A DNA stretch of 64,000 nucleotides. It comes from Chitinophagaceae bacterium (GTDB lineage Bacteria; Bacteroidota; Bacteroidia; Chitinophagales; Chitinophagaceae). The notes beneath the pieces were generated by a model, which saw nothing but the letters and a program-made list of their open reading frames with translations, searched no databases and was not told the DNA's origin. A program made the position numbers and the translations under genes. The DNA is taken from the NCBI GenBank assembly GCA_947454235.1, contig CANGIY010000001.1:372001-436000 (forward strand). Reading direction: 5' to 3'. Positions 1 to 64,000 of this stretch are shown in pieces. Position 1 is the stretch's first letter; every line of letters starts with the position of its first letter.

Positions 1-1026
1 TATTCTGTTACAGGTATTTGCGGAACAACTTATGCAACTTTTGCATTCACGGTTAACCCTGATCCTTATGCAGGTCATATCACTGGTCCTGATACAGTTT
101 GTACTGGTACTACCATCGCATATACTGATACAGTTGCAGGTGGTGTATGGAGCTCAAGCAATCCATTTGTAGTAACTGTAAGTAGTACAGGTGCTGCAAC
201 AGGTGGTGCATCTGATACGGCTAACGTTATATACACAGTTACCAATGTCTGTGGTACAGTAAGTGCGGCTAAACGCATTTATGTAAATACAATTCCTTAC
301 CCTGGTGTTATTACTGGTGCTTCTCAGGTATGTAGAAGAACTTCTTCTGCCCTTTCATGCACAGTGGCTGGTACCAACTGGGCTACAAGCAATACAAATG
401 CAACAGTTTCTTCAACTGGTATTGTAAATGGTATCAACCCGGGTACAGTTACAATCTACCACATTGTTGGAAATGGTTGTGGTGCTGATACTGCCCGTTT
501 TGAAGATACAGTAGTAACTTACCTTTCAAATGCAATGTTGGCAACAACCGACTCTGTTTGCCCTGGCGATACGATTCATGTATCTGTGCCTTATCTCGGC
601 GGTGCTTTCAGCTTGTCGAATAGCCACATTGTAATGGATACACTTGGAAACATGATTGCAACTACTTCAGGTCTTGATACGATTACTTATACTGTTTTGA
701 ATGCGTGTGGAACTTCTTCAGCATCAATATCAGTTTTTGTAAGGTCAACTGCTGATTGTCATACAGGTGTTGTGATTGTAAATCGCGAGAGTGGTTTGAG
801 GGTTTACCCTAACCCAGCAACAGGTGTAGCGCACATTGAATTGAATGATGCCGCTAATGGCACAGCCAACATCACGGTTACAAACATGGTAGGCCAGGTT
901 GTTAGCCAGTTTGCACTCAATACTAACACTACTACTGATTTTGCATTGAATTACGCTTCGGGTGTGTACTACATCAGTTGCTTGTACAATGGCAAAACAA
1001 CAGTTCAAAGGCTAATTGTCGAATAA
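1..1026 (+). CDS. T9SS-secreted Ig-like repeat protein, C-terminal part (5' truncated)
   Basis: The frame is open from base 1, so only the last 341 residues are present and the start lies outside the window. The visible part has at least three Ig-like (Big_2-type) units recognisable by spaced phrases such as GVWSSSN, VVTVSSTG and GTNWATSN followed by a TG-rich strand, with paired cysteines. The last 75 residues are a type A T9SS sorting domain: a YPNPA motif, then VTNMVGQVV, then a YASGVYYISCLYNGK-type end. The protein is therefore expected to cross the outer membrane by the type IX system and be anchored at or released from the surface. Specific ligand unknown. The truncated gene at 62339-64000 encodes the same kind of repeats. 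Confidence 0.85.
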   Translation, partial: YSVTGICGTTYATFAFTVNPDPYAGHITGPDTVCTGTTIAYTDTVAGGVWSSSNPFVVTVSSTGAATGGASDTANVIYTVTNVCGTVSAAKRIYVNTIPYPGVITGASQVCRRTSSALSCTVAGTNWATSNTNATVSSTGIVNGINPGTVTIYHIVGNGCGADTARFEDTVVTYLSNAMLATTDSVCPGDTIHVSVPYLGGAFSLSNSHIVMDTLGNMIATTSGLDTITYTVLNACGTSSASISVFVRSTADCHTGVVIVNRESGLRVYPNPATGVAHIELNDAANGTANITVTNMVGQVVSQFALNTNTTTDFALNYASGVYYISCLYNGKTTVQRLIVE

Positions 1027-1040
1027 TCTAATTAATGACT

Positions 1041-1078
1041 ATAACCCCACCCTGTTCACCGGGGTGGGGTTATTTATT
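1041..1078 (+). terminator. Rho-independent terminator of the Ig-like repeat gene
   Basis: ATAACCCCACCC (1041-1052) is the exact reverse complement of GGGTGGGGTTAT (1062-1073), a perfect 12-base-pair stem with a 9-base loop followed by TTATT. It begins 15 bases after the stop codon and separates the T9SS gene from the SUI1 gene. Confidence 0.9.
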
Positions 1079-1093
1079 GAAAGTGATACAACT

Positions 1094-1432
1094 ATGTCAA
1101 AGAAAAATGCTGGTAGAGCCGATGGTCTAGTCTATTCAACGAATAAGGATTTTTACAACGACTTTCCGCAGGAAGAATCGGTAGATACGTTGCCAAAGGA
1201 AAAACAGAAATTGAAGGTAACGCTTGACTCAAAGCAACGTGCGGGTAAGATTGTTACGCTGGTTGATGGTTTCGTTGGTACTAACGATGATTTAGAAGCA
1301 CTCGGAAAACAGTTGAAAACTAAGTGTGGTGCCGGTGGTAGCGTAAAAGACGGCTACATTATTATTCAGGGCGACTACAAAGTAAAAGTACTCGGTTGGT
1401 TGAAAGACTGGGGCTATGTTCTAGCGAAGTAA
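1094..1432 (+). CDS. yciH: SUI1/eIF1 (YciH)-family translation initiation factor
   Basis: A 112-residue protein whose C-terminal 80 residues match the SUI1 fold: RAGKIVTLVDGFVGTNDD, LGKQLKTKCGAGGSVKDG and a final VKVLGWLKDWGY stretch. The family binds the small ribosomal subunit near the P site; bacterial members influence start-site fidelity but are not essential. The frame extends upstream through the terminator hairpin, so the ATG at 1094, beyond the hairpin, was preferred over a start at 1016. The N-terminal 40 residues are acidic and probably flexible, as in other Bacteroidota members. Confidence 0.85.
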   Translation: MSKKNAGRADGLVYSTNKDFYNDFPQEESVDTLPKEKQKLKVTLDSKQRAGKIVTLVDGFVGTNDDLEALGKQLKTKCGAGGSVKDGYIIIQGDYKVKVLGWLKDWGYVLAK

Positions 1433-1450
1433 TATTTGAGCTAACTGACA

Positions 1451-1915
1451 ATGAATAAGTTCGCAGTTGCACATACAATTCAAGTAAAGGGCAGTAAGGA
1501 AAAGGTATTTGCGTACTTTTCTGACATGTGCAATGATGTACATTGGCGCAAGGAAGCACTCAAAGCCCATGAAGTCAATGAGGGAGAAAAGAAACTCATT
1601 GAACAGGAAACATTTCTATCGCCTAAAGTGCCTTCCATTGTGACAAGGTACTACGTCGCCGAGCTGATACCGGTTAATAGGATAACATACCAGTCAACCG
1701 AGGATTCGCCATTTTATCAACGTACAAATCGAAGCGTAGAGGAGGGCGAGAACGGATTGCTTGAAGTTACTTACAGTATAGAGTTTGATGCTGCCATGAT
1801 AATAAAGGGCATGGGATTCAAAATGCCTGCCGCAATGGTGAACTTCTATTTGTGGGTTTTAATAAGGATATATACCGGTAAACTAAAGAAGGAACTCAGT
1901 AAAATAGCTGGCTAG
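1451..1915 (+). CDS. SRPBCC-family (START-like) protein
   Basis: 154 residues with the layout of the SRPBCC/polyketide-cyclase-like fold: an opening strand AHTIQVKGSKEKVFAYFSD, a central run of beta strands (ITYQSTEDSPF, GLLEVTYSIEF) and a long C-terminal helix rich in lysine. The family forms a deep hydrophobic pocket for lipids or small ligands; no ligand can be inferred here. It overlaps the next gene by one base (TAGTG), so the two are probably co-translated. Function unknown beyond the fold. Confidence 0.65.
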   Translation: MNKFAVAHTIQVKGSKEKVFAYFSDMCNDVHWRKEALKAHEVNEGEKKLIEQETFLSPKVPSIVTRYYVAELIPVNRITYQSTEDSPFYQRTNRSVEEGENGLLEVTYSIEFDAAMIIKGMGFKMPAAMVNFYLWVLIRIYTGKLKKELSKIAG

Positions 1916-2490
1916 TGATTGAACCCATTTTTTTTGCTGATTCAGGGTTGTTCCGTGAGTGGTTGGTAGAAAATCATGCCACACAAACTGTACTTCTGGT
2001 AGGCTTCTATAAAGTTGGAACCGGCAAGCTTTCTATGACATGGAGCGAGTCTGTTGATCAGGCACTTTGTTTTGGATGGATAGATGGGGTAAGGAAGTCC
2101 ATAGATAAAGAATCATATTCAATACGATTCACGCCGCGTAAACCGAATAGCATTTGGAGCAACGTGAACGTCGATAAAGTTGAAAACTTAAAAGCGCTGG
2201 GATTGATGCACGATAAGGGCTTGAAAGCCTATGAGTTGCGCAGTGTAGATAAATCAGGTATCTATAGTTTTGAGCAAGACGATTGGAAGTTTACGGAGGA
2301 AATGCAGTCAATATTCAAAACAGAAACAACTGCATGGGATTTCTTTCAACAACAAGCACCATCATACCGGAAAATGGCTATACACTGGATTGTTACTGCC
2401 AAACAAAACGCCACTCAGCTATCCCGGCTTCAGAAAGTAATAGATGCTTGTTCAGCAGGCAAACGCCTTTGGACCGAGTACAAGAAATAA
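1915..2490 (+). CDS. YdeI/OmpD-associated (OmdA-like) family protein
   Basis: 191 residues starting with GTG at 1915, which shares a base with the upstream TAG stop. Diagnostic pieces are FREWLVENHA, the ALCFGWIDGVRKSID segment and RFTPRKPNSIWSNVNVDKV, followed by a C-terminal region with WIVTAKQNATQLSRL. This is the YdeI/OmdA family, annotated in enterobacteria as linked to antimicrobial-peptide tolerance and porin biology, though its biochemistry is unsettled. No signal peptide is visible, so it is probably cytoplasmic. Likely in one operon with the SRPBCC protein. Confidence 0.75.
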   Translation: MIEPIFFADSGLFREWLVENHATQTVLLVGFYKVGTGKLSMTWSESVDQALCFGWIDGVRKSIDKESYSIRFTPRKPNSIWSNVNVDKVENLKALGLMHDKGLKAYELRSVDKSGIYSFEQDDWKFTEEMQSIFKTETTAWDFFQQQAPSYRKMAIHWIVTAKQNATQLSRLQKVIDACSAGKRLWTEYKK

Positions 2491-2494
2491 AACC

Positions 2495-3451
2495 TTAGAA
2501 TTTAATACTGCCCTTGCGCTTATAAGCCCCACCGCCTGATTTGCCGTTTGTTTCAACTTCGCTTCTGTGACTCCTTCGCTCCACGATATTAAATTGACAA
2601 CCCACTTTCAAACCCCAGTTACTGTAATTGACCGTATAAGCCGTTCTGTGAAAGTCGTCTTGCAGTGATCCTGTAAAATTATTGCTGTAGTAATAATGAG
2701 TAGGGTGTGGATACTGAGTACTCATATTGATGTATTCTCCATCGTCTGTGATGTAGGACAGTGTTTTCTCTTTTACCATCACCGAAAGTGAGGTGAATTC
2801 AAGTTGGGCAAAATAATTGAATCGTTCAGAAACTATTTTTTTGAAGCCAAATCCCGCATTCAATCCAGCTGCAAAACTTGTTTTGTAGTCAAAATGGTAA
2901 ACGGTTGTTTCTACAGCACCTGCACCCGGAAGGTTTGCCTGTGAAACATCTAACGTGAAATCTGTAGAGAGTGGAAGTACAACACCAAAAGAACCAAAAA
3001 GTTTGTTTTTCGAAATTGGTGCCTGAATAATCAATTTAGGTATTAAAAGAATGGGTACATTGGCCTTTGTTGTATAATCAACATTGTAATACAGTGAGTC
3101 GGTATTTGAGGATTTAGGAGGTCGTAGCTTAATATTCGAGACAGTGTAGATACATGCTTTGGAATATGCACCAATATTAAGTGAAGTAGCAAATCCAATA
3201 AATTGATTGAACATATAGCCACCTTCTAAATCTAATTTAAGTCCACTACCTAGCGAACCTGATTTGTTGTCGTATGCAACAGTATTTTTATTAATGTAAG
3301 TTAATCCCCCGCTCAAGTAGTCGCCGTTTCCCACGGTAGGTCCGCCGGCAAGAGAAGAAAATCCGCCTAACGAGCCGCTGAAAAAGAAATTTTGACTGTG
3401 CGAACAAAATGGAAGTAATGCCGTGAGGATGGCTAAAAAAGGCTTTTTCAT
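2495..3451 (-). CDS. Outer-membrane beta-barrel protein, unknown function
   Basis: About 318 residues from the ATG at 3451, which gives a clean signal peptide (MKKPFLAILTALLPFCSHSQ); a start five residues further upstream is possible. The mature part has alternating strands with many glycine and aromatic residues (GGLTYINKNTVAYDN, GLNAGFGFKK, WGLKVGCQFNIV), typical of an 8- to 12-strand barrel. The C-terminal tail is basic and glycine-rich. It is convergent with the YdeI-like gene, four bases apart. No family recognised. Confidence 0.6.
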   Translation of the reverse strand: MKKPFLAILTALLPFCSHSQNFFFSGSLGGFSSLAGGPTVGNGDYLSGGLTYINKNTVAYDNKSGSLGSGLKLDLEGGYMFNQFIGFATSLNIGAYSKACIYTVSNIKLRPPKSSNTDSLYYNVDYTTKANVPILLIPKLIIQAPISKNKLFGSFGVVLPLSTDFTLDVSQANLPGAGAVETTVYHFDYKTSFAAGLNAGFGFKKIVSERFNYFAQLEFTSLSVMVKEKTLSYITDDGEYINMSTQYPHPTHYYYSNNFTGSLQDDFHRTAYTVNYSNWGLKVGCQFNIVERRSHRSEVETNGKSGGGAYKRKGSIKF

Positions 3452-3516
3452 ATTATGTTGTTTCAATAGCTCAAAATTAAAGGGTTATTTCTAAACTAGT
3501 GGTAGGTTTAATTGAA

Positions 3517-3545
3517 AAAGCTGCGATTTTTTAGGTCGCAGCTTT
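3517..3545 (-). terminator. Terminator downstream of superoxide dismutase
   Basis: AAAGCTGCGA (3517-3526) and TCGCAGCTTT (3536-3545) form a 10-base-pair stem. Read on the minus strand it lies 25 bases past the sod stop codon and ends in a short T run. Confidence 0.8.
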
Positions 3546-3570
3546 CAATGAGTATTCGTATTTTTTTAGC

Positions 3571-4173
3571 TTAGAGCGCAGCCATGTAACGAGCACCAAC
3601 AACATCCCAATTAATCACATTCCAGATTGCTTTCAGGTAATCAGGGCGTTTGTTTTGGTATTTGAGGTAGTATGCATGTTCCCACACATCAATGCCAATA
3701 ATTGGAGTGCCTTTTACTTCAGCAACATCCATCAATGGGTTGTCTTGGTTGGCAGTAGAACTAACAACCAATTTGCCGTCAGTTACAGTCAACCAAGCCC
3801 AGCCACTACCAAAACGAGTAGTACCTGCAGTGTTCATTTTTTCAATCAAAGCATCAAGGCTACCGAAAGCTTCGTTGATTGCATCAGCCAGTTTGCCTGA
3901 TGGTTTGCTACCGTTGTTGCCCAAAATTTCCCAGAACATGGTGTGGTTGTAGTGACCACCGCCATTGTTACGCACTGCTGCTGGGTATTTTGAAATGTTA
4001 GCAAGAATTTCTTCCACCGACATATTCTCAGCATCGGTTCCAGCTACTGCTTTGTTGAGGTTGTCAACGTAAGCCTGGTGGTGCCTGTCGTGGTGAATCT
4101 GCATTGTCGCAGCATCAATATGTGGTTCTAATGCATCAAATGCATATGGTAAAGGAGCTAATGTAAATGCCAT
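3571..4173 (-). CDS. sodA: Iron/manganese superoxide dismutase
   Basis: Converts superoxide to oxygen and hydrogen peroxide in the cytoplasm. The 200-residue length is normal for the family. Metal ligands are all present: His27 in MQIHH, His77 in [10 protein letters not shown], Asp162 and His166 in DVWEHAYY. The C-terminal [13 protein letters not shown] is typical. The [10 protein letters not shown] and [11 protein letters not shown] segments look closer to manganese or cambialistic forms than to strict iron enzymes, but metal choice cannot be settled by reading. No signal peptide. It is a single-gene unit with its own promoter (4194-4225) and terminator (3517-3545). Confidence 0.95.
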
Positions 4174-4193
4174 TTTATTTTTGTTTTAGACTT

Positions 4194-4225
4194 CAAAATT
4201 AAAAACCTCGTGAAATTAATTCAAA
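4194..4225 (-). promoter_or_regulatory. Bacteroidota-type promoter of sodA
   Basis: On the minus strand TTTG (4225-4222) is followed after 20 bases by TAATTTTG (4201-4194), an exact match to the Bacteroidota -33/-7 consensus TTTG-N19-21-TAnnTTTG. Transcription should start near 4188, giving a leader of about 15 bases. Confidence 0.75.
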
Positions 4226-4252
4226 GAGTTATTCCCAATAGGGCTATAAATC

Positions 4253-4921
4253 TTAGTGTGCTGCTTCGTCTTTGTCAGGAGTTTTGCACTGAACGAGGAA
4301 GAAGTTGTTTTCTTTCTTACCCCATGATGGTTTATTGATGTCATTTCCCGGCTCTTTTGCAAACAAAGCTTCTGCTTTTTCAAAGTACGGTTGAGCTACA
4401 GTATTACCACCTCCAAACGCCTTTGGAGTAAAGAAAACACTAATTGCTTTCATGTAATAAATCCTTGGGTTGTTGGCGTTGATGGCTTTAGCGGCTTCAA
4501 GGTCATCAGAAAATATTTTGCCGTATTTCTGCCAGCGGTTCATTGGGTCAACTGCAAGGCGGCTGTTGGCAATCATGGCAGCGAGTACTAATGTCTCGTC
4601 GTTTTCTTTTCCCAGAATGCTTACTGCTTCATCGTGTTCTTTTTCTGCCTCGTTCAAAATGGCGTCGTGCTTTGCAGCATCACGCTCGTTGTAAGAGATT
4701 TCAGTTTTCGCCAGAGATGCATAGTAATGGGTAATCCATTCTGTGTTCCATTTCTTAGCAATCAAAGCCAGTTTGTTGGCAATTGGCTCTTTTTTAGCGA
4801 AATTCTCGTGCGCAACTGTATCAAATGCAGTCCACGTGTTTTGAAGCGGAGAGATGTAGTCTTGAGCATGAACTGATACTGATGCTACAGCCAGTCCTAA
4901 AACTGCAAATAATTTTTTCAT
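4253..4921 (-). CDS. Secreted TPR-like protein of unknown function
   Basis: 222 residues with a signal peptide (MKKLFAVLGLAVASVSVHAQ) and an all-helical mature part. Segments such as HDAILNEAEKEHDEAVSILG and INANNPRIYYMKAISVFF look like tetratricopeptide-type helical pairs. Conserved function not recognised. It starts 21 bases after the TonB-receptor gene ends, so the two very likely form one transcript; a periplasmic helper of that receptor is a plausible inference, not shown by the sequence. Confidence 0.6.
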   Translation of the reverse strand: MKKLFAVLGLAVASVSVHAQDYISPLQNTWTAFDTVAHENFAKKEPIANKLALIAKKWNTEWITHYYASLAKTEISYNERDAAKHDAILNEAEKEHDEAVSILGKENDETLVLAAMIANSRLAVDPMNRWQKYGKIFSDDLEAAKAINANNPRIYYMKAISVFFTPKAFGGGNTVAQPYFEKAEALFAKEPGNDINKPSWGKKENNFFLVQCKTPDKDEAAH

Positions 4922-4942
4922 GTTCTATTTAGTTTTTGAGTT

Positions 4943-7192
4943 TTATAATTCGTCTTTGCTGAATTGTGTCAATGAGAAATTAGCACCTATAAATACAGTA
5001 CGATAAAGTGCCGGGACAACAGGGTTTTTAGCGTACGACTGATTTTGTGAATTGTACATATACCTGTAGCCAAACACATTGTGGGTGTTGAATACATTAT
5101 CTACACTAATAAAGAATACAGAGAACCACCTGCCGAAAGAATGCAGGTAAGCAGCACTCAATGCAAAATTGTTATACACGGGTGTTCTGTCGTTCAGGAA
5201 TGTATTTGAGTTCACCGGAGCTTCAGGGTTAAAATAAGGATAGCCAGATGCGAAGCTGTAAGTTCCGCTGATGCTGGTGTGCCATTTGTCAACGAAGTAC
5301 TTACCCACGAGGTTTAGGTTGTGATTGGCGATGAACGTTGGTGTCGCCATGTAAGGGTAGTTTAAATACAGCCTACGTGTATCAATGTAACTATAAGATA
5401 CCCAGAAATCGGCATTTTTGATTGATTTCTTATCGCGGTAAAAAAGTTCTAAACCTTGTGCATAGCCGTGCCCGCTGTTATTGATGGTTGAATCAAAAAT
5501 CATGCGATAGCTATTAGGGTCGAAGTGAGCAGCCGCGTAGGGCTCACGAATCAAATCCTGGTAGTTTTTGTAATAGCCTTCTATGCGCAATGTTCTTTCA
5601 TTTGCTGAATACTGCCAGTTAGCGATGTAGTGAATAGCTTGTTGTAAGCCCGGTTTAAGTCCTGCCAGGTAGTAGTTGTTGGAAGCACCTTGGTAGAAAA
5701 CACCGCTCGCAAGCGAAATTTGTGTGTGTTTGCTGGTTTTAATAGCCAATGACATACGCGGAGCAACTTTGTCGGTATTCAACAATGCACTGTGTTCAAA
5801 ACGCGCGCCCGGTCTGATTGCCAACCAATACAATGGTGTCCATTCAAGTTCAGTGTATGCCGAGCTGATTGTTTCGTCAAATTTCTGGTTGTATTTCGCG
5901 GTATCAGGTCCAAGGTTTTTATCAGAACCAAAATGTTGAATGTCGCCACCTAAAAGCAATGTTGTGCGGCTGTTGATGAAGTATTTGCCTTCAAGCCTGA
6001 ACTGCGCACGTTGGTCTTTTTGCTTAATTGGGTAGTCACCGAATTTGTTGTTATTGTCGTCAAGGCTGTATGACGCCGCAGTGTACAAACTGAATTTGTT
6101 TTTAAACTGTTGTTTGTACGATGCAGTAGTAAATACATTCTGACTTTGGGTATAGAATTTAATCGTGTCACCCATCATGCTGTAATAGTTGCCTGTAGAG
6201 GCAGCAGCAGTATCGCCGGCATAGGGGTTAGGAATACCAATGCCACTTTTATTGAACGTTCCGTTGACGCTGATTTTGAAAATCCCATCTTTATTCGGCT
6301 TCCACACGTAGCGGGCGTTAGCGCCACCACCTACAGGTACACTGAAGAAATTGAAATTGGTGGTTGCTAATGAGTAGAATGGAGAAAGGTCGGTATAGTT
6401 AAAACCACCCTCTAAAGCAGAGTTTTTCCATTTTTTTACCCCCGAAGCGTAAATGCCGGCCATATTACCTCCAAGGTTCAGGTTGCTTTTGTCGGCGAGG
6501 TCGGTGGTGTTAAGTTCCAGAACACCTGATAAAGCTTGTCCGTAACGAGGGCTGTAACCACCGCTACTAAAGCTCATACCCTGGTAAGAGAATGCACCGA
6601 ACCTACTGCGTGTAGCCACTCCCGGAGGGCCGCTGAAGAACGCATTTTGAACTACCATCTCATCGACGATAACCGACGCTTCACTGGCATCGCCACCACG
6701 TACCAGCAAGCCATTGTCAATGCCTGCTTTTTGTGTGCCGGGTAGTGTTTCCATTGCTTTAACCACATCGGCATTTGCACCTGCAGTAGTTACAATATCC
6801 AATGGTTTGAGTACTGTTTTGGTTTTATCGTTTGATGCGTCAAACGAACCTGCGGTGATTGTTACTTCGTCAAGATCGCGGGGAGTTTGTTTTTTTACAA
6901 TCAAAACAATGCCGGAAGTGTCGTGAGTAAGCGTAATTGGAATACCCATAACATCAGTTCCTGCAATATTTGCTACCAGATTCTGGGCGCCTTTTTCAGA
7001 TGTAGAAAAAGAAAACTGTCCCAGGCTGTCAGATGTGCCTCCGTCAATAGAGTTGAGCAGGTACACTGTAGCGCCGTTAACGGGTTTGCCCTTGGTGTCC
7101 ATCACTTTTCCGCTGATTGTAAAGTCAGCCAGTGCATTGAGGCTGGCGCCTAATGATGCCAACAAAAGAGTGACTGGTTGAAGTAGTTTCAT
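4943..7192 (-). CDS. TonB-dependent receptor with CarboxypepD_reg-like N-terminal domain
   Basis: 749 residues. A signal peptide (about 22 residues) is followed by a carboxypeptidase regulatory-like domain (ISGKVMDTKGKPVNGATVYL, about 25-110), a plug domain (about 135-245, with GLLVRGGDASEASVIVDE) and a C-terminal 22-strand-type barrel ending in RTVFIGANFSLTQF. Such receptors import large or scarce substrates across the outer membrane using energy from TonB. No SusD partner is adjacent, so a glycan role is less likely than a metal chelate, peptide or other solute; the substrate is not readable. The downstream TPR-like gene is probably co-transcribed. Confidence 0.85.
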   Translation of the reverse strand: MKLLQPVTLLLASLGASLNALADFTISGKVMDTKGKPVNGATVYLLNSIDGGTSDSLGQFSFSTSEKGAQNLVANIAGTDVMGIPITLTHDTSGIVLIVKKQTPRDLDEVTITAGSFDASNDKTKTVLKPLDIVTTAGANADVVKAMETLPGTQKAGIDNGLLVRGGDASEASVIVDEMVVQNAFFSGPPGVATRSRFGAFSYQGMSFSSGGYSPRYGQALSGVLELNTTDLADKSNLNLGGNMAGIYASGVKKWKNSALEGGFNYTDLSPFYSLATTNFNFFSVPVGGGANARYVWKPNKDGIFKISVNGTFNKSGIGIPNPYAGDTAAASTGNYYSMMGDTIKFYTQSQNVFTTASYKQQFKNKFSLYTAASYSLDDNNNKFGDYPIKQKDQRAQFRLEGKYFINSRTTLLLGGDIQHFGSDKNLGPDTAKYNQKFDETISSAYTELEWTPLYWLAIRPGARFEHSALLNTDKVAPRMSLAIKTSKHTQISLASGVFYQGASNNYYLAGLKPGLQQAIHYIANWQYSANERTLRIEGYYKNYQDLIREPYAAAHFDPNSYRMIFDSTINNSGHGYAQGLELFYRDKKSIKNADFWVSYSYIDTRRLYLNYPYMATPTFIANHNLNLVGKYFVDKWHTSISGTYSFASGYPYFNPEAPVNSNTFLNDRTPVYNNFALSAAYLHSFGRWFSVFFISVDNVFNTHNVFGYRYMYNSQNQSYAKNPVVPALYRTVFIGANFSLTQFSKDEL

Positions 7193-7212
7193 TTAATTGT
7201 AAAATTTTGATG

Positions 7213-7220
7213 CAAATCTA
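7213..7220 (-). promoter_or_regulatory. Probable -7 element for the TonB-receptor operon
   Basis: TAGATTTG on the minus strand (7220-7213) matches TAnnTTTG and lies 21 bases upstream of the receptor ATG. No perfect TTTG is seen 19-21 bases further upstream; a TTG occurs at a 17-base spacing. Confidence 0.4.
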
Positions 7221-7353
7221 AGCTATGGTACTTTAATCAATTGTCATTTTCGGTAAAACCCTCAATAGAGTAGGTAAATAGGGGAATTGAACTGATAATT
7301 AATATTTTATAAAAAAAAATCTACAGTGATTAGTTTTGGGAGAAAATAGTCAG

Positions 7354-7361
7354 TATTTTTG
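7354..7361 (+). promoter_or_regulatory. Probable -7 element for the 7395 T9SS gene
   Basis: TATTTTTG (7354-7361) matches TAnnTTTG and lies 33 bases before the ATG. A second match, TAGTTTTG, lies at 7331-7338; the sequence does not decide between them. Confidence 0.4.
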
Positions 7362-7394
7362 ATTAGATATCCTCACCAATAATACACTTTAAGT

Positions 7395-8921
7395 ATGCTT
7401 AACCTTAGAATTTCCCGTTTTTTCGCAATTTTAGCCGTTGCTATTGCGTCTCACTTTAGCTCATTTGCTACCCACATTGTAGGGCTTGATTTGAAATATC
7501 AACACGTATCTGATAGTACTTATAAGATAAAATTGATTGCATTTGCGGATTGTGGACCATTAAGTGCTACAACTTTTGCTACTTTGCCTAGTGCCACACC
7601 TAATGTTTGCGTTTTTGTAGGTTCAACTTTAATAACCACTTTAGTATTGCACATTGACTCGCCTAGTACAGGTGTTTTAGTAGGGAACGTATGCACAACA
7701 GATACTGGTGGAACTCAGTGTTCGTCAGCAAGTTCTAGAATACCCGGAATTAAAAAATTTGTGTATGAGATTGATTATACACTGCCTAGCTCAACTTCTG
7801 ATTATATTTTCAGATTTAACGGAGGTATGGGGATCGCAGCTGCAACTGGAAGAGCGGCAGCTTTAACAAATATTAGTGGCTCTTCGACTACTTCATGCTC
7901 AATAGCATTGGATGCTTCTTTAGGCAATAACTCGAGTCCAGACATGATTGATATTACAAACTATTTCTACCCCCTCAATTTTTTGAACTTTTACACTCCT
8001 AGCGCAATCGATCCTGATGGAGACAGCCTAGTGTACTCGTTGGTTGATGCACAAAGTGCAGGGGCGGGTTGTGGTGCAACATCTACTGTTACATACGTCG
8101 GTGGGTGTTCGGGTGCCTATCCTTTGCTGGCTTCCAGTTACTCATTTGATGCCGGTTCGGGGCAAATGGTGTTTGTGCCTAATTTGACTCAAAGGGCGTT
8201 GATAGACTACAAAATATCTGAATACAGGCACGGAAGTTTGATTGGAACTACTTTTCGTGAAATGAGTGCTTTAGTTTATGATACATCGTTGTTTAATCCT
8301 TCAACACCTATTGGTGTGTTAGCAAATAGCACCACTGGTACGATCACGGATCCTACCCATATCAGTATGTTCGATACAATGGGTGCTTTTGCCGTTATGA
8401 TATTTCCGTTTGAAACGGATACCACTCAAAATATTAAGGTAACACCGGTAAGCCTGCCTACGGGTGCCACTTTTGTTACAATTAATGACTCGACCCCACA
8501 TCCCCGTTGCACATTTACCTGGAATACATCTTACATGCATTCAGGCGCGAACATATTTTATATTAATTACAAGGACGACCATTGTCCCATTCAGGGCAAC
8601 GTAACTATAGGATATGTAATTCGCAATCTAGGGCATAGGCCTTTTTATTCAGCGTCAGTTACTGAAACAAATCGTGCGGAAAACGACTTCTCGATAGTGC
8701 CCAATCCTGCCTCATGCAATTTTACGGTTCAGTTCAACAACGAAGCTCAAGATGGTATATTGTCCATCATTGATTGTTCAGGTAAGTTGTTGATGAGCAG
8801 AAATGTATCTGGCAACATGCAATCTATCCAGTTTAATGATTTGAATCTAGCCCCGGGCACTTACTTTGTTCGATTGACGAACAATGCAAGCAGTGTGGTG
8901 AAATTGTTGCAACTGAACTAA
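7395..8921 (+). CDS. T9SS-secreted surface protein with ATHIVG-type N-terminal domain
   Basis: 508 residues. After a signal peptide the mature protein opens with THIVGLDLKYQHVSDSTYKIKL, a domain opening common in large Bacteroidota adhesins and gliding-associated proteins. A middle section contains SAIDPDGDSLVYSL, a cadherin-like or PKD-like phrase. The last 75 residues are a type A sorting domain (IVPNPASCNFTV, LSIIDCSGKLL, LAPGTYFVRLTN). It should be exported by the type IX system. The stop codon is 4 bases from the convergent hemW gene, with no room for a separate terminator. Confidence 0.8.
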   Translation: MLNLRISRFFAILAVAIASHFSSFATHIVGLDLKYQHVSDSTYKIKLIAFADCGPLSATTFATLPSATPNVCVFVGSTLITTLVLHIDSPSTGVLVGNVCTTDTGGTQCSSASSRIPGIKKFVYEIDYTLPSSTSDYIFRFNGGMGIAAATGRAAALTNISGSSTTSCSIALDASLGNNSSPDMIDITNYFYPLNFLNFYTPSAIDPDGDSLVYSLVDAQSAGAGCGATSTVTYVGGCSGAYPLLASSYSFDAGSGQMVFVPNLTQRALIDYKISEYRHGSLIGTTFREMSALVYDTSLFNPSTPIGVLANSTTGTITDPTHISMFDTMGAFAVMIFPFETDTTQNIKVTPVSLPTGATFVTINDSTPHPRCTFTWNTSYMHSGANIFYINYKDDHCPIQGNVTIGYVIRNLGHRPFYSASVTETNRAENDFSIVPNPASCNFTVQFNNEAQDGILSIIDCSGKLLMSRNVSGNMQSIQFNDLNLAPGTYFVRLTNNASSVVKLLQLN

Positions 8922-8925
8922 ATGG

Positions 8926-10086
8926 CTACACCCAAAAAAGGTCTGATGCAATCGCATCAGCAAACAGTCGTCCGGCACTTGTGAGGTACAGGTGGTTTTC
9001 GTGCAAAATCATTTTGCCTTCACTGACGTAATGTTGGCTGTTTTCCAGCAAGTATTTTTGAGATTCAGCCCCCCAATTGTTTTCAATTTTTTGAAGGTTA
9101 CAGCCCCATTGTGTGCGTAAAGAGGTCATTACGTACTCATTGAAAGTATCTCGTTCGGTAAGTACTTCCACGTCTCCGGGTGCAGGTAGGTTTTGAGTGA
9201 GTGCTTTAATGTAAAGCGCGTTATTAGGCGCATTCCAGCTTCTGCTACTGCCATTGAAAGAGTGTGCCGAAGGCCCAAGCCCTAGATAATGGCATCCCAT
9301 CCAATAGTGAGTGTTATGAACAGCGTGCATGCCTGGTTTGGCGAAATTGGATATTTCGTAATGGTCATATCCGTTAGTTCGCGCAAATTCCATCAGCATT
9401 GTGAAGTGACGGGCTGCCTTTTCGGGATCAACAGGAGGCGAATTCTTGCTGCGGATCGCGTAGTCGAGTGCCGTTTTTTCTTCTACCGTGAGTGCGTATG
9501 CCGAAAAGTGGGGTATGCCCCAAATCGCTACTTTTTTCAAATGCTCTGCCCATTGTTCATCGGTAAGCAGTGGGCCGCCATAAATAAGGTCTATTGTAAG
9601 TAAGAAACGATGGGTATTCAAAGCATAATCAATGGCATTAGTTGCTTGAGCAGCAGTATGGCTGCGGTTCATGTATTCAAGTTCTGCCTGTTGGAACGAC
9701 TGTATGCCGATGCTCAACCTGTTCACGGCTGTGTCCTTTAAACTATCAATATATTCGGGCGTTAGGTCGTCGGGGTTTGCCTCAAGAGTTACTTCGCGCA
9801 GTGTGCCTATAGGGTAGTGTTGGTGAAGTGTTTGCACAATATCATTGATTTCAGTTGCTGTCAGGACGCTAGGCGTCCCCCCTCCAAAATAAATAGTGGT
9901 TACTTGTTTACCTTCCAGATAGTTGCTACGTAAAGCAATTTCTTTTTTAAGTGCTTCTAAAAAGTCGCTTTTAAGTTTGAGTGAAGTAGAGAAATGGAAA
10001 TTGCAGTAATGACACGCCTTCCTGCAAAACGGAATATGGATATAAATTCCAGCTTCGTTGTCGTTAGTAGTTGGCCACTTCATCAT
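8926..10086 (-). CDS. hemW: Radical SAM HemW-like protein (formerly annotated coproporphyrinogen III oxidase)
   Basis: About 386 residues. The N-terminus GIYIHIPFCRKACHYCNF carries the CX3CX2C iron-sulfur motif, followed by YFGGGTPS, RLSIGIQSF and HYEISNFAKPG, all hallmarks of HemW. HemW handles heme for insertion into respiratory enzymes, and family members lack true coproporphyrinogen dehydrogenase activity; the name is therefore preferred to hemN. A GTG at 10095 is also in frame, but the ATG pair at 10086/10083 fits the family start better. The next minus-strand gene upstream is the CDF exporter, 18 bases away. Confidence 0.88.
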   Translation of the reverse strand: MMKWPTTNDNEAGIYIHIPFCRKACHYCNFHFSTSLKLKSDFLEALKKEIALRSNYLEGKQVTTIYFGGGTPSVLTATEINDIVQTLHQHYPIGTLREVTLEANPDDLTPEYIDSLKDTAVNRLSIGIQSFQQAELEYMNRSHTAAQATNAIDYALNTHRFLLTIDLIYGGPLLTDEQWAEHLKKVAIWGIPHFSAYALTVEEKTALDYAIRSKNSPPVDPEKAARHFTMLMEFARTNGYDHYEISNFAKPGMHAVHNTHYWMGCHYLGLGPSAHSFNGSSRSWNAPNNALYIKALTQNLPAPGDVEVLTERDTFNEYVMTSLRTQWGCNLQKIENNWGAESQKYLLENSQHYVSEGKMILHENHLYLTSAGRLFADAIASDLFWV

Positions 10087-10104
10087 ACAATTCACGAGTC
10101 AATA

Positions 10105-11037
10105 TTAGCAGCCATTCTCACCACAAGGGCAAGAAATTGATTCAATTTCTATAGTAGCGTGGTGAATGTTCATGTGCAGCAAGCGATGTTTCAAATCTTG
10201 AATGGCGCTCATTTGTTCTTTAAAATTAAGCCTTTCATTCACCACAATGTGGGTGGTCAATGCGTTTTCGGTGGTGCTCATTGCCCAAATATGCATGTGG
10301 TGAACACCCTCAACGCCTTCCACTTTCAGCATCTCTGCTTCAATGCCCGACATCTCAATGCCTTCAGGAACACCATCTAAACTCATTTTTAGGCTATGTT
10401 TGAGCAAGTGCCATGTACTCAATAAAATGAAGAAAAGTATACCAATACTTATTGCCCCATCAATCCAATAGATATGTGTGTACTCAATAATAATGCCGCC
10501 TACCACTACACCCATTGATACCAGCGCATCAGAAAGCAAGTGTAAGTACGCGCCCTTGGTATTGAGGTCATGGTCTTTTTTGCGGTACAACAACATAGCC
10601 GAAAGAAAGTTGATTGCAATGCCTCCACCTGCAACTAACGCAACACTTCCGCCGTGTACTTCAGTGGGAGACATTATTTTCTTAAACGATTCAAAACCCA
10701 ATGCACCCACTGAAACAAGTAATATTACCGCATTAGAAAGCGCAGCGAGGATGGTTGTCTTTTTGTACCCGTAAGAAAATTTTGAGTTGGCTTTTATGTG
10801 TACCAGCTTGAACGAGAATAACGATAGAGCCAGCCCTGCAACGTCGCCAAAATTATGCCCGGCATCACTCAATAAAGAAACCGAGTGCGTCCTGAAACCC
10901 ATTACCACCTGTAAAACCACATAAAGCCCATTCAACACAATACCCCAAATAAGGGCATTATTGATATCTTCATGGGAGATTGGTCCATGATGGTGGTGGT
11001 GATGGTGCCCGTCGTGGTCGTGTGCGTGATGGTGCAT
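10105..11037 (-). CDS. Cation diffusion facilitator (zinc-type exporter, CzcD/ZitB-like)
   Basis: 310 residues. The N-terminal 22 residues are mostly histidine, a cytoplasmic metal-binding tail. Six membrane segments follow; the transport site is seen as SDAGHNFGD in TM2 and HLLSDALVS in TM5. The C-terminal domain (GVEGVHHMHIWAMS) is the ferredoxin-like dimerisation domain with its histidines, and the protein ends in CPCGENGC, a second potential metal site. The family exports zinc, sometimes cobalt, cadmium or nickel, in exchange for protons. It lies 18 bases from hemW and may be co-transcribed. Confidence 0.88.
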   Translation of the reverse strand: MHHHAHDHDGHHHHHHHGPISHEDINNALIWGIVLNGLYVVLQVVMGFRTHSVSLLSDAGHNFGDVAGLALSLFSFKLVHIKANSKFSYGYKKTTILAALSNAVILLVSVGALGFESFKKIMSPTEVHGGSVALVAGGGIAINFLSAMLLYRKKDHDLNTKGAYLHLLSDALVSMGVVVGGIIIEYTHIYWIDGAISIGILFFILLSTWHLLKHSLKMSLDGVPEGIEMSGIEAEMLKVEGVEGVHHMHIWAMSTTENALTTHIVVNERLNFKEQMSAIQDLKHRLLHMNIHHATIEIESISCPCGENGC

Positions 11038-11069
11038 GGCTGCAAAGTTCCTTAATTCCCGGTAGCAAT

Positions 11070-11957
11070 TTAAACTTTGTTGGAAAGTTCCTTGTACAGC
11101 ATTTTTATAAGTCCGTCAGCTAAACCTATTTTAGGTACAAATATTTCCGTCACCTCTGCCCAGCGCATGATGGAGATGTATATTTGCAGTGCAGGAACGA
11201 TTACATCAGCGCGGTCGTCACGTAAGTGATATAGGTGCATTCTCTCTTCAAGCGTGCTGCTGCTCATTTCTTTGTAATAATCTTTGAGCAAATCGAGCGT
11301 GAGCGGTTTTCCTTCCTTACGCTTTGAAAGTGAGAAAATTTTATTGATGTTACCCCCTGTGCCTATTGCTACAAGTGGTTGATGGTCTTTTGTTTGCGCC
11401 TTAATGAACTTCTTAAGGTTCTCCCATTGTTCGTCGCTCACCTGATTGTGTAACAGGCGAATAGTGCCAATATTAAAGCTTTCTTTGAAAATTGTTTTAC
11501 CCTGCGACAAGAGAGTGACTTCAGTGCTACCACCGCCCACATCAATGTACAGGTTAGATTTTGTGGTAGATGTATTTTCAGCTATGTGGGTTTCAAACAG
11601 CATATTAGCCTCTTCAAGTCCGGTGATAATTTTTATCTCCAGTCCTGTTTCCCTGAAAATTTCGTCAATAATAAGAGTGCCATTACTTGCATCGCGCATG
11701 GCGCTGGTGGCACATGCTTTATAGGCTTCTACTCCATAAATTTTCATCAGGAGTTTGTAAGCCTTCATTGTTTCAATGAGCTTTTGCTTTTTGGCAGGCG
11801 ATACAAAACCTTTCTCGAATACGTCGAAACCCAATCGCAATGGGATACGAATGAGGTTGGTTTTGGTGAAATCAACATTGCCGTCCTTGTAAAAAGACGT
11901 TTCGCTGATGAGCAGTCGAGCTGCGTTAGAACCTATATCAATAGCTGCAAGTATCAA
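11070..11957 (-). CDS. ppx: Ppx/GppA-family exopolyphosphatase
   Basis: 295 residues with the actin-like ATPase fold: phosphate-1 loop AAIDIGSNAARLL near the N-terminus, phosphate-2 loop YIDVGGGSTEVTLL near residue 140, and AIGTGGNINKIF near 200. It hydrolyses terminal phosphates from polyphosphate or converts pppGpp to ppGpp. It is about the length of the short, two-domain Bacteroidota members and lacks the C-terminal HD domain of E. coli Ppx. The start codon is TTG, read from the sequence TTGA that also carries the ppk1 stop, so the two genes overlap and are probably translationally coupled. Confidence 0.88.
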   Translation of the reverse strand: MILAAIDIGSNAARLLISETSFYKDGNVDFTKTNLIRIPLRLGFDVFEKGFVSPAKKQKLIETMKAYKLLMKIYGVEAYKACATSAMRDASNGTLIIDEIFRETGLEIKIITGLEEANMLFETHIAENTSTTKSNLYIDVGGGSTEVTLLSQGKTIFKESFNIGTIRLLHNQVSDEQWENLKKFIKAQTKDHQPLVAIGTGGNINKIFSLSKRKEGKPLTLDLLKDYYKEMSSSTLEERMHLYHLRDDRADVIVPALQIYISIMRWAEVTEIFVPKIGLADGLIKMLYKELSNKV

Positions 11958-14032
11958 TTGGTGTACTTTTTGTTACTCAAATAGTCAAATATCGCCACTT
12001 GAGAACGGACTAAACTATTCGATTCGACAGGTTGTACATAAGTATTGCTTTGTTCATCGTCCAAAACACGACCTTTTACATTCTCTGCAAGCTGAATATT
12101 CATTATGTCAATCAGTTCCTGCTGGATATTTTTGTCAAATATAGGACATGCAACTTCAACTCGGTGGTCTAAGTTTCGCACCATCCAGTCGGCTGATGAA
12201 ATAAATACCTGCGGTTTCTGTCCGTGTCCAAAAATAAACACACGAGCATGCTCTAAGTAACCGTCAATAATGCTGATTCCTTTTAGGTGTTCCTTGAATC
12301 CTTTTGCTTCGGTGTAGGCGCAACAAATTCCCCTCACAACCATTTTAATTTCAACACCCGCCCTTGCGGCAGCATAAAGTTCTTCAATAAGAGCTGTATC
12401 TGCCAGGCTATTGGTTTTTACAATTATGTAGCCGGCTTTCGACTTTTTATGAAGCGTGATTTCCCGATTAATTAATGTCTTGAATTTGTTGCGCATCGAA
12501 GTTGGCGCAACGGGAAGCGTTTTTAGTCCTCTTAAAAGCTGTAGCCTCACATCATCGTGTTCAAGGAACTCGAATACTTTATTGATGTCTGCAATTATTT
12601 TTTTGTCTGTAGTTAGCAGGCAATGGTCGCCATAATACATGGCAGTGTTTTCATTCAGGTTGCCGGTTGATACGAATGCATATTGTTTTATAGTATTGAA
12701 CTCGCGTTTTTTGATGACACAAATTTTAGCGTGAACTTTCATATCAGGTTTCCCAAATTTCACCCTTACTCCCTCTTCTTCCAAATCAGCTTTCCAGCGC
12801 ATGTTGGCTTCTTCATCAAAGCGCGCTCTCAGTTCCAAAACTACAAGCACATCTTTCCCATTGCGCACAGCGTTTATAAGCGCGTTTACGACTTTTGAGT
12901 TTTTCGCTAGTCGGTAGAGAGTAATCTTAATGGTTTGAACATTCGGGTCGATAGCGGCTTCCCTCAATAGGTCGATGATAGAATCGAACGAGTGGTACGG
13001 GAAGTGCAACATTACATCATGTTTTTCTATCTCGCTCATAATGCGCACCGGCTGCACCAGCAATGGGTGCACAAATGCCGGCGGGCGTGCAGGTATGTCT
13101 TTAAATATGGTTGATGGAAAATCAATAAAGTCTTTGAAATTATGAATGCGCCCTCCGGCAATCATGTTGTCTTTCTTGGTAATACCAATCCTGCGTGTGA
13201 GGTAGGTGAGTAGGTTTTGGTCTATTCGCCTGTCGTATATGAAACGGGTAGCCCTGCCTTTTTTGCGATTTTTAAGTCCTTTTTCCAGTTCAGCAATCAA
13301 ATTGGTATTTACCTCATTGTCCAGGTCAAGTTCAGCGTCGCGGGTAATCTTAATGATGTACCCGAGGAACTTATTAAACCCAAATGGAGCAAACAATTGA
13401 GGAAGGTTAAACCTAATGATGTCTTCAAGAAGAATGATGTCTGTCGAGCCATTATCGGGTGGCAAAGTAACGAAGCGCGGCAATACCTTAGTAGGAATTT
13501 CAATCAATGCATATCGTTGCATCATTGGGTTTTCGGTAGATCCTAATACACAGGCAAGGTAGATTGATTTGTCTTTGATGGTAGGAGCGCCCGGTATGGT
13601 TTCTATCATTAATGGTATGATTTGAGACCTTACCTTGGTGTCGAAGTATTTTTTGACGAATGTTTTTTGTGCTTTTGACAGTTGGGTGTCATTTTTAATG
13701 AAAATGCCCATTTCTCCCATCTGTGCAATAATTTCAGCATAGATATTGTCAAATACAGCTTGTTGCTCCAGTACTTTTTGCTGAATCTTTTTGAGAATCT
13801 TATCGGGGTTAGCCTCAAGGTGCATTTTGGCTTGCTTGCCAAGCACCACCATGCGATTAAGCGCAGCAACGCGAACCCTGAAAAACTCGTCGAGGTTATT
13901 GGAGAAAATACCTAAAAAGCGCAGCCGTTCATGAACGTGGTTTGACTTGTCTTGTGCCTCTTGTAAAACCCTGCCATTAAAGGCCAACCAGCTTATGTCG
14001 CGTGTAATCGTATTTTTCGAACCTCTGTTCAT
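11954..14032 (-). CDS. ppk1: Polyphosphate kinase 1
   Basis: 692 residues, normal for PPK1. Makes polyphosphate reversibly from ATP. Domains in order: N domain (DISWLAFNGRVLQEA, IFSNNLDEFFRVRVA), head domain, and the two catalytic phospholipase-D-like domains with LHFPYHSFDSIIDLLREAA, ARFDEEANMRWKADLEEEG and VHAKICVIKKRE, whose histidine probably corresponds to the phosphorylated one. The C2 domain is intact (SSADWMVRNLDHRVEVACPI). The following gene ppx overlaps its stop codon, so synthesis and breakdown enzymes share one transcript. Confidence 0.95.
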   Translation of the reverse strand: MNRGSKNTITRDISWLAFNGRVLQEAQDKSNHVHERLRFLGIFSNNLDEFFRVRVAALNRMVVLGKQAKMHLEANPDKILKKIQQKVLEQQAVFDNIYAEIIAQMGEMGIFIKNDTQLSKAQKTFVKKYFDTKVRSQIIPLMIETIPGAPTIKDKSIYLACVLGSTENPMMQRYALIEIPTKVLPRFVTLPPDNGSTDIILLEDIIRFNLPQLFAPFGFNKFLGYIIKITRDAELDLDNEVNTNLIAELEKGLKNRKKGRATRFIYDRRIDQNLLTYLTRRIGITKKDNMIAGGRIHNFKDFIDFPSTIFKDIPARPPAFVHPLLVQPVRIMSEIEKHDVMLHFPYHSFDSIIDLLREAAIDPNVQTIKITLYRLAKNSKVVNALINAVRNGKDVLVVLELRARFDEEANMRWKADLEEEGVRVKFGKPDMKVHAKICVIKKREFNTIKQYAFVSTGNLNENTAMYYGDHCLLTTDKKIIADINKVFEFLEHDDVRLQLLRGLKTLPVAPTSMRNKFKTLINREITLHKKSKAGYIIVKTNSLADTALIEELYAAARAGVEIKMVVRGICCAYTEAKGFKEHLKGISIIDGYLEHARVFIFGHGQKPQVFISSADWMVRNLDHRVEVACPIFDKNIQQELIDIMNIQLAENVKGRVLDDEQSNTYVQPVESNSLVRSQVAIFDYLSNKKYTN

Positions 14033-14106
14033 GCAATCGTGGAAAATTCCAAAGTTAAATTACAAAAAACGGAGCGTATAACCTATGACAGCAGAAAACA
14101 AAAAGT

Positions 14107-14598
14107 TTACAATTTCTTAATTCTGTCAATGATAGATGTAGTCGAATAGCCATCTACGAAAGGAATAATCTCAACACTTCCGCCATTTTTCATCACAAAG
14201 TCGGCACCTACTATCTTGTCAATCGTGTAGTCTCCGCCTTTTACAAGTACATCAGGCTTAATAATTTCTATCAATTCGGCAGGTGTTGGTTCATCAAAAA
14301 GGCAGACGCCATCAACCACCAGCAAGGAAGCCAATTGAAAAGCTCTGTCGTTTTCGTTTGTTACCGGACGCTCTGGCCCTTTTAAGGTGCGAACTGATGC
14401 ATCGGTATTCAGTCCCACCACTAACTTATTGCCAAAGTCGGCCGATTGAGCCAGTAAATCCAAATGACCGTGATGAAGAATATCGAAACAGCCATTGGTA
14501 AAAACGATTTTGTAACCTGAATTACGCCAGATGTTGCACTGTTGTTCGATGCCTATGCGCGTCTTGATTTTATTTTTTACCCAATCCAGCTTTTGCAT
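14107..14598 (-). CDS. rfaE2: D-glycero-beta-D-manno-heptose 1-phosphate adenylyltransferase (RfaE2/HldE C-terminal type)
   Basis: 163 residues of the cytidylyltransferase-like fold. Nucleotide-binding motif TNGCFDILHHGHLDLL near residues 34-49, then GLNTDASVRTLKG, and the C-terminal VDGYSTTSIIDRI. Adds AMP to heptose phosphate in the route to ADP-heptose for lipopolysaccharide. Enterobacterial HldE fuses this to a kinase; here it is stand-alone, as usual in Bacteroidota, and the kinase is not in the window. It overlaps the preceding flippase-like gene by 29 bases. Confidence 0.88.
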   Translation of the reverse strand: MQKLDWVKNKIKTRIGIEQQCNIWRNSGYKIVFTNGCFDILHHGHLDLLAQSADFGNKLVVGLNTDASVRTLKGPERPVTNENDRAFQLASLLVVDGVCLFDEPTPAELIEIIKPDVLVKGGDYTIDKIVGADFVMKNGGSVEIIPFVDGYSTTSIIDRIKKL

Positions 14599-15580
14599 TG
14601 CGGCGGTTGTTGTAAGTATGAATAACGAGTAATGAGATAATTCCGAAAAGTAAAATCACGAAAGTTTGTACCAGCCAAGCAATCCAACCGAATGCCTGTG
14701 CAGGTACTTCAGGAATATTGTAAGGGCCGTGTAGAATTTGCTCAACAAGGTATGGGTATGCGCCAATACCACCAGGGGTAGCTATGAGACCAAGACTGCC
14801 ATATACAAGTACAATCCATGAAGCCATAGCGTGTAGGTGGTGCGTTGGAGAAAGGCTGTACAAACCAAGGAAGATTTGAGCGAAATACATGAACCACATC
14901 AGCACAGTGAAAAACAGAAATTGCCATTTTTCTTTCATGTGCACAATCGACATAATGCCATGTGTCATTTCTTTCACCAGTTGACCTATTTTGGTTTCCT
15001 TGTGTTTTCGGTATAAAACAACTGCCGCAACCACAGCGAGTGCCATAACCACAAATAAGCCAATTAATACTACTTCGTGGCTTTTGACCTTGTCAACAAG
15101 ATGCCCAAGCTTTGGAGAGATATAATCGTTGATGCGCTGGAATTCAATTAGGTATGCAGTTACTGAAATGACTATCAGGCTAAGTACATCAAATGCACGC
15201 TCAGCAACAATGGTGCCCACCATTTTATGCGCAGGCATATCTTCGTACTTGGCGAGCACTGTGCATTTAGCCACCTCGCCAGCCCTGGGTAGTGCCAGAT
15301 TGGTGATATAGCCTATCATTACCGCAAAAAACGTATTGGTGGTGGTAGGGTGGAGGTCAATTGTGCGTAGTAGGTATTTCCAACGAACAGTCCTAAAATA
15401 ATGCGAAAGTACACCTGCCGCAGAAATAGGAATGAGGTATAGTGCGTTGATACTCCTTATCGCATCAAAAAGCTCTTTGCGTTGTGTGTCGCTGAGCTCT
15501 GATAGCATGTGATAAGTAATGTATATTCCAAGCCCCAGGAATACAACGTACTTCAATATTGTTAAAAGGGCTTTGTTCAT
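14570..15580 (-). CDS. Lysylphosphatidylglycerol-synthase-like transmembrane protein (UPF0104)
   Basis: About 336 residues with roughly eight membrane segments and the pattern of the LPG_synthase_TM family: RTVRWKYLLRT after TM2, NLALPRAGEVAKCTVLAKYE, and GGIGAYPYLVEQ near the end. The family is a putative lipid flippase; members without the catalytic MprF domain have no settled substrate. The ATG at 15580 is preferred because a start 31 codons further upstream would run into panD. It sits between panD and rfaE2 with a 16-base gap and a 29-base overlap, indicating one operon. Confidence 0.78.
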   Translation of the reverse strand: MNKALLTILKYVVFLGLGIYITYHMLSELSDTQRKELFDAIRSINALYLIPISAAGVLSHYFRTVRWKYLLRTIDLHPTTTNTFFAVMIGYITNLALPRAGEVAKCTVLAKYEDMPAHKMVGTIVAERAFDVLSLIVISVTAYLIEFQRINDYISPKLGHLVDKVKSHEVVLIGLFVVMALAVVAAVVLYRKHKETKIGQLVKEMTHGIMSIVHMKEKWQFLFFTVLMWFMYFAQIFLGLYSLSPTHHLHAMASWIVLVYGSLGLIATPGGIGAYPYLVEQILHGPYNIPEVPAQAFGWIAWLVQTFVILLFGIISLLVIHTYNNRRNAKAGLGKK

Positions 15581-15596
15581 TGATAAATGGAGTGTT

Positions 15597-15941
15597 TTAT
15601 AAGGTGTTGCCAGCCTTAGGGAAAATGATGCTCGGTTTGAATGTTTTAGCGGCTTCAAAATCCATGCGGGCATATGAAATCACTATTACAGTATCGCCTA
15701 CTGACACGCGCCTTGCTGCCGGGCCATTGAGACATATCATTCCCGAACCACGCGTCCCCTTAATGACGTAAGTCTCAAGGCGTTCTCCGTTTTCAATGTC
15801 TAATACCGCAACCTTCTCATTTTCAATTAAATTGGCAGCGTCCATTAAGTTTTCGTCTATGGTAATACTGCCTATATAATGCAGATTGGCTTCTGTCACC
15901 TTTACATGGTGAATTTTAGACTTCAGAACTTCTATTTGCAT
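15597..15941 (-). CDS. panD: Aspartate 1-decarboxylase
   Basis: Makes beta-alanine from aspartate for pantothenate and coenzyme A. The self-cleavage site HYIGSITID is present. With the ATG at 15941 the pyruvoyl-forming serine becomes Ser25 exactly as in E. coli PanD, and the -7 promoter box sits directly upstream; the in-frame GTG at 15950 lies inside that box, so 15941 was chosen. Other hallmarks: Lys9, [21 protein letters not shown] and [10 protein letters not shown]. Length 114 residues, normal. First gene of the panD-UPF0104-rfaE2 run. Confidence 0.92.
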
Positions 15942-15949
15942 AATTGCCA

Positions 15950-15957
15950 CAAAGGTA
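15950..15957 (-). promoter_or_regulatory. -7 promoter box immediately upstream of panD
   Basis: TACCTTTG on the minus strand (15957-15950) matches TAnnTTTG. Only 8 bases separate it from the ATG at 15941, so the transcript would start within a few bases of the start codon, giving a leaderless or nearly leaderless message. No exact TTTG at -33; TTTC is at a suitable distance. Confidence 0.5.
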
Positions 15958-16039
15958 ACAGGTTTAACTGAATGAGGAAAAGAAACAGATAGTATAACAT
16001 AGTTTTAAATGTTCTGAACGGTAAATGGCTGTAAATGAA

Positions 16040-16072
16040 AATAGCGCATAAAGCCGGGCTATATGCGCTATT
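16040..16072 (-). terminator. Terminator downstream of cphA
   Basis: AATAGCGCATA (16040-16050) pairs perfectly with TATGCGCTATT (16062-16072). On the minus strand it follows the cphA stop by 19 bases and runs into TTTT. Confidence 0.8.
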
Positions 16073-16091
16073 AACTGATTATTTGAAATAT

Positions 16092-18719
16092 TTATCGTTC
16101 CAAAAGAGCGCCATCTTCACGCGCTTTTGCTTCTTTTACTTGTTCCAGGGCATCAGGTACCACATCGCTGGTAACAACAATGAATGCATCTCTGATGGCA
16201 TTTTTAATAGCATAGTCAATTGCTTCCGGCTCTTTTTTGATCACCGTGATTTTTTTGGTAGCATCGACACTGTAAATACCTTTTGAGATAAGCTCAATGA
16301 TATTTTCTTCTGTTCTGCCACGCAGGTGTTTGTCTTGCCTGATGATGATCTCATCAAAGATTTCGCCAGCGGCTTGTCCCAATGAAATAATGTCTTCATC
16401 GCGGCGATCGCCCACTCCGGCTATTATACCCACTTTCACCGATGCTTCAACTGTGTGTAGGAATTTGCCAATTGCCCTTAATCCGTGTGTATTATGCGCA
16501 TAGTCTAACATTACTGTGAAGTTGCGGAACCTGAACATATTCATACGACCCGGCGTGAGCGCAGGTGAAGGAACGAATGTTTGGAGTGCCAGCCTGATGT
16601 CTTCAGTTTTGAAATCTTGAACATACGCAGCCAGTGTTGCGGCAAGACAGTTCGCGATGTTAAACTCCGCCATACCCGAGAAAGTAAGCGGTATGTTGGT
16701 TACTTTATCAATGCGTATTTTCCAACCGCCTTTCAAAATGGTGATGTAGCCATTTTCATACACAGCAGCAAGTCCGCCTTCAGAGCAATGCTTCTTAATG
16801 CGTTCTGAATGCTCGTTGAGGGAGAAAAATGCGATTTTGCATTTGAGATCTTTGTGCATGTTATACACCAAGTCGTCATCGGCGTTCAAAATCGTATAGC
16901 CTGTTGGGAATACAACACTTGCAGGCACCATTTTTACTTTTGCCAGTTTCTCTATAGTGTCAATGCCGCCCAACCCAAGGTGGTCTTCAGCAACATTAGT
17001 AACAACTGCTACATCGCAATTATGGAAGCCTAAGCCGGCACGTAGAATACCACCGCGTGCACACTCAAGCACTGCATAATCGACTGTAGGGTCGCGTAAT
17101 ACAAATTCAGCAGAAACCGGCCCTGTACAATCGCCCTCCATCATCAGTTGGTTTTGGATGTAGACACCGTCGGTGGTTGTATAGCCTACTTTGTAGCCCA
17201 TTTGTTTTACAATGTGTGCTATTAGGCGGGTTGTAGTTGTTTTACCATTGGTGCCCGAAACGGCTACAATCGGTATTCTTGCTGAAACTCCAGGAGGGTA
17301 GAGCATGTCTATCACTGGTTCTGCAACGTTGCGCGGTATGCCTTCGGTAGGGTCCAGGTGCATCCTGAAGCCCGGAGCTGCGTTCACTTCCAGTACGGCA
17401 CCGCCAATTTCCTTGATAGGAATAGAAAGGTCGGCAGCCATAATGTCAATGCCACAAATATCTAGTCCTATAATGCGCGCAATTCGTTCGCACATGAAAA
17501 TATTTGAAGGGTGCACGTAGTCGGTTACGTCAGTAGCGGTGCCGCCTGTGCTGAGGTTTGCAGTTGGTTTTAACCACAGTTCCTCGCCTGCTTCCAGAAT
17601 AGTTTCCAATGTGTAGTCTCTTTTTTTGAGAATATCCATTGTAAAGTCGTCTATTTTAATAGCAGTAAGCACTTTTTCGTGTCCATAACCGCGACGTGGG
17701 TCTTGGTTTACAATATCAATCAATTCCTTAATAGTGTGCAAGCCGTCGCCTGTAACAGCGGCAGGAGTGCGCAATGCAGCCGCAACAAACTTGTAGTTCA
17801 CCACCAAAACCCTGTAGTCGCGACCTGTGATGTATTTTTCACAAATCACAGCTCTGCTATAAACTTTAGCTGCTTTCAGCCCTGCAACGGCATCTTCCCA
17901 ATTTCTGATGTTGGTAGTTGCGCCCTTGCCGTGGTTGCCATCAACCGGCTTTGTAACTATCGGGTAGCCAATTTTATCAATTACGCTTTGTAGGTCATCT
18001 TCATCGTAAATGATTTTACCGCGCGGCACAGGTATTTCAGAAGCTTCAAGCAGGTTTTTGGTTTCTTCTTTATCGCACGCAATTTCTACCGCTATTGAGC
18101 TTGTTGTACTGGCGATTGTAGCCTGAACACGTTTTTGTTTTACGCCATAGCCAAGCTGCACCAAAGAACGCCTGTTCAGCCTGATATAAGGGATTTTTCT
18201 TTTTATTGCTTCGTCGACAATAGAACCGGTACTAGGTCCCAGACGCTCGTCTTCGCGTATTTCTCTCAGTTTTTGAATGTCAGCTTGTAGATCATATTCT
18301 ACTCCGTCAATTAGCGCCTCGGCTATTTTTACCGCTGCATGAGCTGTGTAAATGCCCGCTTTTGCTTCGTGATAAGAGAATACCACGTGGTACACTCCTT
18401 TATCGCCCGTTTCGCGGGTTCTGCCAAAGCCGGTATCCATGCCCGCCAGTGTTTGTAATTCAAGGGCTATGTGTTCAATGACATGCCCCATCCATGTGCC
18501 TTCTTTCACCCTGCTGAAAAAGCCACCTGCAACACCTTCTGAGCAACGATGTTCATAGAGTGATGGCATAAGGGCTGAAATGCGCTCAAGAAAACCCGGG
18601 ATTGTATTCGTAGGTCTTTCTTCCATTTCTTGCAAGTCCAGCAACATGACCACCAGTTTATGCCTGATTGACGACCAATAGTTAGGGCCGTTCATCGTTT
18701 TTATATCCAGAATCTTCAT
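16092..18719 (-). CDS. cphA: Cyanophycin synthetase
   Basis: 875 residues, the usual length for CphA. Builds cyanophycin, a poly-aspartate backbone with arginine side chains, using ATP. Three parts are visible: an N-terminal domain (1-about 165) with GTWMGHVIEHIALELQ, an ATP-grasp domain (about 215-480) with YPIVTKPVDGNHGKGAT and LEVNAAPGFRMHLDPTEG, and a Mur-ligase-like domain from about 485 with the P-loop VSGTNGKTTTTR and LDYAHNTHG near 720. No cyanophycinase or isoaspartyl dipeptidase gene is adjacent. It has its own terminator at 16040-16072. Confidence 0.93.
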   Translation of the reverse strand: MKILDIKTMNGPNYWSSIRHKLVVMLLDLQEMEERPTNTIPGFLERISALMPSLYEHRCSEGVAGGFFSRVKEGTWMGHVIEHIALELQTLAGMDTGFGRTRETGDKGVYHVVFSYHEAKAGIYTAHAAVKIAEALIDGVEYDLQADIQKLREIREDERLGPSTGSIVDEAIKRKIPYIRLNRRSLVQLGYGVKQKRVQATIASTTSSIAVEIACDKEETKNLLEASEIPVPRGKIIYDEDDLQSVIDKIGYPIVTKPVDGNHGKGATTNIRNWEDAVAGLKAAKVYSRAVICEKYITGRDYRVLVVNYKFVAAALRTPAAVTGDGLHTIKELIDIVNQDPRRGYGHEKVLTAIKIDDFTMDILKKRDYTLETILEAGEELWLKPTANLSTGGTATDVTDYVHPSNIFMCERIARIIGLDICGIDIMAADLSIPIKEIGGAVLEVNAAPGFRMHLDPTEGIPRNVAEPVIDMLYPPGVSARIPIVAVSGTNGKTTTTRLIAHIVKQMGYKVGYTTTDGVYIQNQLMMEGDCTGPVSAEFVLRDPTVDYAVLECARGGILRAGLGFHNCDVAVVTNVAEDHLGLGGIDTIEKLAKVKMVPASVVFPTGYTILNADDDLVYNMHKDLKCKIAFFSLNEHSERIKKHCSEGGLAAVYENGYITILKGGWKIRIDKVTNIPLTFSGMAEFNIANCLAATLAAYVQDFKTEDIRLALQTFVPSPALTPGRMNMFRFRNFTVMLDYAHNTHGLRAIGKFLHTVEASVKVGIIAGVGDRRDEDIISLGQAAGEIFDEIIIRQDKHLRGRTEENIIELISKGIYSVDATKKITVIKKEPEAIDYAIKNAIRDAFIVVTSDVVPDALEQVKEAKAREDGALLER

Positions 18720-18836
18720 ACTTATCGAATTTGTGAATTAAAGTAGTTGATTTCACGCAAACTACAAAGCAAAGAAGGGTATTATCTGCTAAAACATGGG
18801 AGATTATTTTACTAAGGGAGGAATAATGGTGCCCGG

Positions 18837-19025
18837 AAATAATAAAACATATCCATCAGGGAGTTTTTGCCGTGATGGATATGCCTTGTGTCGATAGAAA
18901 TCGAAATTTTTCCAGTAATAGTGTCCTTCGGTGTGTGATTGGTCGAACTCTCAATCAACCATCACTATTTGTTTAAGTGCGTCTGAAAATTTTTAAAAAC
19001 TCTCTCTCCTCTAAGAAATTTCCTG
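18837..19025 (-). ncRNA. Candidate small RNA between cphA and the decayed toxin gene
   Basis: On the minus strand TATTTTTG (19038-19031) matches the -7 consensus. About 140 bases later comes a perfect 11-base-pair hairpin, arms CATATCCATCA (18848-18858) and TGATGGATATG (18873-18883), followed by TTTTATTATTT: a good terminator. Between them no open frame longer than a few codons exists, but a further stem GTGATGGT / ACCAATCAC (one bulge) can form at about 18930-18965. The -33 box is poor. The element could instead be the untranslated tail of the antitoxin/toxin transcript. No known RNA family recognised. Confidence 0.3.
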
Positions 19026-19097
19026 TTTCGCAAAAATAAACCGAACGGTCGAAATTGAAAATTGATTTGGGTTAATTTGTTGGGAATGGGTAGAAAA

Positions 19098-19337
19098 TTA
19101 AATTACAACAAATGATGAATCAGTTACCTTATAGGTCAATCGATTTTCCTGATTAATTCTTCAGCTCCAATATCCTTTAAATTGGTGCTTCAAAGGCTCT
19201 GGTTTGCCGGTTCCTGAAATTGGATTTTTGGTGGTCTCTTTTAGCATTGCAGATATTTTAAGTGCTAATTTTTTGTCCTCCAAAATATACTTATTAAATT
19301 CATCGAATGCTTCTACGGTAAATTCAACTGCCCTCAT
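19098..19337 (-). pseudogene. Txe/YoeB-family toxin gene, broken by a stop codon and a lost 3' end
   Basis: The ATG at 19337 overlaps the antitoxin stop as ATGA. The frame reads like YoeB: a GTGKPEPLKH block with the catalytic Glu47, then GYWS, then a TGA (19163-19161) exactly where YoeB has the first Arg of WSRRI, then RINQENRLTYKVTD with the catalytic Arg66. A CGA to TGA change would explain the stop. The frame ends again at 19098 after SSFVVI, without the C-terminal RYHY whose histidine is needed for cleavage. YoeB toxins cut mRNA on the ribosome; this copy should be inactive. A sequencing error could explain the TGA but not the missing end. Confidence 0.8.
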
Positions 19338-19558
19338 GGTAGATCTTCGGGTTTAACAGAAATTGTTTTTTTCCCCTTCTCATGCCGTTCTACACGCTCT
19401 TGAATTTCATGGGCATAGTCGGGGTTACTGAGGATATAGTCAGTTGCTTCAGCAGGCTGGTTCGTTATTTCAACAGTTTTATGAGGGAGCATGGCTTTGA
19501 TTCCGTTGATAGGGTCAACAGTTAAAGAATCGGTGTTTATTTTAATGGACGTCGCCAT
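19334..19558 (-). CDS. Antitoxin of a YoeB-type toxin-antitoxin pair (DUF2683-like)
   Basis: 74 residues, intact. The N-terminal half has a short basic/hydrophobic strand (SIKINTDSLTV) and the C-terminal half contains SNPDYAHEIQERVERHEKGKKTISVKPEDL, the phrase found in Bacteroidota antitoxins paired with Txe/YoeB toxins, where the SNPDYA-to-EDL tail wraps the toxin. Its stop overlaps the toxin start by four bases. With the toxin gene broken this is an orphan antitoxin; it could still protect against other YoeB toxins, which is inference. Confidence 0.7.
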   Translation of the reverse strand: MATSIKINTDSLTVDPINGIKAMLPHKTVEITNQPAEATDYILSNPDYAHEIQERVERHEKGKKTISVKPEDLP

Positions 19559-19610
19559 ATTTAGATTTTAATATATACTTACGAAAATTTGGTGTGAATA
19601 CACTTCTATA

Positions 19611-19652
19611 AAAACGGGGCACCTCATTAACTTTAATGAAGTGCCCCGTTTT
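19611..19652. terminator. Long hairpin terminator at the end of cysS
   Basis: AAAACGGGGCAC (19611-19622) and GTGCCCCGTTTT (19641-19652) pair perfectly over 12 bases; an inner TCATTAA/TTAATGA stem extends it. It lies 20 bases past the cysS stop and is symmetrical enough to act in both directions, insulating cysS from the antitoxin gene downstream. Confidence 0.88.
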
Positions 19653-19671
19653 AGTCAGCAGTAAAAATAAT

Positions 19672-21168
19672 CTAGCCTAGTGTGTAGCTCATCGAGCCAT
19701 CTTTCTCGTCTTTCAGCGTAATACCTGCCGCTGAAAGTTTGTTTCTGATTTCGTCGCTCAATGCAAAGTCTTTACGCTTTTTGGCATCTTTACGAAGGTC
19801 AATTAAAACATTCATCACGCTATCAAGTTTATCATTGCTTTGTCCCTGGAATGGTTGCATACCCATGATATCAATAAGGAATGCAGCAAATTGTTGTTTT
19901 AATAACTCAAACGTCGCTTTAGAAATTGCATTCAACTGAATTTGTCCGCCCTTGAAAGAATTAATCACTGGTGCCAATTCAAACATGTTGGCAATGATTT
20001 TGGCAGTATTGAAGTCATCTTCCATGAATTCAGTGAACTCTGCTACCCATGTTGCTATTTTTTTGTCCAGTTCACTGTCGGCTGCTGTTTCATTGCCGGG
20101 GTGAGCAAGTTTGTTCAATACATCATAGGTCTCCCAAAGGCGTTTTGCTGCTTTTTCAGCACCCTGCAATGCCTCGTTGCTGAAATCGAGCGTACTGCGA
20201 TAGTGCGTTTGTAAAATATAGAAACGAATTACCATAGGGTGGTAGGCCTGTGCCAGAATAGGGTGATTGCCACTAAACAGTTCAGATAGCTTAATGACAT
20301 TATTGTAGCTCTTGCCCATTTTCTTACCATTGATGGTAATCATATTGTTGTGCATCCAGTATTTTACAGGTTCATGTCCGTGTGCTATAGTGCTTTGAGC
20401 AATTTCACTTTCATGGTGCGGGAACTGTAAATCCATACCACCGCCGTGAATGTCGAACATATCGCCGAGGTACTTAGCACTCATTGCCGAGCACTCAATG
20501 TGCCAGCCGGGGAAACCTTCACCCCAAGGGCTATTCCAGCGCATAATGTGTTCAGGTGGTGCGTTTTTCCACAATGCAAAGTCTGCTTTGTTGCGTTTTT
20601 CGTCTTGTCCGTCCAGTTCGCGGGTTGTTTCAAGCTGATCTTCCAATATGCGGCCTGACAGTTTGCCGTATGGGTATTCAGCTGCATATTTAGCAACATC
20701 AAAATACACCGAGCCATTCACCTCATAGGCAAAGCCTTTTTCGATGATGGTTTGAATCATGTTTTGTTGCTCAATGATGTGCCCTGTTGCTGTTGGTTCA
20801 ATGCTTGGTTCGTCGTTGTTGAAAAGGCGCATGCCATAATGGAACAGGTTAGTGTATTTCTGCACCATTTCCATAGGCTCCAGTTTTTCCAGTTTTGCTT
20901 TTTCTGAAACTTTGTCCTGCGCTTCGCGACCCTCTTCTTCAAAGTGCCCTGCATCGGTGATGTTACGAACGTAACGCACTTTGTAGCCCAGGTGTTTCAA
21001 GTAACGCTGAACTACATCGAACGTAATATAAGGGCGGGCATGCCCAAGATGACTCTCGCCTGAAACTGTTGGTCCGCAAACATAAAGACCTACGTGACCG
21101 GGAACAATAGATTCGAAAAGTTCTTTTTGGCGGGTATAAGAGTTATATAACTTAAGATTGTGATTCAT
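19672..21168 (-). CDS. cysS: Cysteinyl-tRNA synthetase
   Basis: 498 residues, class I synthetase charging tRNA-Cys. The HIGH motif appears as [13 protein letters not shown] near residue 40, with the zinc-binding cysteine in YVCGPT. The WHIECSAMS and [13 protein letters not shown] segments supply the remaining zinc ligands. The KMSKS loop is KMGKS. The C-terminal anticodon-binding part ends in [20 protein letters not shown]. It is single-gene, with a structured leader upstream (about 21285-21331) and a strong terminator. Confidence 0.95.
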
Positions 21169-21400
21169 GACTATAATATATTTTTAGCAGTGTCGTTACA
21201 CTGTGATTGTATCATTAAAAATAATGTTCAGGGCGCAAAAATAATCATGTAGCCCCAACATAAACTATAAAATAAATTGAAAACGGAAGTGCGCGGGCAG
21301 GGGAGTGCCTGCCTGTTATGAGCCCACTTCCACGCTACATCGCGTAGAAAGGTAGAAATTGAATATGTATTCGATTGAAGACATTGAGGGTACAAAACTA
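21169..21400 (-). promoter_or_regulatory. cysS leader with a nested hairpin
   Basis: No gene is present. On the minus strand TAGTTTTG (TAnnTTTG) lies near 21395, with a TTTG 23 bases further upstream, a little long. The resulting leader of about 220 bases would contain a nested structure at 21285-21331: an outer 7-base stem GGAAGTG/CACTTCC around an inner 6-base stem GGCAGG/CCTGCC, followed on the minus strand by a T-rich run. This resembles an attenuator or leader terminator. No known riboswitch or T-box consensus recognised. Confidence 0.35.
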
Positions 21401-21479
21401 AGTTATTCATTGTAAATTTGTATCAAATTGCGCTTGTATTTTCACTGAACTGCATCCATTCAAAATAGCGCGACATATT

Positions 21480-21512
21480 TTTGGAAAATAGTTTTAAAAA
21501 TTCTTACCTTTG
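21480..21512 (+). promoter_or_regulatory. Promoter of the rpsF-rpsR-rplI operon
   Basis: TTTG (21480-21483) and TACCTTTG (21505-21512) are separated by 21 bases, matching the Bacteroidota consensus. The predicted leader to the rpsF ATG is about 95 bases and includes CCGG-centred pairing potential (CCGGCTATTTC to CAGCCGGGA), which might host S6:S18 autoregulation, an inference. Confidence 0.75.
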
Positions 21513-21613
21513 CACTCCCAAAATTTCCGGCTATTTCTAATTGGGTAATTTAATTAGAGATAACCAGTTGCCAGCCGGGACTTTGGAAAACATTTTTTAA
21601 CCTAAATAAAATT

Positions 21614-21976
21614 ATGGCAAAAGAAAACAAACTCCAGGATTATGAGTTGATGATCATCTTCACGCCAATTCTTTCAGAAGATGATTTCAAAAATGCTCAG
21701 AAGAAATTCACTGACATTATCGTAGATAATGGCGGCGAAATCGGACAACAGCACCCATGGGGCCTACGCTCATTGGCTTATCCGATTGCTAAGAAAACTA
21801 CAGGACTTTATTTTGTGGTTGAGTACAGGGCTTTCCCTGATACCAACGCAAAAGTGGAAATCCAAATGAACCGTGACGAAAACGTTATGCGTCACATGGT
21901 TACACGTTTGGACAAGTTCTCAGTAGCTTACAACAACAGGAAGCGCAACAAAGCTTCTGAAGAAACTTCTAACTAA
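21614..21976 (+). CDS. rpsF: 30S ribosomal protein S6
   Basis: 120 residues. Core features [16 protein letters not shown], the [22 protein letters not shown] hairpin and [13 protein letters not shown] identify S6, which binds with S18 on the 30S platform. The C-terminal tail is short, so no glutamate extension as in E. coli. First gene of the S6-S18-L9 operon, 17 bases before rpsR. Confidence 0.96.
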
Positions 21977-21993
21977 TTAAAATCCTGCAAACA

Positions 21994-22260
21994 ATGGCAA
22001 AACAAAATGATATTAAATTCCTGACCAGTACCAGGGTTGAAAAACGCCAGAAAAAATACTGTCGTTTCAAGAAAATGGGTATCCGCTATGTAGATTACAA
22101 AGACGCGGAATTCTTGAAAAAATTTGTGAACGAACAAGGTCGTATGTTGCCACGTCGTATCACAGGTAACTCGTTGAAATTCCAACGTAAAGTTGCTCAG
22201 GCGATTAAGAAAGCCCGCCAAATGGCTCTTTTACCATATGTTACTGACCTTTTAAAGTAA
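21994..22260 (+). CDS. rpsR: 30S ribosomal protein S18
   Basis: 88 residues. [23 protein letters not shown] and [35 protein letters not shown] are characteristic. The zinc cysteines seen in some bacteria are reduced to one, as is common. Partner of S6; sits between rpsF and rplI with gaps of 17 and 6 bases. Confidence 0.96.
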
Positions 22261-22266
22261 AATCTA

Positions 22267-22713
22267 ATGAACATCATTCTCATAAAAGACGTAGATAATC
22301 TGGGCGCAGCCCACGAGATGGTAGAAGTAAAACCGGGATATGCCCGCAACTACCTTATCCCTCAGAAATACGCAATCGAAGCGAGCGAATCTAACAAGAA
22401 AATCATGGAAGAGCGCCGCAAACAACTAGCGAAAAAAGAAGCTAAATTGATGGCTGAAATCGCTAATGTAACTGCTGTATTGAAACAGTCTCCAATTAAA
22501 ATTGGTGCTAAAGTTGGTGTTTCTGGTAAAATCTTTGGTTCTGTTACAGCTATCCAGATTGCACGCGCTATCCGCGAGCAAAAAGGTTACGAAATCGACC
22601 GCCGCAGAATTTCAATCGTTGGTGAAGTTAAAGAAGCAGGTACACACACAGCTTCTATCGACTTCGGTAAAGACAACGTTGTTGAAATTGAATTTGAAGT
22701 TGTTGGAGAATAA
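22267..22713 (+). CDS. rplI: 50S ribosomal protein L9
   Basis: 148 residues, full length. The N-domain motif VDNLGAAHEMVEVKPGYARNYLIPQKYA is typical, followed by a long connecting helix rich in lysine and alanine and a C-domain with KIGAKVGVSGKIFGSVTAIQIA. L9 spans between ribosomes and supports reading-frame maintenance. Last gene of the operon, followed by a terminator. Confidence 0.96.
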   Translation: MNIILIKDVDNLGAAHEMVEVKPGYARNYLIPQKYAIEASESNKKIMEERRKQLAKKEAKLMAEIANVTAVLKQSPIKIGAKVGVSGKIFGSVTAIQIARAIREQKGYEIDRRRISIVGEVKEAGTHTASIDFGKDNVVEIEFEVVGE

Positions 22714-22732
22714 TATTTTCCATCCATCATAC

Positions 22733-22762
22733 AAAAGCCGCTTCTCACGAGGCGGCTTTTTT
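22733..22762 (+). terminator. Terminator of the rpsF operon
   Basis: AAAAGCCGC (22733-22741) pairs with GCGGCTTTT (22752-22760), followed by further T residues. It starts 19 bases after rplI. Confidence 0.9.
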
Positions 22763-22773
22763 GTTGCGCTCAT

Positions 22774-23775
22774 CTAGCTTTTTCGCCCGAAAAAGAAGTA
22801 GCGTTGCATCGCCACCATATATACGGGGTACAAGTGCTCATAACTCTTGCCAATAAGCGGGAAACCAGCCGCAAATTCTACTCTGTACACCGATTTAAGT
22901 ATAAGCTGAATGCCGGGGAAGCAATCTAAATAGCTGCCGCTGTTTAAAAAGGGCGCATTGTTCGAAATATGGTATGTGGCAGCCCACGAATAAGGACCAT
23001 CTTTTTGAGTGATGTCAGCAGCACCATAGGTGCGACCGTTAAACTCGCAATAAATATTGATGTTTGTTTCGTTGTAGTTTGAATACTTACGCGGATACAA
23101 CAAGTACCCGAATGATAGGTCGTAGTTGAATGCCTTGCCGTAACTGATGGTGGTGGGGTAGATGCCACCGTATGAGTCCTTGGCATCGGTTTTTGAGTCA
23201 AAAGGTAAAACTACACCTCCTGTGAAGGAAACTGCAAAGTGTTTTTTGAGGTAAGTGGCTATAACGCCGCCTCCAATGCCGCCGGTGTGTATTGCCAAAT
23301 CAGGTTCAGCAACGTGCGACGGTACTTCTATTTTTGAAATTTCGCTATACGCCGCCATCCTGAAATGGGTGTTTTGCCCGTCAGAGGTGAAAAATCGGTA
23401 CTTGGCATATAGGTTGGTGCCATTGTAAATGTATGGGTAGGGTCTTCCTGCTTCGGGAGTATTGGTGCTGCCTGAAAAGCTGCTGCCGGTATGAGCATGT
23501 GTGATGAAATCGAACGGTAGTGTTTTTTTGTGAATGTTAGAAACTGAAAATGTCGCTGATACTGACAGGCGTGCAGTAGCACCGTAGTATAATTTTAGAC
23601 CTCCAAGGCTCCTGTAAATATTCGATTCCTGATAACCGGTATTGAACAAACGAACACCCAGTGCACCTTTGGGTACAGAGCTTGCAAGGTCAGAAACCGG
23701 AAATAACTCTTGTGCCTGCGCCGATGCGCCAAACAACAAGGCCATAGTAGCTATTTTCTTATAGTTACAAACCAT
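22774..23775 (-). CDS. Outer-membrane barrel protein of a putative copper locus
   Basis: 333 residues, with a signal peptide that can start at 23775 or at an internal ATG 30 bases later (MALLFGASAQAQ). The mature part has alternating barrel strands (YYGATARLSVSATFSV, YNGTNLYAKYRFFT, INIYCEFNGRTYG) and ends with YMVAMQRYFFFGRKS. No family name recognised. Its start region overlaps the 3' end of the HMA-domain gene by 25 bases, so the two are probably translated together; a role linked to the same metal is inferred from that. Confidence 0.6.
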   Translation of the reverse strand: MVCNYKKIATMALLFGASAQAQELFPVSDLASSVPKGALGVRLFNTGYQESNIYRSLGGLKLYYGATARLSVSATFSVSNIHKKTLPFDFITHAHTGSSFSGSTNTPEAGRPYPYIYNGTNLYAKYRFFTSDGQNTHFRMAAYSEISKIEVPSHVAEPDLAIHTGGIGGGVIATYLKKHFAVSFTGGVVLPFDSKTDAKDSYGGIYPTTISYGKAFNYDLSFGYLLYPRKYSNYNETNINIYCEFNGRTYGAADITQKDGPYSWAATYHISNNAPFLNSGSYLDCFPGIQLILKSVYRVEFAAGFPLIGKSYEHLYPVYMVAMQRYFFFGRKS

Positions 23776-24260
23776 GGCTTTACATTGTTAGGACAAGTTA
23801 CTTTCATGGCAGATAGCCATGGCTTTGCTTCTTTCTTGGGCTGAAATGTGCTTCCTAATAGCTGAAGTCTGTAAGTGCCATTCAATGAAGTTGTTTTGGG
23901 TTTTAAAAACACAAAACTAGCTCCTGCCATGTCAGTACATTTGCCTTCAGTAATGTTTGTATTGGTGCAAGAATATTCAACATCTACAAATCTCACCGAA
24001 AAGCCTGCATCAGCGATTGCTTTTGCGATTTTAGCATAATCAATGCCTGTGTTTGTGTTGAGGGTGAGTTCGCCTTCGGTATTTTCTAATGCCATCCTTA
24101 CGTCTTTTACAAATGGCAATTTGCGTATTTCTAATTCTACCGTGCGGGAACACTGGCTGCAGGTGAGTCCATTAACACCTATAAAAATTCTACCGACCTG
24201 TGCATATGATGAGATTGAAAGGATAAGCGATAGGAATAAAACAATTATTTGTTTTGGCAT
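23751..24260 (-). CDS. Secreted heavy-metal-associated (HMA) domain protein
   Basis: 169 residues: signal peptide (about 20), then an HMA domain with GVNGLTCSQCSRTVELEIRKLPFVKDV, where CSQC is the copper-type CxxC metal site, and DYAKIAKAIADAGFSV as the closing helix. The remaining about 85 residues have further cysteines (YSCTNTNITEGKC) and end in PWFVTIRK. HMA domains bind Cu(I) or similar soft metals; the signal peptide puts this one in the periplasm. Transcribed away from the 24338-26686 gene group across a shared palindromic promoter. Confidence 0.75.
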   Translation of the reverse strand: MPKQIIVLFLSLILSISSYAQVGRIFIGVNGLTCSQCSRTVELEIRKLPFVKDVRMALENTEGELTLNTNTGIDYAKIAKAIADAGFSVRFVDVEYSCTNTNITEGKCTDMAGASFVFLKPKTTSLNGTYRLQLLGSTFQPKKEAKPWLSAMKVTCPNNVKPWFVTIRK

Positions 24261-24308
24261 TTGTGGATGAGTTTTGTCAGTTTGTACTTTTTAAAGAAGA
24301 GTTAGTCT

Positions 24309-24336
24309 TACTTTTGTAAAGTATTATTCAAAAGTA
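24309..24336. promoter_or_regulatory. Divergent palindromic promoter/operator of the copper-type locus
   Basis: TACTTTTG (24309-24316) and its exact reverse complement CAAAAGTA (24329-24336) face each other with a 12-base spacer. Each arm also matches the -7 consensus TAnnTTTG in opposite directions, so one element can serve the minus-strand HMA gene and the plus-strand CCGKC gene. The rightward start codon is 2 bases beyond the right arm. The symmetry suggests a dimeric regulator, unnamed. Confidence 0.45.
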
Positions 24337-24337
24337 G

Positions 24338-24724
24338 ATGAAAATCGCGAAAACGGTTGTGACGTTTATCATGTGCATTGCAATAGCAGTGCAGATAAAC
24401 ATGCAATTTTTAGTAGTAGCGGGGTTCTACCTGAATAGAGATTACATTGCTGCCAATCTTTGTGAAAACAAGGCACACCCTGAAAAAAAGTGTTGTGGAA
24501 AGTGTTATCTCAATAAGCAACTTTCTAAGTCGGAAAAGGAGCAGTCGAAAGGCGGTGGCGCCGATAGCAAGGGCAAGCCAGTGTTGCTACTTTTTTGTGA
24601 ATCTCCTAAGCCGTTCCGTTTACAAACGTTTACTTCATTAGCAATAGCTGTTGAATATCCTTCATTTAACAGTAATCTCCGTCCCGCACACCTTGATAGG
24701 TTGTTGCGTCCGCCCTGTGCATAG
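24338..24724 (+). CDS. Small membrane-anchored CCGKC protein of metal loci
   Basis: 128 residues. An N-terminal membrane segment (TVVTFIMCIAIAVQINMQFLVVAG) is followed by NRDYIAANLCENKAHPEKKCCGKCYLNKQL, a phrase I recognise from small proteins encoded beside metal uptake and copper genes in Bacteroidota. The cysteine cluster C-x11-CCGKC could bind a soft metal. The remainder is basic, then hydrophobic. It precedes the methionine-rich barrel gene by 86 bases. Biochemical role unknown. Confidence 0.55.
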   Translation: MKIAKTVVTFIMCIAIAVQINMQFLVVAGFYLNRDYIAANLCENKAHPEKKCCGKCYLNKQLSKSEKEQSKGGGADSKGKPVLLLFCESPKPFRLQTFTSLAIAVEYPSFNSNLRPAHLDRLLRPPCA

Positions 24725-24810
24725 TCTCTCATTTAATATTTGGTGTTAAGCAGGCTGAACAGCCCTGCCTTTAATTATTTGTCCTCAGTTAGGGCTTAAA
24801 TGGAGATTTA

Positions 24811-25887
24811 ATGAAATCTAAAATATTGTGCGCAATATTGCTTTCGGGCACAGCCTTGAATGCAATTGCGCAAACCAACGACAGTGGTGAAAGTAAAACG
24901 CCCTGCTGTTATAAAAACAGTTGTTGCAATGGCAACAACCAGAGTCCGGTTGGTATAATGACCGACCACATACACCCAAAGGGGGAATGGATGTTTTCCT
25001 ACACAAACATGCTGATGGGTATGAGCGGCATGGCTTCGGGCGCGAATGGAGTATCGAAAAGCGAAGTGTATAATAGCTACATGATGGCTCCGGGAACCAT
25101 GACCATGCAAATGCACATGTTGATGGCTATGTATGGCGTTACCGACCGTTTTACAATGATGGTTATGGGAGCCTACCAAAGCGCCGGCATGAAAATGACC
25201 ATGAAGCCCATGGTGATGCAGGGCATGGAAATGCCTGAACAAACAATGTACATGGATGCTGGAGGCTTATCAGATACCCGCGTTTCGGCATTGTACAATA
25301 TATCGCAGAAAGATTCCAGGAGAATTATAGCCTCTTTGACCGCTATTGTGCCAACAGGTAGGTGCGATGCACAGGGCATTAATATGTTGGGAGCGCAACA
25401 GTGGATGCCTTACAGTATGCAGCCCGGTACCGGTAGCTGGGGTATAACACCCGGGCTTACGTGGGCTCACCCCGGTGAAAAATGGGGTTATGGAGCCGAT
25501 GCCTTGGGTGAACTACGCCTGAATGACAATAGCATGGGTTACAGGGTGGGTAATTACTACCGTGCAAGTGCATGGGGAAGTTACAGATGCACCAATTTTC
25601 TAAACGCGTCATTGCGGGCAGAATATGCCAATCAGCAATCGACCAGCGGTGTTTCAAACTATTCTTCTTTGCGCTATGTTGTTGGCGATGATCCTTCTTA
25701 CATTGTTGCCAATACAGGTAGGTCAATGCTAAGTGCATACGTTGGCGCTAATATTCATTTTCAAAAAAACTTTTTGAGTCATTTTGATTTGCTGATTGAG
25801 GGAGGTATTCCTTTCTTTGAACACGTCAACGGACTTCAAATGTCAAATCAATTTTCTTTCACAACTACATTACAATACTCACTTTAA
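24811..25887 (+). CDS. Methionine-rich outer-membrane protein, putative copper-related transporter
   Basis: 358 residues with a signal peptide (to about residue 21), a cysteine-rich stretch PCCYKNSCC (31-39), and a segment from 61 to 149 in which 25 of 89 residues are methionine (for example MTMQMHMLMAMYG and MKMTMKPMVMQGMEM). The rest has barrel-type strands (GSWGITPGLTWAH, FSFTTTLQYSL at the end). Methionine clusters like this bind Cu(I) or Ag(I) in known copper proteins. I recall similar Met-rich barrels next to MbnP/MbnH genes; that is a memory, not a search. The MbnP-like gene follows after 13 bases. Confidence 0.65.
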   Translation: MKSKILCAILLSGTALNAIAQTNDSGESKTPCCYKNSCCNGNNQSPVGIMTDHIHPKGEWMFSYTNMLMGMSGMASGANGVSKSEVYNSYMMAPGTMTMQMHMLMAMYGVTDRFTMMVMGAYQSAGMKMTMKPMVMQGMEMPEQTMYMDAGGLSDTRVSALYNISQKDSRRIIASLTAIVPTGRCDAQGINMLGAQQWMPYSMQPGTGSWGITPGLTWAHPGEKWGYGADALGELRLNDNSMGYRVGNYYRASAWGSYRCTNFLNASLRAEYANQQSTSGVSNYSSLRYVVGDDPSYIVANTGRSMLSAYVGANIHFQKNFLSHFDLLIEGGIPFFEHVNGLQMSNQFSFTTTLQYSL

Positions 25888-25900
25888 AAAATCAATTACA

Positions 25901-26686
25901 ATGAAAAGGTTTTCAAACATATTTTTTGGTTTAGTTGCTGCTTCTACCAGCATGTTTTTATTCTCATGTCACAACAGCCCTTCAGGAGTAGAAAGTAAGG
26001 GCAATCTTTACCTACACTTGCATTCTAATATTGATACGAATGAAATAGACGATGGCGCTACTTTGTACCCTGATGGAACAGGCAGGCATTTTAGTTTATC
26101 AACGGCGCAATTTTATATTTCAAATATCGTACTTAAAACTGTTGATGGTAAGTCGTATTCAATGGCAAATGTGCGTATTATTAAAGGCATAGACAGTGAA
26201 ATTTACTATGCAGGCAATGCTCCAATTGGAACGTACAATTCTATCACATTTGATGTTGGGCTTGATGATGCTGCAAATAGCTTAACACCAGGAGAATTTA
26301 CCGTAAACAGCTATCTGAGTAATACTGACATGTGGTACGGAAACACAAGCCAGGGATATGCACTGATGAAATTAAAAGGATATGCCGATACTACTGCTGC
26401 ACAGAGTGGCACAAATCTGGTGCGTTTCTCGTACACTATTGGTAACACATCTCACCGCAAGACAATCACCATGCCTGTGCGTGGAGAGGGTAGCTATGCC
26501 ACGTTTGCGCCGATTGTTGTAACAGCAGGGGGGCAGGGATTGTTCCATATTACTTGCGACTATGCTAAAGTGCTTGCTGGGGTTAACTTCAAAACTGAAG
26601 ATAGTACCGATACGTATAATTACATGCCGGGAGTTGCAGATTCTATTGCAGGTAGGTTTGCCGATATGTTTGAATACGAAGACTAA
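25901..26686 (+). CDS. MbnP-like copper-binding lipoprotein, without an adjacent MbnH
   Basis: 261 residues from the ATG at 25901, which gives a lipoprotein signal ending LFSC; a longer frame upstream lies within the previous gene. Family signs are FSLSTAQFYISNIVLKTVDGK, IGTYNSITFDVGLDDAAN, and MWYGNTSQGYALMKLKGYA, where MbnP proteins carry the GY-x-KLxG block preceded by tryptophan. In the studied members a diheme MbnH enzyme oxidises a tryptophan of MbnP to kynurenine, creating a copper site. No MbnH gene lies here; one is 24 kb away at 50815-51855. Last gene of its operon, followed by a terminator. Confidence 0.75.
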   Translation: MKRFSNIFFGLVAASTSMFLFSCHNSPSGVESKGNLYLHLHSNIDTNEIDDGATLYPDGTGRHFSLSTAQFYISNIVLKTVDGKSYSMANVRIIKGIDSEIYYAGNAPIGTYNSITFDVGLDDAANSLTPGEFTVNSYLSNTDMWYGNTSQGYALMKLKGYADTTAAQSGTNLVRFSYTIGNTSHRKTITMPVRGEGSYATFAPIVVTAGGQGLFHITCDYAKVLAGVNFKTEDSTDTYNYMPGVADSIAGRFADMFEYED

Positions 26687-26703
26687 AGGCATCTGCGCCA
26701 TTA

Positions 26704-26740
26704 AAAAATCCCCTCTCACGGTCAGTGGAAGGGGATTTTT
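26704..26740. terminator. Shared terminator between the MbnP-like and CDGSH genes
   Basis: AAAAATCCCCT (26704-26714) pairs with AGGGGATTTTT (26730-26740). The flanking genes converge on it, and A- and T-runs lie on both sides, so it can end both transcripts. Confidence 0.88.
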
Positions 26741-26757
26741 CATTTCAGAAGAGGTTA

Positions 26758-26979
26758 TTAAGCTTTCTTAGGAGGCAATGCAAATGCTACTGCTTCGTGC
26801 TCAAACTGACCCTTGTGGGAACCGTCGCAAAAAGGAAGATTTTTTGAATGTCCGCACCTGCAAAGCGATACAATTTCACGACCGCCAAGGTCATACATTT
26901 CGCCGTTCTTATCTACTATCTGGAAGTCGCCTTCAATACGCAAAGGACCGTTACTGTTAACTGTAATTTTCGTTGACAT
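26758..26979 (-). CDS. CDGSH iron-sulfur domain protein
   Basis: 73 residues, close to the minimum for the fold. The cluster ligands are seen in SLCRCGHSKNLPFCDGSH: Cys, Cys, Cys and His of the C-x-C-x8-10-CDGSH motif that holds a [2Fe-2S] cluster. No membrane anchor, so unlike the mitochondrial mitoNEET type it is soluble. Bacterial relatives are implicated in redox or iron-sulfur transfer. Expected to be a single-gene unit. Confidence 0.88.
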   Translation of the reverse strand: MSTKITVNSNGPLRIEGDFQIVDKNGEMYDLGGREIVSLCRCGHSKNLPFCDGSHKGQFEHEAVAFALPPKKA

Positions 26980-27005
26980 GTTGTTTTAGATTATTATGGG
27001 CACAA

Positions 27006-27035
27006 AAATAGCCGAATTCGTAGAACCGGCTATTT
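27006..27035 (-). terminator. Terminator of the 27071 gene
   Basis: AAATAGCCG (27006-27014) and CGGCTATTT (27027-27035) form a 9-base-pair stem; on the minus strand it follows the stop codon by about 35 bases and ends in TTTTT. Confidence 0.8.
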
Positions 27036-27070
27036 GAATTATTTATGCAGGTGTTGACAATCAGCTACTA

Positions 27071-27997
27071 CTAGAAATCAGCATTGAATTTCTTAGAAGA
27101 AGATGTTTTTACCATTTCCATTTTCAGGTTGGCTTTGTCAACTTTAGCTTTCACCATTTTACCCATGCCAAACTGGTCGTCGCCATAAACATACACTACA
27201 GCACCAGTTATATTGCGAAAAATTTCATTCACGAATTTTACTTTATCGCGTTCAAAACCTGATTCAGGTTTATCTAAAAATCCCTGAAGCCTGCCGTTTA
27301 CCATGTTGAAATAACCAACATATTCGGTTGAGCCTGCTTTTACGAATGTAACAAACGATTTATCGTCAAGTACAGGGTCGTTTACATTTGTGAACTTCTC
27401 TAAAAACTTAGTGTAGAAGGCAACGATTGCACTATAATCGCTCGCTTCACGAACAGTACCTGCTTTTACAAACAGTGTATTGCCAAACAACAATTCAAAA
27501 TCATGAGGGCGTGTGAGCGTATCAACGTACTCAGCAATCGTCATTTTTTTGTTTTGCAACTCGTTGGTTACATCGGTGTATTTTACAACGTCGTAAGGGA
27601 TTTTACCATCATCTTCAGCCTTGAAATACTGTAGTTTACCTTCAGGTAAGTTAAACTCGCGCGACCACCATGTTGCTTTACCACTCGTACGAGTTTTGTA
27701 AGTCAATAGAGTTACGTCGAAGGCATTGAGGTAGTTAAGCTCTCCTTTTTTATTGATACCCGGTGACTTAATGTTTTTCAATTGAACATAAGACCAATCG
27801 CTGCCGCCAGCTTGTAGCACAATGCTCCCTTTATTTTCAAAGTCGTTCTTATACTTTAAGCTAAAACCCTTCAGGTCGTTACCGTTGTTATCGTATAAAA
27901 TACTTGTTGGTGAAGGGAACCTGTTTGGGTTCAGCTTCTGAGCCGATACACTGCCTACAGCAGCAACAAGTAACAAACCGGTTAATATTTTTTTCAT
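27071..27997 (-). CDS. Secreted protein of unknown function
   Basis: 308 residues with a clear signal peptide (MKKILTGLLLVAAVGSVSAQ). The mature part is lysine-rich and mixed alpha/beta with no cysteine, no lipobox and no sorting domain; recognisable pieces such as GKATWWSREFNLPEGKLQYFKAEDDG do not match a family I know. It is probably periplasmic. It is flanked by its own terminator and by a 168-base upstream region with palindromes. Confidence 0.6.
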   Translation of the reverse strand: MKKILTGLLLVAAVGSVSAQKLNPNRFPSPTSILYDNNGNDLKGFSLKYKNDFENKGSIVLQAGGSDWSYVQLKNIKSPGINKKGELNYLNAFDVTLLTYKTRTSGKATWWSREFNLPEGKLQYFKAEDDGKIPYDVVKYTDVTNELQNKKMTIAEYVDTLTRPHDFELLFGNTLFVKAGTVREASDYSAIVAFYTKFLEKFTNVNDPVLDDKSFVTFVKAGSTEYVGYFNMVNGRLQGFLDKPESGFERDKVKFVNEIFRNITGAVVYVYGDDQFGMGKMVKAKVDKANLKMEMVKTSSSKKFNADF

Positions 27998-28046
27998 ATA
28001 TTTTTGTTTGCGGACACCAGTACAACTACAGCATAAGCCATGCTTG

Positions 28047-28061
28047 TACAGATTATCTGTA
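28047..28061. promoter_or_regulatory. Perfect palindrome upstream of the 27071 gene
   Basis: TACAGATTATCTGTA: 7-base arms around one central base, 50 bases upstream of the start codon. A second small palindrome, AGTAC-GCTA-GTACT, lies at 28101-28114. Either could be an operator. No regulator is encoded next to it. Confidence 0.35.
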
Positions 28062-28165
28062 AAATTGGAGGCAATTTAATAAAAGTTATCGTAAACAGGT
28101 AGTACGCTAGTACTAAATGTAACAGCAATTATTAAAATAAGCCATGTTAATTGGTGTGCTTTATG

Positions 28166-30745
28166 TTACGGTTGCACAACTATAGTTCCTTTAATCGTAC
28201 CGCTTTCCCCGGTTACTTCATAAACATAAATACCCGGCAGCATGTTTCTTGTCTCAAACGCTTCATTTGAATTGACTACAGACTTAAACGCCAGGCTACC
28301 AGCCAGGTTGGTTAGTTTAATTTGAAGGATTTCGTTGTGTTGCGAAAAAACAGTAAGTGCCTTGCCAGCAGACAAAGGGTTAGGGCCCAAAGTGTACTGC
28401 GGCGTTTGGTTGTTGACTGTAGGTACGTTGCCCGGATGCGGCATTACAAAGTCCCATATACCGCGACCATAAGTCGCGAAACGAACAGTATTAATGCTTT
28501 TGATGTATTCAACACTTTTCCAGTTTACGGCAGGTGTACCAGCATCGGCAAGGCTGTACCAACGGTTACGTGCTGTAACGTAAACGTAAGGTCCTGCTTC
28601 AGTTGCAGCAAATACAAAGGAGTCGTTTTTGTAGGCTGCCAAGCGGTTTACTAATGTTGGCGGCAATCCGGCAGACATATCGGTGAAAGTAACACCATGA
28701 TCGCGGGAAACGAACACAGGCGGATTGCTATAACCGCTACCTGCAAAATAGACTTTGTTCACACTATCGGCTGATGCAAGTATGCTTGAACCATATAAGT
28801 AATAAGAACCAACGCCTGAAAAGCCTGAAGATGAATCCCACGTGGTGCCTGCATTGGTGCTGTAGAAAAACGTTCCATCTTCTGTCGCAACATAGAGCAG
28901 AGAGTTGCTCAGTTTAGAAATGCCTATTGCTGAAATCCCTGCAGTGCCGGACGCCGAATGCGATCGGAAGTTGAAGTCGTATTGTGTAGGCGTTACTGTT
29001 GGAGTACCTGCCGTTGTTAAAGTGAGCTTGATGAGGTATGAGCCAGTGTCGCCTGAAATATTACCCCCACCAATGAGTATTTCATCTTGTGTATCGCTGG
29101 TGTAATAAGGGCTGGTTGGCAGCATCCACCCATAAACAGGCAACTGAGAGCCTAACTGGTGATAGCTGCAAAACTGGTTGGGGCTTGAAGTGCCTAAATT
29201 GTTAAACAGGTAAATCCAGCCGCCAGGATATTCGGGCCATAAGGTTCTGCCCTGGTTGGTAAAACGCATTTGTCCGTAGTCACCTGAAATAATTTGGTTT
29301 GAGTTGATGATGCCTGTACCGGTGCCGGCACCTGCCAATGTCATCTGAAGTCCCTGATCTTGTGCGCCACCAATAATAATGCTAGAGTCGCCCGGACTGG
29401 TGATGTGGTCCCACATTTGGTTGACGTGCAAGCCTGCCAAACTTAAATTAGAAACGGTCGCAAGCCTGTCGTTTGAAATGTAAGCACCACCATCGGTACC
29501 CACAAGGCAAAATTCAGCACTTGAAGAGGTGAAGAATGATGAAAATGCGTGTAAGTCGGCATGTAGTTTGTTGGCAGGGTCGCCATAATAGCTGCCCCAG
29601 GTGTTTACCCTTGTCCATGTACCGCCGCTGTCATTGCTTCGAAAGGCTTCAACGCCGCCATAATAAACCGTTTCCGGGTGCGCACAAGAAACGCCAATCA
29701 TGTATCCATCAGTCGGGCTGCTTTTAAAACGCCAGTGGTTTCCTGAATCGGTGGAGTGATAGATATTTGTACCACCCGTCATCGCATAAAAATGGGTTAC
29801 ACCGCCAACCTGCATACATTGCATATCACATTTGTCGTCGGTCGAATTGATGGCATTTGAAACTCCTGCAACTGTTACGGTACTGTTAGTGATTCTATAC
29901 AATGTATCGGCGCCTGAGCTTTTAACCCCCAACGCATATAGGTCTGAAGAGTTCAGCGCAGTGCTGAAAGACAATTGGTTGTCGTTGTGGTAATTGAAAT
30001 AGCGTATGAAATTGAAATTCAATCCACTATCGGTTGAAGCATACAATGCAAATTGTGCAGTCCAGGTGGTTGGCTCCCATAAAAAGGTCACGCAATAAAT
30101 AGTGTTTCGTGCATCATGCACCGGGAAAATGCGAAGAATTCTGTTTGCACCCCATGCAATAGGGAACGACAAACCCCTTGATGTATCAAAGGTTGTTCCA
30201 TCATTGTCGGTGCGCCACAAGCGTTCATAGGCACCACAAAACACCCTTGCTCCTGTTCCTCCTCGTTGGATTGCTGCTAGCGAAGCGGTATTAAATTCTG
30301 TAAAGTCTGATACTTTTCTCCACGCTACGGTTGGGAGTGAAGACATCCATATACTTCCCCCATCTGCACCTGCATACACTTTTGAGGTGCCGGGAAAGTA
30401 CACAAACGAATTCATTCGACCTGCCTGATTATCGTTGCCGCGCTCAAACCATGTTGCATTTATTAGTCCACCCGCATAAGTTGCCGTAGTCTTATTGCTT
30501 ATATTATGGAAACGGTAATAGCTGTTGATGGCATTTTGTTGTTCTATTGCGCGCCAGTCGGTACCCGGTGCAGCGCGATGTATTGCTTCTATGTACGCTT
30601 TTTTCCTGGCTTCCAGTTCTTCGCCCTCTTCACTGCCTGAAGGGGTGGGTTTGATTCTGCTTTTTAAAGGACCTGCCACACTTATTAAGCCCACAAAGGC
30701 GGCAAACGTTACAATAGATAGAATATTTTTTATTGAAGTTGTCAT
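28166..30745 (-). CDS. T9SS-secreted beta-propeller (BNR/sortilin-like repeat) protein
   Basis: 859 residues with a membrane/signal segment at the N-terminus. Repeated phrases of the sialidase/VPS10-type propeller are spread along it: YHSTDSGNHWRFKSS, AFRSNDSGGTWTRVN, FYSTNAGTTWDSSS, FVSRDHGVTFTDMS. The last 80 residues are a type A sorting domain (GPNPLSAGKALTVFS, LTNLAGSLAFKSV, LPGIYVYEVTGESG). Enzymatic residues of sialidases are not evident, so a binding role is as likely as glycosidase activity. Only 2 bases separate it from the upstream 30748-31260 gene. Confidence 0.82.
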   Translation of the reverse strand: MTTSIKNILSIVTFAAFVGLISVAGPLKSRIKPTPSGSEEGEELEARKKAYIEAIHRAAPGTDWRAIEQQNAINSYYRFHNISNKTTATYAGGLINATWFERGNDNQAGRMNSFVYFPGTSKVYAGADGGSIWMSSLPTVAWRKVSDFTEFNTASLAAIQRGGTGARVFCGAYERLWRTDNDGTTFDTSRGLSFPIAWGANRILRIFPVHDARNTIYCVTFLWEPTTWTAQFALYASTDSGLNFNFIRYFNYHNDNQLSFSTALNSSDLYALGVKSSGADTLYRITNSTVTVAGVSNAINSTDDKCDMQCMQVGGVTHFYAMTGGTNIYHSTDSGNHWRFKSSPTDGYMIGVSCAHPETVYYGGVEAFRSNDSGGTWTRVNTWGSYYGDPANKLHADLHAFSSFFTSSSAEFCLVGTDGGAYISNDRLATVSNLSLAGLHVNQMWDHITSPGDSSIIIGGAQDQGLQMTLAGAGTGTGIINSNQIISGDYGQMRFTNQGRTLWPEYPGGWIYLFNNLGTSSPNQFCSYHQLGSQLPVYGWMLPTSPYYTSDTQDEILIGGGNISGDTGSYLIKLTLTTAGTPTVTPTQYDFNFRSHSASGTAGISAIGISKLSNSLLYVATEDGTFFYSTNAGTTWDSSSGFSGVGSYYLYGSSILASADSVNKVYFAGSGYSNPPVFVSRDHGVTFTDMSAGLPPTLVNRLAAYKNDSFVFAATEAGPYVYVTARNRWYSLADAGTPAVNWKSVEYIKSINTVRFATYGRGIWDFVMPHPGNVPTVNNQTPQYTLGPNPLSAGKALTVFSQHNEILQIKLTNLAGSLAFKSVVNSNEAFETRNMLPGIYVYEVTGESGTIKGTIVVQP

Positions 30746-30747
30746 GC

Positions 30748-31260
30748 TTACTGTTTAGAGATGATGAGCGTGGTTTTTTTGTTTTTTGCACATTTTGCCA
30801 TGTACCTATATTCATTCAGGCTATCGTCAACAACAAAGTTGATGTTGAATGAATCGTTGGCACTTAGCTTATTGGCACTGAAAGTGAGTAAGTTAACTTT
30901 GGGGGCAAGCTTTATTTTAAAACTACTCGTCAGGTTTGGGTTTTTAGTGGACGCTGTTACCGAGAAATTTTCAACAATTGCCTTGCCATTCAACATTACA
31001 TCTACCTTATTATTTTGATCGCTTGTGCCTTTAATGGAACATTTTAATTCTGTGGTTTTCACACTTATGTTCTTGCTGTTTCCGGCATGTAGTATATCAA
31101 AAACTATTTTGGGTGCGCTCCTTTGGGCTTGTTTGGGTGCGGTTTTCTTTGATTGTGCCAGTGCTTCGCCATTCGTGAAAAAGGGTGCCAATGCCGAAGC
31201 CAGTAATATCACTATTTTAAATTGTTTTCTCACCAGTGTAAAAGTAATAAATATTAACAT
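30748..31260 (-). CDS. Secreted Ig-like protein, partner of the propeller gene
   Basis: 170 residues with an N-terminal signal segment (an alternative GTG start nine codons in would give a tidier peptide). The mature part, after a basic linker SKKTAPKQAQRSAPK, looks like one beta-sandwich: IKGTSDQNNKVDVMLNGKAI, SSFKIKLAPKVNLLTFSA, DSFNINFVVDDS. Similar single sandwich domains occur in Bacteroidota caspase-like and surface proteins. Function unknown. Its TAA stop is 2 bases before the next gene's ATG, so they form an operon. Confidence 0.55.
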   Translation of the reverse strand: MLIFITFTLVRKQFKIVILLASALAPFFTNGEALAQSKKTAPKQAQRSAPKIVFDILHAGNSKNISVKTTELKCSIKGTSDQNNKVDVMLNGKAIVENFSVTASTKNPNLTSSFKIKLAPKVNLLTFSANKLSANDSFNINFVVDDSLNEYRYMAKCAKNKKTTLIISKQ

Positions 31261-31311
31261 GGTAATTTTTTGACAGGCAGTGAAAGAACTTTCTTTTTGT
31301 ACTTTTAGGCT

Positions 31312-31965
31312 GTGTTATTGCGTAAGTTTTCAATATCAGTTTTTTTACTCGTGCCGGTGTTTGTGTTATGCACCGCATACAGGTTCTGTGAGAAAAAGGT
31401 ATTGAACGACGACAAGACCGTTAGCAGGGAATACATTTACCCTGATTGCACCGATACCTCAACTTACATCAAGCAGCGATATTCTGCGTTTCACGTAGCA
31501 GAATATTTTTTCGTGCACAGCAAATTGATGAGAAAGCGTGTGCTGGACAAGAACGGTTATTGGGTGCTCAATGAGACCATTTACAACAGTAAGGGAAAAG
31601 GTATAACACACACAGATACAATAAGGGGCGACCTGCCTGATGTGGTTTACGACGTGAACGACTCAATGGCCGTTAATGTTGCCTACTATCAGGATGGTGG
31701 ACTACATATTTGTACCTACGGATTTAACAGAGCTAATGAATGTAAACACACCGACATTCTTGCTGCCACAATTGTATTCGATTCATTGTACAAGTCGAAA
31801 ATGGAAGGACCGTTGCAAATTATTTGCGACAGCAACACAATTACTGATGCATTTACCAATGAAGAGCTAATTAAAGTAATTCACAGAGAGCGGCAGACAG
31901 GTATGTGGCGCACTTACAATATTTATGGGGGCAAAACGGATAGTGCAATATACAAGCCGGAATAA
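31312..31965 (+). CDS. Exported protein of unknown function
   Basis: 217 residues, likely starting at GTG 31312 or the TTG six bases later. An N-terminal hydrophobic segment (ISVFLLVPVFVLCTAYRF) is followed by a tyrosine-rich, acidic domain without recognised motifs; repeated YNSKGKG and ETIYNS-like turns resemble MORN-type toxin-antidote repeats only weakly. Divergent from 30748-31260 with a 51-base gap. Confidence 0.5.
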   Translation: MLLRKFSISVFLLVPVFVLCTAYRFCEKKVLNDDKTVSREYIYPDCTDTSTYIKQRYSAFHVAEYFFVHSKLMRKRVLDKNGYWVLNETIYNSKGKGITHTDTIRGDLPDVVYDVNDSMAVNVAYYQDGGLHICTYGFNRANECKHTDILAATIVFDSLYKSKMEGPLQIICDSNTITDAFTNEELIKVIHRERQTGMWRTYNIYGGKTDSAIYKPE

Positions 31966-32026
31966 TTTTAAAAATTTGTGTCCCTAACTCTTGACTAAGC
32001 CAAACTGATTTTCTATTTTTATCCAA

Positions 32027-34006
32027 ATGAAACATATACATCTCTTTATAGTTTTAATTTTTGCGCTGCAAAGCTGCAAAGAGAAGGGCGATAATGTTCA
32101 ATATGTTTCGGGAAAAACGGCAACTCCTGATGTCGAGGCCATAGTTTCTGGCGACCGTGCAGGGGGCTTTAAGGCGAAAGAAACGCTCGATAGTTTGATG
32201 GCGATTGCAACAACCGATGAGGAAAAATACAGGTTGTACAAAGGTTTCTTTCTTTATTACAAATACAATAAAAACGACCTGACTACCGGGCTTAAATATG
32301 CTGACAGTATGTATATTATGGCATCAAAGGGTAGTTTGCGCGATAAAGGCGACAAAATGTTTGACGCATTGAGCGCCCTGGCGGAGGTGTATTACCAAGG
32401 AGGAAGATATGCCGATGCATTCAGGAATTTTGAAAAAGCCCAGTCGATTGTTGATACTATTAAGTCGCCACTGGTGCGCGCCCGCCACTACCACTCATTG
32501 GGTATGGCATACTATCAGGCTGATAATTTTTTAAAAGCCGCCAATTTTTTTCAACAATCTGCAAAGGCTTTAACAGGCAAGGCTGAGCCTAAAGGCGGTG
32601 CTGTAAAAATGTTCAAACAAGAGGTTTTGGACAATATTGCTTTGAGCTATGCGAAACAGAAAAAATATGACACTGCCATCTATCATTACCGCATTGCACT
32701 TGAATATATCAGTCATTGTTTTGATACAGACACAGGAGGGATAGACGCCGGACAAAGGATGGAAGCTAATTCCGTTATCCTGGGTAATTTGGGTGATGCT
32801 TTTGGAGCGGCAGGTCAATACGATTCTGCAACAAAATATTTGAAGCAGGCTATTCAATTAAGTGAGAAAGCGCAGCGTAACCCTATAGATAGAACCTTTA
32901 ACCAATTGAAATTGGCGCAGGTACTTGCCTTTAACAGTCAGATTACCGAAGCAAAAAAACTGCTTGATACAGTTGAAACATTTTATTGCCTGAATGCAAG
33001 TACCAAGCGAGCAGAAGATAGTCTTGAGATTTTATTCAGAAGTTCATTAATTCGAAGCACTATTTATTCTTCGCTGAACGAACCTGCAATAGCACTCAAG
33101 TGGCAACGCACCCACGACGAACTGAGGGAGAAAAAGTGGCAGGAGAAGTCGAGCCTGATGCTTTCGGCGTTGGACAATGGATTCAGTAATGCAGTGAATG
33201 AGAAGCAAATTGAACTGTTGGCAGAAAAAAATAAAACTCGTTCGCTGTATGTGACCATACTGATTTTGATATGTTGTGCCGTGAGTTTCTTCTTGTTTTT
33301 ATTATGGCGCATGTTCAGGGAAAGTAGTGACAAGGTGGAACAATTGGAGGTTGATAAAAAGAATATCCTTCATTCGTCGAAAACTGCGCATCAGGAACTG
33401 CTGACCAAAAGCGAGCGGGAAAGGCTGAACTACCTGGCACTGTTGGAAAATACTGAAGCCGCTCTATGGTCGGTCGATAAAGAGTTCAACCTTCTGGCGT
33501 TCAATCATAAGTACTTTGAGTTTATTTACGGGTTTACAGGCAAGAAGCCCCATGTAGGTGAAAAAGATTTCGTGCGCAGACTGCCTATACCTATCAAGGA
33601 AAAAATAATTGAGTGTATACACAGGGCTATGGAGGGCGAGGTGGCGCAAATACTCGATAAGAGTATTACTCCACACAGCGAACAAGTTGATGTGGCATTG
33701 TTGATGAAGCCTATCTATAACAGTGAAGGTAAAATAGACGGAATTTCGTGCTCGCGCCGCGATATCACGCAGTTCACTGCCATGCGCGAAACACTCGAAA
33801 AGAACGATAAGCAATTTCAAAACATTGCCTGGTTGCAGTCTCACATCATACGCGGACCATTGAGTACAGTCATAGGTATCACCGAAGTATTACTCGATCA
33901 GCAATTGGAACCTGAAATGCAACAGAACATGCTGCGTGGGCTCAATGAAAAAATGAAAGAGTTAGACGAGGTGGTAAAAAACATAGTGAAAGAAGCGCAA
34001 AACTAA
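32027..34006 (+). CDS. TPR-PAS lipoprotein with a histidine-kinase H-box but no ATPase domain
   Basis: 659 residues. Lipobox LQSC at residue 17, about seven TPR units (about 90-400; for example ALAEVYYQGGRYADAFRNFEKAQ), one membrane segment near 405-427 (LYVTILILICCAVSFFLF), a coiled coil, a PAS domain (about 465-580) and a terminal helical pair with QSHIIRGPLSTVIGI, where His606 sits in the H-box position of HisKA. The protein ends about 50 residues later; there is no N, G1 or G2 box, so it cannot autophosphorylate by itself. No response regulator is adjacent. The gene at 43246-44766 has the same ending. Confidence 0.75.
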   Translation: MKHIHLFIVLIFALQSCKEKGDNVQYVSGKTATPDVEAIVSGDRAGGFKAKETLDSLMAIATTDEEKYRLYKGFFLYYKYNKNDLTTGLKYADSMYIMASKGSLRDKGDKMFDALSALAEVYYQGGRYADAFRNFEKAQSIVDTIKSPLVRARHYHSLGMAYYQADNFLKAANFFQQSAKALTGKAEPKGGAVKMFKQEVLDNIALSYAKQKKYDTAIYHYRIALEYISHCFDTDTGGIDAGQRMEANSVILGNLGDAFGAAGQYDSATKYLKQAIQLSEKAQRNPIDRTFNQLKLAQVLAFNSQITEAKKLLDTVETFYCLNASTKRAEDSLEILFRSSLIRSTIYSSLNEPAIALKWQRTHDELREKKWQEKSSLMLSALDNGFSNAVNEKQIELLAEKNKTRSLYVTILILICCAVSFFLFLLWRMFRESSDKVEQLEVDKKNILHSSKTAHQELLTKSERERLNYLALLENTEAALWSVDKEFNLLAFNHKYFEFIYGFTGKKPHVGEKDFVRRLPIPIKEKIIECIHRAMEGEVAQILDKSITPHSEQVDVALLMKPIYNSEGKIDGISCSRRDITQFTAMRETLEKNDKQFQNIAWLQSHIIRGPLSTVIGITEVLLDQQLEPEMQQNMLRGLNEKMKELDEVVKNIVKEAQN

Positions 34007-34013
34007 GTACTTC

Positions 34014-35045
34014 TTAATCTTGCATTACTGCTGCTGCAGCGTGCCTGGGCGCGTATTTACCAACACTTTCGGCTATTGCTTTAATGTGGTCGGGAGTGGT
34101 GCCGCAGCAGCCGCCTACCATGTTCAGCCAGCCATTTTTAGCCCATTCTTCAATAATTTCAGCAGTTTGTTCAGGTGTTTCGTCATATTCACCCATGGCA
34201 TTGGGTAGTCCGGCATTCGGGTAGGCACTTACATTGCAGGTTGATATGCGAGCCAGCTCTTTGATGTGCTGGCGCATGTCTTTCGCTCCCAATGCGCAAT
34301 TGAAACCTATACTAATAGGTTCTGCATGTTTTACCGAAACATAAAAAGCCTCCAAAGTTTGCCCGCTGAGCGTTCTGCCGGAAGCGTCGGTGATAGTGCC
34401 TGAAATCATGACTGGCAATTTCTCCTTTCCTGTGTTTTTGAAGTAGGTATTGATAGCGTAAATGGCAGCTTTTGCGTTCAGCGTGTCAAAAATGGTTTCT
34501 ATTAAAAGTATATCAACACCGCTATCTACCAGTCCCGATATTTGTTCAGTGTAGGCATTGGCAACTTCATCAAATGTAACTGCTCTGTAACCCGGGTTGT
34601 TCACATCGGGTGAAATAGAAAGCGTTTTATTCATAGGGCCAATTGCCCCTGCCACATAAAAGTCGCCATCGGGTTGGTTGGTTTCCCCTTTAAATCTTTC
34701 AATGGCTCCGCGTGCTATTTTTCCTGCTGCCACATTCACTTCATAGGCAAATTCCTGCATATCGTAGTCGGCAAGCGAAATCGATTGTGCATTGAATGTA
34801 TTGGTTTCAATGATGTTGGCACCAGCCCTCAGGTATTCTAAATGAATTTGTTCAATAATATCGGGGCGGGTGAGACAGAGGATGTCATTATTGCCCTTGA
34901 TGTCTTTGTGCCAATTCTTAAAGCGTTCACCGCGGTAGTCGGCCTCATTGAGCTTATATTGCTGTACCATAGTGCCCATTGCACCATCGATAATGAGTAT
35001 TTTTTTTGCGAGCGCGTCCTTTATTTTATGGCAGGTTACAGTCAT
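34014..35045 (-). CDS. metH: Homocysteine S-methyltransferase domain of methionine synthase (split MetH)
   Basis: About 343 residues comprising only the Hcy-binding domain: [33 protein letters not shown], and the zinc cysteines in [10 protein letters not shown] and [12 protein letters not shown]. Uses zinc to activate homocysteine; the methyl donor and cobalamin-binding domains are on another polypeptide in many Bacteroidota, and that gene is not in this window. The ATG at 35045 is preferred because the -7 box lies 30 bases upstream and the extra 29 upstream residues look non-coding. It converges on the TPR-PAS gene, 7 bases apart. Confidence 0.88.
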
Positions 35046-35074
35046 TTTTGGGTTTTTTGTTCGATTACCAAGTG

Positions 35075-35082
35075 CAAATTTA
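35075..35082 (-). promoter_or_regulatory. -7 element of the metH gene
   Basis: TAAATTTG on the minus strand (35082-35075) matches TAnnTTTG and predicts a leader of about 23 bases before the ATG at 35045. No convincing TTTG at -33. Confidence 0.45.
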
Positions 35083-35160
35083 AGGGGAATAAGTGTGGCG
35101 TGACGGTAAAAAATGCTGAAAGTATATTGCAAATGATATTTTTTTATACCTTAGCACTTG

Positions 35161-35391
35161 ATGAGAAACCGTGTCATTTTTATTCTTGGCATATTAGTAG
35201 CGACTTTCCTACTAGAGTCGTGTGGAGGGCCAAAGGAAGCAGCCCGCACAAGCAGGCCGTTTTCAGTTCCGGTTCGTAAAACCCGCAAACACATTGGGGC
35301 TATAAGAGCTCATGATGTGAAAGGTCGTTATTGGGGTGGTCACCGCTATGGTCCACGTCCGCACCCTAACAGGGGAAGATTCCGTTCATAA
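35161..35391 (+). CDS. Small basic lipoprotein
   Basis: 76 residues from ATG 35161. A lipoprotein signal ends in LLESC with GG after the cysteine, followed by a very basic, glycine- and proline-rich tail (VKGRYWGGHRYGPRPHPN). Too short for a catalytic domain; probably an outer-membrane surface or cell-wall-interacting peptide. Divergent from metH; no further context. Confidence 0.5.
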   Translation: MRNRVIFILGILVATFLLESCGGPKEAARTSRPFSVPVRKTRKHIGAIRAHDVKGRYWGGHRYGPRPHPNRGRFRS

Positions 35392-35540
35392 TTGCAATGC
35401 AACATATTTTATAGGCTGTCTATCAAAGGCAGCCTATTTTTTTATAGTTTTTTTAAATTTGGTTGCAACTGAAATATGGTTTGTACGCAAGCGGGATTGC
35501 TTAATCATTTAAAATTGAACAATAAAATCATGTTTGACCG

Positions 35541-35557
35541 AGGCGTTAAAGACGCCT
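35541..35557. repeat. Short intergenic palindrome
   Basis: AGGCGT and ACGCCT arms around TAAAG. It belongs to the group of short palindromes around the NHL gene that share size but not stem sequence. Confidence 0.55.
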
Positions 35558-35647
35558 TGCCGCCTGATCCTTCCCGAACCAAAATCTATCGGGACAGGCT
35601 GTTACAAACAAGGACCAGTGCGTTAGCAATCAAAAAAAACACAACTG

Positions 35648-35695
35648 GTAGGGGCAAATGGCATTTGCCCTGTATCTCAACCATATAAATTACAC
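35648..35695 (+). repeat. 48-base direct repeat, left copy
   Basis: Begins GTAGGGG and ends TTACAC; contains the palindrome GGGCAAATGGCATTTGCCC (9-base arms, one central base), then TGTATCTCAACCATATAAA. It is identical to 37843-37890 except one base (T instead of A near the end). The two copies are in the same orientation and bracket one gene. Confidence 0.9.
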
Positions 35696-35704
35696 GCCAC
35701 CCTT

Positions 35705-35724
35705 CCTGAAAATTCTGTAATTCT
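35705..35724 (+). repeat. CTGTAATTCT-type intergenic repeat, copy 1
   Basis: CCTGAAAATTCTGTAATTCT, exactly repeated at 61976-61995, in each case followed by a degenerate second half (GAATCCTG or AATTCTG). I recall similar strings between genes of other Bacteroidota; not searched. Confidence 0.7.
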
Positions 35725-35816
35725 GAGAATCCTGATTGAGACAACAAACTTTTTTTGCCAAAAAGCTCCCATCACCAATAAAAAAATGAATAAATTTGTT
35801 TCATTATTTGTTGTCT

Positions 35817-37697
35817 ATGAGGTATCTATTTCTACTTTTTGCTTTCGTGTACTTTTTACCATCAGGCTTCAGTCAACCCTATTACATAACAACAATAGCA
35901 GGTAATGGTACAAACGTAGAAAATGGGAACGGTGGGATGGCAACTTCGGCTGGTTTGCAAACTGGAAATCCATCTGTTCCAGATAAATATGGAAATATTT
36001 ACTTGGCTACTCGTTGGGTTAATAATACAGTTAGAAAAATTGATGCTTCTGGGCGTATTACACATTTTGCAGGTGATGGTACTGCGGTTTCGGCAGGCGA
36101 TGGAGGACCTGCGTCAAGTGCGAGTCTGAATGATCCATTGTGGGTTTTGACGGATGATTCAGCAAACGTTTACATTGTTGAAAATCTTGGATGCAGGGTA
36201 CGTAAGGTAGATTACCGTACAGGTAGAATTTCCACTTATGCTGGAAATGGTGGTTCCACATTTTCGGGAGAAGGTAGACCTGCTTCGGCAACCAGTTTTG
36301 GGTATATCACAAGTATGGCATTTGACAGTCATGGCAATGTTTTGCTATGTGCTAATAACGGATATATAAATAAAATCGACAAGGCAACTTCGATTGTTTC
36401 AAATATTGCTGGTAACGGGCGTTGCGTAAGAAATGTTTCTTCATCTGGTCCTGCTACCGCGGATAGCGGTTGCTATATTTATGTTTGCGTGGATAGGCAT
36501 GATAATATTTACACAAGTGATTTGACTTTGATTAGGAAAATTGATTCAGGTACAAATTTTATTCATACACTGGCAGGCTCGCTGGATACGAGTTTTGCAT
36601 ATGCAGATAGTGTACCTGCCACCAACGCACATATAGAAATGTACGACATAAATAGTGATTCGTTCGGTAGAATTTATTATTCTGACGTACTACGATTGAG
36701 AACGAGAATGGTTGATACAAATGGATATGTATATACAATTGGGGGAAATGGTATTCGCGGTTATTCTGGCGATGGCGGTCCAGCAATAAATGCCAAAATT
36801 TACGATCCATTATCCACAGTTGTTGGAGCTTGTGGAGAAATTTATATGAATGATGCAGGAAACTACAGAGTTCGAAAAATATATAAAGAGTATTTACCTA
36901 ACATTTCGATATCTTTAACGAATCAAGCATCGACAACGGAAACAGGTGTTGTGCAGTTTTGTAGCCGGTACCCAACAACCTTACATGCGTTTTATTCAAG
37001 AGGCGGGCCTTCGCCTGCTTTTAGGTGGTACATTAATGGTGCGCCTATAACTACTAGCTTACCGTATTATACTTTTACGCCTAACAGCGGAGATAGTGTA
37101 AGGTGCGAAATTGTGAGTGATTTGTACTGTGTCACAAATCGTGTTGCTTCAAGTAATTCAATACAATTTATAATTGATACTTTAAGCCCTGTAAGTGTTT
37201 CATTAAGTGGCATCGCTGGTGCTGCAATAGGCGATACAGTGCATTTAAATGCTACCATTACTGGTGCAGGTAGCAGCTATACCCTTAAGTGGTACAACGG
37301 CGATAGCCTGTTTGCTACTACCACCACACCTACAGTACAATATGTAAAAACACGAGCTATTGATAGCATTACTGTAGTACTTACCAGTACCGCCCGTGGT
37401 TGCTACGACAGTACAGGCAGCCCCATAAAAACCATTGTGCGCTACAACACAAGCGTACCTGTAGTAACTACTGCTGCCAATGAAATATGGCTGCAGCCCA
37501 ACCCTGCACAAACAGAAATACAAATAGTTGCGGGTAACGATTGGGAACAACTTGTAGTTACTGATGTTTCGGGGCGGGTCATGTACCGCGAGAGCAATCA
37601 ACAACACCGTAGTACTCAGCTTAATATAGCATCGTGGCCTAAAGGCTTGTATTTTGTACATACAGGCACTGTGGCAGGTAAGTTTTTAAAAGACTAG
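35817..37697 (+). CDS. T9SS-secreted NHL-repeat protein flanked by direct repeats
   Basis: 626 residues from ATG 35817 (a TTG seven codons upstream is in frame but gives no better peptide). Signal peptide to about residue 20, then five or six NHL-type propeller repeats (about 20-360) with phrases like TIAGNGTNVENGNGG, HFAGDGTAVSAGDGGPA, TYAGNGGSTFSGEGRPA, YTIGGNGIRGYSGDGGPA. An Ig-like section (about 370-545) and a type A sorting domain follow (LQPNPAQTEIQIV, VTDVSGRVMYRE, WPKGLYFVHTG). Role: probably binding or structural, on the cell surface. The gene is flanked by the 35648/37843 repeats. Confidence 0.82.
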   Translation: MRYLFLLFAFVYFLPSGFSQPYYITTIAGNGTNVENGNGGMATSAGLQTGNPSVPDKYGNIYLATRWVNNTVRKIDASGRITHFAGDGTAVSAGDGGPASSASLNDPLWVLTDDSANVYIVENLGCRVRKVDYRTGRISTYAGNGGSTFSGEGRPASATSFGYITSMAFDSHGNVLLCANNGYINKIDKATSIVSNIAGNGRCVRNVSSSGPATADSGCYIYVCVDRHDNIYTSDLTLIRKIDSGTNFIHTLAGSLDTSFAYADSVPATNAHIEMYDINSDSFGRIYYSDVLRLRTRMVDTNGYVYTIGGNGIRGYSGDGGPAINAKIYDPLSTVVGACGEIYMNDAGNYRVRKIYKEYLPNISISLTNQASTTETGVVQFCSRYPTTLHAFYSRGGPSPAFRWYINGAPITTSLPYYTFTPNSGDSVRCEIVSDLYCVTNRVASSNSIQFIIDTLSPVSVSLSGIAGAAIGDTVHLNATITGAGSSYTLKWYNGDSLFATTTTPTVQYVKTRAIDSITVVLTSTARGCYDSTGSPIKTIVRYNTSVPVVTTAANEIWLQPNPAQTEIQIVAGNDWEQLVVTDVSGRVMYRESNQQHRSTQLNIASWPKGLYFVHTGTVAGKFLKD

Positions 37698-37778
37698 AAA
37701 AAATGTAGCTAATCGTGGGGTCTTCTACGCTTGGGTGGCGGCAAGTATCCGACCTGCCGGTGCAATTTTGTTGTTACC

Positions 37779-37797
37779 GGGCGTAAGCCTTACTCCC
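37779..37797. repeat. 19-base palindrome with the same frame as the direct-repeat palindrome
   Basis: GGGCGTAAGCCTTACTCCC has GGG/CCC ends and a GTAAG-C-CTTAC core, the same 19-base architecture as GGGCAAATGGCATTTGCCC but with different core bases, as if the stem were kept while its sequence changed. Confidence 0.6.
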
Positions 37798-37842
37798 CTA
37801 CATTCTCGCATTAAAAATGACCAATCAAAAAATAATCCCCTT

Positions 37843-37890
37843 GTAGGGGCAAATGGCATTTGCCCTGTATCTCAACCATATAAAATACAC
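37843..37890 (+). repeat. 48-base direct repeat, right copy
   Basis: Second copy of 35648-35695, one mismatch over 48 bases, same orientation; 2.2 kb apart. Its palindrome is GGGCAAATGGCATTTGCCC at 37848-37866. Confidence 0.9.
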
Positions 37891-37900
37891 CAATCATCTG

Positions 37901-37944
37901 GGCGAAGTTTCCTTCGTCTTACCATTCAGGAAGCATCTGCTTCC
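37901..37944. repeat. Two short hairpins beside the right direct repeat
   Basis: GGCGAAG-TTTC-CTTCGTC (37901-37918, one G-T wobble) and GGAAGCA-TC-TGCTTCC (37929-37944). Both are 16-18 bases, no T run after them. Confidence 0.55.
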
Positions 37945-37980
37945 GAAATACAATATCCAGACAGGCTGGCGTAGCCAATA

Positions 37981-38424
37981 CTATTCCAGTTCCTTGAACA
38001 TAAACACGTATTGGTCGACTTTATAATAGTCGTTGGAGATATAGAACTCGTAGGCGGGCATGAGTTTGTTGGTCATAAGTGTGATGGTAGTGACATTGTT
38101 GGGGCGACAAATGTTGGTTTCGCAATGGCTCATTAATTGTTTCCCAATACCCTGTCCGTGGCGAGAGCCATCAATAAAAAGTTCATCAACAAAAAACTGT
38201 TTGCCTGTCCACCAGGTCTTGAGCTTCCCAAAAAGCACACCACACACAACACCATTGTCTTCTGCAACCATACCTACAAAATTGGGTGCACCAATGTATT
38301 CTTGTAAATATTGAGCAGCCCCGGCAGCTTTCCATTGGTAGTTCCATGGCATTTTGTTGTATGCCGACATAAATATCGCTACGCAACTATCCAGGTCGCT
38401 GCTTTGGTATGGTCTTATGGTCAT
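37981..38424 (-). CDS. GNAT-family N-acetyltransferase coupled to the NRPS-like gene
   Basis: 147 residues from ATG 38424, which overlaps the NRPS-like stop codon as ATGA. GNAT fold: TIRPYQSSDLDSCVAIF at the start, QFFVDELFIDGSRHGQGIGKQLM containing the acetyl-CoA loop (R-x-x-GQGIG), and YEFYISNDYYKVDQYVFM at the end. Transfers an acyl group from a CoA thioester, usually to an amine. The tight overlap suggests it acts on the product or pathway of the A-PCP-TE enzyme, an inference. The longer frame upstream lies inside the NRPS-like gene and is rejected. Confidence 0.85.
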   Translation of the reverse strand: MTIRPYQSSDLDSCVAIFMSAYNKMPWNYQWKAAGAAQYLQEYIGAPNFVGMVAEDNGVVCGVLFGKLKTWWTGKQFFVDELFIDGSRHGQGIGKQLMSHCETNICRPNNVTTITLMTNKLMPAYEFYISNDYYKVDQYVFMFKELE

Positions 38425-41102
38425 TTTATAAAAGGTTGATTGGCTTCGTCGAGTGCTTGTTGCACCGCCCTTGCAAGGCTGGTTACATTGGGAGGGAAAA
38501 ACATGGTTTTGTGGTCGCCCGGTACATCGTGTACTTTCACTCCGCCACGGGCATAGGCGCGCCATCCCAGGCATTCAAAGTCGTCGACGAAATAAATGCG
38601 TTTCTGTGCCTTGAACAGATGCAACGTTCCGGTGAAGGGCTGCATATCGTAGTTGTTGAGGGCTGCAAAATGCTTTTGGTTTATTTTTTCCAGCAGTAAG
38701 TGTGTGCCTTCAAGCGTAGGAGCGTCTTTTTTTCCGGCTGCTATCAGGCGGGCTTCTTTTTTGCGTTCGTATAGTGCTTTTTGGTATTCAAGGGTTTCAT
38801 CGGGTGATGCAAAGAGCGATTTTGTAATAAATAATGCCTTTGGTAACTGCCTGCTTATTTTTTTGAATATCGTTTGGCTGAGCGGCTTCTTGTAAAACAG
38901 ATTAGAGGCGTCGGTGTCAAAAATGCCCAGCAAAGAAACTTCTTTCCCGGCTGTTTCCAGTTGCTTTTTCATTTCTACTGCCACATATCCCCCAAACGAA
39001 TATCCCGCCAGCGCATAAGGCCCTGAAGGGTAGTGCTTGGTGATTTCTGAAATGTAGTGTGCCGCCAACTCTTCCATTTTGTCAAACGTTTCCGATTTGC
39101 CGTCAAGCCCCAAGGGTTGAATGGCGTAAACAGGTTGTTCTTTATCCATGCAATCGGCAAGGTTGCGGAAGTTGGAAAAATTGTAGCCATCTCCGTGTAT
39201 AATGTACAACGGTATTTTGCTGCCCTCTGTTTTTATGGGCACTACCGATCTAAACACTTCCTGAGGTGTTTCTTTCTCAAGGAACGCAGCAAATGACGCG
39301 ATCGTATTATGCTTAAAAATGGTATTGATGTTCACTTTTCTGTTGAACAGTGCTTCCACTTCTGCCAGCATTTGCACAGCGAGCAACGACTGCCCGCCCA
39401 GGTCGAAGAAATTATCGTTAATGCTTATTTCTTTCACCGAAAGCACCTGTTGCCATATTGCAGCAATTTGTTTTTCGGTGGTTGTGCCGGGTGGAATATG
39501 TTCGTTGCCTGTTCCAGCCATATTAATTTCCGGCAGGGCATTTCTATCTATTTTCCCGTTGGGATTAAGGGGTAGTGCTTGTAGTTCCATCCATAAACCG
39601 GGCACCATGTAGTCGGGCAGTTTGCGCCTGAGAAAAGACATGAGCGCATCTTTATCAAATCGCGGCTTGGGTACTATATAGCCCATTAACCTGTTGAGCC
39701 CATCAATTTTACGGGCGATGACTACTGCTTGGTCAACAAACTTATACTGGCGTACAACACTTTCTATCTCTCCCAGTTCAACCCTGAACCCACGTATTTT
39801 CACTTGTTGGTCTTTCCTGCCCAAAAATTCCATGTTGCCGTCAGGCATCATTCTGCCAAGGTCGCCCGTTTTGTACATTCTGCCGCCGCATGCGTCATTG
39901 AAAGGGTCTTTGATGAATGCAGCGTCCGTTTTTTCTTTGTCATTGGCGTAGCCGGCAGCAACACCTACGCCACCAATATATAATTCGCCCTGTTCGCCTG
40001 CGGGTACAGGGGCCAGTTTGTCGTTGAGTATGTAGAACAAGTTGTTGTCAATGGGTTTGCCGTAAGGTATGCTCTTCCATTGCGGGTCAACATATTCAAT
40101 AGGAAAATAGTTGGACCATACTGTAGCTTCGGTTGCTCCGCCCAGGCTAATCACTTTTGCATTGGGGAAGAACTTTTTGATTCTCTCAGGTAGATTGACC
40201 GGAATCCAGTCACCACTTAAGAAAACCACTTGCAGGTCGTTTTGTGTGAATTCAGTGTTTCTTGCTTCGAGTCCGCGCACCAGAAAATCGAGTGTAGTAG
40301 GCACCGAGTCCCAGAACGTAATTTTCTTTTCCTGCAACATCACTGCAAGGCGTGCCAGGTCGTAGACCTCAGCGGTATCGGCTATTTCTATAGTTGCCCC
40401 GGCAAAAAGAGTCCCGAAAATATCATACACCGAAAGGTCAAAACAAATAGAAGTAATGAACATAAGTCGGTGCCCCGGCGCTATGTTGTAGGTTTTATTC
40501 ACCCACTGGCACAGGTTAAGCACCGAATGGTGTCGAATCATCACCCCCTTAGGATTGCCTGTTGAACCCGATGTATAGATGGTATATGCGAGTTGATTGG
40601 GGTCAATTGTTACTTCAGGAAGTTGGTCGGGCTGCCCATCGAAATCTAAATTTCTTAAATCAATCACCCGTACGTTACCTGTTGACGTAGGGAAATTATA
40701 ATCGGTATTAGCAATTAATACTTGAATGCCTGAATTCTGAATGATGTACTCCTGCCTTGGTGCCGGGTATTCGGGGTCTATAGGTACATAGGCGGCTCCT
40801 GCCTTCAATATGCCCAACATGCCCGTAACAATATCGGGGCAGCGGGTTACCAATAAGCCTACATTATCGTTCGGTTGAACGCCATTTTGAATGAGGTAGT
40901 GAGCAAGTTTATTTGAAAGTAAATGGAGTTCGCTGTAGGGAATTGATTTGTCTTTGTACGAAACGGCAATACAATCCCTGTACGTAGTTGCAGCTACATC
41001 AATTTCTTTGACAATGTTTGATGTAGCCTTATATGCAACTATAGTATTGTTGAAATCGGAAAAATCGGGCGTTTTGCTCGTTGCATTGATTCCTTGCTCC
41101 AT
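38421..41102 (-). CDS. NRPS-like A-PCP-TE enzyme, predicted cysteine-specific
   Basis: 893 residues, one module with no condensation domain. Adenylation domain (about 30-530): YTSGSTGNPKG (177-186), YKTGDLGR (410-417), Lys517 in NGKIDR. Carrier domain: DNFFDLGGQSLL with the phosphopantetheine Ser572. Thioesterase (about 630-890): AGYSFGG with Ser702, FDTDAS and PGDHKTMF as probable acid and histidine. The ten pocket residues, aligned by eye to PheA, are D222, L223, Y226, D265, F294, S296, L320, V328, W329, K517; seven match the textbook cysteine code DLYNLSLIWK, and SGDWIP and SLGGATEA also occur in cysteine modules. Product unknown. Confidence 0.85.
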   Translation of the reverse strand: MEQGINATSKTPDFSDFNNTIVAYKATSNIVKEIDVAATTYRDCIAVSYKDKSIPYSELHLLSNKLAHYLIQNGVQPNDNVGLLVTRCPDIVTGMLGILKAGAAYVPIDPEYPAPRQEYIIQNSGIQVLIANTDYNFPTSTGNVRVIDLRNLDFDGQPDQLPEVTIDPNQLAYTIYTSGSTGNPKGVMIRHHSVLNLCQWVNKTYNIAPGHRLMFITSICFDLSVYDIFGTLFAGATIEIADTAEVYDLARLAVMLQEKKITFWDSVPTTLDFLVRGLEARNTEFTQNDLQVVFLSGDWIPVNLPERIKKFFPNAKVISLGGATEATVWSNYFPIEYVDPQWKSIPYGKPIDNNLFYILNDKLAPVPAGEQGELYIGGVGVAAGYANDKEKTDAAFIKDPFNDACGGRMYKTGDLGRMMPDGNMEFLGRKDQQVKIRGFRVELGEIESVVRQYKFVDQAVVIARKIDGLNRLMGYIVPKPRFDKDALMSFLRRKLPDYMVPGLWMELQALPLNPNGKIDRNALPEINMAGTGNEHIPPGTTTEKQIAAIWQQVLSVKEISINDNFFDLGGQSLLAVQMLAEVEALFNRKVNINTIFKHNTIASFAAFLEKETPQEVFRSVVPIKTEGSKIPLYIIHGDGYNFSNFRNLADCMDKEQPVYAIQPLGLDGKSETFDKMEELAAHYISEITKHYPSGPYALAGYSFGGYVAVEMKKQLETAGKEVSLLGIFDTDASNLFYKKPLSQTIFKKISRQLPKALFITKSLFASPDETLEYQKALYERKKEARLIAAGKKDAPTLEGTHLLLEKINQKHFAALNNYDMQPFTGTLHLFKAQKRIYFVDDFECLGWRAYARGGVKVHDVPGDHKTMFFPPNVTSLARAVQQALDEANQPFIK

Positions 41103-41174
41103 CTATTGTTGACTAAAAGATGTGCTAAAAGTAAAAAAAATGAAACGCTTTACGAATGATTTTGAGCATTATTA

Positions 41175-43133
41175 TTAGGGGGCTACTGTAATTATTTTTG
41201 AAAATACTGTACCGTTTCTATTTTTCACTAAAACGGTATAGTTGCCATATTTTAACTCTGAAACATCAATAACCATGTTGTTAGAGTGCTTTTCTGTTTT
41301 CAATTCTTTAGATATAATAATTCTTCCATAAACATCAGTCAGGGAGAGTTGATAGTCTGTTAGTTGTTCGCTGTTGAATTGAATTGTAAATCGGTCTTTA
41401 GTAGGGTTTGGGAATATAGAAATATCAAAATTAGAAGCCATTGCAATTGCCGAATTTGTATTTCTTATCAGCGGCATACCCTTGCTGTTTAACACCCTAC
41501 CAGTGCGGGCGTCAAGCAACATTACAATCACTTTAATTTTTCTTGCCTTCCATTCGGTTTTGAGGGTGTCATTGAATGTCATTGTGTACACCGAATCGAG
41601 GTGCATGGAATGGGGGAGTGTAGAACTTGAATCTCCGTTAACAGTTGGAATTATGGAACGTGCTACATGGTTGAACACCATCAGGCTGTCAGGCACGTTG
41701 TCGGGTTGTGCGTTATAGTTCAGTCCGCCATAAGAAAGTAGAAACGCTGTGTTACCGCTGTAGTAATTGTGTTGGTACCATGCATTGCCTCTTCCATACA
41801 CACTGTCTTCTGCCATCACCATTACTAATTTGTAATTGCCTTGTAAATTAATAGCCGGGGTTACCTGCACATCAACTTGAACATTGTTGCCTGTCAAACG
41901 CGGTGCAATGGACAAATCAGCAAAACCAAATCCGTCTTTAAGTTGGTTGTAGTTATTGAAAATTTGGTCGGGGTCGTTTACAAAACTGCGATCGGGCGTC
42001 ATGGCGGGTAAACCATTGGTGAAGTAATATCCGCGCATGTAGTAATCATAGGCGGGGATAGTCATTGTGTCGGCGTAGTGTACGGCAATAAGATTGACAC
42101 TATCGCCGTGTATGTCGTTCATAGAGTCCAAATACACCATGCCTCTTGGGCACCATCCGCATGTGATTCCGGTGCCATCTTCAAAAAGCAATTGTTTCAA
42201 AGGTTTTCTGGTAACAGTTACCAAGGTGTCGTTTGTAATTGTATCGTTTGTATGCAAATCGTCACCTGCCAGTTCTACCCAAACTTTGAGTGGGTAGCTG
42301 CCTGCGGTGGTGGGAAACGTGATAGGAATACTGTCTAAAAATGTAGCGTTTGAAAACGGCGGAATATTACAATTGATGCGTTCGCTGACAGTAGTTCCGC
42401 CGTTGAAAATGTAATGGACTAAAAAATTAGTTACGGGGTCAGCTCCATTATTATTCACCTTTCCGCTCACATTTACGGTTGAGCCAGCTAATCCGTATGC
42501 AAATGAAGTGCCGGTCATAGGCGAAATAGAAGCGAGTCCCAGCTCAAACCTAGGGTAAACAGAGACTGTGATATTATCAAATGCAATTCCTGACATGTGG
42601 TTCCCGGCATCGGTGTATTTAAATGCTATACGCACATCGCTAAATCCGTTACAGCCGTACAAGGGTAACTGAAAATTGTCCCACCAACCTATGGGTATTT
42701 GCGAAATAATGCGCCAGCTAAAGCCGCCATCCAGTGAAATCTCAATCCACGCCCTTTCTGTGTCTCTGCCCCTGCTGATGGGTAAAGAGAAAAAATCGAA
42801 TTTAAGAACTGCCAGATGGCTGGTATCTAATCCTGATAAGTTCAATGATGGCATGAATAGGCGTACATTGGTATTCATTGCAAGGGCAGCAGTATCATCG
42901 TTCAATGCCACATACTTGGTATGGGCGCCCGGAAGAAAGTGGGCTGAATTGAACGAGGTGCCACATTTAAACCCAACCGAATCGTTGGGTGCAACTGATT
43001 GCGACCAGCCTGTTGGTAGCGATGAAGAAGTGGTAGATTCAAAATCTTCAGCGAAAATGGTTTGGGCGGTCACTTCGCCGGAAGCCATCAAAAAAGAAAA
43101 TAAAAATGCGAAGAGAGAGGACAGTTTATTCAT
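41175..43133 (-). CDS. T9SS-secreted Omp28-related protein with a thioredoxin-like CGWC motif
   Basis: 652 residues: signal peptide, a jelly-roll-type domain (FAEDFESTTSSSLPTGWSQ, about 25-200), an Ig-like spacer, then an Omp28-type thioredoxin-fold region (about 305-500) opening with LFEDGTGITCGWCPRGMVYL, and a type A sorting domain at the end (IFPNPTKDRFTIQF, LTDVYGRIIISKEL, LKYGNYTVLVKN). The CGWC pair could be redox-active or structural. Probably exported through the type IX system to the surface. Confidence 0.8.
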   Translation of the reverse strand: MNKLSSLFAFLFSFLMASGEVTAQTIFAEDFESTTSSSLPTGWSQSVAPNDSVGFKCGTSFNSAHFLPGAHTKYVALNDDTAALAMNTNVRLFMPSLNLSGLDTSHLAVLKFDFFSLPISRGRDTERAWIEISLDGGFSWRIISQIPIGWWDNFQLPLYGCNGFSDVRIAFKYTDAGNHMSGIAFDNITVSVYPRFELGLASISPMTGTSFAYGLAGSTVNVSGKVNNNGADPVTNFLVHYIFNGGTTVSERINCNIPPFSNATFLDSIPITFPTTAGSYPLKVWVELAGDDLHTNDTITNDTLVTVTRKPLKQLLFEDGTGITCGWCPRGMVYLDSMNDIHGDSVNLIAVHYADTMTIPAYDYYMRGYYFTNGLPAMTPDRSFVNDPDQIFNNYNQLKDGFGFADLSIAPRLTGNNVQVDVQVTPAINLQGNYKLVMVMAEDSVYGRGNAWYQHNYYSGNTAFLLSYGGLNYNAQPDNVPDSLMVFNHVARSIIPTVNGDSSSTLPHSMHLDSVYTMTFNDTLKTEWKARKIKVIVMLLDARTGRVLNSKGMPLIRNTNSAIAMASNFDISIFPNPTKDRFTIQFNSEQLTDYQLSLTDVYGRIIISKELKTEKHSNNMVIDVSELKYGNYTVLVKNRNGTVFSKIITVAP

Positions 43134-43245
43134 GGCAGTGCGGTTTGTTTTTTTAAAGATACACTATTATACCCCCCTTTGTCAATAACTTATACCGAAA
43201 GAGTGTTTTTAATTAACAATTCATTTGCAAAAGTAGAGACCTCTT

Positions 43246-44766
43246 TTAATGGATTTTCTGGCTGAATAGTTCGTTGTCGTCGTCGTGACTGTCGTCGTTT
43301 TCCTGAGCCTTTTGGATGATGTTTTTTACCCTGCCATCAAGGTCATTTACAGCTCTTGCGATTTCCGGCCAAAAATCCTGCATGAATTCTTCATTAGAAA
43401 GGTCGTCCATAATGCCCATCACACCAGTAATTCTAGTGAGTGGTTCGCGCACCTGATGTGCATTATATTGAATCAGTTCTCTCAGTTTTTTGTTGGAATC
43501 AGCGAGGTCGTGGTTGGCTACTGCAAGTTCGTGGGTGCGTTGTTCAATCACTATTTCCTGTTCATTTGCCAGTTTAGAGATGATCTTGTTGTCCTTTCGT
43601 TTTTGAATGAAGGCATAAAAGGCAATTCCGGCAATTATAATCATAAGTGCAACGCCGCCAATCAAAGCTTTTTTGGCACTTTGTTCCCTCATGAGGCGTT
43701 CGTTGTTTACGGCATCTTTTTTATCCTGGTCGGCTTTAGCAAGTGCTTCTTTTTTGTCGAATTCAAACTGATACTGTTGCTCAATCATCTTTCTGTCGCT
43801 TTCCATGTTGTTCACACTATCATTGGCAGCCACATATAGTTTATAGTAAACAAGTGCATTTTTATAGTCTTTCAACGATTCGTACGACTGGTAAACAACC
43901 TTGCTACAATCTTGAGTCAGTTTATTGGAATTGATGGTTTTATTCATGTCCAACGCCTGCAAGTTATATTTAATGGCATCTTTATAGTTGCCCATCAATT
44001 GGTATAAATGCCCCAAAGAATTGTAAGAGCCTGCTATGTACAGTGGTTCATTCATCTCCTGCCTAATGTTGAGCGCTTCTTTATAGCATTTCTCGGCTTC
44101 TTTAAACTCTTTATTTGCTTCTTTAATATCTCCCACATTTTCTACTGCAATTGCCAGAAACTGCTTATCGCCACCATTCATAAGTGTGTCGCGTGCCCAT
44201 TGGTAATATTGCAAAGCCTCATCGAGTTTGTGCTGATTGAAGTATGCCAAACCAATATTATTCAGGCACCCACCAACGCCGCTCTTATCGTGTAGTTCAT
44301 TTTTAAGCTTCAGGGCTTCCTTGAAGTTTTTCAAGGCTTCGTCGTAGTTGTGTTTGTAGTTATAAACGTTGCCAAGGTTATTATGTATTCTACCCATACC
44401 CACCTTGTCATTGAGTTCCTTGTACAACTTCAAGGCACTGAAATATTGTTGTAAGGCTTCAGCGTAGTTGCCTTTTACCTTCATACCCAGTCCTAGCGAA
44501 TTATAAGACGCTGCTATTTGTCTCTTGTTATTCAATGCTGTTGCAATGTCAAGTGATTTTCTGGCATAGGCAATTGCAGAATCGGCGTTCATATTTGCGA
44601 AGGTTCTGGAGCAATCCAAAAGCACTTTTAGGCGGGAAGAGTCTGGTGTTTTGTTTGTCGCAAGAAAGTTGCGTAGAGAATCGATTCTAGGCTGCCCCTT
44701 GAGTTGGGCGAGTGATGTATGATGTGTTACAAATGCAAAGAATATAAATAGCCATATCTTTTTCAT
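43246..44766 (-). CDS. TPR membrane protein with an orphan H-box
   Basis: 506 residues. Signal peptide (FAFVTHHTSLAQ), about seven TPR units (about 45-320; for example NLGNVYNYKHNYDEALKNFKEALKL), a membrane segment near 365-385 (ALIGGVALMIIIAGIAFYAF), a short coiled coil, and IQYNAHQVREPLTRITGV, where His437 fits a HisKA phosphoacceptor. Only about 70 residues follow, ending in an acidic tail; no ATPase domain. It resembles 32027-34006 but without the PAS domain. TPR-containing sensor kinases of this build are common in Bacteroidota, but the catalytic part is missing here. Confidence 0.75.
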   Translation of the reverse strand: MKKIWLFIFFAFVTHHTSLAQLKGQPRIDSLRNFLATNKTPDSSRLKVLLDCSRTFANMNADSAIAYARKSLDIATALNNKRQIAASYNSLGLGMKVKGNYAEALQQYFSALKLYKELNDKVGMGRIHNNLGNVYNYKHNYDEALKNFKEALKLKNELHDKSGVGGCLNNIGLAYFNQHKLDEALQYYQWARDTLMNGGDKQFLAIAVENVGDIKEANKEFKEAEKCYKEALNIRQEMNEPLYIAGSYNSLGHLYQLMGNYKDAIKYNLQALDMNKTINSNKLTQDCSKVVYQSYESLKDYKNALVYYKLYVAANDSVNNMESDRKMIEQQYQFEFDKKEALAKADQDKKDAVNNERLMREQSAKKALIGGVALMIIIAGIAFYAFIQKRKDNKIISKLANEQEIVIEQRTHELAVANHDLADSNKKLRELIQYNAHQVREPLTRITGVMGIMDDLSNEEFMQDFWPEIARAVNDLDGRVKNIIQKAQENDDSHDDDNELFSQKIH

Positions 44767-45125
44767 TATAAGTCATGGTGTTTTGGTCGCACAATATAGG
44801 GATAACAATTCGGTTGTCTAAACTTTGAGAAGGCATCACAAACTTGGTATTGGTTGGTGTTTGTTGAAGATCATCATTAAATTGAATTGTTCTCATGTCG
44901 CATGTGGGTACAGCCACGCGGTTAGTTGCCAATAATCTATTAATTCTGAATTCAGTGTTTTTTGTTGAATTTAAGCTTCGAAACGCTCGTGCCTATTTTA
45001 AACATCAAAAAGTTTTGGACGCGTTGTGCTCCATTCACAAAACATGTACAGGACAAAAGGAGATTCTTTGAATTTTTCAAGAAAAACATATAATTTACCG
45101 AATCTTTAAAAATGTCATAAAAATC
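44767..45125. other. Gene-free stretch upstream of pntAA
   Basis: No coding potential, hairpin terminator or RNA gene recognised. It should contain the divergent promoters of the TPR/H-box gene and pntAA, but no full TTTG-N19-21-TAnnTTTG match was found; the sequence is AT-rich close to the pntAA start. Confidence 0.5.
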
Positions 45126-46241
45126 ATGATAGCTGGAGTTTTAAAAGAACAGTCGCCCGAAACACGTGTTTCATTGGTGCCGGAAGTAGTTGCAGCGCTG
45201 GTAAAGCTGAACGTTACTGTATGGGTTCAACAGGGAGCCGGCGAAACCGCATTTTTTGACGATAAATCGTACACCGATGTAGGTGCGGTGATTAAATCGG
45301 CAGAGGAAATACGTTCACAAGCCGATTGGGTACTTACCATCCATACATCAAATGTTGGTACTGTGAAAAAAGGAGCTGTGTTAACAGGGGTGTACCAGCC
45401 TTTGTTCAATGCGCCACAAATGGCAAGCTGGGCCAGCGCGGGTTATACCGTGTTCAGTATGGATAACATACCTCGTACCACACGTGCGCAGGCAATGGAC
45501 GTATTAAGTTCGCAGGCAAACATTGCGGGCTATAAGGCGGTATTGCTGGCAGCGTTCCAGTACAGCAGGTATTTTCCTATGTTCATGACGGCAGCAGGTA
45601 GTATTCCTCCGGCTAAAGTCCTGATTTTAGGTGCCGGTGTTGCTGGATTACAGGCTATCGCAACCGCCCGTCGCCTTGGCGCAGTGGTTGAGGTGTTTGA
45701 TACACGCCCGGCTGTAAAAGAAGAAGTAATGAGCCTTGGCGCTAAATTCGTTGAGGTTGAAGGTGCAGCCGATGCTTCAAAAGCAGGTGGATATGCTGTT
45801 CAACAAAGCGAAGAGTTTCAGAATCGCCAACGGGATAAAATTCATGAGCACGCTAAAAAATCTGATATCATCATCACAACGGCACAAATACCGGGTATGA
45901 AGGCACCGATTTTGATTACAAGGGCAATGATTGAAGACATGCGTGCAGGTTCAGTGATTGTTGACCTTGCATCGGTGACGGGGGGTAACACCGATCTCAC
46001 TGAAAATGATAAAACAGTGATGCACAACGGTGTGGCTATTATTGGTAATTCAGCTTTGCCGTCAACAACACCTTCTGATGCCAGCAAGCTCTATTCAAAA
46101 AACGTTTTGAATTTCGCTAAGCTGTTCATCAACAAAGAAGGGGGCATTGATCTCAATTTTGAAGATGATATTGTGAAGGGTACATGTATCGCCCACAATG
46201 GTGAAATAGTAAATGACCGCGTGAAAAACCTCATCAAGTAA
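45126..46241 (+). CDS. pntAA: NAD(P) transhydrogenase alpha subunit, domain I (PntAA)
   Basis: 371 residues binding NAD(H). The segment KVLILGAGVAGLQAIATARRLGAVVEVFDTRP is the Rossmann fold shared with alanine dehydrogenase; RDKIHEHAKKSDIIITTAQIPG and VIVDLASVTGGN are typical. Together with PntAB and PntB it couples hydride transfer from NADH to NADP with inward proton flow. The alpha chain is split into two genes here, as in many bacteria. pntAB follows after 23 bases. Confidence 0.95.
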   Translation: MIAGVLKEQSPETRVSLVPEVVAALVKLNVTVWVQQGAGETAFFDDKSYTDVGAVIKSAEEIRSQADWVLTIHTSNVGTVKKGAVLTGVYQPLFNAPQMASWASAGYTVFSMDNIPRTTRAQAMDVLSSQANIAGYKAVLLAAFQYSRYFPMFMTAAGSIPPAKVLILGAGVAGLQAIATARRLGAVVEVFDTRPAVKEEVMSLGAKFVEVEGAADASKAGGYAVQQSEEFQNRQRDKIHEHAKKSDIIITTAQIPGMKAPILITRAMIEDMRAGSVIVDLASVTGGNTDLTENDKTVMHNGVAIIGNSALPSTTPSDASKLYSKNVLNFAKLFINKEGGIDLNFEDDIVKGTCIAHNGEIVNDRVKNLIK

Positions 46242-46264
46242 CAATCAAAAAAACATTTGAAAGT

Positions 46265-46579
46265 ATGGAACAGTTAGCCGGCTTTTTTAATAGTAACTAC
46301 CACTTAATCACCATTGTTATTCTATCGGTGTTTTTGGGTATTGAAGTAATTTCAAGGGTGCCAGCGGTATTGCACACCCCACTTATGAGTGGTGCCAACG
46401 CCATTCATGGAGTTGTAATCATTGGTGCTATCATTGTTATGGGTGAGGCAAAGGAGGGTGACTTCCTGTCGCTCGGACTTGGTTTTCTGGCGGTGTTACT
46501 GGGTACACTCAACGTTGTGGGTGGATTTGTAGTAACCGACAGGATGTTGGAAATGTTTGGAAAGAAAAAGAAAAAATAA
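46265..46579 (+). CDS. pntAB: NAD(P) transhydrogenase alpha subunit, membrane part (PntAB)
   Basis: 104 residues with three membrane segments: a short N-terminal one, HTPLMSGANAIHGVVIIGAIIVMG, and a long third (LGFLAVLLGTLNVVGGFVVTDRMLEMF). HTPLMSGANAIHG is the hallmark. Ends in a run of lysines. Placed between pntAA and pntB. Confidence 0.93.
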   Translation: MEQLAGFFNSNYHLITIVILSVFLGIEVISRVPAVLHTPLMSGANAIHGVVIIGAIIVMGEAKEGDFLSLGLGFLAVLLGTLNVVGGFVVTDRMLEMFGKKKKK

Positions 46580-46608
46580 TTGTTAACAGACACGGATAAC
46601 CAAAAATT

Positions 46609-48015
46609 ATGGACCAAATACAAATTTTATCAAGTTCGGCACTGTTACTGGCATACCTCATTGGTTCGGTAACATTCATCCTCGGTCTGAAAATGCTCTC
46701 GCATCCCGAGACAGCCAGGAAAGGCAATTCGGTGGCAGCAGTGGGCATGACAATTGCCATTTTTGCTACAATTTTCCTTTATAAAACAAAAACGGGCGAA
46801 GGTTTACATAACTACGTCTGGATTTTTGCAGGACTGGCGCTGGGTACAGTGCTAGGAACACTGGCAGCTAAGAAAGTTCAAATGACGGCAATGCCTGAAA
46901 TGGTGAGCTTATTCAATGGTATGGGTGGTGCTTGTGCCATGCTTATTTCTTTGATTGAATACAGAAATGATGCTGCGCCTGAAGCAGGTAAGCTAGCAAT
47001 CATTGTACTGGGAATGATAATAGGTACGGTATCATTTGCCGGTAGTATCATAGCCTGGGGCAAACTTAACGGTAGCATCAAAGACAAATCGATTCCGGGT
47101 GGTCAAATGATCAATTTCGCCATGATGGGTGGTATTGTTGTATTGTCTATTATGCTCATAGGTGGCATCTCGGCAACACCAGCTATGTTCTATGGTATTT
47201 TAGCGATGGCTGCTGTTTATGGTGTGCTCTTCGTAATGCCTATTGGAGGAGCCGACATGCCCGTTGTAATCTCTCTGTTGAATTCCTTCACGGGTGTCGC
47301 GGCAGCGTTTGGCGGTTTTTTATACAACAATCCGGTAATGCTTACAGGTGGTATCCTCGTAGGTTCGGCTGGTACCATTCTTACAATACTCATGTGTAAG
47401 GCTATGAACCGTTCGTTGAAAAACGTACTGATTGGTTCTTTTGGCGGTGCGAAGGCAGTTGCTGGCGGTGCGAAAGAAGCGGGAACTTACAAAGAAATTT
47501 CACTCAACGATACTGCGGTTTTGATGGCTTATGCATCGAAAGTGATGATTATTCCGGGCTATGGCCTGGCGGTGGCACAAGCCCAGCATACCTGCCACGA
47601 ACTGGAAAAAGTGCTCAACGAAAAGGGTGTTGAAGTGAGCTATGGTATTCACCCGGTTGCGGGTCGCATGCCGGGGCACATGAACGTACTATTGGCTGAA
47701 GCCGATGTTCCTTACGAGAAATTGCTGGAAATGGAAGACGCCAACGACCAGATGGGCGGAACGAATGTGGTATTGATATTGGGTGCCAACGACGTTGTAA
47801 ATCCTGCTGCAAAAGATGATCCGGCGAGTCCTATTTATGGTATGCCTATTCTTGAAGTAGAGAAGGCAGAGCACGTAATTGTGAACAAACGCAGTATGAA
47901 ACCGGGTTATGCCGGTATTGAGAATGAGCTCTTCTTCAGACCAAAGACCTCTATGCTTTTTGGTGATGCGAAAAAAGTGCTTCAAAATCTGGTGTCAGAA
48001 CTTAAAAATGTTTGA
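46609..48015 (+). CDS. pntB: NAD(P) transhydrogenase beta subunit (PntB)
   Basis: 468 residues: about nine membrane helices (GGACAMLISLIEY, GTVSFAGSIIAWGKL, NSFTGVAAAFGGF) and a C-terminal NADP-binding domain with IIPGYGLAVAQAQHT, HPVAGRMPGHMNVLLAEADVPY and NKRSMKPGYAGIENELFF. Completes the proton-pumping transhydrogenase that supplies NADPH. The operon pntAA-pntAB-pntB is tight (gaps 23 and 29 bases). Confidence 0.95.
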   Translation: MDQIQILSSSALLLAYLIGSVTFILGLKMLSHPETARKGNSVAAVGMTIAIFATIFLYKTKTGEGLHNYVWIFAGLALGTVLGTLAAKKVQMTAMPEMVSLFNGMGGACAMLISLIEYRNDAAPEAGKLAIIVLGMIIGTVSFAGSIIAWGKLNGSIKDKSIPGGQMINFAMMGGIVVLSIMLIGGISATPAMFYGILAMAAVYGVLFVMPIGGADMPVVISLLNSFTGVAAAFGGFLYNNPVMLTGGILVGSAGTILTILMCKAMNRSLKNVLIGSFGGAKAVAGGAKEAGTYKEISLNDTAVLMAYASKVMIIPGYGLAVAQAQHTCHELEKVLNEKGVEVSYGIHPVAGRMPGHMNVLLAEADVPYEKLLEMEDANDQMGGTNVVLILGANDVVNPAAKDDPASPIYGMPILEVEKAEHVIVNKRSMKPGYAGIENELFFRPKTSMLFGDAKKVLQNLVSELKNV

Positions 48016-48189
48016 TTTTTTTTACACTTTTGCACCGAAGATTTAATCCTCGGTCACGTAGTGTTAAAATTTCAGTCTTTTCAATTTTCGGTTAATAAAT
48101 AACCTTTATACACAGCTCAATTTGAGCGTAAAAAGAAAAAAGCTGATGAAACTTGTTAAGGATTTAAAAACTTTATCTAAATTTATGCC

Positions 48190-48783
48190 ATGCTAACAAA
48201 AAAGAGCAGTATTATCTACGCAGCACTGGGAACAATTCTCTGTTTCCTGAGCGTTACTTACTTCTCCTGCACCAAGGTTGGTAAGGAACCGAGTTGCAAC
48301 GGCGTTCATTGCCTGAACGGTGGAATCTGCAACAAGCAGGGCTTTTGCGATTGCCCTAACGGGTATGAAGGTCCAAGCTGTGCTACTGCTTCGGTTGATA
48401 AGTACATCGCTACATGGGATGTTAGGCAAACTACAATTTCGAGCACTATTACATCGGCTATCGGTACAGTAACCAATTACCAAATGTCGCTCCAGCATTC
48501 AGCTACAACAACAGCATTTTTGATTTACGGGTTCCTCGGTAATCCTAATTACAATCAGATTGCCTGCCATTTAGATACCGCAAGTTCATCAATGTTTCAT
48601 TTAGATACGTTGCGCCCATACAATATGATATATGACAACTACGTCATTAAACCATACGGCTACGGAAGCTTTGATGCAGGTTCTAATACCATCACTTGTC
48701 ATTTCTATACTAAGCATCTGAATTCTACGTTTAACTGGCAAGAAGATACTTACGAGCTTGTAATGACGCCACATCATCTTTAA
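48190..48783 (+). CDS. Lipoprotein with an EGF-like domain
   Basis: 197 residues. Lipoprotein signal ends TYFSC. An EGF-like module follows directly, with six cysteines in [29 protein letters not shown]-type spacing (about residues 37-65, described here by its cysteines C37, C42, C48, C54, C56 and C65, approximate). The remaining 125 residues form a beta-rich domain with [21 protein letters not shown]-like modules are uncommon but known in Bacteroidota lipoproteins. Function unknown; monocistronic. Confidence 0.65.
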
Positions 48784-48800
48784 TTCAATACAGATATTTG

Positions 48801-48836
48801 AATCGGACCAACAACTGTTGGTCCGATTTTTTTTGA
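48801..48836 (+). terminator. Terminator after the EGF-like lipoprotein gene
   Basis: AATCGGACCAACA (48801-48813) pairs perfectly with TGTTGGTCCGATT (48816-48828), 13 base pairs, followed by eight further T residues. The next gene's ATG at 48872 lies beyond it. Confidence 0.92.
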
Positions 48837-48871
48837 AGACAATTACAATTACTCCGCAAAAGCGTTCAGGT

Positions 48872-50806
48872 ATGAATATTTTAACGAACAACTTTCGATG
48901 GTTTACAATGCTTATGCTATCCCTTCAACTGATAGGAATACATGCGATAGCAAAGGGGCACAGGCAGCCTGCCAACAGAGCAACTTTAAGCAGTCCGGCA
49001 CTCGATAATTACGACATCAAGCACCTCACTTTTAAGTTGCACATGTCTGATACTTCGGTGTATGTAAAAGGCGATGTAACGACTACAGCACAGGTTACAG
49101 CATCAAGTCTTTCCAGCTATGTTTTTGAACTGGATTCATCATTGAACGTTGATTCGGTTAAGATAAATGGAGCATTGATGTCGTGCACACACGTTGCGAA
49201 ATTGTGTACTGTGAACATTACTACTCCACTGGCTTCAGGTGCTATGTTCAACGCAGAAGTGTTTTACCATGGCTTACCTCCGGGAGGCTCGGGCGGCTTT
49301 TTCAACGGTATTACACATGCTTTATATGCGGGTTCGGTGCATGTTGTTTATACCATCAGCGATCCTTGGGTGGCATTAAATTGGTGGCCTTGTAAACAAT
49401 CTATTCTTGATAAAATTGATTCAGTTGATATGTTTGTGTCTGTGCCTCGCGGCGTAGTTGATGGCAGCAATGGTCTGTTGGTGAATGTTGACACTACTTC
49501 GGTTTCGGGCGAATGGACCTACCATTGGAAAACCAATTATCCTATCGATTACTACCTCATTTCTATTGCGATTGCTAAGTATGCAGAGTATAAAACCTAT
49601 GCGCATTTCACTGGTAGTACTGACTCTATGTTGGTGCAGAATTTTTTCATGGATACAGCTCACTTCAACCCCATGTACAAGCCCAACTTTGATAGTATTC
49701 CTTTAATGATTGACTACTTCTCAACGGTATTTGGCAGATATCCTTTCTGGCGCGAGAAATACGGCGTTTGTTATGCCACACTACCGGGCGGGATGGAGCA
49801 CCAAACAATGACTACTATTGGTAATCCGAATACGTACATAATAGCGCATGAACTTACGCACCAATGGTTTGGCGACCATGTAACGTATAGCACTTGGAAG
49901 GATGTTTGGTTGAGTGAAGGCTTTGCGACATTCGCAGAACAGCTTTACCTCGGGCATTTCTGGAGTCCAAGTGCCGCATTAGGTCACAGGTCTATTTACC
50001 TCGGGTATATAACTTCTAACCCATGCGGTATGGTGTCTGTGACTGATACGTCTACTTCCGATAGCCTTTTTGAGGCAACAACGGTGTATGCAAAAGGTGC
50101 CGGTGTTGTTAGGGCATTGCAGTACATAGCTCCTTCTGACAGCGTCTTCTTTGAGGTATTGAAGCAATACCAAAGCACTTATGCATTTGGAAATGCAAAT
50201 ACGGCTCAATTCAAAGCTATTGCTGAATCGCTTTATGGTTTCTCGCTTGATTCGTTCTTCACGCAATGGATCTACGGACGTGGTTATCCCATGTACCGTG
50301 TAACATGGAATCAGTCGGGTTCAACGGTTTATATGAAGTTGATTCAAAGTGCATCATGCCCTTCTCATACACCGCATTTCAACACGCCATTAGAAGTAAA
50401 ATTGCATAATGCCACATCAGATACAGTGTTCCAGATTTACAATAGCTTAGATACACAACTATATGTATTTAATTGGTCGCAAACAGCCACCAATGTGTAT
50501 ATTAACTTCGATATCTGGACGATTTGTAAGGTTATTTCGCAGGTTCATGACGTGAAATTGGGCACTGAAATGCCTTGGCTTGGAAATGTTGTGGTTGCCC
50601 CTAACCCGGCAGTTGATTCGTGGCGCGTGGACGGAATACCGGCAAAAACAGAATTGACATTGCAAAACATTGCTGGGCAAACTGTTTGGACTGGCGCTTC
50701 AGATGGAGCGACAACCAGAATACCATGCTCATCGCTGCACACAGGTACTTACATTCTCCAGATGCGCACCGACGAAGGCGGTGCCAACATCAAGCTTAGC
50801 AGGTAA
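48872..50806 (+). CDS. T9SS-secreted M1-family metallopeptidase
   Basis: About 644 residues from ATG 48872; an in-frame start at 48818 would lie in the terminator and is rejected. Aminopeptidase N-like: PGGMEHQTM (GxMEN variant for substrate binding, with His in place of Asn), then [32 protein letters not shown] with the zinc ligands His, His and the downstream Glu (HEXXH-X18-E). A Tyr for catalysis is plausible in [11 protein letters not shown]. Type A sorting domain at the end ([35 protein letters not shown]). It probably trims peptides outside the cell. Confidence 0.85.
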
Positions 50807-50814
50807 AACCTCCT

Positions 50815-51855
50815 TTATGGGCGACCGTAGGCAGGGTTGTTTAAAAAAGTAGAGTCGGTGAGTGTATTTAGGAATGCAATCAACTGCCGTTTTTCATCGG
50901 TGGTTAAATGTAAACCGTTCGCTTTGTAAGGTAGTGCCATAATTGGGTCCAGGTTGCTCACTTTATGCATACCATGGTCATAAAAGTCAACTACTTGTTC
51001 CAATGTGGTAAATCTGCCGTCGTGCATGAAAAACTTTCTGGTGGCAACATTTCTTAGATTAGGCGTTCTGAATTTACCCATATCAGTACTGTCGCCCGAT
51101 ATGTTGAAATACCCCCTGTCGACACGTAGCGTGTAAAAAGTATCGAGTCCCGTATTGTGTAATTGATCGTCGGTGAAAATAGGGTTGATATGACAATGGA
51201 AGCAGTCGCCTTTTTCAGTGAAAAAGATGTTGTAACCCGCTTGTTCATCGGCGGTGAACGTTCCATTTCCTCTCATTTTTACTTCTTCATACCTTGTGTT
51301 TTTTGAAACGAGTGTACGCATAAATTGAGCGAGAGCGTACGACATTTCTTTGTAGGTGATATTATCTACCCCAAAAGCGGTTTTGAAAAGTTGCTTGTAA
51401 GTTGCGTTATTGTTGAATAGGCTCAAATCTACATTGTGGTCGACGGAGATTTCGAAAAGAGCCAGGTCTTCCAACGTTCCCTTCTGGCTGCCATCCCATA
51501 AAAAATTTGAGTACCATGCAAGGTTACTGTGAGGCAGCACGGGTTTTCCTTCTTTCATGTTCAAGTTACTAAAACCTGCAGAAGGGTCGTGGCAACCGCC
51601 ACATGAATTTGTGCCGTTTAGAACCATTGAATCGTAGAAGAGCTTTCTGCCCAAGGCTTCCCGTTCTTTGAAGGGCTGGTTATCAGCAGGTATTATGGGT
51701 TTTGGGAAGTGTGGCGGCGAATAAATTGTGTCGGGAGTCAGATGCAGGGTAGTGTCAACTGTATTATTCCCTCCACCATCTTTCTTGCAGGAACTCACGC
51801 TATTCAATGCTGCAATGAGAGCGATACCTACTATTACAAAAATGCTCTTTTTCAT
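50815..51855 (-). CDS. mbnH: MbnH-like diheme cytochrome c peroxidase-family enzyme
   Basis: 346 residues with a lipoprotein signal (VSSC). Two heme motifs: CGGCH (85-89) and CFHCH (218-222), in the arrangement of bacterial cytochrome c peroxidase/MauG proteins (GRKLFYDSMVLNGTNSCGGCH, NTGLDTFYTLRVDRGYFN, RNVATRKFFMHDGRFTTLEQVVDFY). The neighbouring upstream gene is an MbnP protein, 2 bases away, the usual pairing. MbnH oxidises one tryptophan of MbnP to kynurenine to build a copper site. A general peroxidase role is less likely given the context. Confidence 0.8.
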   Translation of the reverse strand: MKKSIFVIVGIALIAALNSVSSCKKDGGGNNTVDTTLHLTPDTIYSPPHFPKPIIPADNQPFKEREALGRKLFYDSMVLNGTNSCGGCHDPSAGFSNLNMKEGKPVLPHSNLAWYSNFLWDGSQKGTLEDLALFEISVDHNVDLSLFNNNATYKQLFKTAFGVDNITYKEMSYALAQFMRTLVSKNTRYEEVKMRGNGTFTADEQAGYNIFFTEKGDCFHCHINPIFTDDQLHNTGLDTFYTLRVDRGYFNISGDSTDMGKFRTPNLRNVATRKFFMHDGRFTTLEQVVDFYDHGMHKVSNLDPIMALPYKANGLHLTTDEKRQLIAFLNTLTDSTFLNNPAYGRP

Positions 51856-51857
51856 AA

Positions 51858-52598
51858 CTAATTAGATGAGAATGAAAATACTTTAGCGCCATTCTTAACT
51901 AGTTTGAGGCGTGCCGCAGAGTCTGCCATACTGAACGTAGGATCGGTAGAAAGATTGTAGGGTGCATCACCATCAAACCATTTGTTCACGTCCATAGTTA
52001 AGCTCATAGCCATTGTTCCTGATGCGTCAATTGTAAATGAGCTTTTTACGGAAGAATGTACTAGGAACTGATTTTCGCCCACATGCAGTGCAAAGGACTC
52101 CAACGAGCTTCCATTCATCCAATGTCCTTCAAGTTTAAAAAAGTGATAGCCCCCACCCATTGCGTCAGGCCAGCCCATATTCAGGTTATCAAGCGATGAA
52201 GGCAGTTGGTATGATTTGTTGGCTGCTGTATCGAGCCCGACTAGGAAACACAATGAATCGTACGTTCCGGCAAGTACTCCGTTGGGTGGAGTGAAGGAAA
52301 ACGTTCGTGTAGAATCGTAACGCGCATCAAGATAGAAGATGTCGCTAAAAGCATACTTCTTTTCTCCGCCTTTGTACAAAACAATATCACTGATGTAGTA
52401 TTGAAGACGTTCAACCCTGTACCTGTTTCCCGAGGCATTGGTATACATCAAGGTGTCAAACTGCAAAGGGCTGCCAGAGGCAGTGTGCTTAATGGTAAAA
52501 GACATTTTTCCTGAATTCGTTCCAGGACCGCTGTCCTTTTTACACGCAGGTAGGGCGAAGAGCAAAGAAAATGCCGCTGCTGCAACAAGTTTTTTCAT
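51858..52598 (-). CDS. mbnP: MbnP copper-binding lipoprotein
   Basis: 246 residues. Lipobox ALPAC. MbnP family signs: VERLQYYISDIVLYKGGEKKYAF, TYDSLCFLVGLDTAANKS, NMGWPDAMGGGYHFFKLEGHW, and a C-terminal strand set with MSLTMDVNKWFDG. The tryptophan before the GGYHFFKLEG block is a candidate for the kynurenine site. Partner enzyme MbnH follows 2 bases downstream. Second MbnP-like protein of the window at 25901-26686. An FNR/CRP-like palindrome lies 54 bases upstream. Confidence 0.8.
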   Translation of the reverse strand: MKKLVAAAAFSLLFALPACKKDSGPGTNSGKMSFTIKHTASGSPLQFDTLMYTNASGNRYRVERLQYYISDIVLYKGGEKKYAFSDIFYLDARYDSTRTFSFTPPNGVLAGTYDSLCFLVGLDTAANKSYQLPSSLDNLNMGWPDAMGGGYHFFKLEGHWMNGSSLESFALHVGENQFLVHSSVKSSFTIDASGTMAMSLTMDVNKWFDGDAPYNLSTDPTFSMADSAARLKLVKNGAKVFSFSSN

Positions 52599-52651
52599 GG
52601 AGCACTTTTTTTGTAAAGTTACTTCAAACCTGTTTGTTCAATGCTGATTTG

Positions 52652-52667
52652 TGTCACTTAAATGACA
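52652..52667. promoter_or_regulatory. FNR/CRP-like palindrome upstream of mbnP
   Basis: TGTCACTTAAATGACA has TGTCA and TGACA arms around a six-base centre. This is the half-site spacing of Crp/Fnr-family operators. It lies between the mbnP start and the end of the hydrolase gene. No regulator is encoded nearby; copper-specific control is inference. Confidence 0.35.
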
Positions 52668-52682
52668 TATAATGGCGTGTGT

Positions 52683-53540
52683 TTACATCAACTCCATCAC
52701 CAATGTCTCGGGCGATTCTTCCTGAGGGTAGTGCCCTGCATCAGGAAGTGGAATTATTTTCGGGTTATGCCAGTGATTTACGAATGTGTTGAGTTCGTTT
52801 TCGCGAAATGCAATGTCCTTCATGCCCCAGATGAATGTTGTTGGGATTTTGTTGATTTTTTCGCGCTGTTCCCAGAGGCTTGCCAGCCATTTTGAAGAGC
52901 CAATGATTTCGCGAGGAAATGTATAGCAGCCCTTTCGTTCTGAAGGTTTTTCGAGGTGTTTGTAATAATGTTCGTGAACGCCGTTTTTGAGCTTATTCTT
53001 ATCACCAAACACCATTTTAACGACTGATTTGCCAAAGAAATTAAAGTACTTCGTCAAAAAACTCCCAACATTTCCACCCATAAAACCGCTGAATTTTTGG
53101 TAGTGCGGGTCGTTTTCTACACTCCACATCCATGTGTTGAGTATAACAAGTTTTTTGATTTTTTCGGGATATTTGAGTGCGTAGGAAAGCCCGATAGGTC
53201 CGCCCCAGTCATTCACAACTAAGGTTATATTTTTCAATTCCAGATGGTTTAATAAGGCTTCAAGGTTTTGTGCGTGATGTTCAGGTAGGTAATCCCAGTT
53301 TGAAGGTTTGTCAGAGAAGCCAAAACCTATATGGTCGTTGGCAATACACCTGTGTTTATCGCTTAACCCCTTTATAACATTCCTATATTCGTAGCTCCAA
53401 GCAGGGTTGCCGTGTATCATTACAATAGGATCACCTTCACCAACATCAACATAGTGCATGTTGCCTTGTGCGGTTTTGAAGTACTTGCTAGGAAACGAAT
53501 AGTCGTTTTTATTTAACCACTTAGAATTGGTGTTTGCCAT
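52683..53540 (-). CDS. Haloalkane dehalogenase-like alpha/beta hydrolase
   Basis: 285 residues. Oxyanion/halide segment HGNPAWSYEY, nucleophile elbow VVNDWGGPIG with Asp in place of Ser (the residue used by haloalkane dehalogenases), third acid in GMKDIAF, catalytic His in AGHYPQEE. The Asn of HGNP and Trp next to the nucleophile are the halide-binding pair. Members with the same skeleton include OleB beta-lactone decarboxylases; without oleA/C/D neighbours that cannot be decided. Substrate unknown. Probably transcribed with the TetR gene 23 bases upstream. Confidence 0.78.
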   Translation of the reverse strand: MANTNSKWLNKNDYSFPSKYFKTAQGNMHYVDVGEGDPIVMIHGNPAWSYEYRNVIKGLSDKHRCIANDHIGFGFSDKPSNWDYLPEHHAQNLEALLNHLELKNITLVVNDWGGPIGLSYALKYPEKIKKLVILNTWMWSVENDPHYQKFSGFMGGNVGSFLTKYFNFFGKSVVKMVFGDKNKLKNGVHEHYYKHLEKPSERKGCYTFPREIIGSSKWLASLWEQREKINKIPTTFIWGMKDIAFRENELNTFVNHWHNPKIIPLPDAGHYPQEESPETLVMELM

Positions 53541-53563
53541 AAAAAGAGATTTTAAGTGAGTGA

Positions 53564-54175
53564 TTAGTTTTGAGGAGCAGATGTAAGCACTTCGGCAACG
53601 AGTATTTTATTGATATGCTCGAAAGAACTTAATAGGTGCGAAGGGTCGGTATAGAAGTGTGCAAAAAGCAGACCTCCTTCAATCATGGAAACGAATAACG
53701 TAGCGTACTTGCCGGCATTCACTTCTTCCTTGACGCTATTATCTTTTTTGCCTTCTTCAATAATGTCCTGCATAAGGCCTACCCACATTCCCAGTTTTTC
53801 TTTTACTCTGTCGCAAATGGGCCCTTTTTGGTCGTCAAATTCTGTGATGGCATTCATTACCGGGCAACCTCCGTTCTGGATCAGTTCTTTGTAGTTAAGT
53901 TGGTAATAGGCGCCAAATGCGTTGATTTTATTGACTACTGTTGTTTCTTTCTCTATCAGCTCTTTGAAGCCATCAAGAACTTTACTTGTATTGTAGTCAA
54001 GTACGGCCAAGGCAATATCTTCTTTGTCGGTGAATTTGCTGTAAATAGCACCTTTTGATAGCCCGGTAGCTTCTGTGATGTCATTTAACGAAGTACCCGC
54101 AAATCCTTTCTTGTTGAAAAGTTCAGCCGACTTAACAATAATATTCCTTCGGGTTTTTATTGACTTTGCGTACAT
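53564..54175 (-). CDS. TetR/AcrR-family transcriptional regulator
   Basis: 203 residues. N-terminal helix-turn-helix: IIVKSAELFNKKGFAGTSLNDITEATGLSKGAIYSKFTDKEDI, as usual for TetR. The C-terminal ligand domain begins after about residue 60 and includes NGGCPVMNAITEF, typical of the TetR_C_6 type. It probably represses its own operon with the hydrolase gene, and the palindrome at 54190-54214 is the likely operator. Ligand unknown. Confidence 0.85.
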   Translation of the reverse strand: MYAKSIKTRRNIIVKSAELFNKKGFAGTSLNDITEATGLSKGAIYSKFTDKEDIALAVLDYNTSKVLDGFKELIEKETTVVNKINAFGAYYQLNYKELIQNGGCPVMNAITEFDDQKGPICDRVKEKLGMWVGLMQDIIEEGKKDNSVKEEVNAGKYATLFVSMIEGGLLFAHFYTDPSHLLSSFEHINKILVAEVLTSAPQN

Positions 54176-54189
54176 GCGTTAAAGTTCTG

Positions 54190-54214
54190 AGAACAAAAAT
54201 AAACCATTTGTTCT
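54190..54214. promoter_or_regulatory. Probable TetR operator overlapping the -7 promoter box
   Basis: AGAACAAA (54190-54197) and TTTGTTCT (54207-54214) are exact reverse complements with a 9-base spacer. The minus-strand -7 match TATTTTTG (54201-54194) lies inside it, so bound repressor would block the TetR-hydrolase promoter. The left arm is 15 bases from the TetR start codon. Confidence 0.65.
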
Positions 54215-54329
54215 AAATTTTGCGATTTTGGTAGTATAAAACAAAATTAAGGGCAACAGGTTGAAAAAAGAAATAAAAAAACTCGAGTGGGTGTGGACAA
54301 AACCATCAAAGTCGCAGTGTTTTATGGAC

Positions 54330-54337
54330 TAAATTTG
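54330..54337 (+). promoter_or_regulatory. -7 box adjacent to the uvrD start codon
   Basis: TAAATTTG matches TAnnTTTG and ends 4 bases before the ATG at 54342. If used, the transcript would begin at or within a few bases of the start codon (leaderless). No TTTG at the -33 distance, so this is weaker than the sodA or rpsF promoters. Confidence 0.3.
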
Positions 54338-54341
54338 CATT

Positions 54342-56666
54342 ATGCATAAATATCTGGAAGGATTAAATGAGAATCAAAAGGCTGCGGTAGAACATATCGA
54401 CGGTCCGTTGATGATTGTTGCCGGGGCCGGTAGTGGGAAAACAAAAGTGTTGACTACGCGTATTGCGCATTTGATTAACTGTGGCGTTGATGCATTCAAT
54501 ATTCTGGCGCTCACTTTTACCAACAAAGCCGCCGCTGAAATGAAGGAGCGTGTGGAAAAAGTATTGGGAAATACCGAAGCGCGCAACTTATACATTGGTA
54601 CATTCCACAGTGTTTTTGCAAAAATATTGAGGGTTGAAGCCAATAAAATCGGTTACCCTAATAACTTCACAATTTATGATACCGATGATGCTAAAAACAT
54701 CATTAAAGAGATAGTCAAAGAGAAAAACCTCGATGACAAACACTACAAACCATCATTCATATACAGCCGAATAAGTGCTGCAAAGAATAGTTTGATTGGG
54801 CCAGATGAATACCTTCAGGACAATTTCATTCAGCAGGAAGACCAAACTTCCAAGCGTCCGTTAATTGGTGAGATATTTGCCATTTATGCACGCCGTTGTT
54901 TCAATAATGGCGCTATGGACTTCGATGATTTGTTGTTCAACATGCATAAGCTATTGTCGCAGCATCCTGATGTTTTGGCTAAATACCAGCACAGATTCAG
55001 GTATATTTTGATTGATGAGTATCAGGATACCAATGCAGCACAGTATTCCATTATTAAAATGTTGGGTGCCGTACATGAAAATATTTGTGTGGTAGGTGAT
55101 GATGCACAAAGTATCTATTCATTCCGCGGTGCGACGGTTAAAAACATTCTTCAGTTTGAAAAAGACTACGAAGATGTGAACGTTATTAAGCTGGAACAAA
55201 ATTACCGGAGCACACAAACAATTTTGAATGTTGCCAATAACGTAATTGCCAACAATAAAAAGCAGATACCCAAAAAACTGTGGACGCAAAATGTGCCGGG
55301 AGAACGCATTGTTTTAGTCAAAACCATGACAGACAATGACGAGGGTAAGTTTGTCGCTGATGCCATTAAGGAACAGCAAATGCGCAATCACTATGCCAAT
55401 CGTGATTTTGCCATATTATACAGAACCAATGCCCAAAGCCGTTCGTTTGAAGAAAGCCTGAGGCGCATGAATATCCCTTATAAATTATTTGGTGGTGTTT
55501 CGTTCTATCAAAGGAAGGAGATTAAGGACTTTCTTGCCTATTTAAGGCTTGTTGTCAATAACCGTGACGAGGAGAATTTGAAGCGCATTATAAATTACCC
55601 TGCCCGTGGTATTGGTAAAACAACGCTGGACAGGCTTGTTGTGTACGCACATGAAAATAACCATACATTATGGGAAGTGATTGAGAATGGGGCGGGCAAC
55701 AGTAAGATTGATGCCTTTGTAATGATGATAAAAAGCTTTCAGGCAATACTACAAACCAAGAATGCCTACGACATGGCGTTTGCAGTAGGAAAGCACACCG
55801 GACTAGTGCAGGATTTGTACAACGACAAATCGGTGGAAGGGCTGGCGCGTTACGAGAACGTTCAGGAGTTATTGAACTCTATCAAAGAATTTACTGAAAC
55901 ACCTGATGAAGATGGCGAGATCACTGATAAAACGCTTGGAAGTTACCTGCAACAAATTACATTGCTCACCGATGCCGATAATAACGACGATGAGAATGCT
56001 GATGCAGTTAAACTAATGACGATTCACGCTGCAAAGGGGCTGGAGTTTCCTTGTGTGTTCAGTGTTGGGCTTGAAGAAAATCTGTTCCCAAGCTCTATGA
56101 ATTTGTACGACCGTGATAGCCTTGAAGAAGAGCGCAGGTTGTTCTATGTTTCAATTACCAGGGCGAAGGAAAAACTATGGATTACTTATGCCAACAGCAG
56201 GTATCGTTTTGGTAGCCTGGTACAAAATGAAGAGAGCAGGTTTTTGCAAGAGATCCCCGATTCATTTATAGACAAGTCGTTCACAGGGTTGGCAAGACCA
56301 CAGGCATCGACCCGTTCATTCGGGCAAGGCTTCAGTTCTGCGACCAATGTAGACCGAGGTTCGTTAGAGAAATTGCCTTCATTAAAGAAACTGGCTGATA
56401 AATTAGCAGCCGGTCAGCAAAGAAATGCATCACCAACCATTGCGTCAAAGCCGGGCTCTGCACCTACAGTTGACCCTAATTTTGTGGCAGATAACCCAAA
56501 TGATATGTCTGCCGGCATGAAGGTCATGCACCAGAAGTTTGGTATTGGTGAAATAAAAACCATTGAAGGCGGTGCCAACAACAGAATGGCGGCTATTGAT
56601 TTTGGTGATGGGCAGGGGGTGAAGAAGATTGCGCTTAACTACGCCAAATTGAAAATCATGGACTAG
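54342..56666 (+). CDS. uvrD: UvrD/PcrA-type superfamily 1 DNA helicase
   Basis: 774 residues. Unwinds DNA 3' to 5' in repair and replication-fork clearing. Helicase motifs in order: AGAGSGKTKVLTTRI (I), FTNKAAAEMKERV (Ia), LIDEYQDTNAAQY (II), VVGDDAQSIYSFRGA (III), KLEQNYRST (IV), KLMTIHAAKGLEFPCVFSVG (V), EERRLFYVSITRAKEKLW (VI). The C-terminus ends with the Tudor-like segment GMKVMHQKFGIGEIKTIEG, typical of PcrA. Convergent with the aquaporin gene. Symbol could equally be pcrA. Confidence 0.95.
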   Translation: MHKYLEGLNENQKAAVEHIDGPLMIVAGAGSGKTKVLTTRIAHLINCGVDAFNILALTFTNKAAAEMKERVEKVLGNTEARNLYIGTFHSVFAKILRVEANKIGYPNNFTIYDTDDAKNIIKEIVKEKNLDDKHYKPSFIYSRISAAKNSLIGPDEYLQDNFIQQEDQTSKRPLIGEIFAIYARRCFNNGAMDFDDLLFNMHKLLSQHPDVLAKYQHRFRYILIDEYQDTNAAQYSIIKMLGAVHENICVVGDDAQSIYSFRGATVKNILQFEKDYEDVNVIKLEQNYRSTQTILNVANNVIANNKKQIPKKLWTQNVPGERIVLVKTMTDNDEGKFVADAIKEQQMRNHYANRDFAILYRTNAQSRSFEESLRRMNIPYKLFGGVSFYQRKEIKDFLAYLRLVVNNRDEENLKRIINYPARGIGKTTLDRLVVYAHENNHTLWEVIENGAGNSKIDAFVMMIKSFQAILQTKNAYDMAFAVGKHTGLVQDLYNDKSVEGLARYENVQELLNSIKEFTETPDEDGEITDKTLGSYLQQITLLTDADNNDDENADAVKLMTIHAAKGLEFPCVFSVGLEENLFPSSMNLYDRDSLEEERRLFYVSITRAKEKLWITYANSRYRFGSLVQNEESRFLQEIPDSFIDKSFTGLARPQASTRSFGQGFSSATNVDRGSLEKLPSLKKLADKLAAGQQRNASPTIASKPGSAPTVDPNFVADNPNDMSAGMKVMHQKFGIGEIKTIEGGANNRMAAIDFGDGQGVKKIALNYAKLKIMD

Positions 56667-57317
56667 TTAATCGCCCAGCGATTCTCCTTTTTCAAATGCC
56701 AATTGAGTGAGGGCGGCTAATACCGTACCTGCCATTGGGCCTACGATATAGAGCCATAGGTGTTCCGTGTGCCCCGAAACAACAGCAGGAGCCAGCGAAC
56801 GCGCAGGGTTCATTGATGCACCGCAAATGGGGCCTGCAAATAAAGCCTCCAAAGCTACAGTTGCTCCGATAGCCAGACCGGCGAACTTTGCATGCGCTTT
56901 AGTGTCGGTTGAGTTGAAAATCACGAACATCAGCAAGAAAGAGAGCACAGTTTCAAGAATGAGCGATTGAACTTCGCTGCCTTTTGGCACAGTAGCTCCT
57001 AATAGCTGGTCGGAGGGGAATAACTGTTGCAGCAATAAACTCGCAAGGCAAGCCCCGGCAATTTGAGCTACTATGTACATAGCTACCAGCTTTTTCTTAA
57101 ATTTTTTACTTACCCACAGGGCTATGGTTACTGCCGGGTTCATGTGAGCACCCGACACACTGCCAAGACTGTAAATCATGGCTGTGACTATCATACCAAA
57201 AGTGAGCGCAATGCCAAGGTGAGTAATAGCACCGGTAGCATTGTTAATGACAATTGCGCCTGTGCCACAAAACACAAGCGCAAAAGTTCCAAAAATTTCA
57301 GCAAAAAATAGTTTCAT
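56667..57317 (-). CDS. Aquaporin/MIP-family channel of the ars operon
   Basis: About 216 residues from ATG 57317; a longer frame overlaps arsM and is rejected. Six membrane helices and two half-helices with AHMNPAVTIALW and GASMNPARSLAP (the two NPA motifs). Its gene lies 7 bases after arsM, so it is the last gene of the arsenic operon. Aquaporins in ars operons (AqpS type) let arsenite or methylated arsenic leave the cell down its gradient, replacing an ArsB/Acr3 pump, which is absent here. The arsenic role is inferred from position. Confidence 0.8.
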   Translation of the reverse strand: MKLFFAEIFGTFALVFCGTGAIVINNATGAITHLGIALTFGMIVTAMIYSLGSVSGAHMNPAVTIALWVSKKFKKKLVAMYIVAQIAGACLASLLLQQLFPSDQLLGATVPKGSEVQSLILETVLSFLLMFVIFNSTDTKAHAKFAGLAIGATVALEALFAGPICGASMNPARSLAPAVVSGHTEHLWLYIVGPMAGTVLAALTQLAFEKGESLGD

Positions 57318-57324
57318 AGTTTTA

Positions 57325-58161
57325 TTAGCAACAACCAGAACCCGGAGTGCAGCAGGCAGCTTTGCGGGCATTCACCGTTATACTGTAAATTCCTGTGCCA
57401 AGATTTTTGAATGCTGTTATTTCTTCAGTCGATAAATATTTTTCAAGAATATCATCTGGTATAACAATCTGTTTTTCTTTCTGAACAGTAATGTTTTCAA
57501 AACCAGTTTGTTCTATGATGCTAAGGTATTCACTTTTTTGAATTGCGCCACTGATACAACCGGCATACAATTCTGCAATACCACGGAATTTTTCAGGTAG
57601 TTCACCAACCAACACCACATCTGAGATACTGAAGTGACCATTCGTTTTAAGTACGCGCAATATTTCTTCCATTACCTTGCGTTTGTTCGGTACCAGGTTT
57701 AGGACACAATTGCTTACAACAACATCAGCAACACCAGCGGTTACGGGCATTTTTTCAATGTCACCAAACCTGAATTCTACATTGTTGTAACCCAGTTTGT
57801 CGGCGTTTTCTCTTGCTTTATTCAGCATTTCGGTCGTGAAATCGATACCAATTACTTTGCCTTTTTCACCAGTAAGGCTTCTTGCCACAAAGCAGTCGTT
57901 TCCTGCACCGCTACCGAGGTCTATAACGGTATCCCCGGGTCTTATCATGGCAAATTCAGTAGGCAATCCGCAACCTAATCCTAAATCAGCATCGGCACTG
58001 TAGCCGGGTAGTTTTGTATAATCGTCGCTCATGATGTTGTACACTTCTGTACTACAGCAGCTCGCTCCGCAGCATGAACTCGCATTGGTGTCTTTGTCCT
58101 GAAGTGCAATTTCGGCATACTTCTGGCGCACCATTTCTTTAATAGCGTTATCGTTATTCAT
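57325..58161 (-). CDS. arsM: Arsenite S-adenosylmethionine methyltransferase
   Basis: 278 residues. SAM-binding motif DLGSGAGND (81-89). The three conserved catalytic cysteines map to Cys64 (GLGCGLP), Cys152 (SNCVLNL) and Cys202 (GCISGA). Extra cysteines: SSCCGASCC near 28-36 and a C-terminal CCTPGSGCC. Converts arsenite stepwise to methylated arsenicals, some volatile. Third gene of arsR-arsC-arsM-aquaporin; gap of 20 bases from arsC. Confidence 0.92.
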   Translation of the reverse strand: MNNDNAIKEMVRQKYAEIALQDKDTNASSCCGASCCSTEVYNIMSDDYTKLPGYSADADLGLGCGLPTEFAMIRPGDTVIDLGSGAGNDCFVARSLTGEKGKVIGIDFTTEMLNKARENADKLGYNNVEFRFGDIEKMPVTAGVADVVVSNCVLNLVPNKRKVMEEILRVLKTNGHFSISDVVLVGELPEKFRGIAELYAGCISGAIQKSEYLSIIEQTGFENITVQKEKQIVIPDDILEKYLSTEEITAFKNLGTGIYSITVNARKAACCTPGSGCC

Positions 58162-58181
58162 AAAATTAGTGTTTTATGTTA

Positions 58182-58610
58182 CTAATGAATTGAATCTATG
58201 AATTGTTGTACCTGCGCTTTTACTTCGTCGCGTACTATGGCAGTTTGAGCCAGTTTTTCTTCCAGCGCGCCTGTGAAAGAAGATGGGTCTCTGAACGACC
58301 ATGCGATACGAGATACTTTGCCCGGAAATACCGGGCATCGCTCAGCACTGGCCGCGTCACAAACTGTTATAACGTAGTCGTAGGTTTTGCCAGTCTTGAA
58401 AATAGAAAACACGTCCTTAGTGGGGTTTTGGCTGATGTCGATGCCAGCTTGTAGCATTACAGCAACTACATTGGGGTTGAGTTTGCCAGGTTCAAGCCCT
58501 GCGCTTTCAGCTTCAAAACGGTCGCCTGCCAGGTTGTTGAGCCAGGCTTCGGCCATTTGGCTTCTGGCTGAATTGTGTATGCAAACAAATAAGACTTTTA
58601 ACTTGCTCAT
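58182..58610 (-). CDS. arsC: Arsenate reductase, low-molecular-weight phosphatase type
   Basis: 142 residues of the LMW-PTP fold. P-loop CIHNSAR (Cys10 to Arg16), the redox relay cysteines Cys84 and Cys92 in [18 protein letters not shown], and the catalytic Asp108 in RDPSS. Thioredoxin-coupled type as in Staphylococcus pI258 ArsC, spacing slightly wider (84/92). Reduces arsenate to arsenite for methylation or export. 43 bases after arsR. Confidence 0.92.
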
Positions 58611-58653
58611 CGTTCTATTTATTTATTGCAATATTACGATGTTAATTTTGAAT

Positions 58654-58986
58654 TTAGCAACAATTTTTTTCAGCCTGATCAACTTCTGCAAAAAAGTCTT
58701 TGAATGTCTTTCTGTATTGCTTCCAAACCTTAGCATTGATACAATAACAAACACTGGTGCCATCAATAGTGCCTTTAATAAGTCCGGCGTTTTTGAGCTC
58801 TTTAAGGTGCTGAGAAATGGTGGGCTGTGCGAGTCCAATTTCACCAACAAGGTCGCCGCAAATGCAGGTGTTTTTTTCAACCAGATAAGCAAGAATGGCA
58901 ATTCGGGCAGGGTGTGCAATTGCTTTCGCCATTTCGGCAAGTTCAATGTGTTTTTTTGAAAAGAGCTCTGTTTTGCTGGCGCCCAT
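58654..58986 (-). CDS. arsR: ArsR-family arsenic-responsive repressor
   Basis: 110 residues, winged helix-turn-helix: [19 protein letters not shown], then NTCICGDL with Cys41 and Cys43 in the ArsR metal-binding position, then [19 protein letters not shown] as the recognition helix. The protein ends in Asn-Cys-Cys, giving possible further ligands. First gene of the operon. The 48-base upstream gap holds AACGTACGTA and AATTTAGCATT-type sequences; a clear ArsR operator was not identified. Confidence 0.9.
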
Positions 58987-59034
58987 TGTTGTTTATTTGA
59001 ATGCTAAATTAATTGACTTTTAATAACGTACGTA

Positions 59035-60543
59035 CTAGTTGATTAATTTTCCGACGAAAGGCATTTTTTTAAGCTCTTTCTTTTCAACGAAAGCAATTAG
59101 GCGAACGAAGCCATACATAAGCAATGATGCCGTAGCCAGACGTATGAATAGTTTATCGGTCATTGCCATCACCAGCTTTTCGGTGAAAAACAGCAGCAAC
59201 ATAGTTACCAGATACGCAATTATCTTTTTACGATTATAAGGAACAGGAAAATACTTTTGCCCCAGCAAGTAAGAAACGATCATCATAGAACCATAAGCAG
59301 CAAGAGTAGCCCAGGCACATGCCATCATACCATATTTAGGAATGAACGTGAAATTAATCAACAATGTTATAGCAGCACCAAAAAACGTAATGTACATGCC
59401 GTAGTGCATTTTATTGGTGAGTTTATACCACACCGAAAGGTTGTAGTAAATGCCTAAGCAAACATTGGCAAGCAATAAGATTGGCACTACTTTGAGTCCT
59501 TCATAGTAGGTTTTGCCCACGTACAGCTTCCATACATCGAGGAAAAGTGCTGTTGATAGAAAGGCAAAACACAACACAATCACGAACCACTTCATGACCC
59601 GGGCGTATGTTTTTGGGGCATTCTTATCTTCAGCCTGACTGAAGAAAAACGGCTCGGCACTCATACGAAATGCATTGATGAACAGGGTTACGAAGATCGA
59701 AATTTTATAGTTGGCGTTGTAAATAGCTACCTGAATTTCAGCAAGCTGAGGTGTTACCGGAGACAGTTTTTCCAGCATAATCCTATCCATGGTTTCATTT
59801 ACCATGCCGCCCAGGCCTATTAAAACCATGGGCGCACTGTAGGCAAGTAGTTCAAACCAAAGCTTTTTATCAAACTTAAACCTGAATGAAATCCATTCTT
59901 TTGCCAGTAACAGGAAGGTAACAGTCGATGCTGCGAGGTTTGCCAATAGCATAAAACCTGTATTGTCGTAAGACCTGTACCACGCTGCAAACTTATCGGC
60001 GGGGTTGATAGATAGGTGTGATGGGCACCACAACAGGAAGTAAATGGTCAGGCTGATATTGACAATAATGCCAGCTACGCGCACGAATGCATACTTTTTC
60101 GGTCGTTCTTCCTGCCTTAGGCGAGCAAAAGGAATCACAGCCATAGTATCTATCGCAATAATATAAACGCACCAATTGATGTATTCGGGGTGTAGGGTAA
60201 CACCAGTAAATTTCGCCAGTGGTGTTCTGAATATAATAAGCGCCAGTCCGAAAATAAGCGACGACACCAGTAGTGATGAGAAAGATGTCTCGAATAGTTT
60301 TTTGCGGTCGCCTGATTTGTTGGAAAACCTGAAATAAGCGGTTTCCATCCCATAAGTGAATATGACATTCAGAAACGAAACATACGACATCAATATCCCA
60401 AAGCGACCGTAATCGGCCATGCCTGAGGGCATATTGAGTATGCGCGTAACAATGGGGGTAAGCAATTGGTTCAGGAATTTAGCAGCAATGTTGCTCAATC
60501 CGTACCAAACTGTTTGACCTGCCAGTTTCTTAAGTGAAGCCAA
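59035..60543 (-). CDS. Polysaccharide flippase/MOP-family exporter (Wzx-like)
   Basis: 502 residues with about 14 membrane helices. Starts MASLKKLAGQTVWYGLSNIAAKFLNQLLTPIVTRIL, a typical O-antigen flippase opening, and ends with a basic tail. Moves undecaprenyl-linked glycans or a lipid-linked intermediate across the inner membrane. No glycosyltransferase genes are next to it in the window, so the glycan is unknown. It ends 48 bases before arsR on the same strand; no terminator was seen between them. Confidence 0.85.
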   Translation of the reverse strand: MASLKKLAGQTVWYGLSNIAAKFLNQLLTPIVTRILNMPSGMADYGRFGILMSYVSFLNVIFTYGMETAYFRFSNKSGDRKKLFETSFSSLLVSSLIFGLALIIFRTPLAKFTGVTLHPEYINWCVYIIAIDTMAVIPFARLRQEERPKKYAFVRVAGIIVNISLTIYFLLWCPSHLSINPADKFAAWYRSYDNTGFMLLANLAASTVTFLLLAKEWISFRFKFDKKLWFELLAYSAPMVLIGLGGMVNETMDRIMLEKLSPVTPQLAEIQVAIYNANYKISIFVTLFINAFRMSAEPFFFSQAEDKNAPKTYARVMKWFVIVLCFAFLSTALFLDVWKLYVGKTYYEGLKVVPILLLANVCLGIYYNLSVWYKLTNKMHYGMYITFFGAAITLLINFTFIPKYGMMACAWATLAAYGSMMIVSYLLGQKYFPVPYNRKKIIAYLVTMLLLFFTEKLVMAMTDKLFIRLATASLLMYGFVRLIAFVEKKELKKMPFVGKLIN

Positions 60544-60608
60544 AAAACGATTCGAGATTTAATGAACGGGCGTAAAGTTACAACCCACCAACGAAAACAT
60601 AGGGGGCA

Positions 60609-60648
60609 TTTAATAAAAAAGCAAGCACACGCCTGCTTTTTTATTAAA
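60609..60648 (-). terminator. Terminator of the TsdA-like cytochrome gene
   Basis: TTTAATAAAAAAGCA (60609-60623) pairs perfectly with TGCTTTTTTATTAAA (60634-60648), 15 base pairs, the right arm overlapping the stop region of the gene. AT-rich but long, with T residues after the GC core on either strand. Confidence 0.75.
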
Positions 60649-61687
60649 ATACTATTGGAAGTTTATGTTCTTTATGATAGTCGATAATCGGTTGGTATGG
60701 ACCAAATTTATGCTGCGTTTCAGAAAACGGATCTTCGTAAGGACCATAGCCATAGTCAATAGGTTTGAATTTTTTGTCAGGGTAATCAGGCGTTGCTTTG
60801 TCCTTTTTCTGTGGGCGCGGGTGAATGCGGTCGTCGTTTACGAATGCAGCTACATCAATAGCTTGTTCGTCGGTGAGTATTGGGTGATTCCACATGGCTT
60901 TGTTGAATGGCATATTGCCTTTCACGAAACGTGCCATCTTAAGCACCCTGTGCGGACTTGAGCCCACCTGATATGAGTACTTACCCCACAGCGGTGGGTA
61001 TATATAAGTAGAAGAATCGCCATTCCATTGACCTTGCCCGTCTTTGCCGTGGCATTCAGTACAATGAGTTGCATAAATAGCTGCACCCTGATTAGGGTCT
61101 GCTGGGCGATTAGGGTATTGCAGTTCTAGTCCGTCGTCGCCCTTTACGTGTTTCCCAACAGTGGTGTTTCCGCCCAGCCATTTTATGTAGCAAACAATTG
61201 CAACAATTTCTTTTGAATCGAGCGGCATAGGAGTGCCACTGTGCGGCCGCTCAATACAGTTATTGATGCGCTGCCCCAGTGTAAGGATCTGATTTTCACG
61301 ACCACGGTATTGCGGATACCGTGCATGGGTACTAAAGAAGTTGTAACCAAATGGCTTGGTACCGGCATCAAGGTGGCAGTTGGTACAGTTCATTTTATTA
61401 CCCAAATAATGACCTACAGTGCCATTCGGACCAATGTACTTCGCGGTATTCAAAACCAGGTCGCGACCATAGCGCACCATATCGCCAAACGGGTCATGCG
61501 GGATGGTTGACGTATCGGGCGGAACGAAAATTTCACCTGTGTCAGTTTTCGCCTTCGTATCAGCTACTGGGGCAGCGGGTGGGGTGCCGCTGTTACAACC
61601 CACAAATATTTGAGCAGCAACTACAACGCCCACCATCGCAGGCAGCATTAGTTTAAAAGCTCGTTTTGACACTTGAATCATAATCAC
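60644..61687 (-). CDS. tsdA: TsdA-like diheme cytochrome c (thiosulfate/tetrathionate type)
   Basis: 347 residues, lipoprotein signal ending VGC. Heme 1 motif CTNCH (101-105) followed by GQRINNCIERPHSG, where Cys144 matches the rare cysteine axial ligand of TsdA; heme 2 motif CTECH (209-213) with KMARFVKGNMPFN supplying a methionine ligand. TsdA oxidises thiosulfate to tetrathionate or does the reverse. The His/Cys heme argues for this over a general cytochrome; direction cannot be read. ATG 61687 or 61681 may start the protein. Confidence 0.78.
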   Translation of the reverse strand: MIMIQVSKRAFKLMLPAMVGVVVAAQIFVGCNSGTPPAAPVADTKAKTDTGEIFVPPDTSTIPHDPFGDMVRYGRDLVLNTAKYIGPNGTVGHYLGNKMNCTNCHLDAGTKPFGYNFFSTHARYPQYRGRENQILTLGQRINNCIERPHSGTPMPLDSKEIVAIVCYIKWLGGNTTVGKHVKGDDGLELQYPNRPADPNQGAAIYATHCTECHGKDGQGQWNGDSSTYIYPPLWGKYSYQVGSSPHRVLKMARFVKGNMPFNKAMWNHPILTDEQAIDVAAFVNDDRIHPRPQKKDKATPDYPDKKFKPIDYGYGPYEDPFSETQHKFGPYQPIIDYHKEHKLPIVF

Positions 61688-61731
61688 AAAAGTTTTTGCT
61701 CAGAGGCCGTTTGTTATTCCATTCGGCACTA

Positions 61732-61765
61732 CAAATTTACGGAAACCTCAATTTCAAAAAGCAAA
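61732..61765 (-). promoter_or_regulatory. Probable promoter of the TsdA-like gene
   Basis: Minus-strand TTTG (61765-61762) and TAAATTTG (61739-61732) with 22 bases between, slightly over the usual 19-21. Predicted leader about 38 bases. Confidence 0.5.
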
Positions 61766-61975
61766 TTTGCCACACTTCCAATTGAATTGGGTTAATTTGA
61801 TATTAATTTATTGTTAAGTGATGCATGGCATTTTTTGAACAGGCAGAAACAAGTGTTGTTCATGTAGTTGTGGTGGCGGTGGTATGCTCGAATGCGGGAC
61901 AGCACTTCGACAAGTTCCGGAACCGTTCACTTTCCTAGATAAAGGAGCGCAACGCTAACTCCTGCGCCAGTGGAT

Positions 61976-61995
61976 CCTGAAAATTCTGTAATTCT
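61976..61995 (+). repeat. CTGTAATTCT-type intergenic repeat, copy 2
   Basis: CCTGAAAATTCTGTAATTCT, exact copy of 35705-35724, followed by AAAAATTCTGTTTCAAAC where copy 1 has GAGAATCCTGATTGAGAC. Confidence 0.7.
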
Positions 61996-62338
61996 AAAAA
62001 TTCTGTTTCAAACTGCTGAAACCACATCTCGATAATGGGCAAAATAACCGTTTATTCCTTTTTTCGACCGTTAGTGAAGTTTTTTCAAATATTTAAAAAA
62101 TAGGTGACACCTTTACCTTGAAATAAAATTACGCTGTACGCAACTGCAATAAAAAGTGACTAAAATGGAAACATAAATACCGACTTTCATTTTCACGATA
62201 AGGAGTAGCAACAAATAAAAAGCTACTCAAAAAAATCCAAATCAATAACACAAAAAACAACGAATCGTTGGATGCAAAAAAAAGCACGCCAACGAAATGG
62301 GAAAAGTTTGCCTTTAAAACACTCAAACAACAAATACT

Positions 62339-64000
62339 ATGAAAAAGATATTGATGCTCCTGGTAATGACACTGATGGTGAAAATAGGATTCGCACAATG
62401 CACGCCACGCGCTATTTCTGGGCCAACATCGGTTTATGTGGGTAGTGTCGATACATTTTCTAATAGTATTACAGGGGGCACATGGTCAATAAGCAATCCG
62501 GGTGTGGCAACTATTGACGCAACGAGTGGGGCTTTAACTGCGATAACACAGGGGGCAGTGACAGTTACTTACAATATGCCCGGTGCGTGTATGCTTTTCT
62601 ATTCAACGTTAGATATCAGAGTAAACAATTCAATAAATACTCCATCAGTGATGGTGGGCGATTCAGTAGTGCCGAACTTGCTTGTCCCAGCTACAGTTGT
62701 TACATGGAGCTCTGCCGATACTTCATTTTTTAAAGTTACTTCTACGGGTAGAATTATTGGTAAAAGACTTGGTGCAAGCACCATTAATGTTGCATTCAAT
62801 TCAAGAACAGGCATTCGATGTATGGAAAGTGCACCGGTTTATATTCAAAGTAATTTTGGAATACACAGCACAATTTTGTTGGGTAGTACAGATACTGTTA
62901 TCAGTTATGTTCCGGGTGGTACATATTCTTTGTCTGATACTAATTCGGCTATAATGAGCAGTGCCAGCGGTATCATGACAACCAAGGCAATTGGTAGTTA
63001 CAATGTGTACTGTCAAAGAAATATAGGTGGTGTGAATTGTGTGACATCAAATAACCAACGGGTTGTTTCTCAAATATCTTTTCGTACTACTGTGGCTGCC
63101 GGCACTTTTGATACTGCCCGAGCAGCTTTTGGTTCGGGTAACTGGAGTTCTTCAGATACTATGGTTGCTAAAATTGAAGCAACGACAGGCATATTAAGTG
63201 CTTTAAGGAGCGGACAAACTACTATCGTGTATAATTTCAACAGAAATGGTCGCAGCTACATCGATTCGGCGCGTTTAACTGTTAGGTCTCAAGTCTCGAT
63301 GCGAGGTTCTCTTTGTGTCGGTTATACCGATACTGCCCGCGCCATTTATAGCTCGGGTGTGTGGCATTCAACTGATTCATCGATAGCAACTATTGACTCA
63401 GTTACAGGGGTAATCAATGCACGTAGAGGTGGGAATGTCGTAATTATATACTCGGTGAATGTTGCCGGGCATCCATTCTTTGATTCCAGTCATTTAGTTG
63501 TTGTTGCTTCGCCTTCAGTACCACATTATTCTGATGTTGTAACTTGTTCGTCATGGTCGGCCAGTATTCACGACATAAATTATACATGGTCTAGTTCCAA
63601 TCCGACTTTAACATATTTCATTGGCTCTGTGGCAGGTGCTAACAACGGAACTGGTCACATTGATTCTACGACTATCAGGTACTACTACAATGCTTGTCCG
63701 GTGTTTCGCGACTCTTTCAAGGTTAAATTGAAGTACCCTGCTGCTCCGCCAGCGATATCTGCCACACACGATGCAATTTGCTTTGGAGATTCCATTCAGT
63801 TTAGTGTTGTAGGTTATACGGGGGGATGGAGCGCTTCAACTCGTTTGTGTGGTAGTATTGATACTACGGGTATTTTCAGGTATACGACTGCAATATTTTC
63901 TACCGGAATCATTTCAATTACATTTTCAGCAGTTGATAGTCAGGGTTGTGCAATTTCATCTTCAAGGTCTTTTATTGCTCGTCCGGTTGTTGTTGCAGGA
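62339..64000 (+). CDS. Large Ig-like repeat surface protein, N-terminal part (3' truncated)
   Basis: The ATG at 62339 (MKKILMLLVMTLMVKIGFAQ signal peptide) opens a frame that stays open for 554 codons to the window edge. Tandem Ig-like units of about 80-90 residues recur, marked by TWSISNPGVATIDATSGALTA, TWSSADTSFFKVTSTGRIIG, NWSSSDTMVAKIEATTGILSA and WHSTDSSIATIDSVTGVINA, the Big_2 signature. Serine/threonine-rich, few lysines, as expected for a secreted protein. The C-terminus, where a T9SS sorting domain would be expected, is outside. Adhesin is the likely role. Confidence 0.85.
   Translation, partial: MKKILMLLVMTLMVKIGFAQCTPRAISGPTSVYVGSVDTFSNSITGGTWSISNPGVATIDATSGALTAITQGAVTVTYNMPGACMLFYSTLDIRVNNSINTPSVMVGDSVVPNLLVPATVVTWSSADTSFFKVTSTGRIIGKRLGASTINVAFNSRTGIRCMESAPVYIQSNFGIHSTILLGSTDTVISYVPGGTYSLSDTNSAIMSSASGIMTTKAIGSYNVYCQRNIGGVNCVTSNNQRVVSQISFRTTVAAGTFDTARAAFGSGNWSSSDTMVAKIEATTGILSALRSGQTTIVYNFNRNGRSYIDSARLTVRSQVSMRGSLCVGYTDTARAIYSSGVWHSTDSSIATIDSVTGVINARRGGNVVIIYSVNVAGHPFFDSSHLVVVASPSVPHYSDVVTCSSWSASIHDINYTWSSSNPTLTYFIGSVAGANNGTGHIDSTTIRYYYNACPVFRDSFKVKLKYPAAPPAISATHDAICFGDSIQFSVVGYTGGWSASTRLCGSIDTTGIFRYTTAIFSTGIISITFSAVDSQGCAISSSRSFIARPVVVAG

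Follow-up and report, generated by a model that had tools for sequence, protein, structure and literature searches.

The locus described here raises the question of what can be made by an enzyme of the nonribosomal peptide synthetase (NRPS) type that has one adenylation (A) domain, one carrier (PCP) domain and a thioesterase (TE) domain, and that is encoded next to an N-acetyltransferase of the GNAT family. The window, meaning the whole stretch of 64,000 nucleotides analysed from a Chitinophagaceae bacterium (contig CANGIY010000001.1), carries both genes (Table 1). A preliminary description of this DNA had claimed an A-PCP-TE enzyme without a condensation (C) domain whose stop codon overlaps the GNAT gene, and open reading frames and Pfam confirmed this. 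AMP-binding, AMP-binding_C, PP-binding and Thioesterase matches were found in the protein and a Condensation match was not, and the GNAT start ATG overlaps the TGA of the upstream gene (ATGA). The TIGR01733 score exceeds its cut-off in NCBIfam, and the A, PCP and TE domains expected of an NRPS all have intact catalytic residues. The A domain is matched in two parts, a core (residues 36-385) and a C-terminal part (445-517), and the N-terminus of the protein resembles the start of a C-A linker. A 197-residue reading frame proved to be an upstream extension of the GNAT frame and nothing else, and a pattern scan of positions 37000-45500 gave no promoter pattern of the Bacteroidota type.

Table 1. 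Position of the two genes and their domains in the window
Feature	Position	Strand	Basis
NRPS-like A-PCP-TE enzyme, 893 aa	38421..41102	(-)	Pfam, motifs, relatives
Adenylation domain, residues 36-517	39552..40997	(-)	coordinates computed from residues; code DLYDFSLVWK
PCP (thiolation) domain, residues 545-608, Ser572 in LGGQS	39279..39470	(-)	Pfam, motif
Thioesterase domain, residues 635-881, Ser702 (GYSFGG), Asp729, His864	38460..39200	(-)	Pfam, motifs
GNAT N-acetyltransferase, 147 aa	37981..38424	(-)	Pfam, motifs, conserved columns, model, Foldseek

It had been pointed out that a condensation-domain gene outside the window would change the picture. None was found, as the organism's own genome gave no PF00668 Condensation match at E<=10, and the condensation or cyclization domain that marks a peptide-forming NRPS module was thus found neither in cis nor in trans. 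The proposed search for a phosphopantetheinyl transferase (PPTase) returned two proteins of the PF01648 superfamily in the same genome.

Reading the pocket by motif (D222, L223, Y226, D265, F294, S296, L320, V328, W329 and K517) gave the same ten-residue code as before, DLYDFSLVWK, which is identical at seven of ten positions to the cysteine code DLYNLSLIWK. The cysteine prediction has since been strengthened by residues from a solved structure and by a natural variant. The ten cysteine contacts of PchE, taken from a review (PMC11253843), map to F221, D222, L223, S296, G297, A323, T324, V328, W329 and K517, and nine of them are identical, the sole difference being a conservative I to V; the pocket residues of cysteine-activating domains are therefore present, with the classical code agreeing at 7/10 only. 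With the pocket region as query, module 2 of BmdB was the closest solved structure (E 2.4e-39), followed by FmoA3 and PchE. When the query was the full-length protein or the complete A domain, LgrA (gramicidin synthase) came first and BmdB later; this rank of LgrA comes from a score summed over two A domains. Among 43 loci with a DLYD code, the contacts read FDLSGATVWK (36) or FDLSGATIWK (7), and they are the same in locus L154 of genome G805, whose code is DLYNFSLVWK. Cysteine is thus well supported as the predicted substrate of the A domain, and by inference it would also be the substrate in vivo.

Instead of cysteine, the enzyme might activate another residue of comparable small size, for example serine, alanine or 2,3-diaminopropionate, the last with Asp265 binding its ammonium group. 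In PMC12283262, the cysteine set is described with Asn278 and Leu or Met299, and the window enzyme, with Asp at 278 and Phe at 299, lies outside it; 43 of the 44 loci compared have Asp at 278, and in PosA-like domains and certain Orn domains a side-chain amine is bound by acidic residues of the code (PMC10522769). Such a substrate is nevertheless improbable, as the PchE cysteine contacts given in PMC11253843 include neither position 278 nor position 299, and L154, which naturally has Asn at 278, has a sister, L152, with Asp there, the GNAT being present in both. Furthermore, Ser-code domains of the multimodular loci look different (DVWHFSLIDK), and no amino-acid synthesis gene was recognised in the ten examples of recurring neighbour clusters that were scanned.

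Conservation of the pair, which had been named as a point on which the idea could fail, was found in relatives. In 47 genomes with the enzyme or its module, the GNAT was present in 37 and was the next gene in 27; it went undetected in the other 10, so that it is not strictly required. In a genus labelled g70 (149 genomes), 36 genomes gave a GNAT match at E<=1e-12, with a score over 120 bits in 31, and the DLYD enzyme was likewise present in 36 (37 less G534, whose code is Gly-like). Both occurred together in 28 genomes, with a co-occurrence p of 7e-20 for the 31 strong GNATs and 3e-16 for all 36. Three genomes had a strong GNAT and no DLYD enzyme; in two of them (G522 and G526) the GNAT adjoins an A-PCP-TE that is cut by the contig end, and the third (G478) is a true exception. 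In the sister species G001, contig C637 holds the remainder of the TE and then a GNAT that is 67% identical, and in G912 a PPTase gene lies directly upstream of the pair. Frames of about 1100 residues had suggested a fusion of the two genes, but their extra part is N-terminal and the GNAT is separate in 17/17 loci compared. The NHL protein that both the window copy and L077 have as a neighbour (29% identity) was also dropped as a sign of linkage, as similar proteins occur two more times near the window.

On sequence grounds, the lineage is derived from a C-A-PCP-TE module. An N-terminal stretch of 200-257 residues is present in 24 of 44 members, and Pfam found half a condensation domain in this stretch in five of six single-module proteins scanned; the sixth, L155, gave no Condensation match at E<=0.01. 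The stretch evolves about 2-4 times faster and is missing in five places of the tree, the window included. A separate upstream gene for the condensation N-lobe was considered and rejected, since several loci with half a C domain have other recurring genes upstream, for example a 242-residue gene of cluster 7. In this lineage, the stepwise loss of condensation by an NRPS module (from a full C domain through half a C domain to none) is seen in replicate, with an acetyltransferase as partner. Halved domains and their scattered absence, together with an in-frame TAA in the G579 copy, could also be read as a decaying NRPS remnant without function. This is hardly credible, however, as the catalytic motifs are intact, the enzyme is conserved in two families, and dN/dS between L111 and L115 is 0.034 for the enzyme and 0.048 for the GNAT. 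Between the window and G001, identities at the three codon positions are 0.71/0.82/0.40 for the enzyme and 0.75/0.81/0.41 for the GNAT; decay is confined to third positions, and both genes are therefore under purifying selection.

Three multimodular relatives occur in g70, with the code orders X-Cys, X-Ser-Cys and Cys-Ser. The GNAT accompanies none of the three, as compared with 28 of 33 other forms (p 0.008), a difference to be read with the fact that the three share one clade with GNAT-less single-module forms and are not three independent events. In another family, G304 has the DLYD module in a frame of 2164 residues, with the GNAT absent at E<=1e-15. Prior use of the amine may explain why the multimodular forms have no GNAT. 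Heterocyclisation of cysteine was rejected, as there is no Cy domain and a motif scan of the three multimodular g70 relatives found HHIISDG, as in ordinary C domains, ahead of their last module. A siderophore role, suggested by NRPS clusters of the same genus, was rejected as well: the second proteins there have Gly codes, and the own genome is without C domains.

The GNAT itself belongs to a family that is known by its fold and by the acetyl-CoA motif R/Q-x-x-G-x-G/A. It has Pfam matches above cut-off (PF13673/PF13508/PF00583), a structure model with a pLDDT of 91, and invariant columns that include P26 W27, K69-W72, D80 E81, G92 and G94, the last two being the conserved glycines of the motif; NCBIfam gives it no family name. 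Among the 50 Foldseek matches listed, an uncharacterised integron cassette protein came first, and the polyamine acetyltransferase DpA, many aminoglycoside N-acetyltransferases and a histone acetyltransferase were also found, all at 12-21% identity, so that the fold does not reveal the substrate. Close plasmid copies were absent, all 12 records being below 60% identity (25-28%).

Kept beside each other in dozens of Bacteroidota genomes, often in exopolysaccharide clusters, the reduced NRPS enzyme, which appears to load a single cysteine, and the GNAT probably make or attach acetylated cysteine and not a peptide. Tentatively, the two genes are proposed to form a thiotemplate unit for a single amino acid. 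L-cysteine would be adenylated by the A domain and loaded onto the PCP of the same protein, for whose priming the two PPTase-family proteins are candidates. The GNAT would then acetylate the alpha-amine from acetyl-CoA, most likely with the residue still on the carrier, and the TE would either free N-acetyl-cysteine or pass the N-acetyl-cysteinyl group on, with a small molecule or a glycan as acceptor. As the lineage has lost its condensation domain, peptide bonds would not be formed. N-acetylation, its timing and the acceptor are inferred. The TE might act by hydrolysis, cyclisation, dimerisation or transfer. An acylated cysteine metabolite is still the leading product idea, and a free product would mean a two-gene route to N-acyl-cysteine. 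The earlier interpretation stands in part: the conserved pair and the predicted cysteine pocket agree with it, and the origin from an eroded C-A-PCP-TE module and the exopolysaccharide context had not been foreseen.

The GNAT might also lie outside the pathway, either disarming a toxic product as self-resistance or acting elsewhere and merely travelling with the enzyme. Aminoglycoside N-acetyltransferases are among its fold neighbours, an ABC transporter gene lies beside the enzyme instead in the GNAT-less subgroup G154, G473 and G578, and PamZ is a precedent for a self-resistance N-acetyltransferase of an NRPS/PKS cluster (PMC9054821). Against this, the pair is kept in loci whose surroundings change, mostly as direct neighbours, and no exporter was recognised among the scanned recurring clusters of GNAT-bearing loci, which makes a role outside the pathway quite improbable.

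New here is that the g70 loci lie near polysaccharide-export genes. A Poly_export gene (PF02563) is located within 10 kb in at least 19 of 34 g70 genomes (G540 and G512 of the 36 DLYD genomes left out), with 0.57 expected; the species are kin, and a binomial p for this proximity is overstated. At least one of seven polysaccharide-type clusters, whose example proteins are Poly_export, Bac_transf, Acyl_transf_3, Polysacc_synt, WecG, Wzy_C or a Wzc-like ATPase, is carried by 24 of 35 fetched g70 DLYD loci, a count that has no background control and labels resting on a Pfam scan of one example each. One of the multimodular forms, L121, adjoins the same export genes, and related Gly-code A-PCP-TE enzymes (L078-L082) sit, as judged by eye, among polysaccharide-type genes. 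As the pair sits among exopolysaccharide genes in many relatives, transfer to a polymer has to be weighed seriously against a free metabolite: the TE could put a cysteinyl or N-acetyl-cysteinyl group on nascent exopolysaccharide or a lipid-linked repeat, giving a thiol-bearing polymer. The window copy would then be one that lies outside such an operon. On balance, this reading is unlikely. The seven clusters are absent from 11/35 g70 loci (L118, L120, L123, L124, L125, L126, L132, L138, L140, L141 and L143, several contig-cut), and no exopolysaccharide gene was recognised, by eye or cluster, beside the copies of G001, G757, G765, G805, G912 and G976, nor by Pfam among ten window proteins scanned. 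The single Poly_export match of the own genome is on another contig, and a cis TE with a glycan as its substrate is not known to us. Distinctly unlikely, too, is a wider scheme in which loss of condensation whittled the module into a glycan-modifying machine that places N-acetyl-cysteinyl groups on Bacteroidota exopolysaccharides, with short Cys/Ser peptides in the multimodular relatives and glycine in the sister group; it would imply a natural thiol-bearing, disulfide-crosslinkable slime. In any case, this context links NRPS enzymes of a single module with exopolysaccharide operons, and a polysaccharide acceptor would mean a new bacterial way to place thiols on surface polymers.

No A-PCP-TE/GNAT pair is named among the literature matches listed, mostly open-access, and none was found that joins Mucilaginibacter, adenylation, thioesterase and exopolysaccharide. 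Among known systems, the fungal quinone and furanone synthetases (non-reducing A-T-TE) have the same architecture without a C domain, and a pocket for alpha-keto acids is expected to lack the amine-binding Asp235. Unlike them, the window enzyme has the amine-binding Asp (D222, also present in all 44 loci compared) and a paired GNAT; the fungal enzymes join aromatic alpha-keto acids (PMC9047271). EntF and AB3404, given as C-A-T-TE in PMC11253843, share A-T-TE order and homology with the window enzyme, and this module type is presumed to be the ancestral form, from which the window lineage differs by a lost or halved condensation domain. BmdB (bacillamide) and PchE (pyochelin) resemble it in the A domain, as seen in the pocket comparisons, and are Cy-A-PCP type modules of peptide lines (PMC11253843 and PMC8795117). 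In contrast to these two, the window enzyme is without a Cy or C domain, has its TE directly after the PCP and has a GNAT partner. The indigoidine synthetases IndC/BpsA are monomodular like the window enzyme, handle one amino acid and have a TE. In IndC an oxidase is inserted within the A domain (PMC8949500), whereas in the window enzyme no other domain lies between the two Pfam parts of the A domain, where such an oxidase would stand between A8 and A9. AlmE and DltA, which place Gly on LPS and D-Ala on teichoic acid, respectively (PMC11253843), are alike in that one amino acid is activated on a carrier, no peptide is made and a cell-surface glycan may be the acceptor. They differ in the amino acid, and the window enzyme has carrier and TE fused. 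To our knowledge, the AlmE and DltA systems have no TE; in the window enzyme, the TE would take the place of the membrane or outer-membrane aminoacyl transferase of AlmEFG/Dlt-type systems.

The A-PCP-TE enzyme and the GNAT acetyltransferase gene overlap by the sequence ATGA (see table). No condensation domain was found by Pfam in the A-PCP-TE protein, and the Pfam condensation model had no match at E<=10 in the 47 contigs (4.17 Mb) of its own genome, which also holds eight AMP-binding matches beyond that of the window and two of the PPTase superfamily. Thus, as far as this model can see, the enzyme is not a fragment of a longer assembly line there. A homocysteine S-methyltransferase family gene lies about 2.8 kb from the pair, a sulfur-metabolism linkage that is probably coincidental.

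Coordinates of the two-gene unit and of further features
Feature	Location	Strand	Length	Remarks
A-PCP-TE enzyme	window 41102-38421	minus	893 aa	Pfam: adenylation, carrier and thioesterase domains
GNAT gene	window 38424-37981	minus	147 aa	ATG overlaps TGA of A-PCP-TE as ATGA
Homocysteine S-methyltransferase family gene	window 34014-35132			
Protein of own genome (L035, L199)	G000:C27:19822-21534		1312-aa open frame	code DMEHNG-VTK
Module in a genome of another family (L074)	G304:C1:606270-608060		2164-aa open frame	code DLYDFSLVWK
PPTase gene of G912	L155:6571-7206			PF01648; immediately upstream of extended A-PCP-TE and GNAT
KSNPxLKKxVHWM... protein	L157:3452-4066		~204 aa	

The pocket code of the window enzyme is DLYDFSLVWK. 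A search with the pocket region alone ranked BmdB module 2 first among solved structures, followed by FmoA3 and PchE; LgrA ranked first with longer queries, by the summed score of two adenylation domains. Nine of the ten residues lining the cysteine pocket of PchE, as listed in a review (PMC11253843), are identical in the window enzyme, the tenth being I846, replaced by V328. At two classical positions the window enzyme departs from the described cysteine set (PMC12283262): it has Asp at 278, where the set has Asn, and Phe at 299, where the set has Leu or Met. Neither position belongs to the ten-residue contact list of PMC11253843. The contact set FDLSGAT[V/I]WK is common to all 43 DLYD-code loci, and G805 (L154) has the same contact residues with the code DLYN. 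This comparison, which is not proof, gives good support to cysteine as substrate; in the same review, cysteine/serine discrimination is called poorly understood (PMC11253843).

At E<=1e-190, an enzyme match was found in 37 of the 149 genomes of genus g70; of these, G534 was set aside for its Gly-like code DILQLGMIWK. Within the window's genus, the enzyme of G001 is 66% identical; its contig ends inside the thioesterase, and contig C637 opens with the remainder, followed by a GNAT of 67% identity. Further enzymes occur in another genus of the g70 family (G757, G765, G805) and in two more genera of the window's own family (G912, G976, G1009). Across the phylum, 15 of 395 sampled genomes (own included) matched at E<=1e-140; among the codes read, DLYD was seen only in G154 (C32) and one G304 module, the others being mostly Gly-like (DILQ/DIVQ) with a few DLTK, DAEE and DAAH. 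No GNAT was detected in this sample beyond the own genome at E<=1e-15. The same code as in the window occurs in a Fibrella NRPS module within an assembly line. In a tree built by a quick method and drawn with midpoint rooting, leaving out the G304 module, the 44 loci and Fibrella formed a single group (SH-aLRT 100).

Co-occurrence was counted over 47 genomes that encode an enzyme or module of DLYD/DLYN code, namely 45 with a readable code (the 44 loci and G304) and the contig-cut G522 and G526; Fibrella, whose genome was not in the GNAT search, stands outside this count. The GNAT was present in 37 of them: immediately after the enzyme gene and in the same orientation in 27, non-adjacent in the same fetched region in seven (L128, L129, L131, L133, L134, L135, L137) and elsewhere in the genome in three (G520, G553, G540). 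It was not detected in ten, eight at E<=1e-12 (G154, G473, G578, G491, G506, G525, G562, G512), G304 at E<=1e-15 and G976 in the 18 kb examined. Nine of these are in the tree: six belong to a single clade (support 91), G506 is sister to G491, and G976 is on its own. In g70, 36 genomes had a GNAT match at E<=1e-12, five of them weak (G449, G463, G488, G547, G580; 50-104 bits). Of the 31 strong ones, 28 fall within the 36 enzyme genomes (p 7e-20, or 3e-16 with all 36 GNAT genomes), values that are too small owing to species relatedness. The other three are the contig-cut G522 and G526 and one true exception, G478. Chance pairing is nevertheless excluded, and the two genes are the minimal conserved unit. 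In G912, PPTase, A-PCP-TE and GNAT make up a self-contained three-gene unit.

Additional N-terminal residues (200-257) are carried by 24 of the 44 loci. In five of six single-module proteins scanned, this stretch maps to the later part of the Pfam Condensation model. In three of them the match starts at 187 or 191 of the 456 model positions, and in L118 and L131 only portions of that part are matched; the L155 extension had no Pfam Condensation match. By calculation, the HHxxxDG motif of the full condensation domain in L121 falls near model position 138, so the stretch lacks the catalytic half. In seven of seven pairs dN was higher in the extra stretch (0.097-0.933 versus 0.052-0.304; ratio 1.9 to 4.3). 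The stretch is missing from 17 loci, which by eye fall in five distinct parts of the tree, one of them the group of the window, and the start of the window protein looks like a C-A linker. Multimodular enzymes whose condensation domains carry the ordinary HHxxxDG motif occur at three g70 loci. The simplest direction of evolution is from a peptide-forming module to a single-residue enzyme.

According to the proposed mechanism, cysteine would be loaded on the carrier by A-PCP-TE and N-acetylated by the GNAT, most likely while still bound to the carrier, and the thioesterase would release or transfer the acetylated cysteine. The GNAT model (pLDDT 91) resembles polyamine and aminoglycoside N-acetyltransferases, among others, and its acceptor is therefore likely an amine. 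Acetylation of the carrier-bound amino acid would stop attack by its own amine, which fits an enzyme that forms no peptide. The chief alternative, which is also the most daring one, is transfer to exopolysaccharide (EPS). Among the 34 g70 genomes searched, at least 19 have a Poly_export gene no more than 10 kb from the enzyme, against 0.57 expected for random positions. Of the 35 fetched g70 DLYD loci, 24 contain one or more of seven EPS-type clusters and 11 contain none. No EPS-type gene was recognised next to the enzyme in the window, G001, G579, G757, G765, G805, G912 or G976, beyond the window mostly by eye. The EPS context is frequent, not universal.

The L035/L199 protein of the own genome, matched by frames of similar length in several genomes of the genus, is possibly a Pls/PosA-like poly-ornithine-type synthetase, as its code is close to the PosA code DMEHNGTVSK (PMC10522769). 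Standalone A-PCP-TE proteins of ~880 aa with Gly-like codes (DILQLGMIWK, DILQLGMVWK, DIVQFGMIYK) occur in L078, L079, L080, L081 and L082, by eye next to flippase-, polymerase- and chain-length-like genes; in L044 (G016), a Gly-code A-PCP-TE lies close to two LanC-like and LanB-like genes (lanthipeptide; by eye). Other species of the window's genus (L046, L047, L052) have a two-protein NRPS of about 2190 and 1740-1756 aa, with ~420 aa interrupting a Gly-code adenylation domain and a flippase-like gene adjoining. The KSNPxLKKxVHWM... protein, also present in L079-L082, adjoins the Cys-type pair in G1009 and Gly-type clusters, and by eye is perhaps a hexapeptide acyltransferase.

Between L111 and L115, dN/dS was 0.034 for the enzyme and 0.048 for the GNAT; between the window and G001, identity was 40-41% at third and 81-82% at second codon positions. 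Among the papers listed by literature searches of limited coverage, none described the A-PCP-TE/GNAT system. We rate the A-PCP-TE protein as an NRPS-like single-residue enzyme, a known kind, with a conserved partner and in an unusual context.
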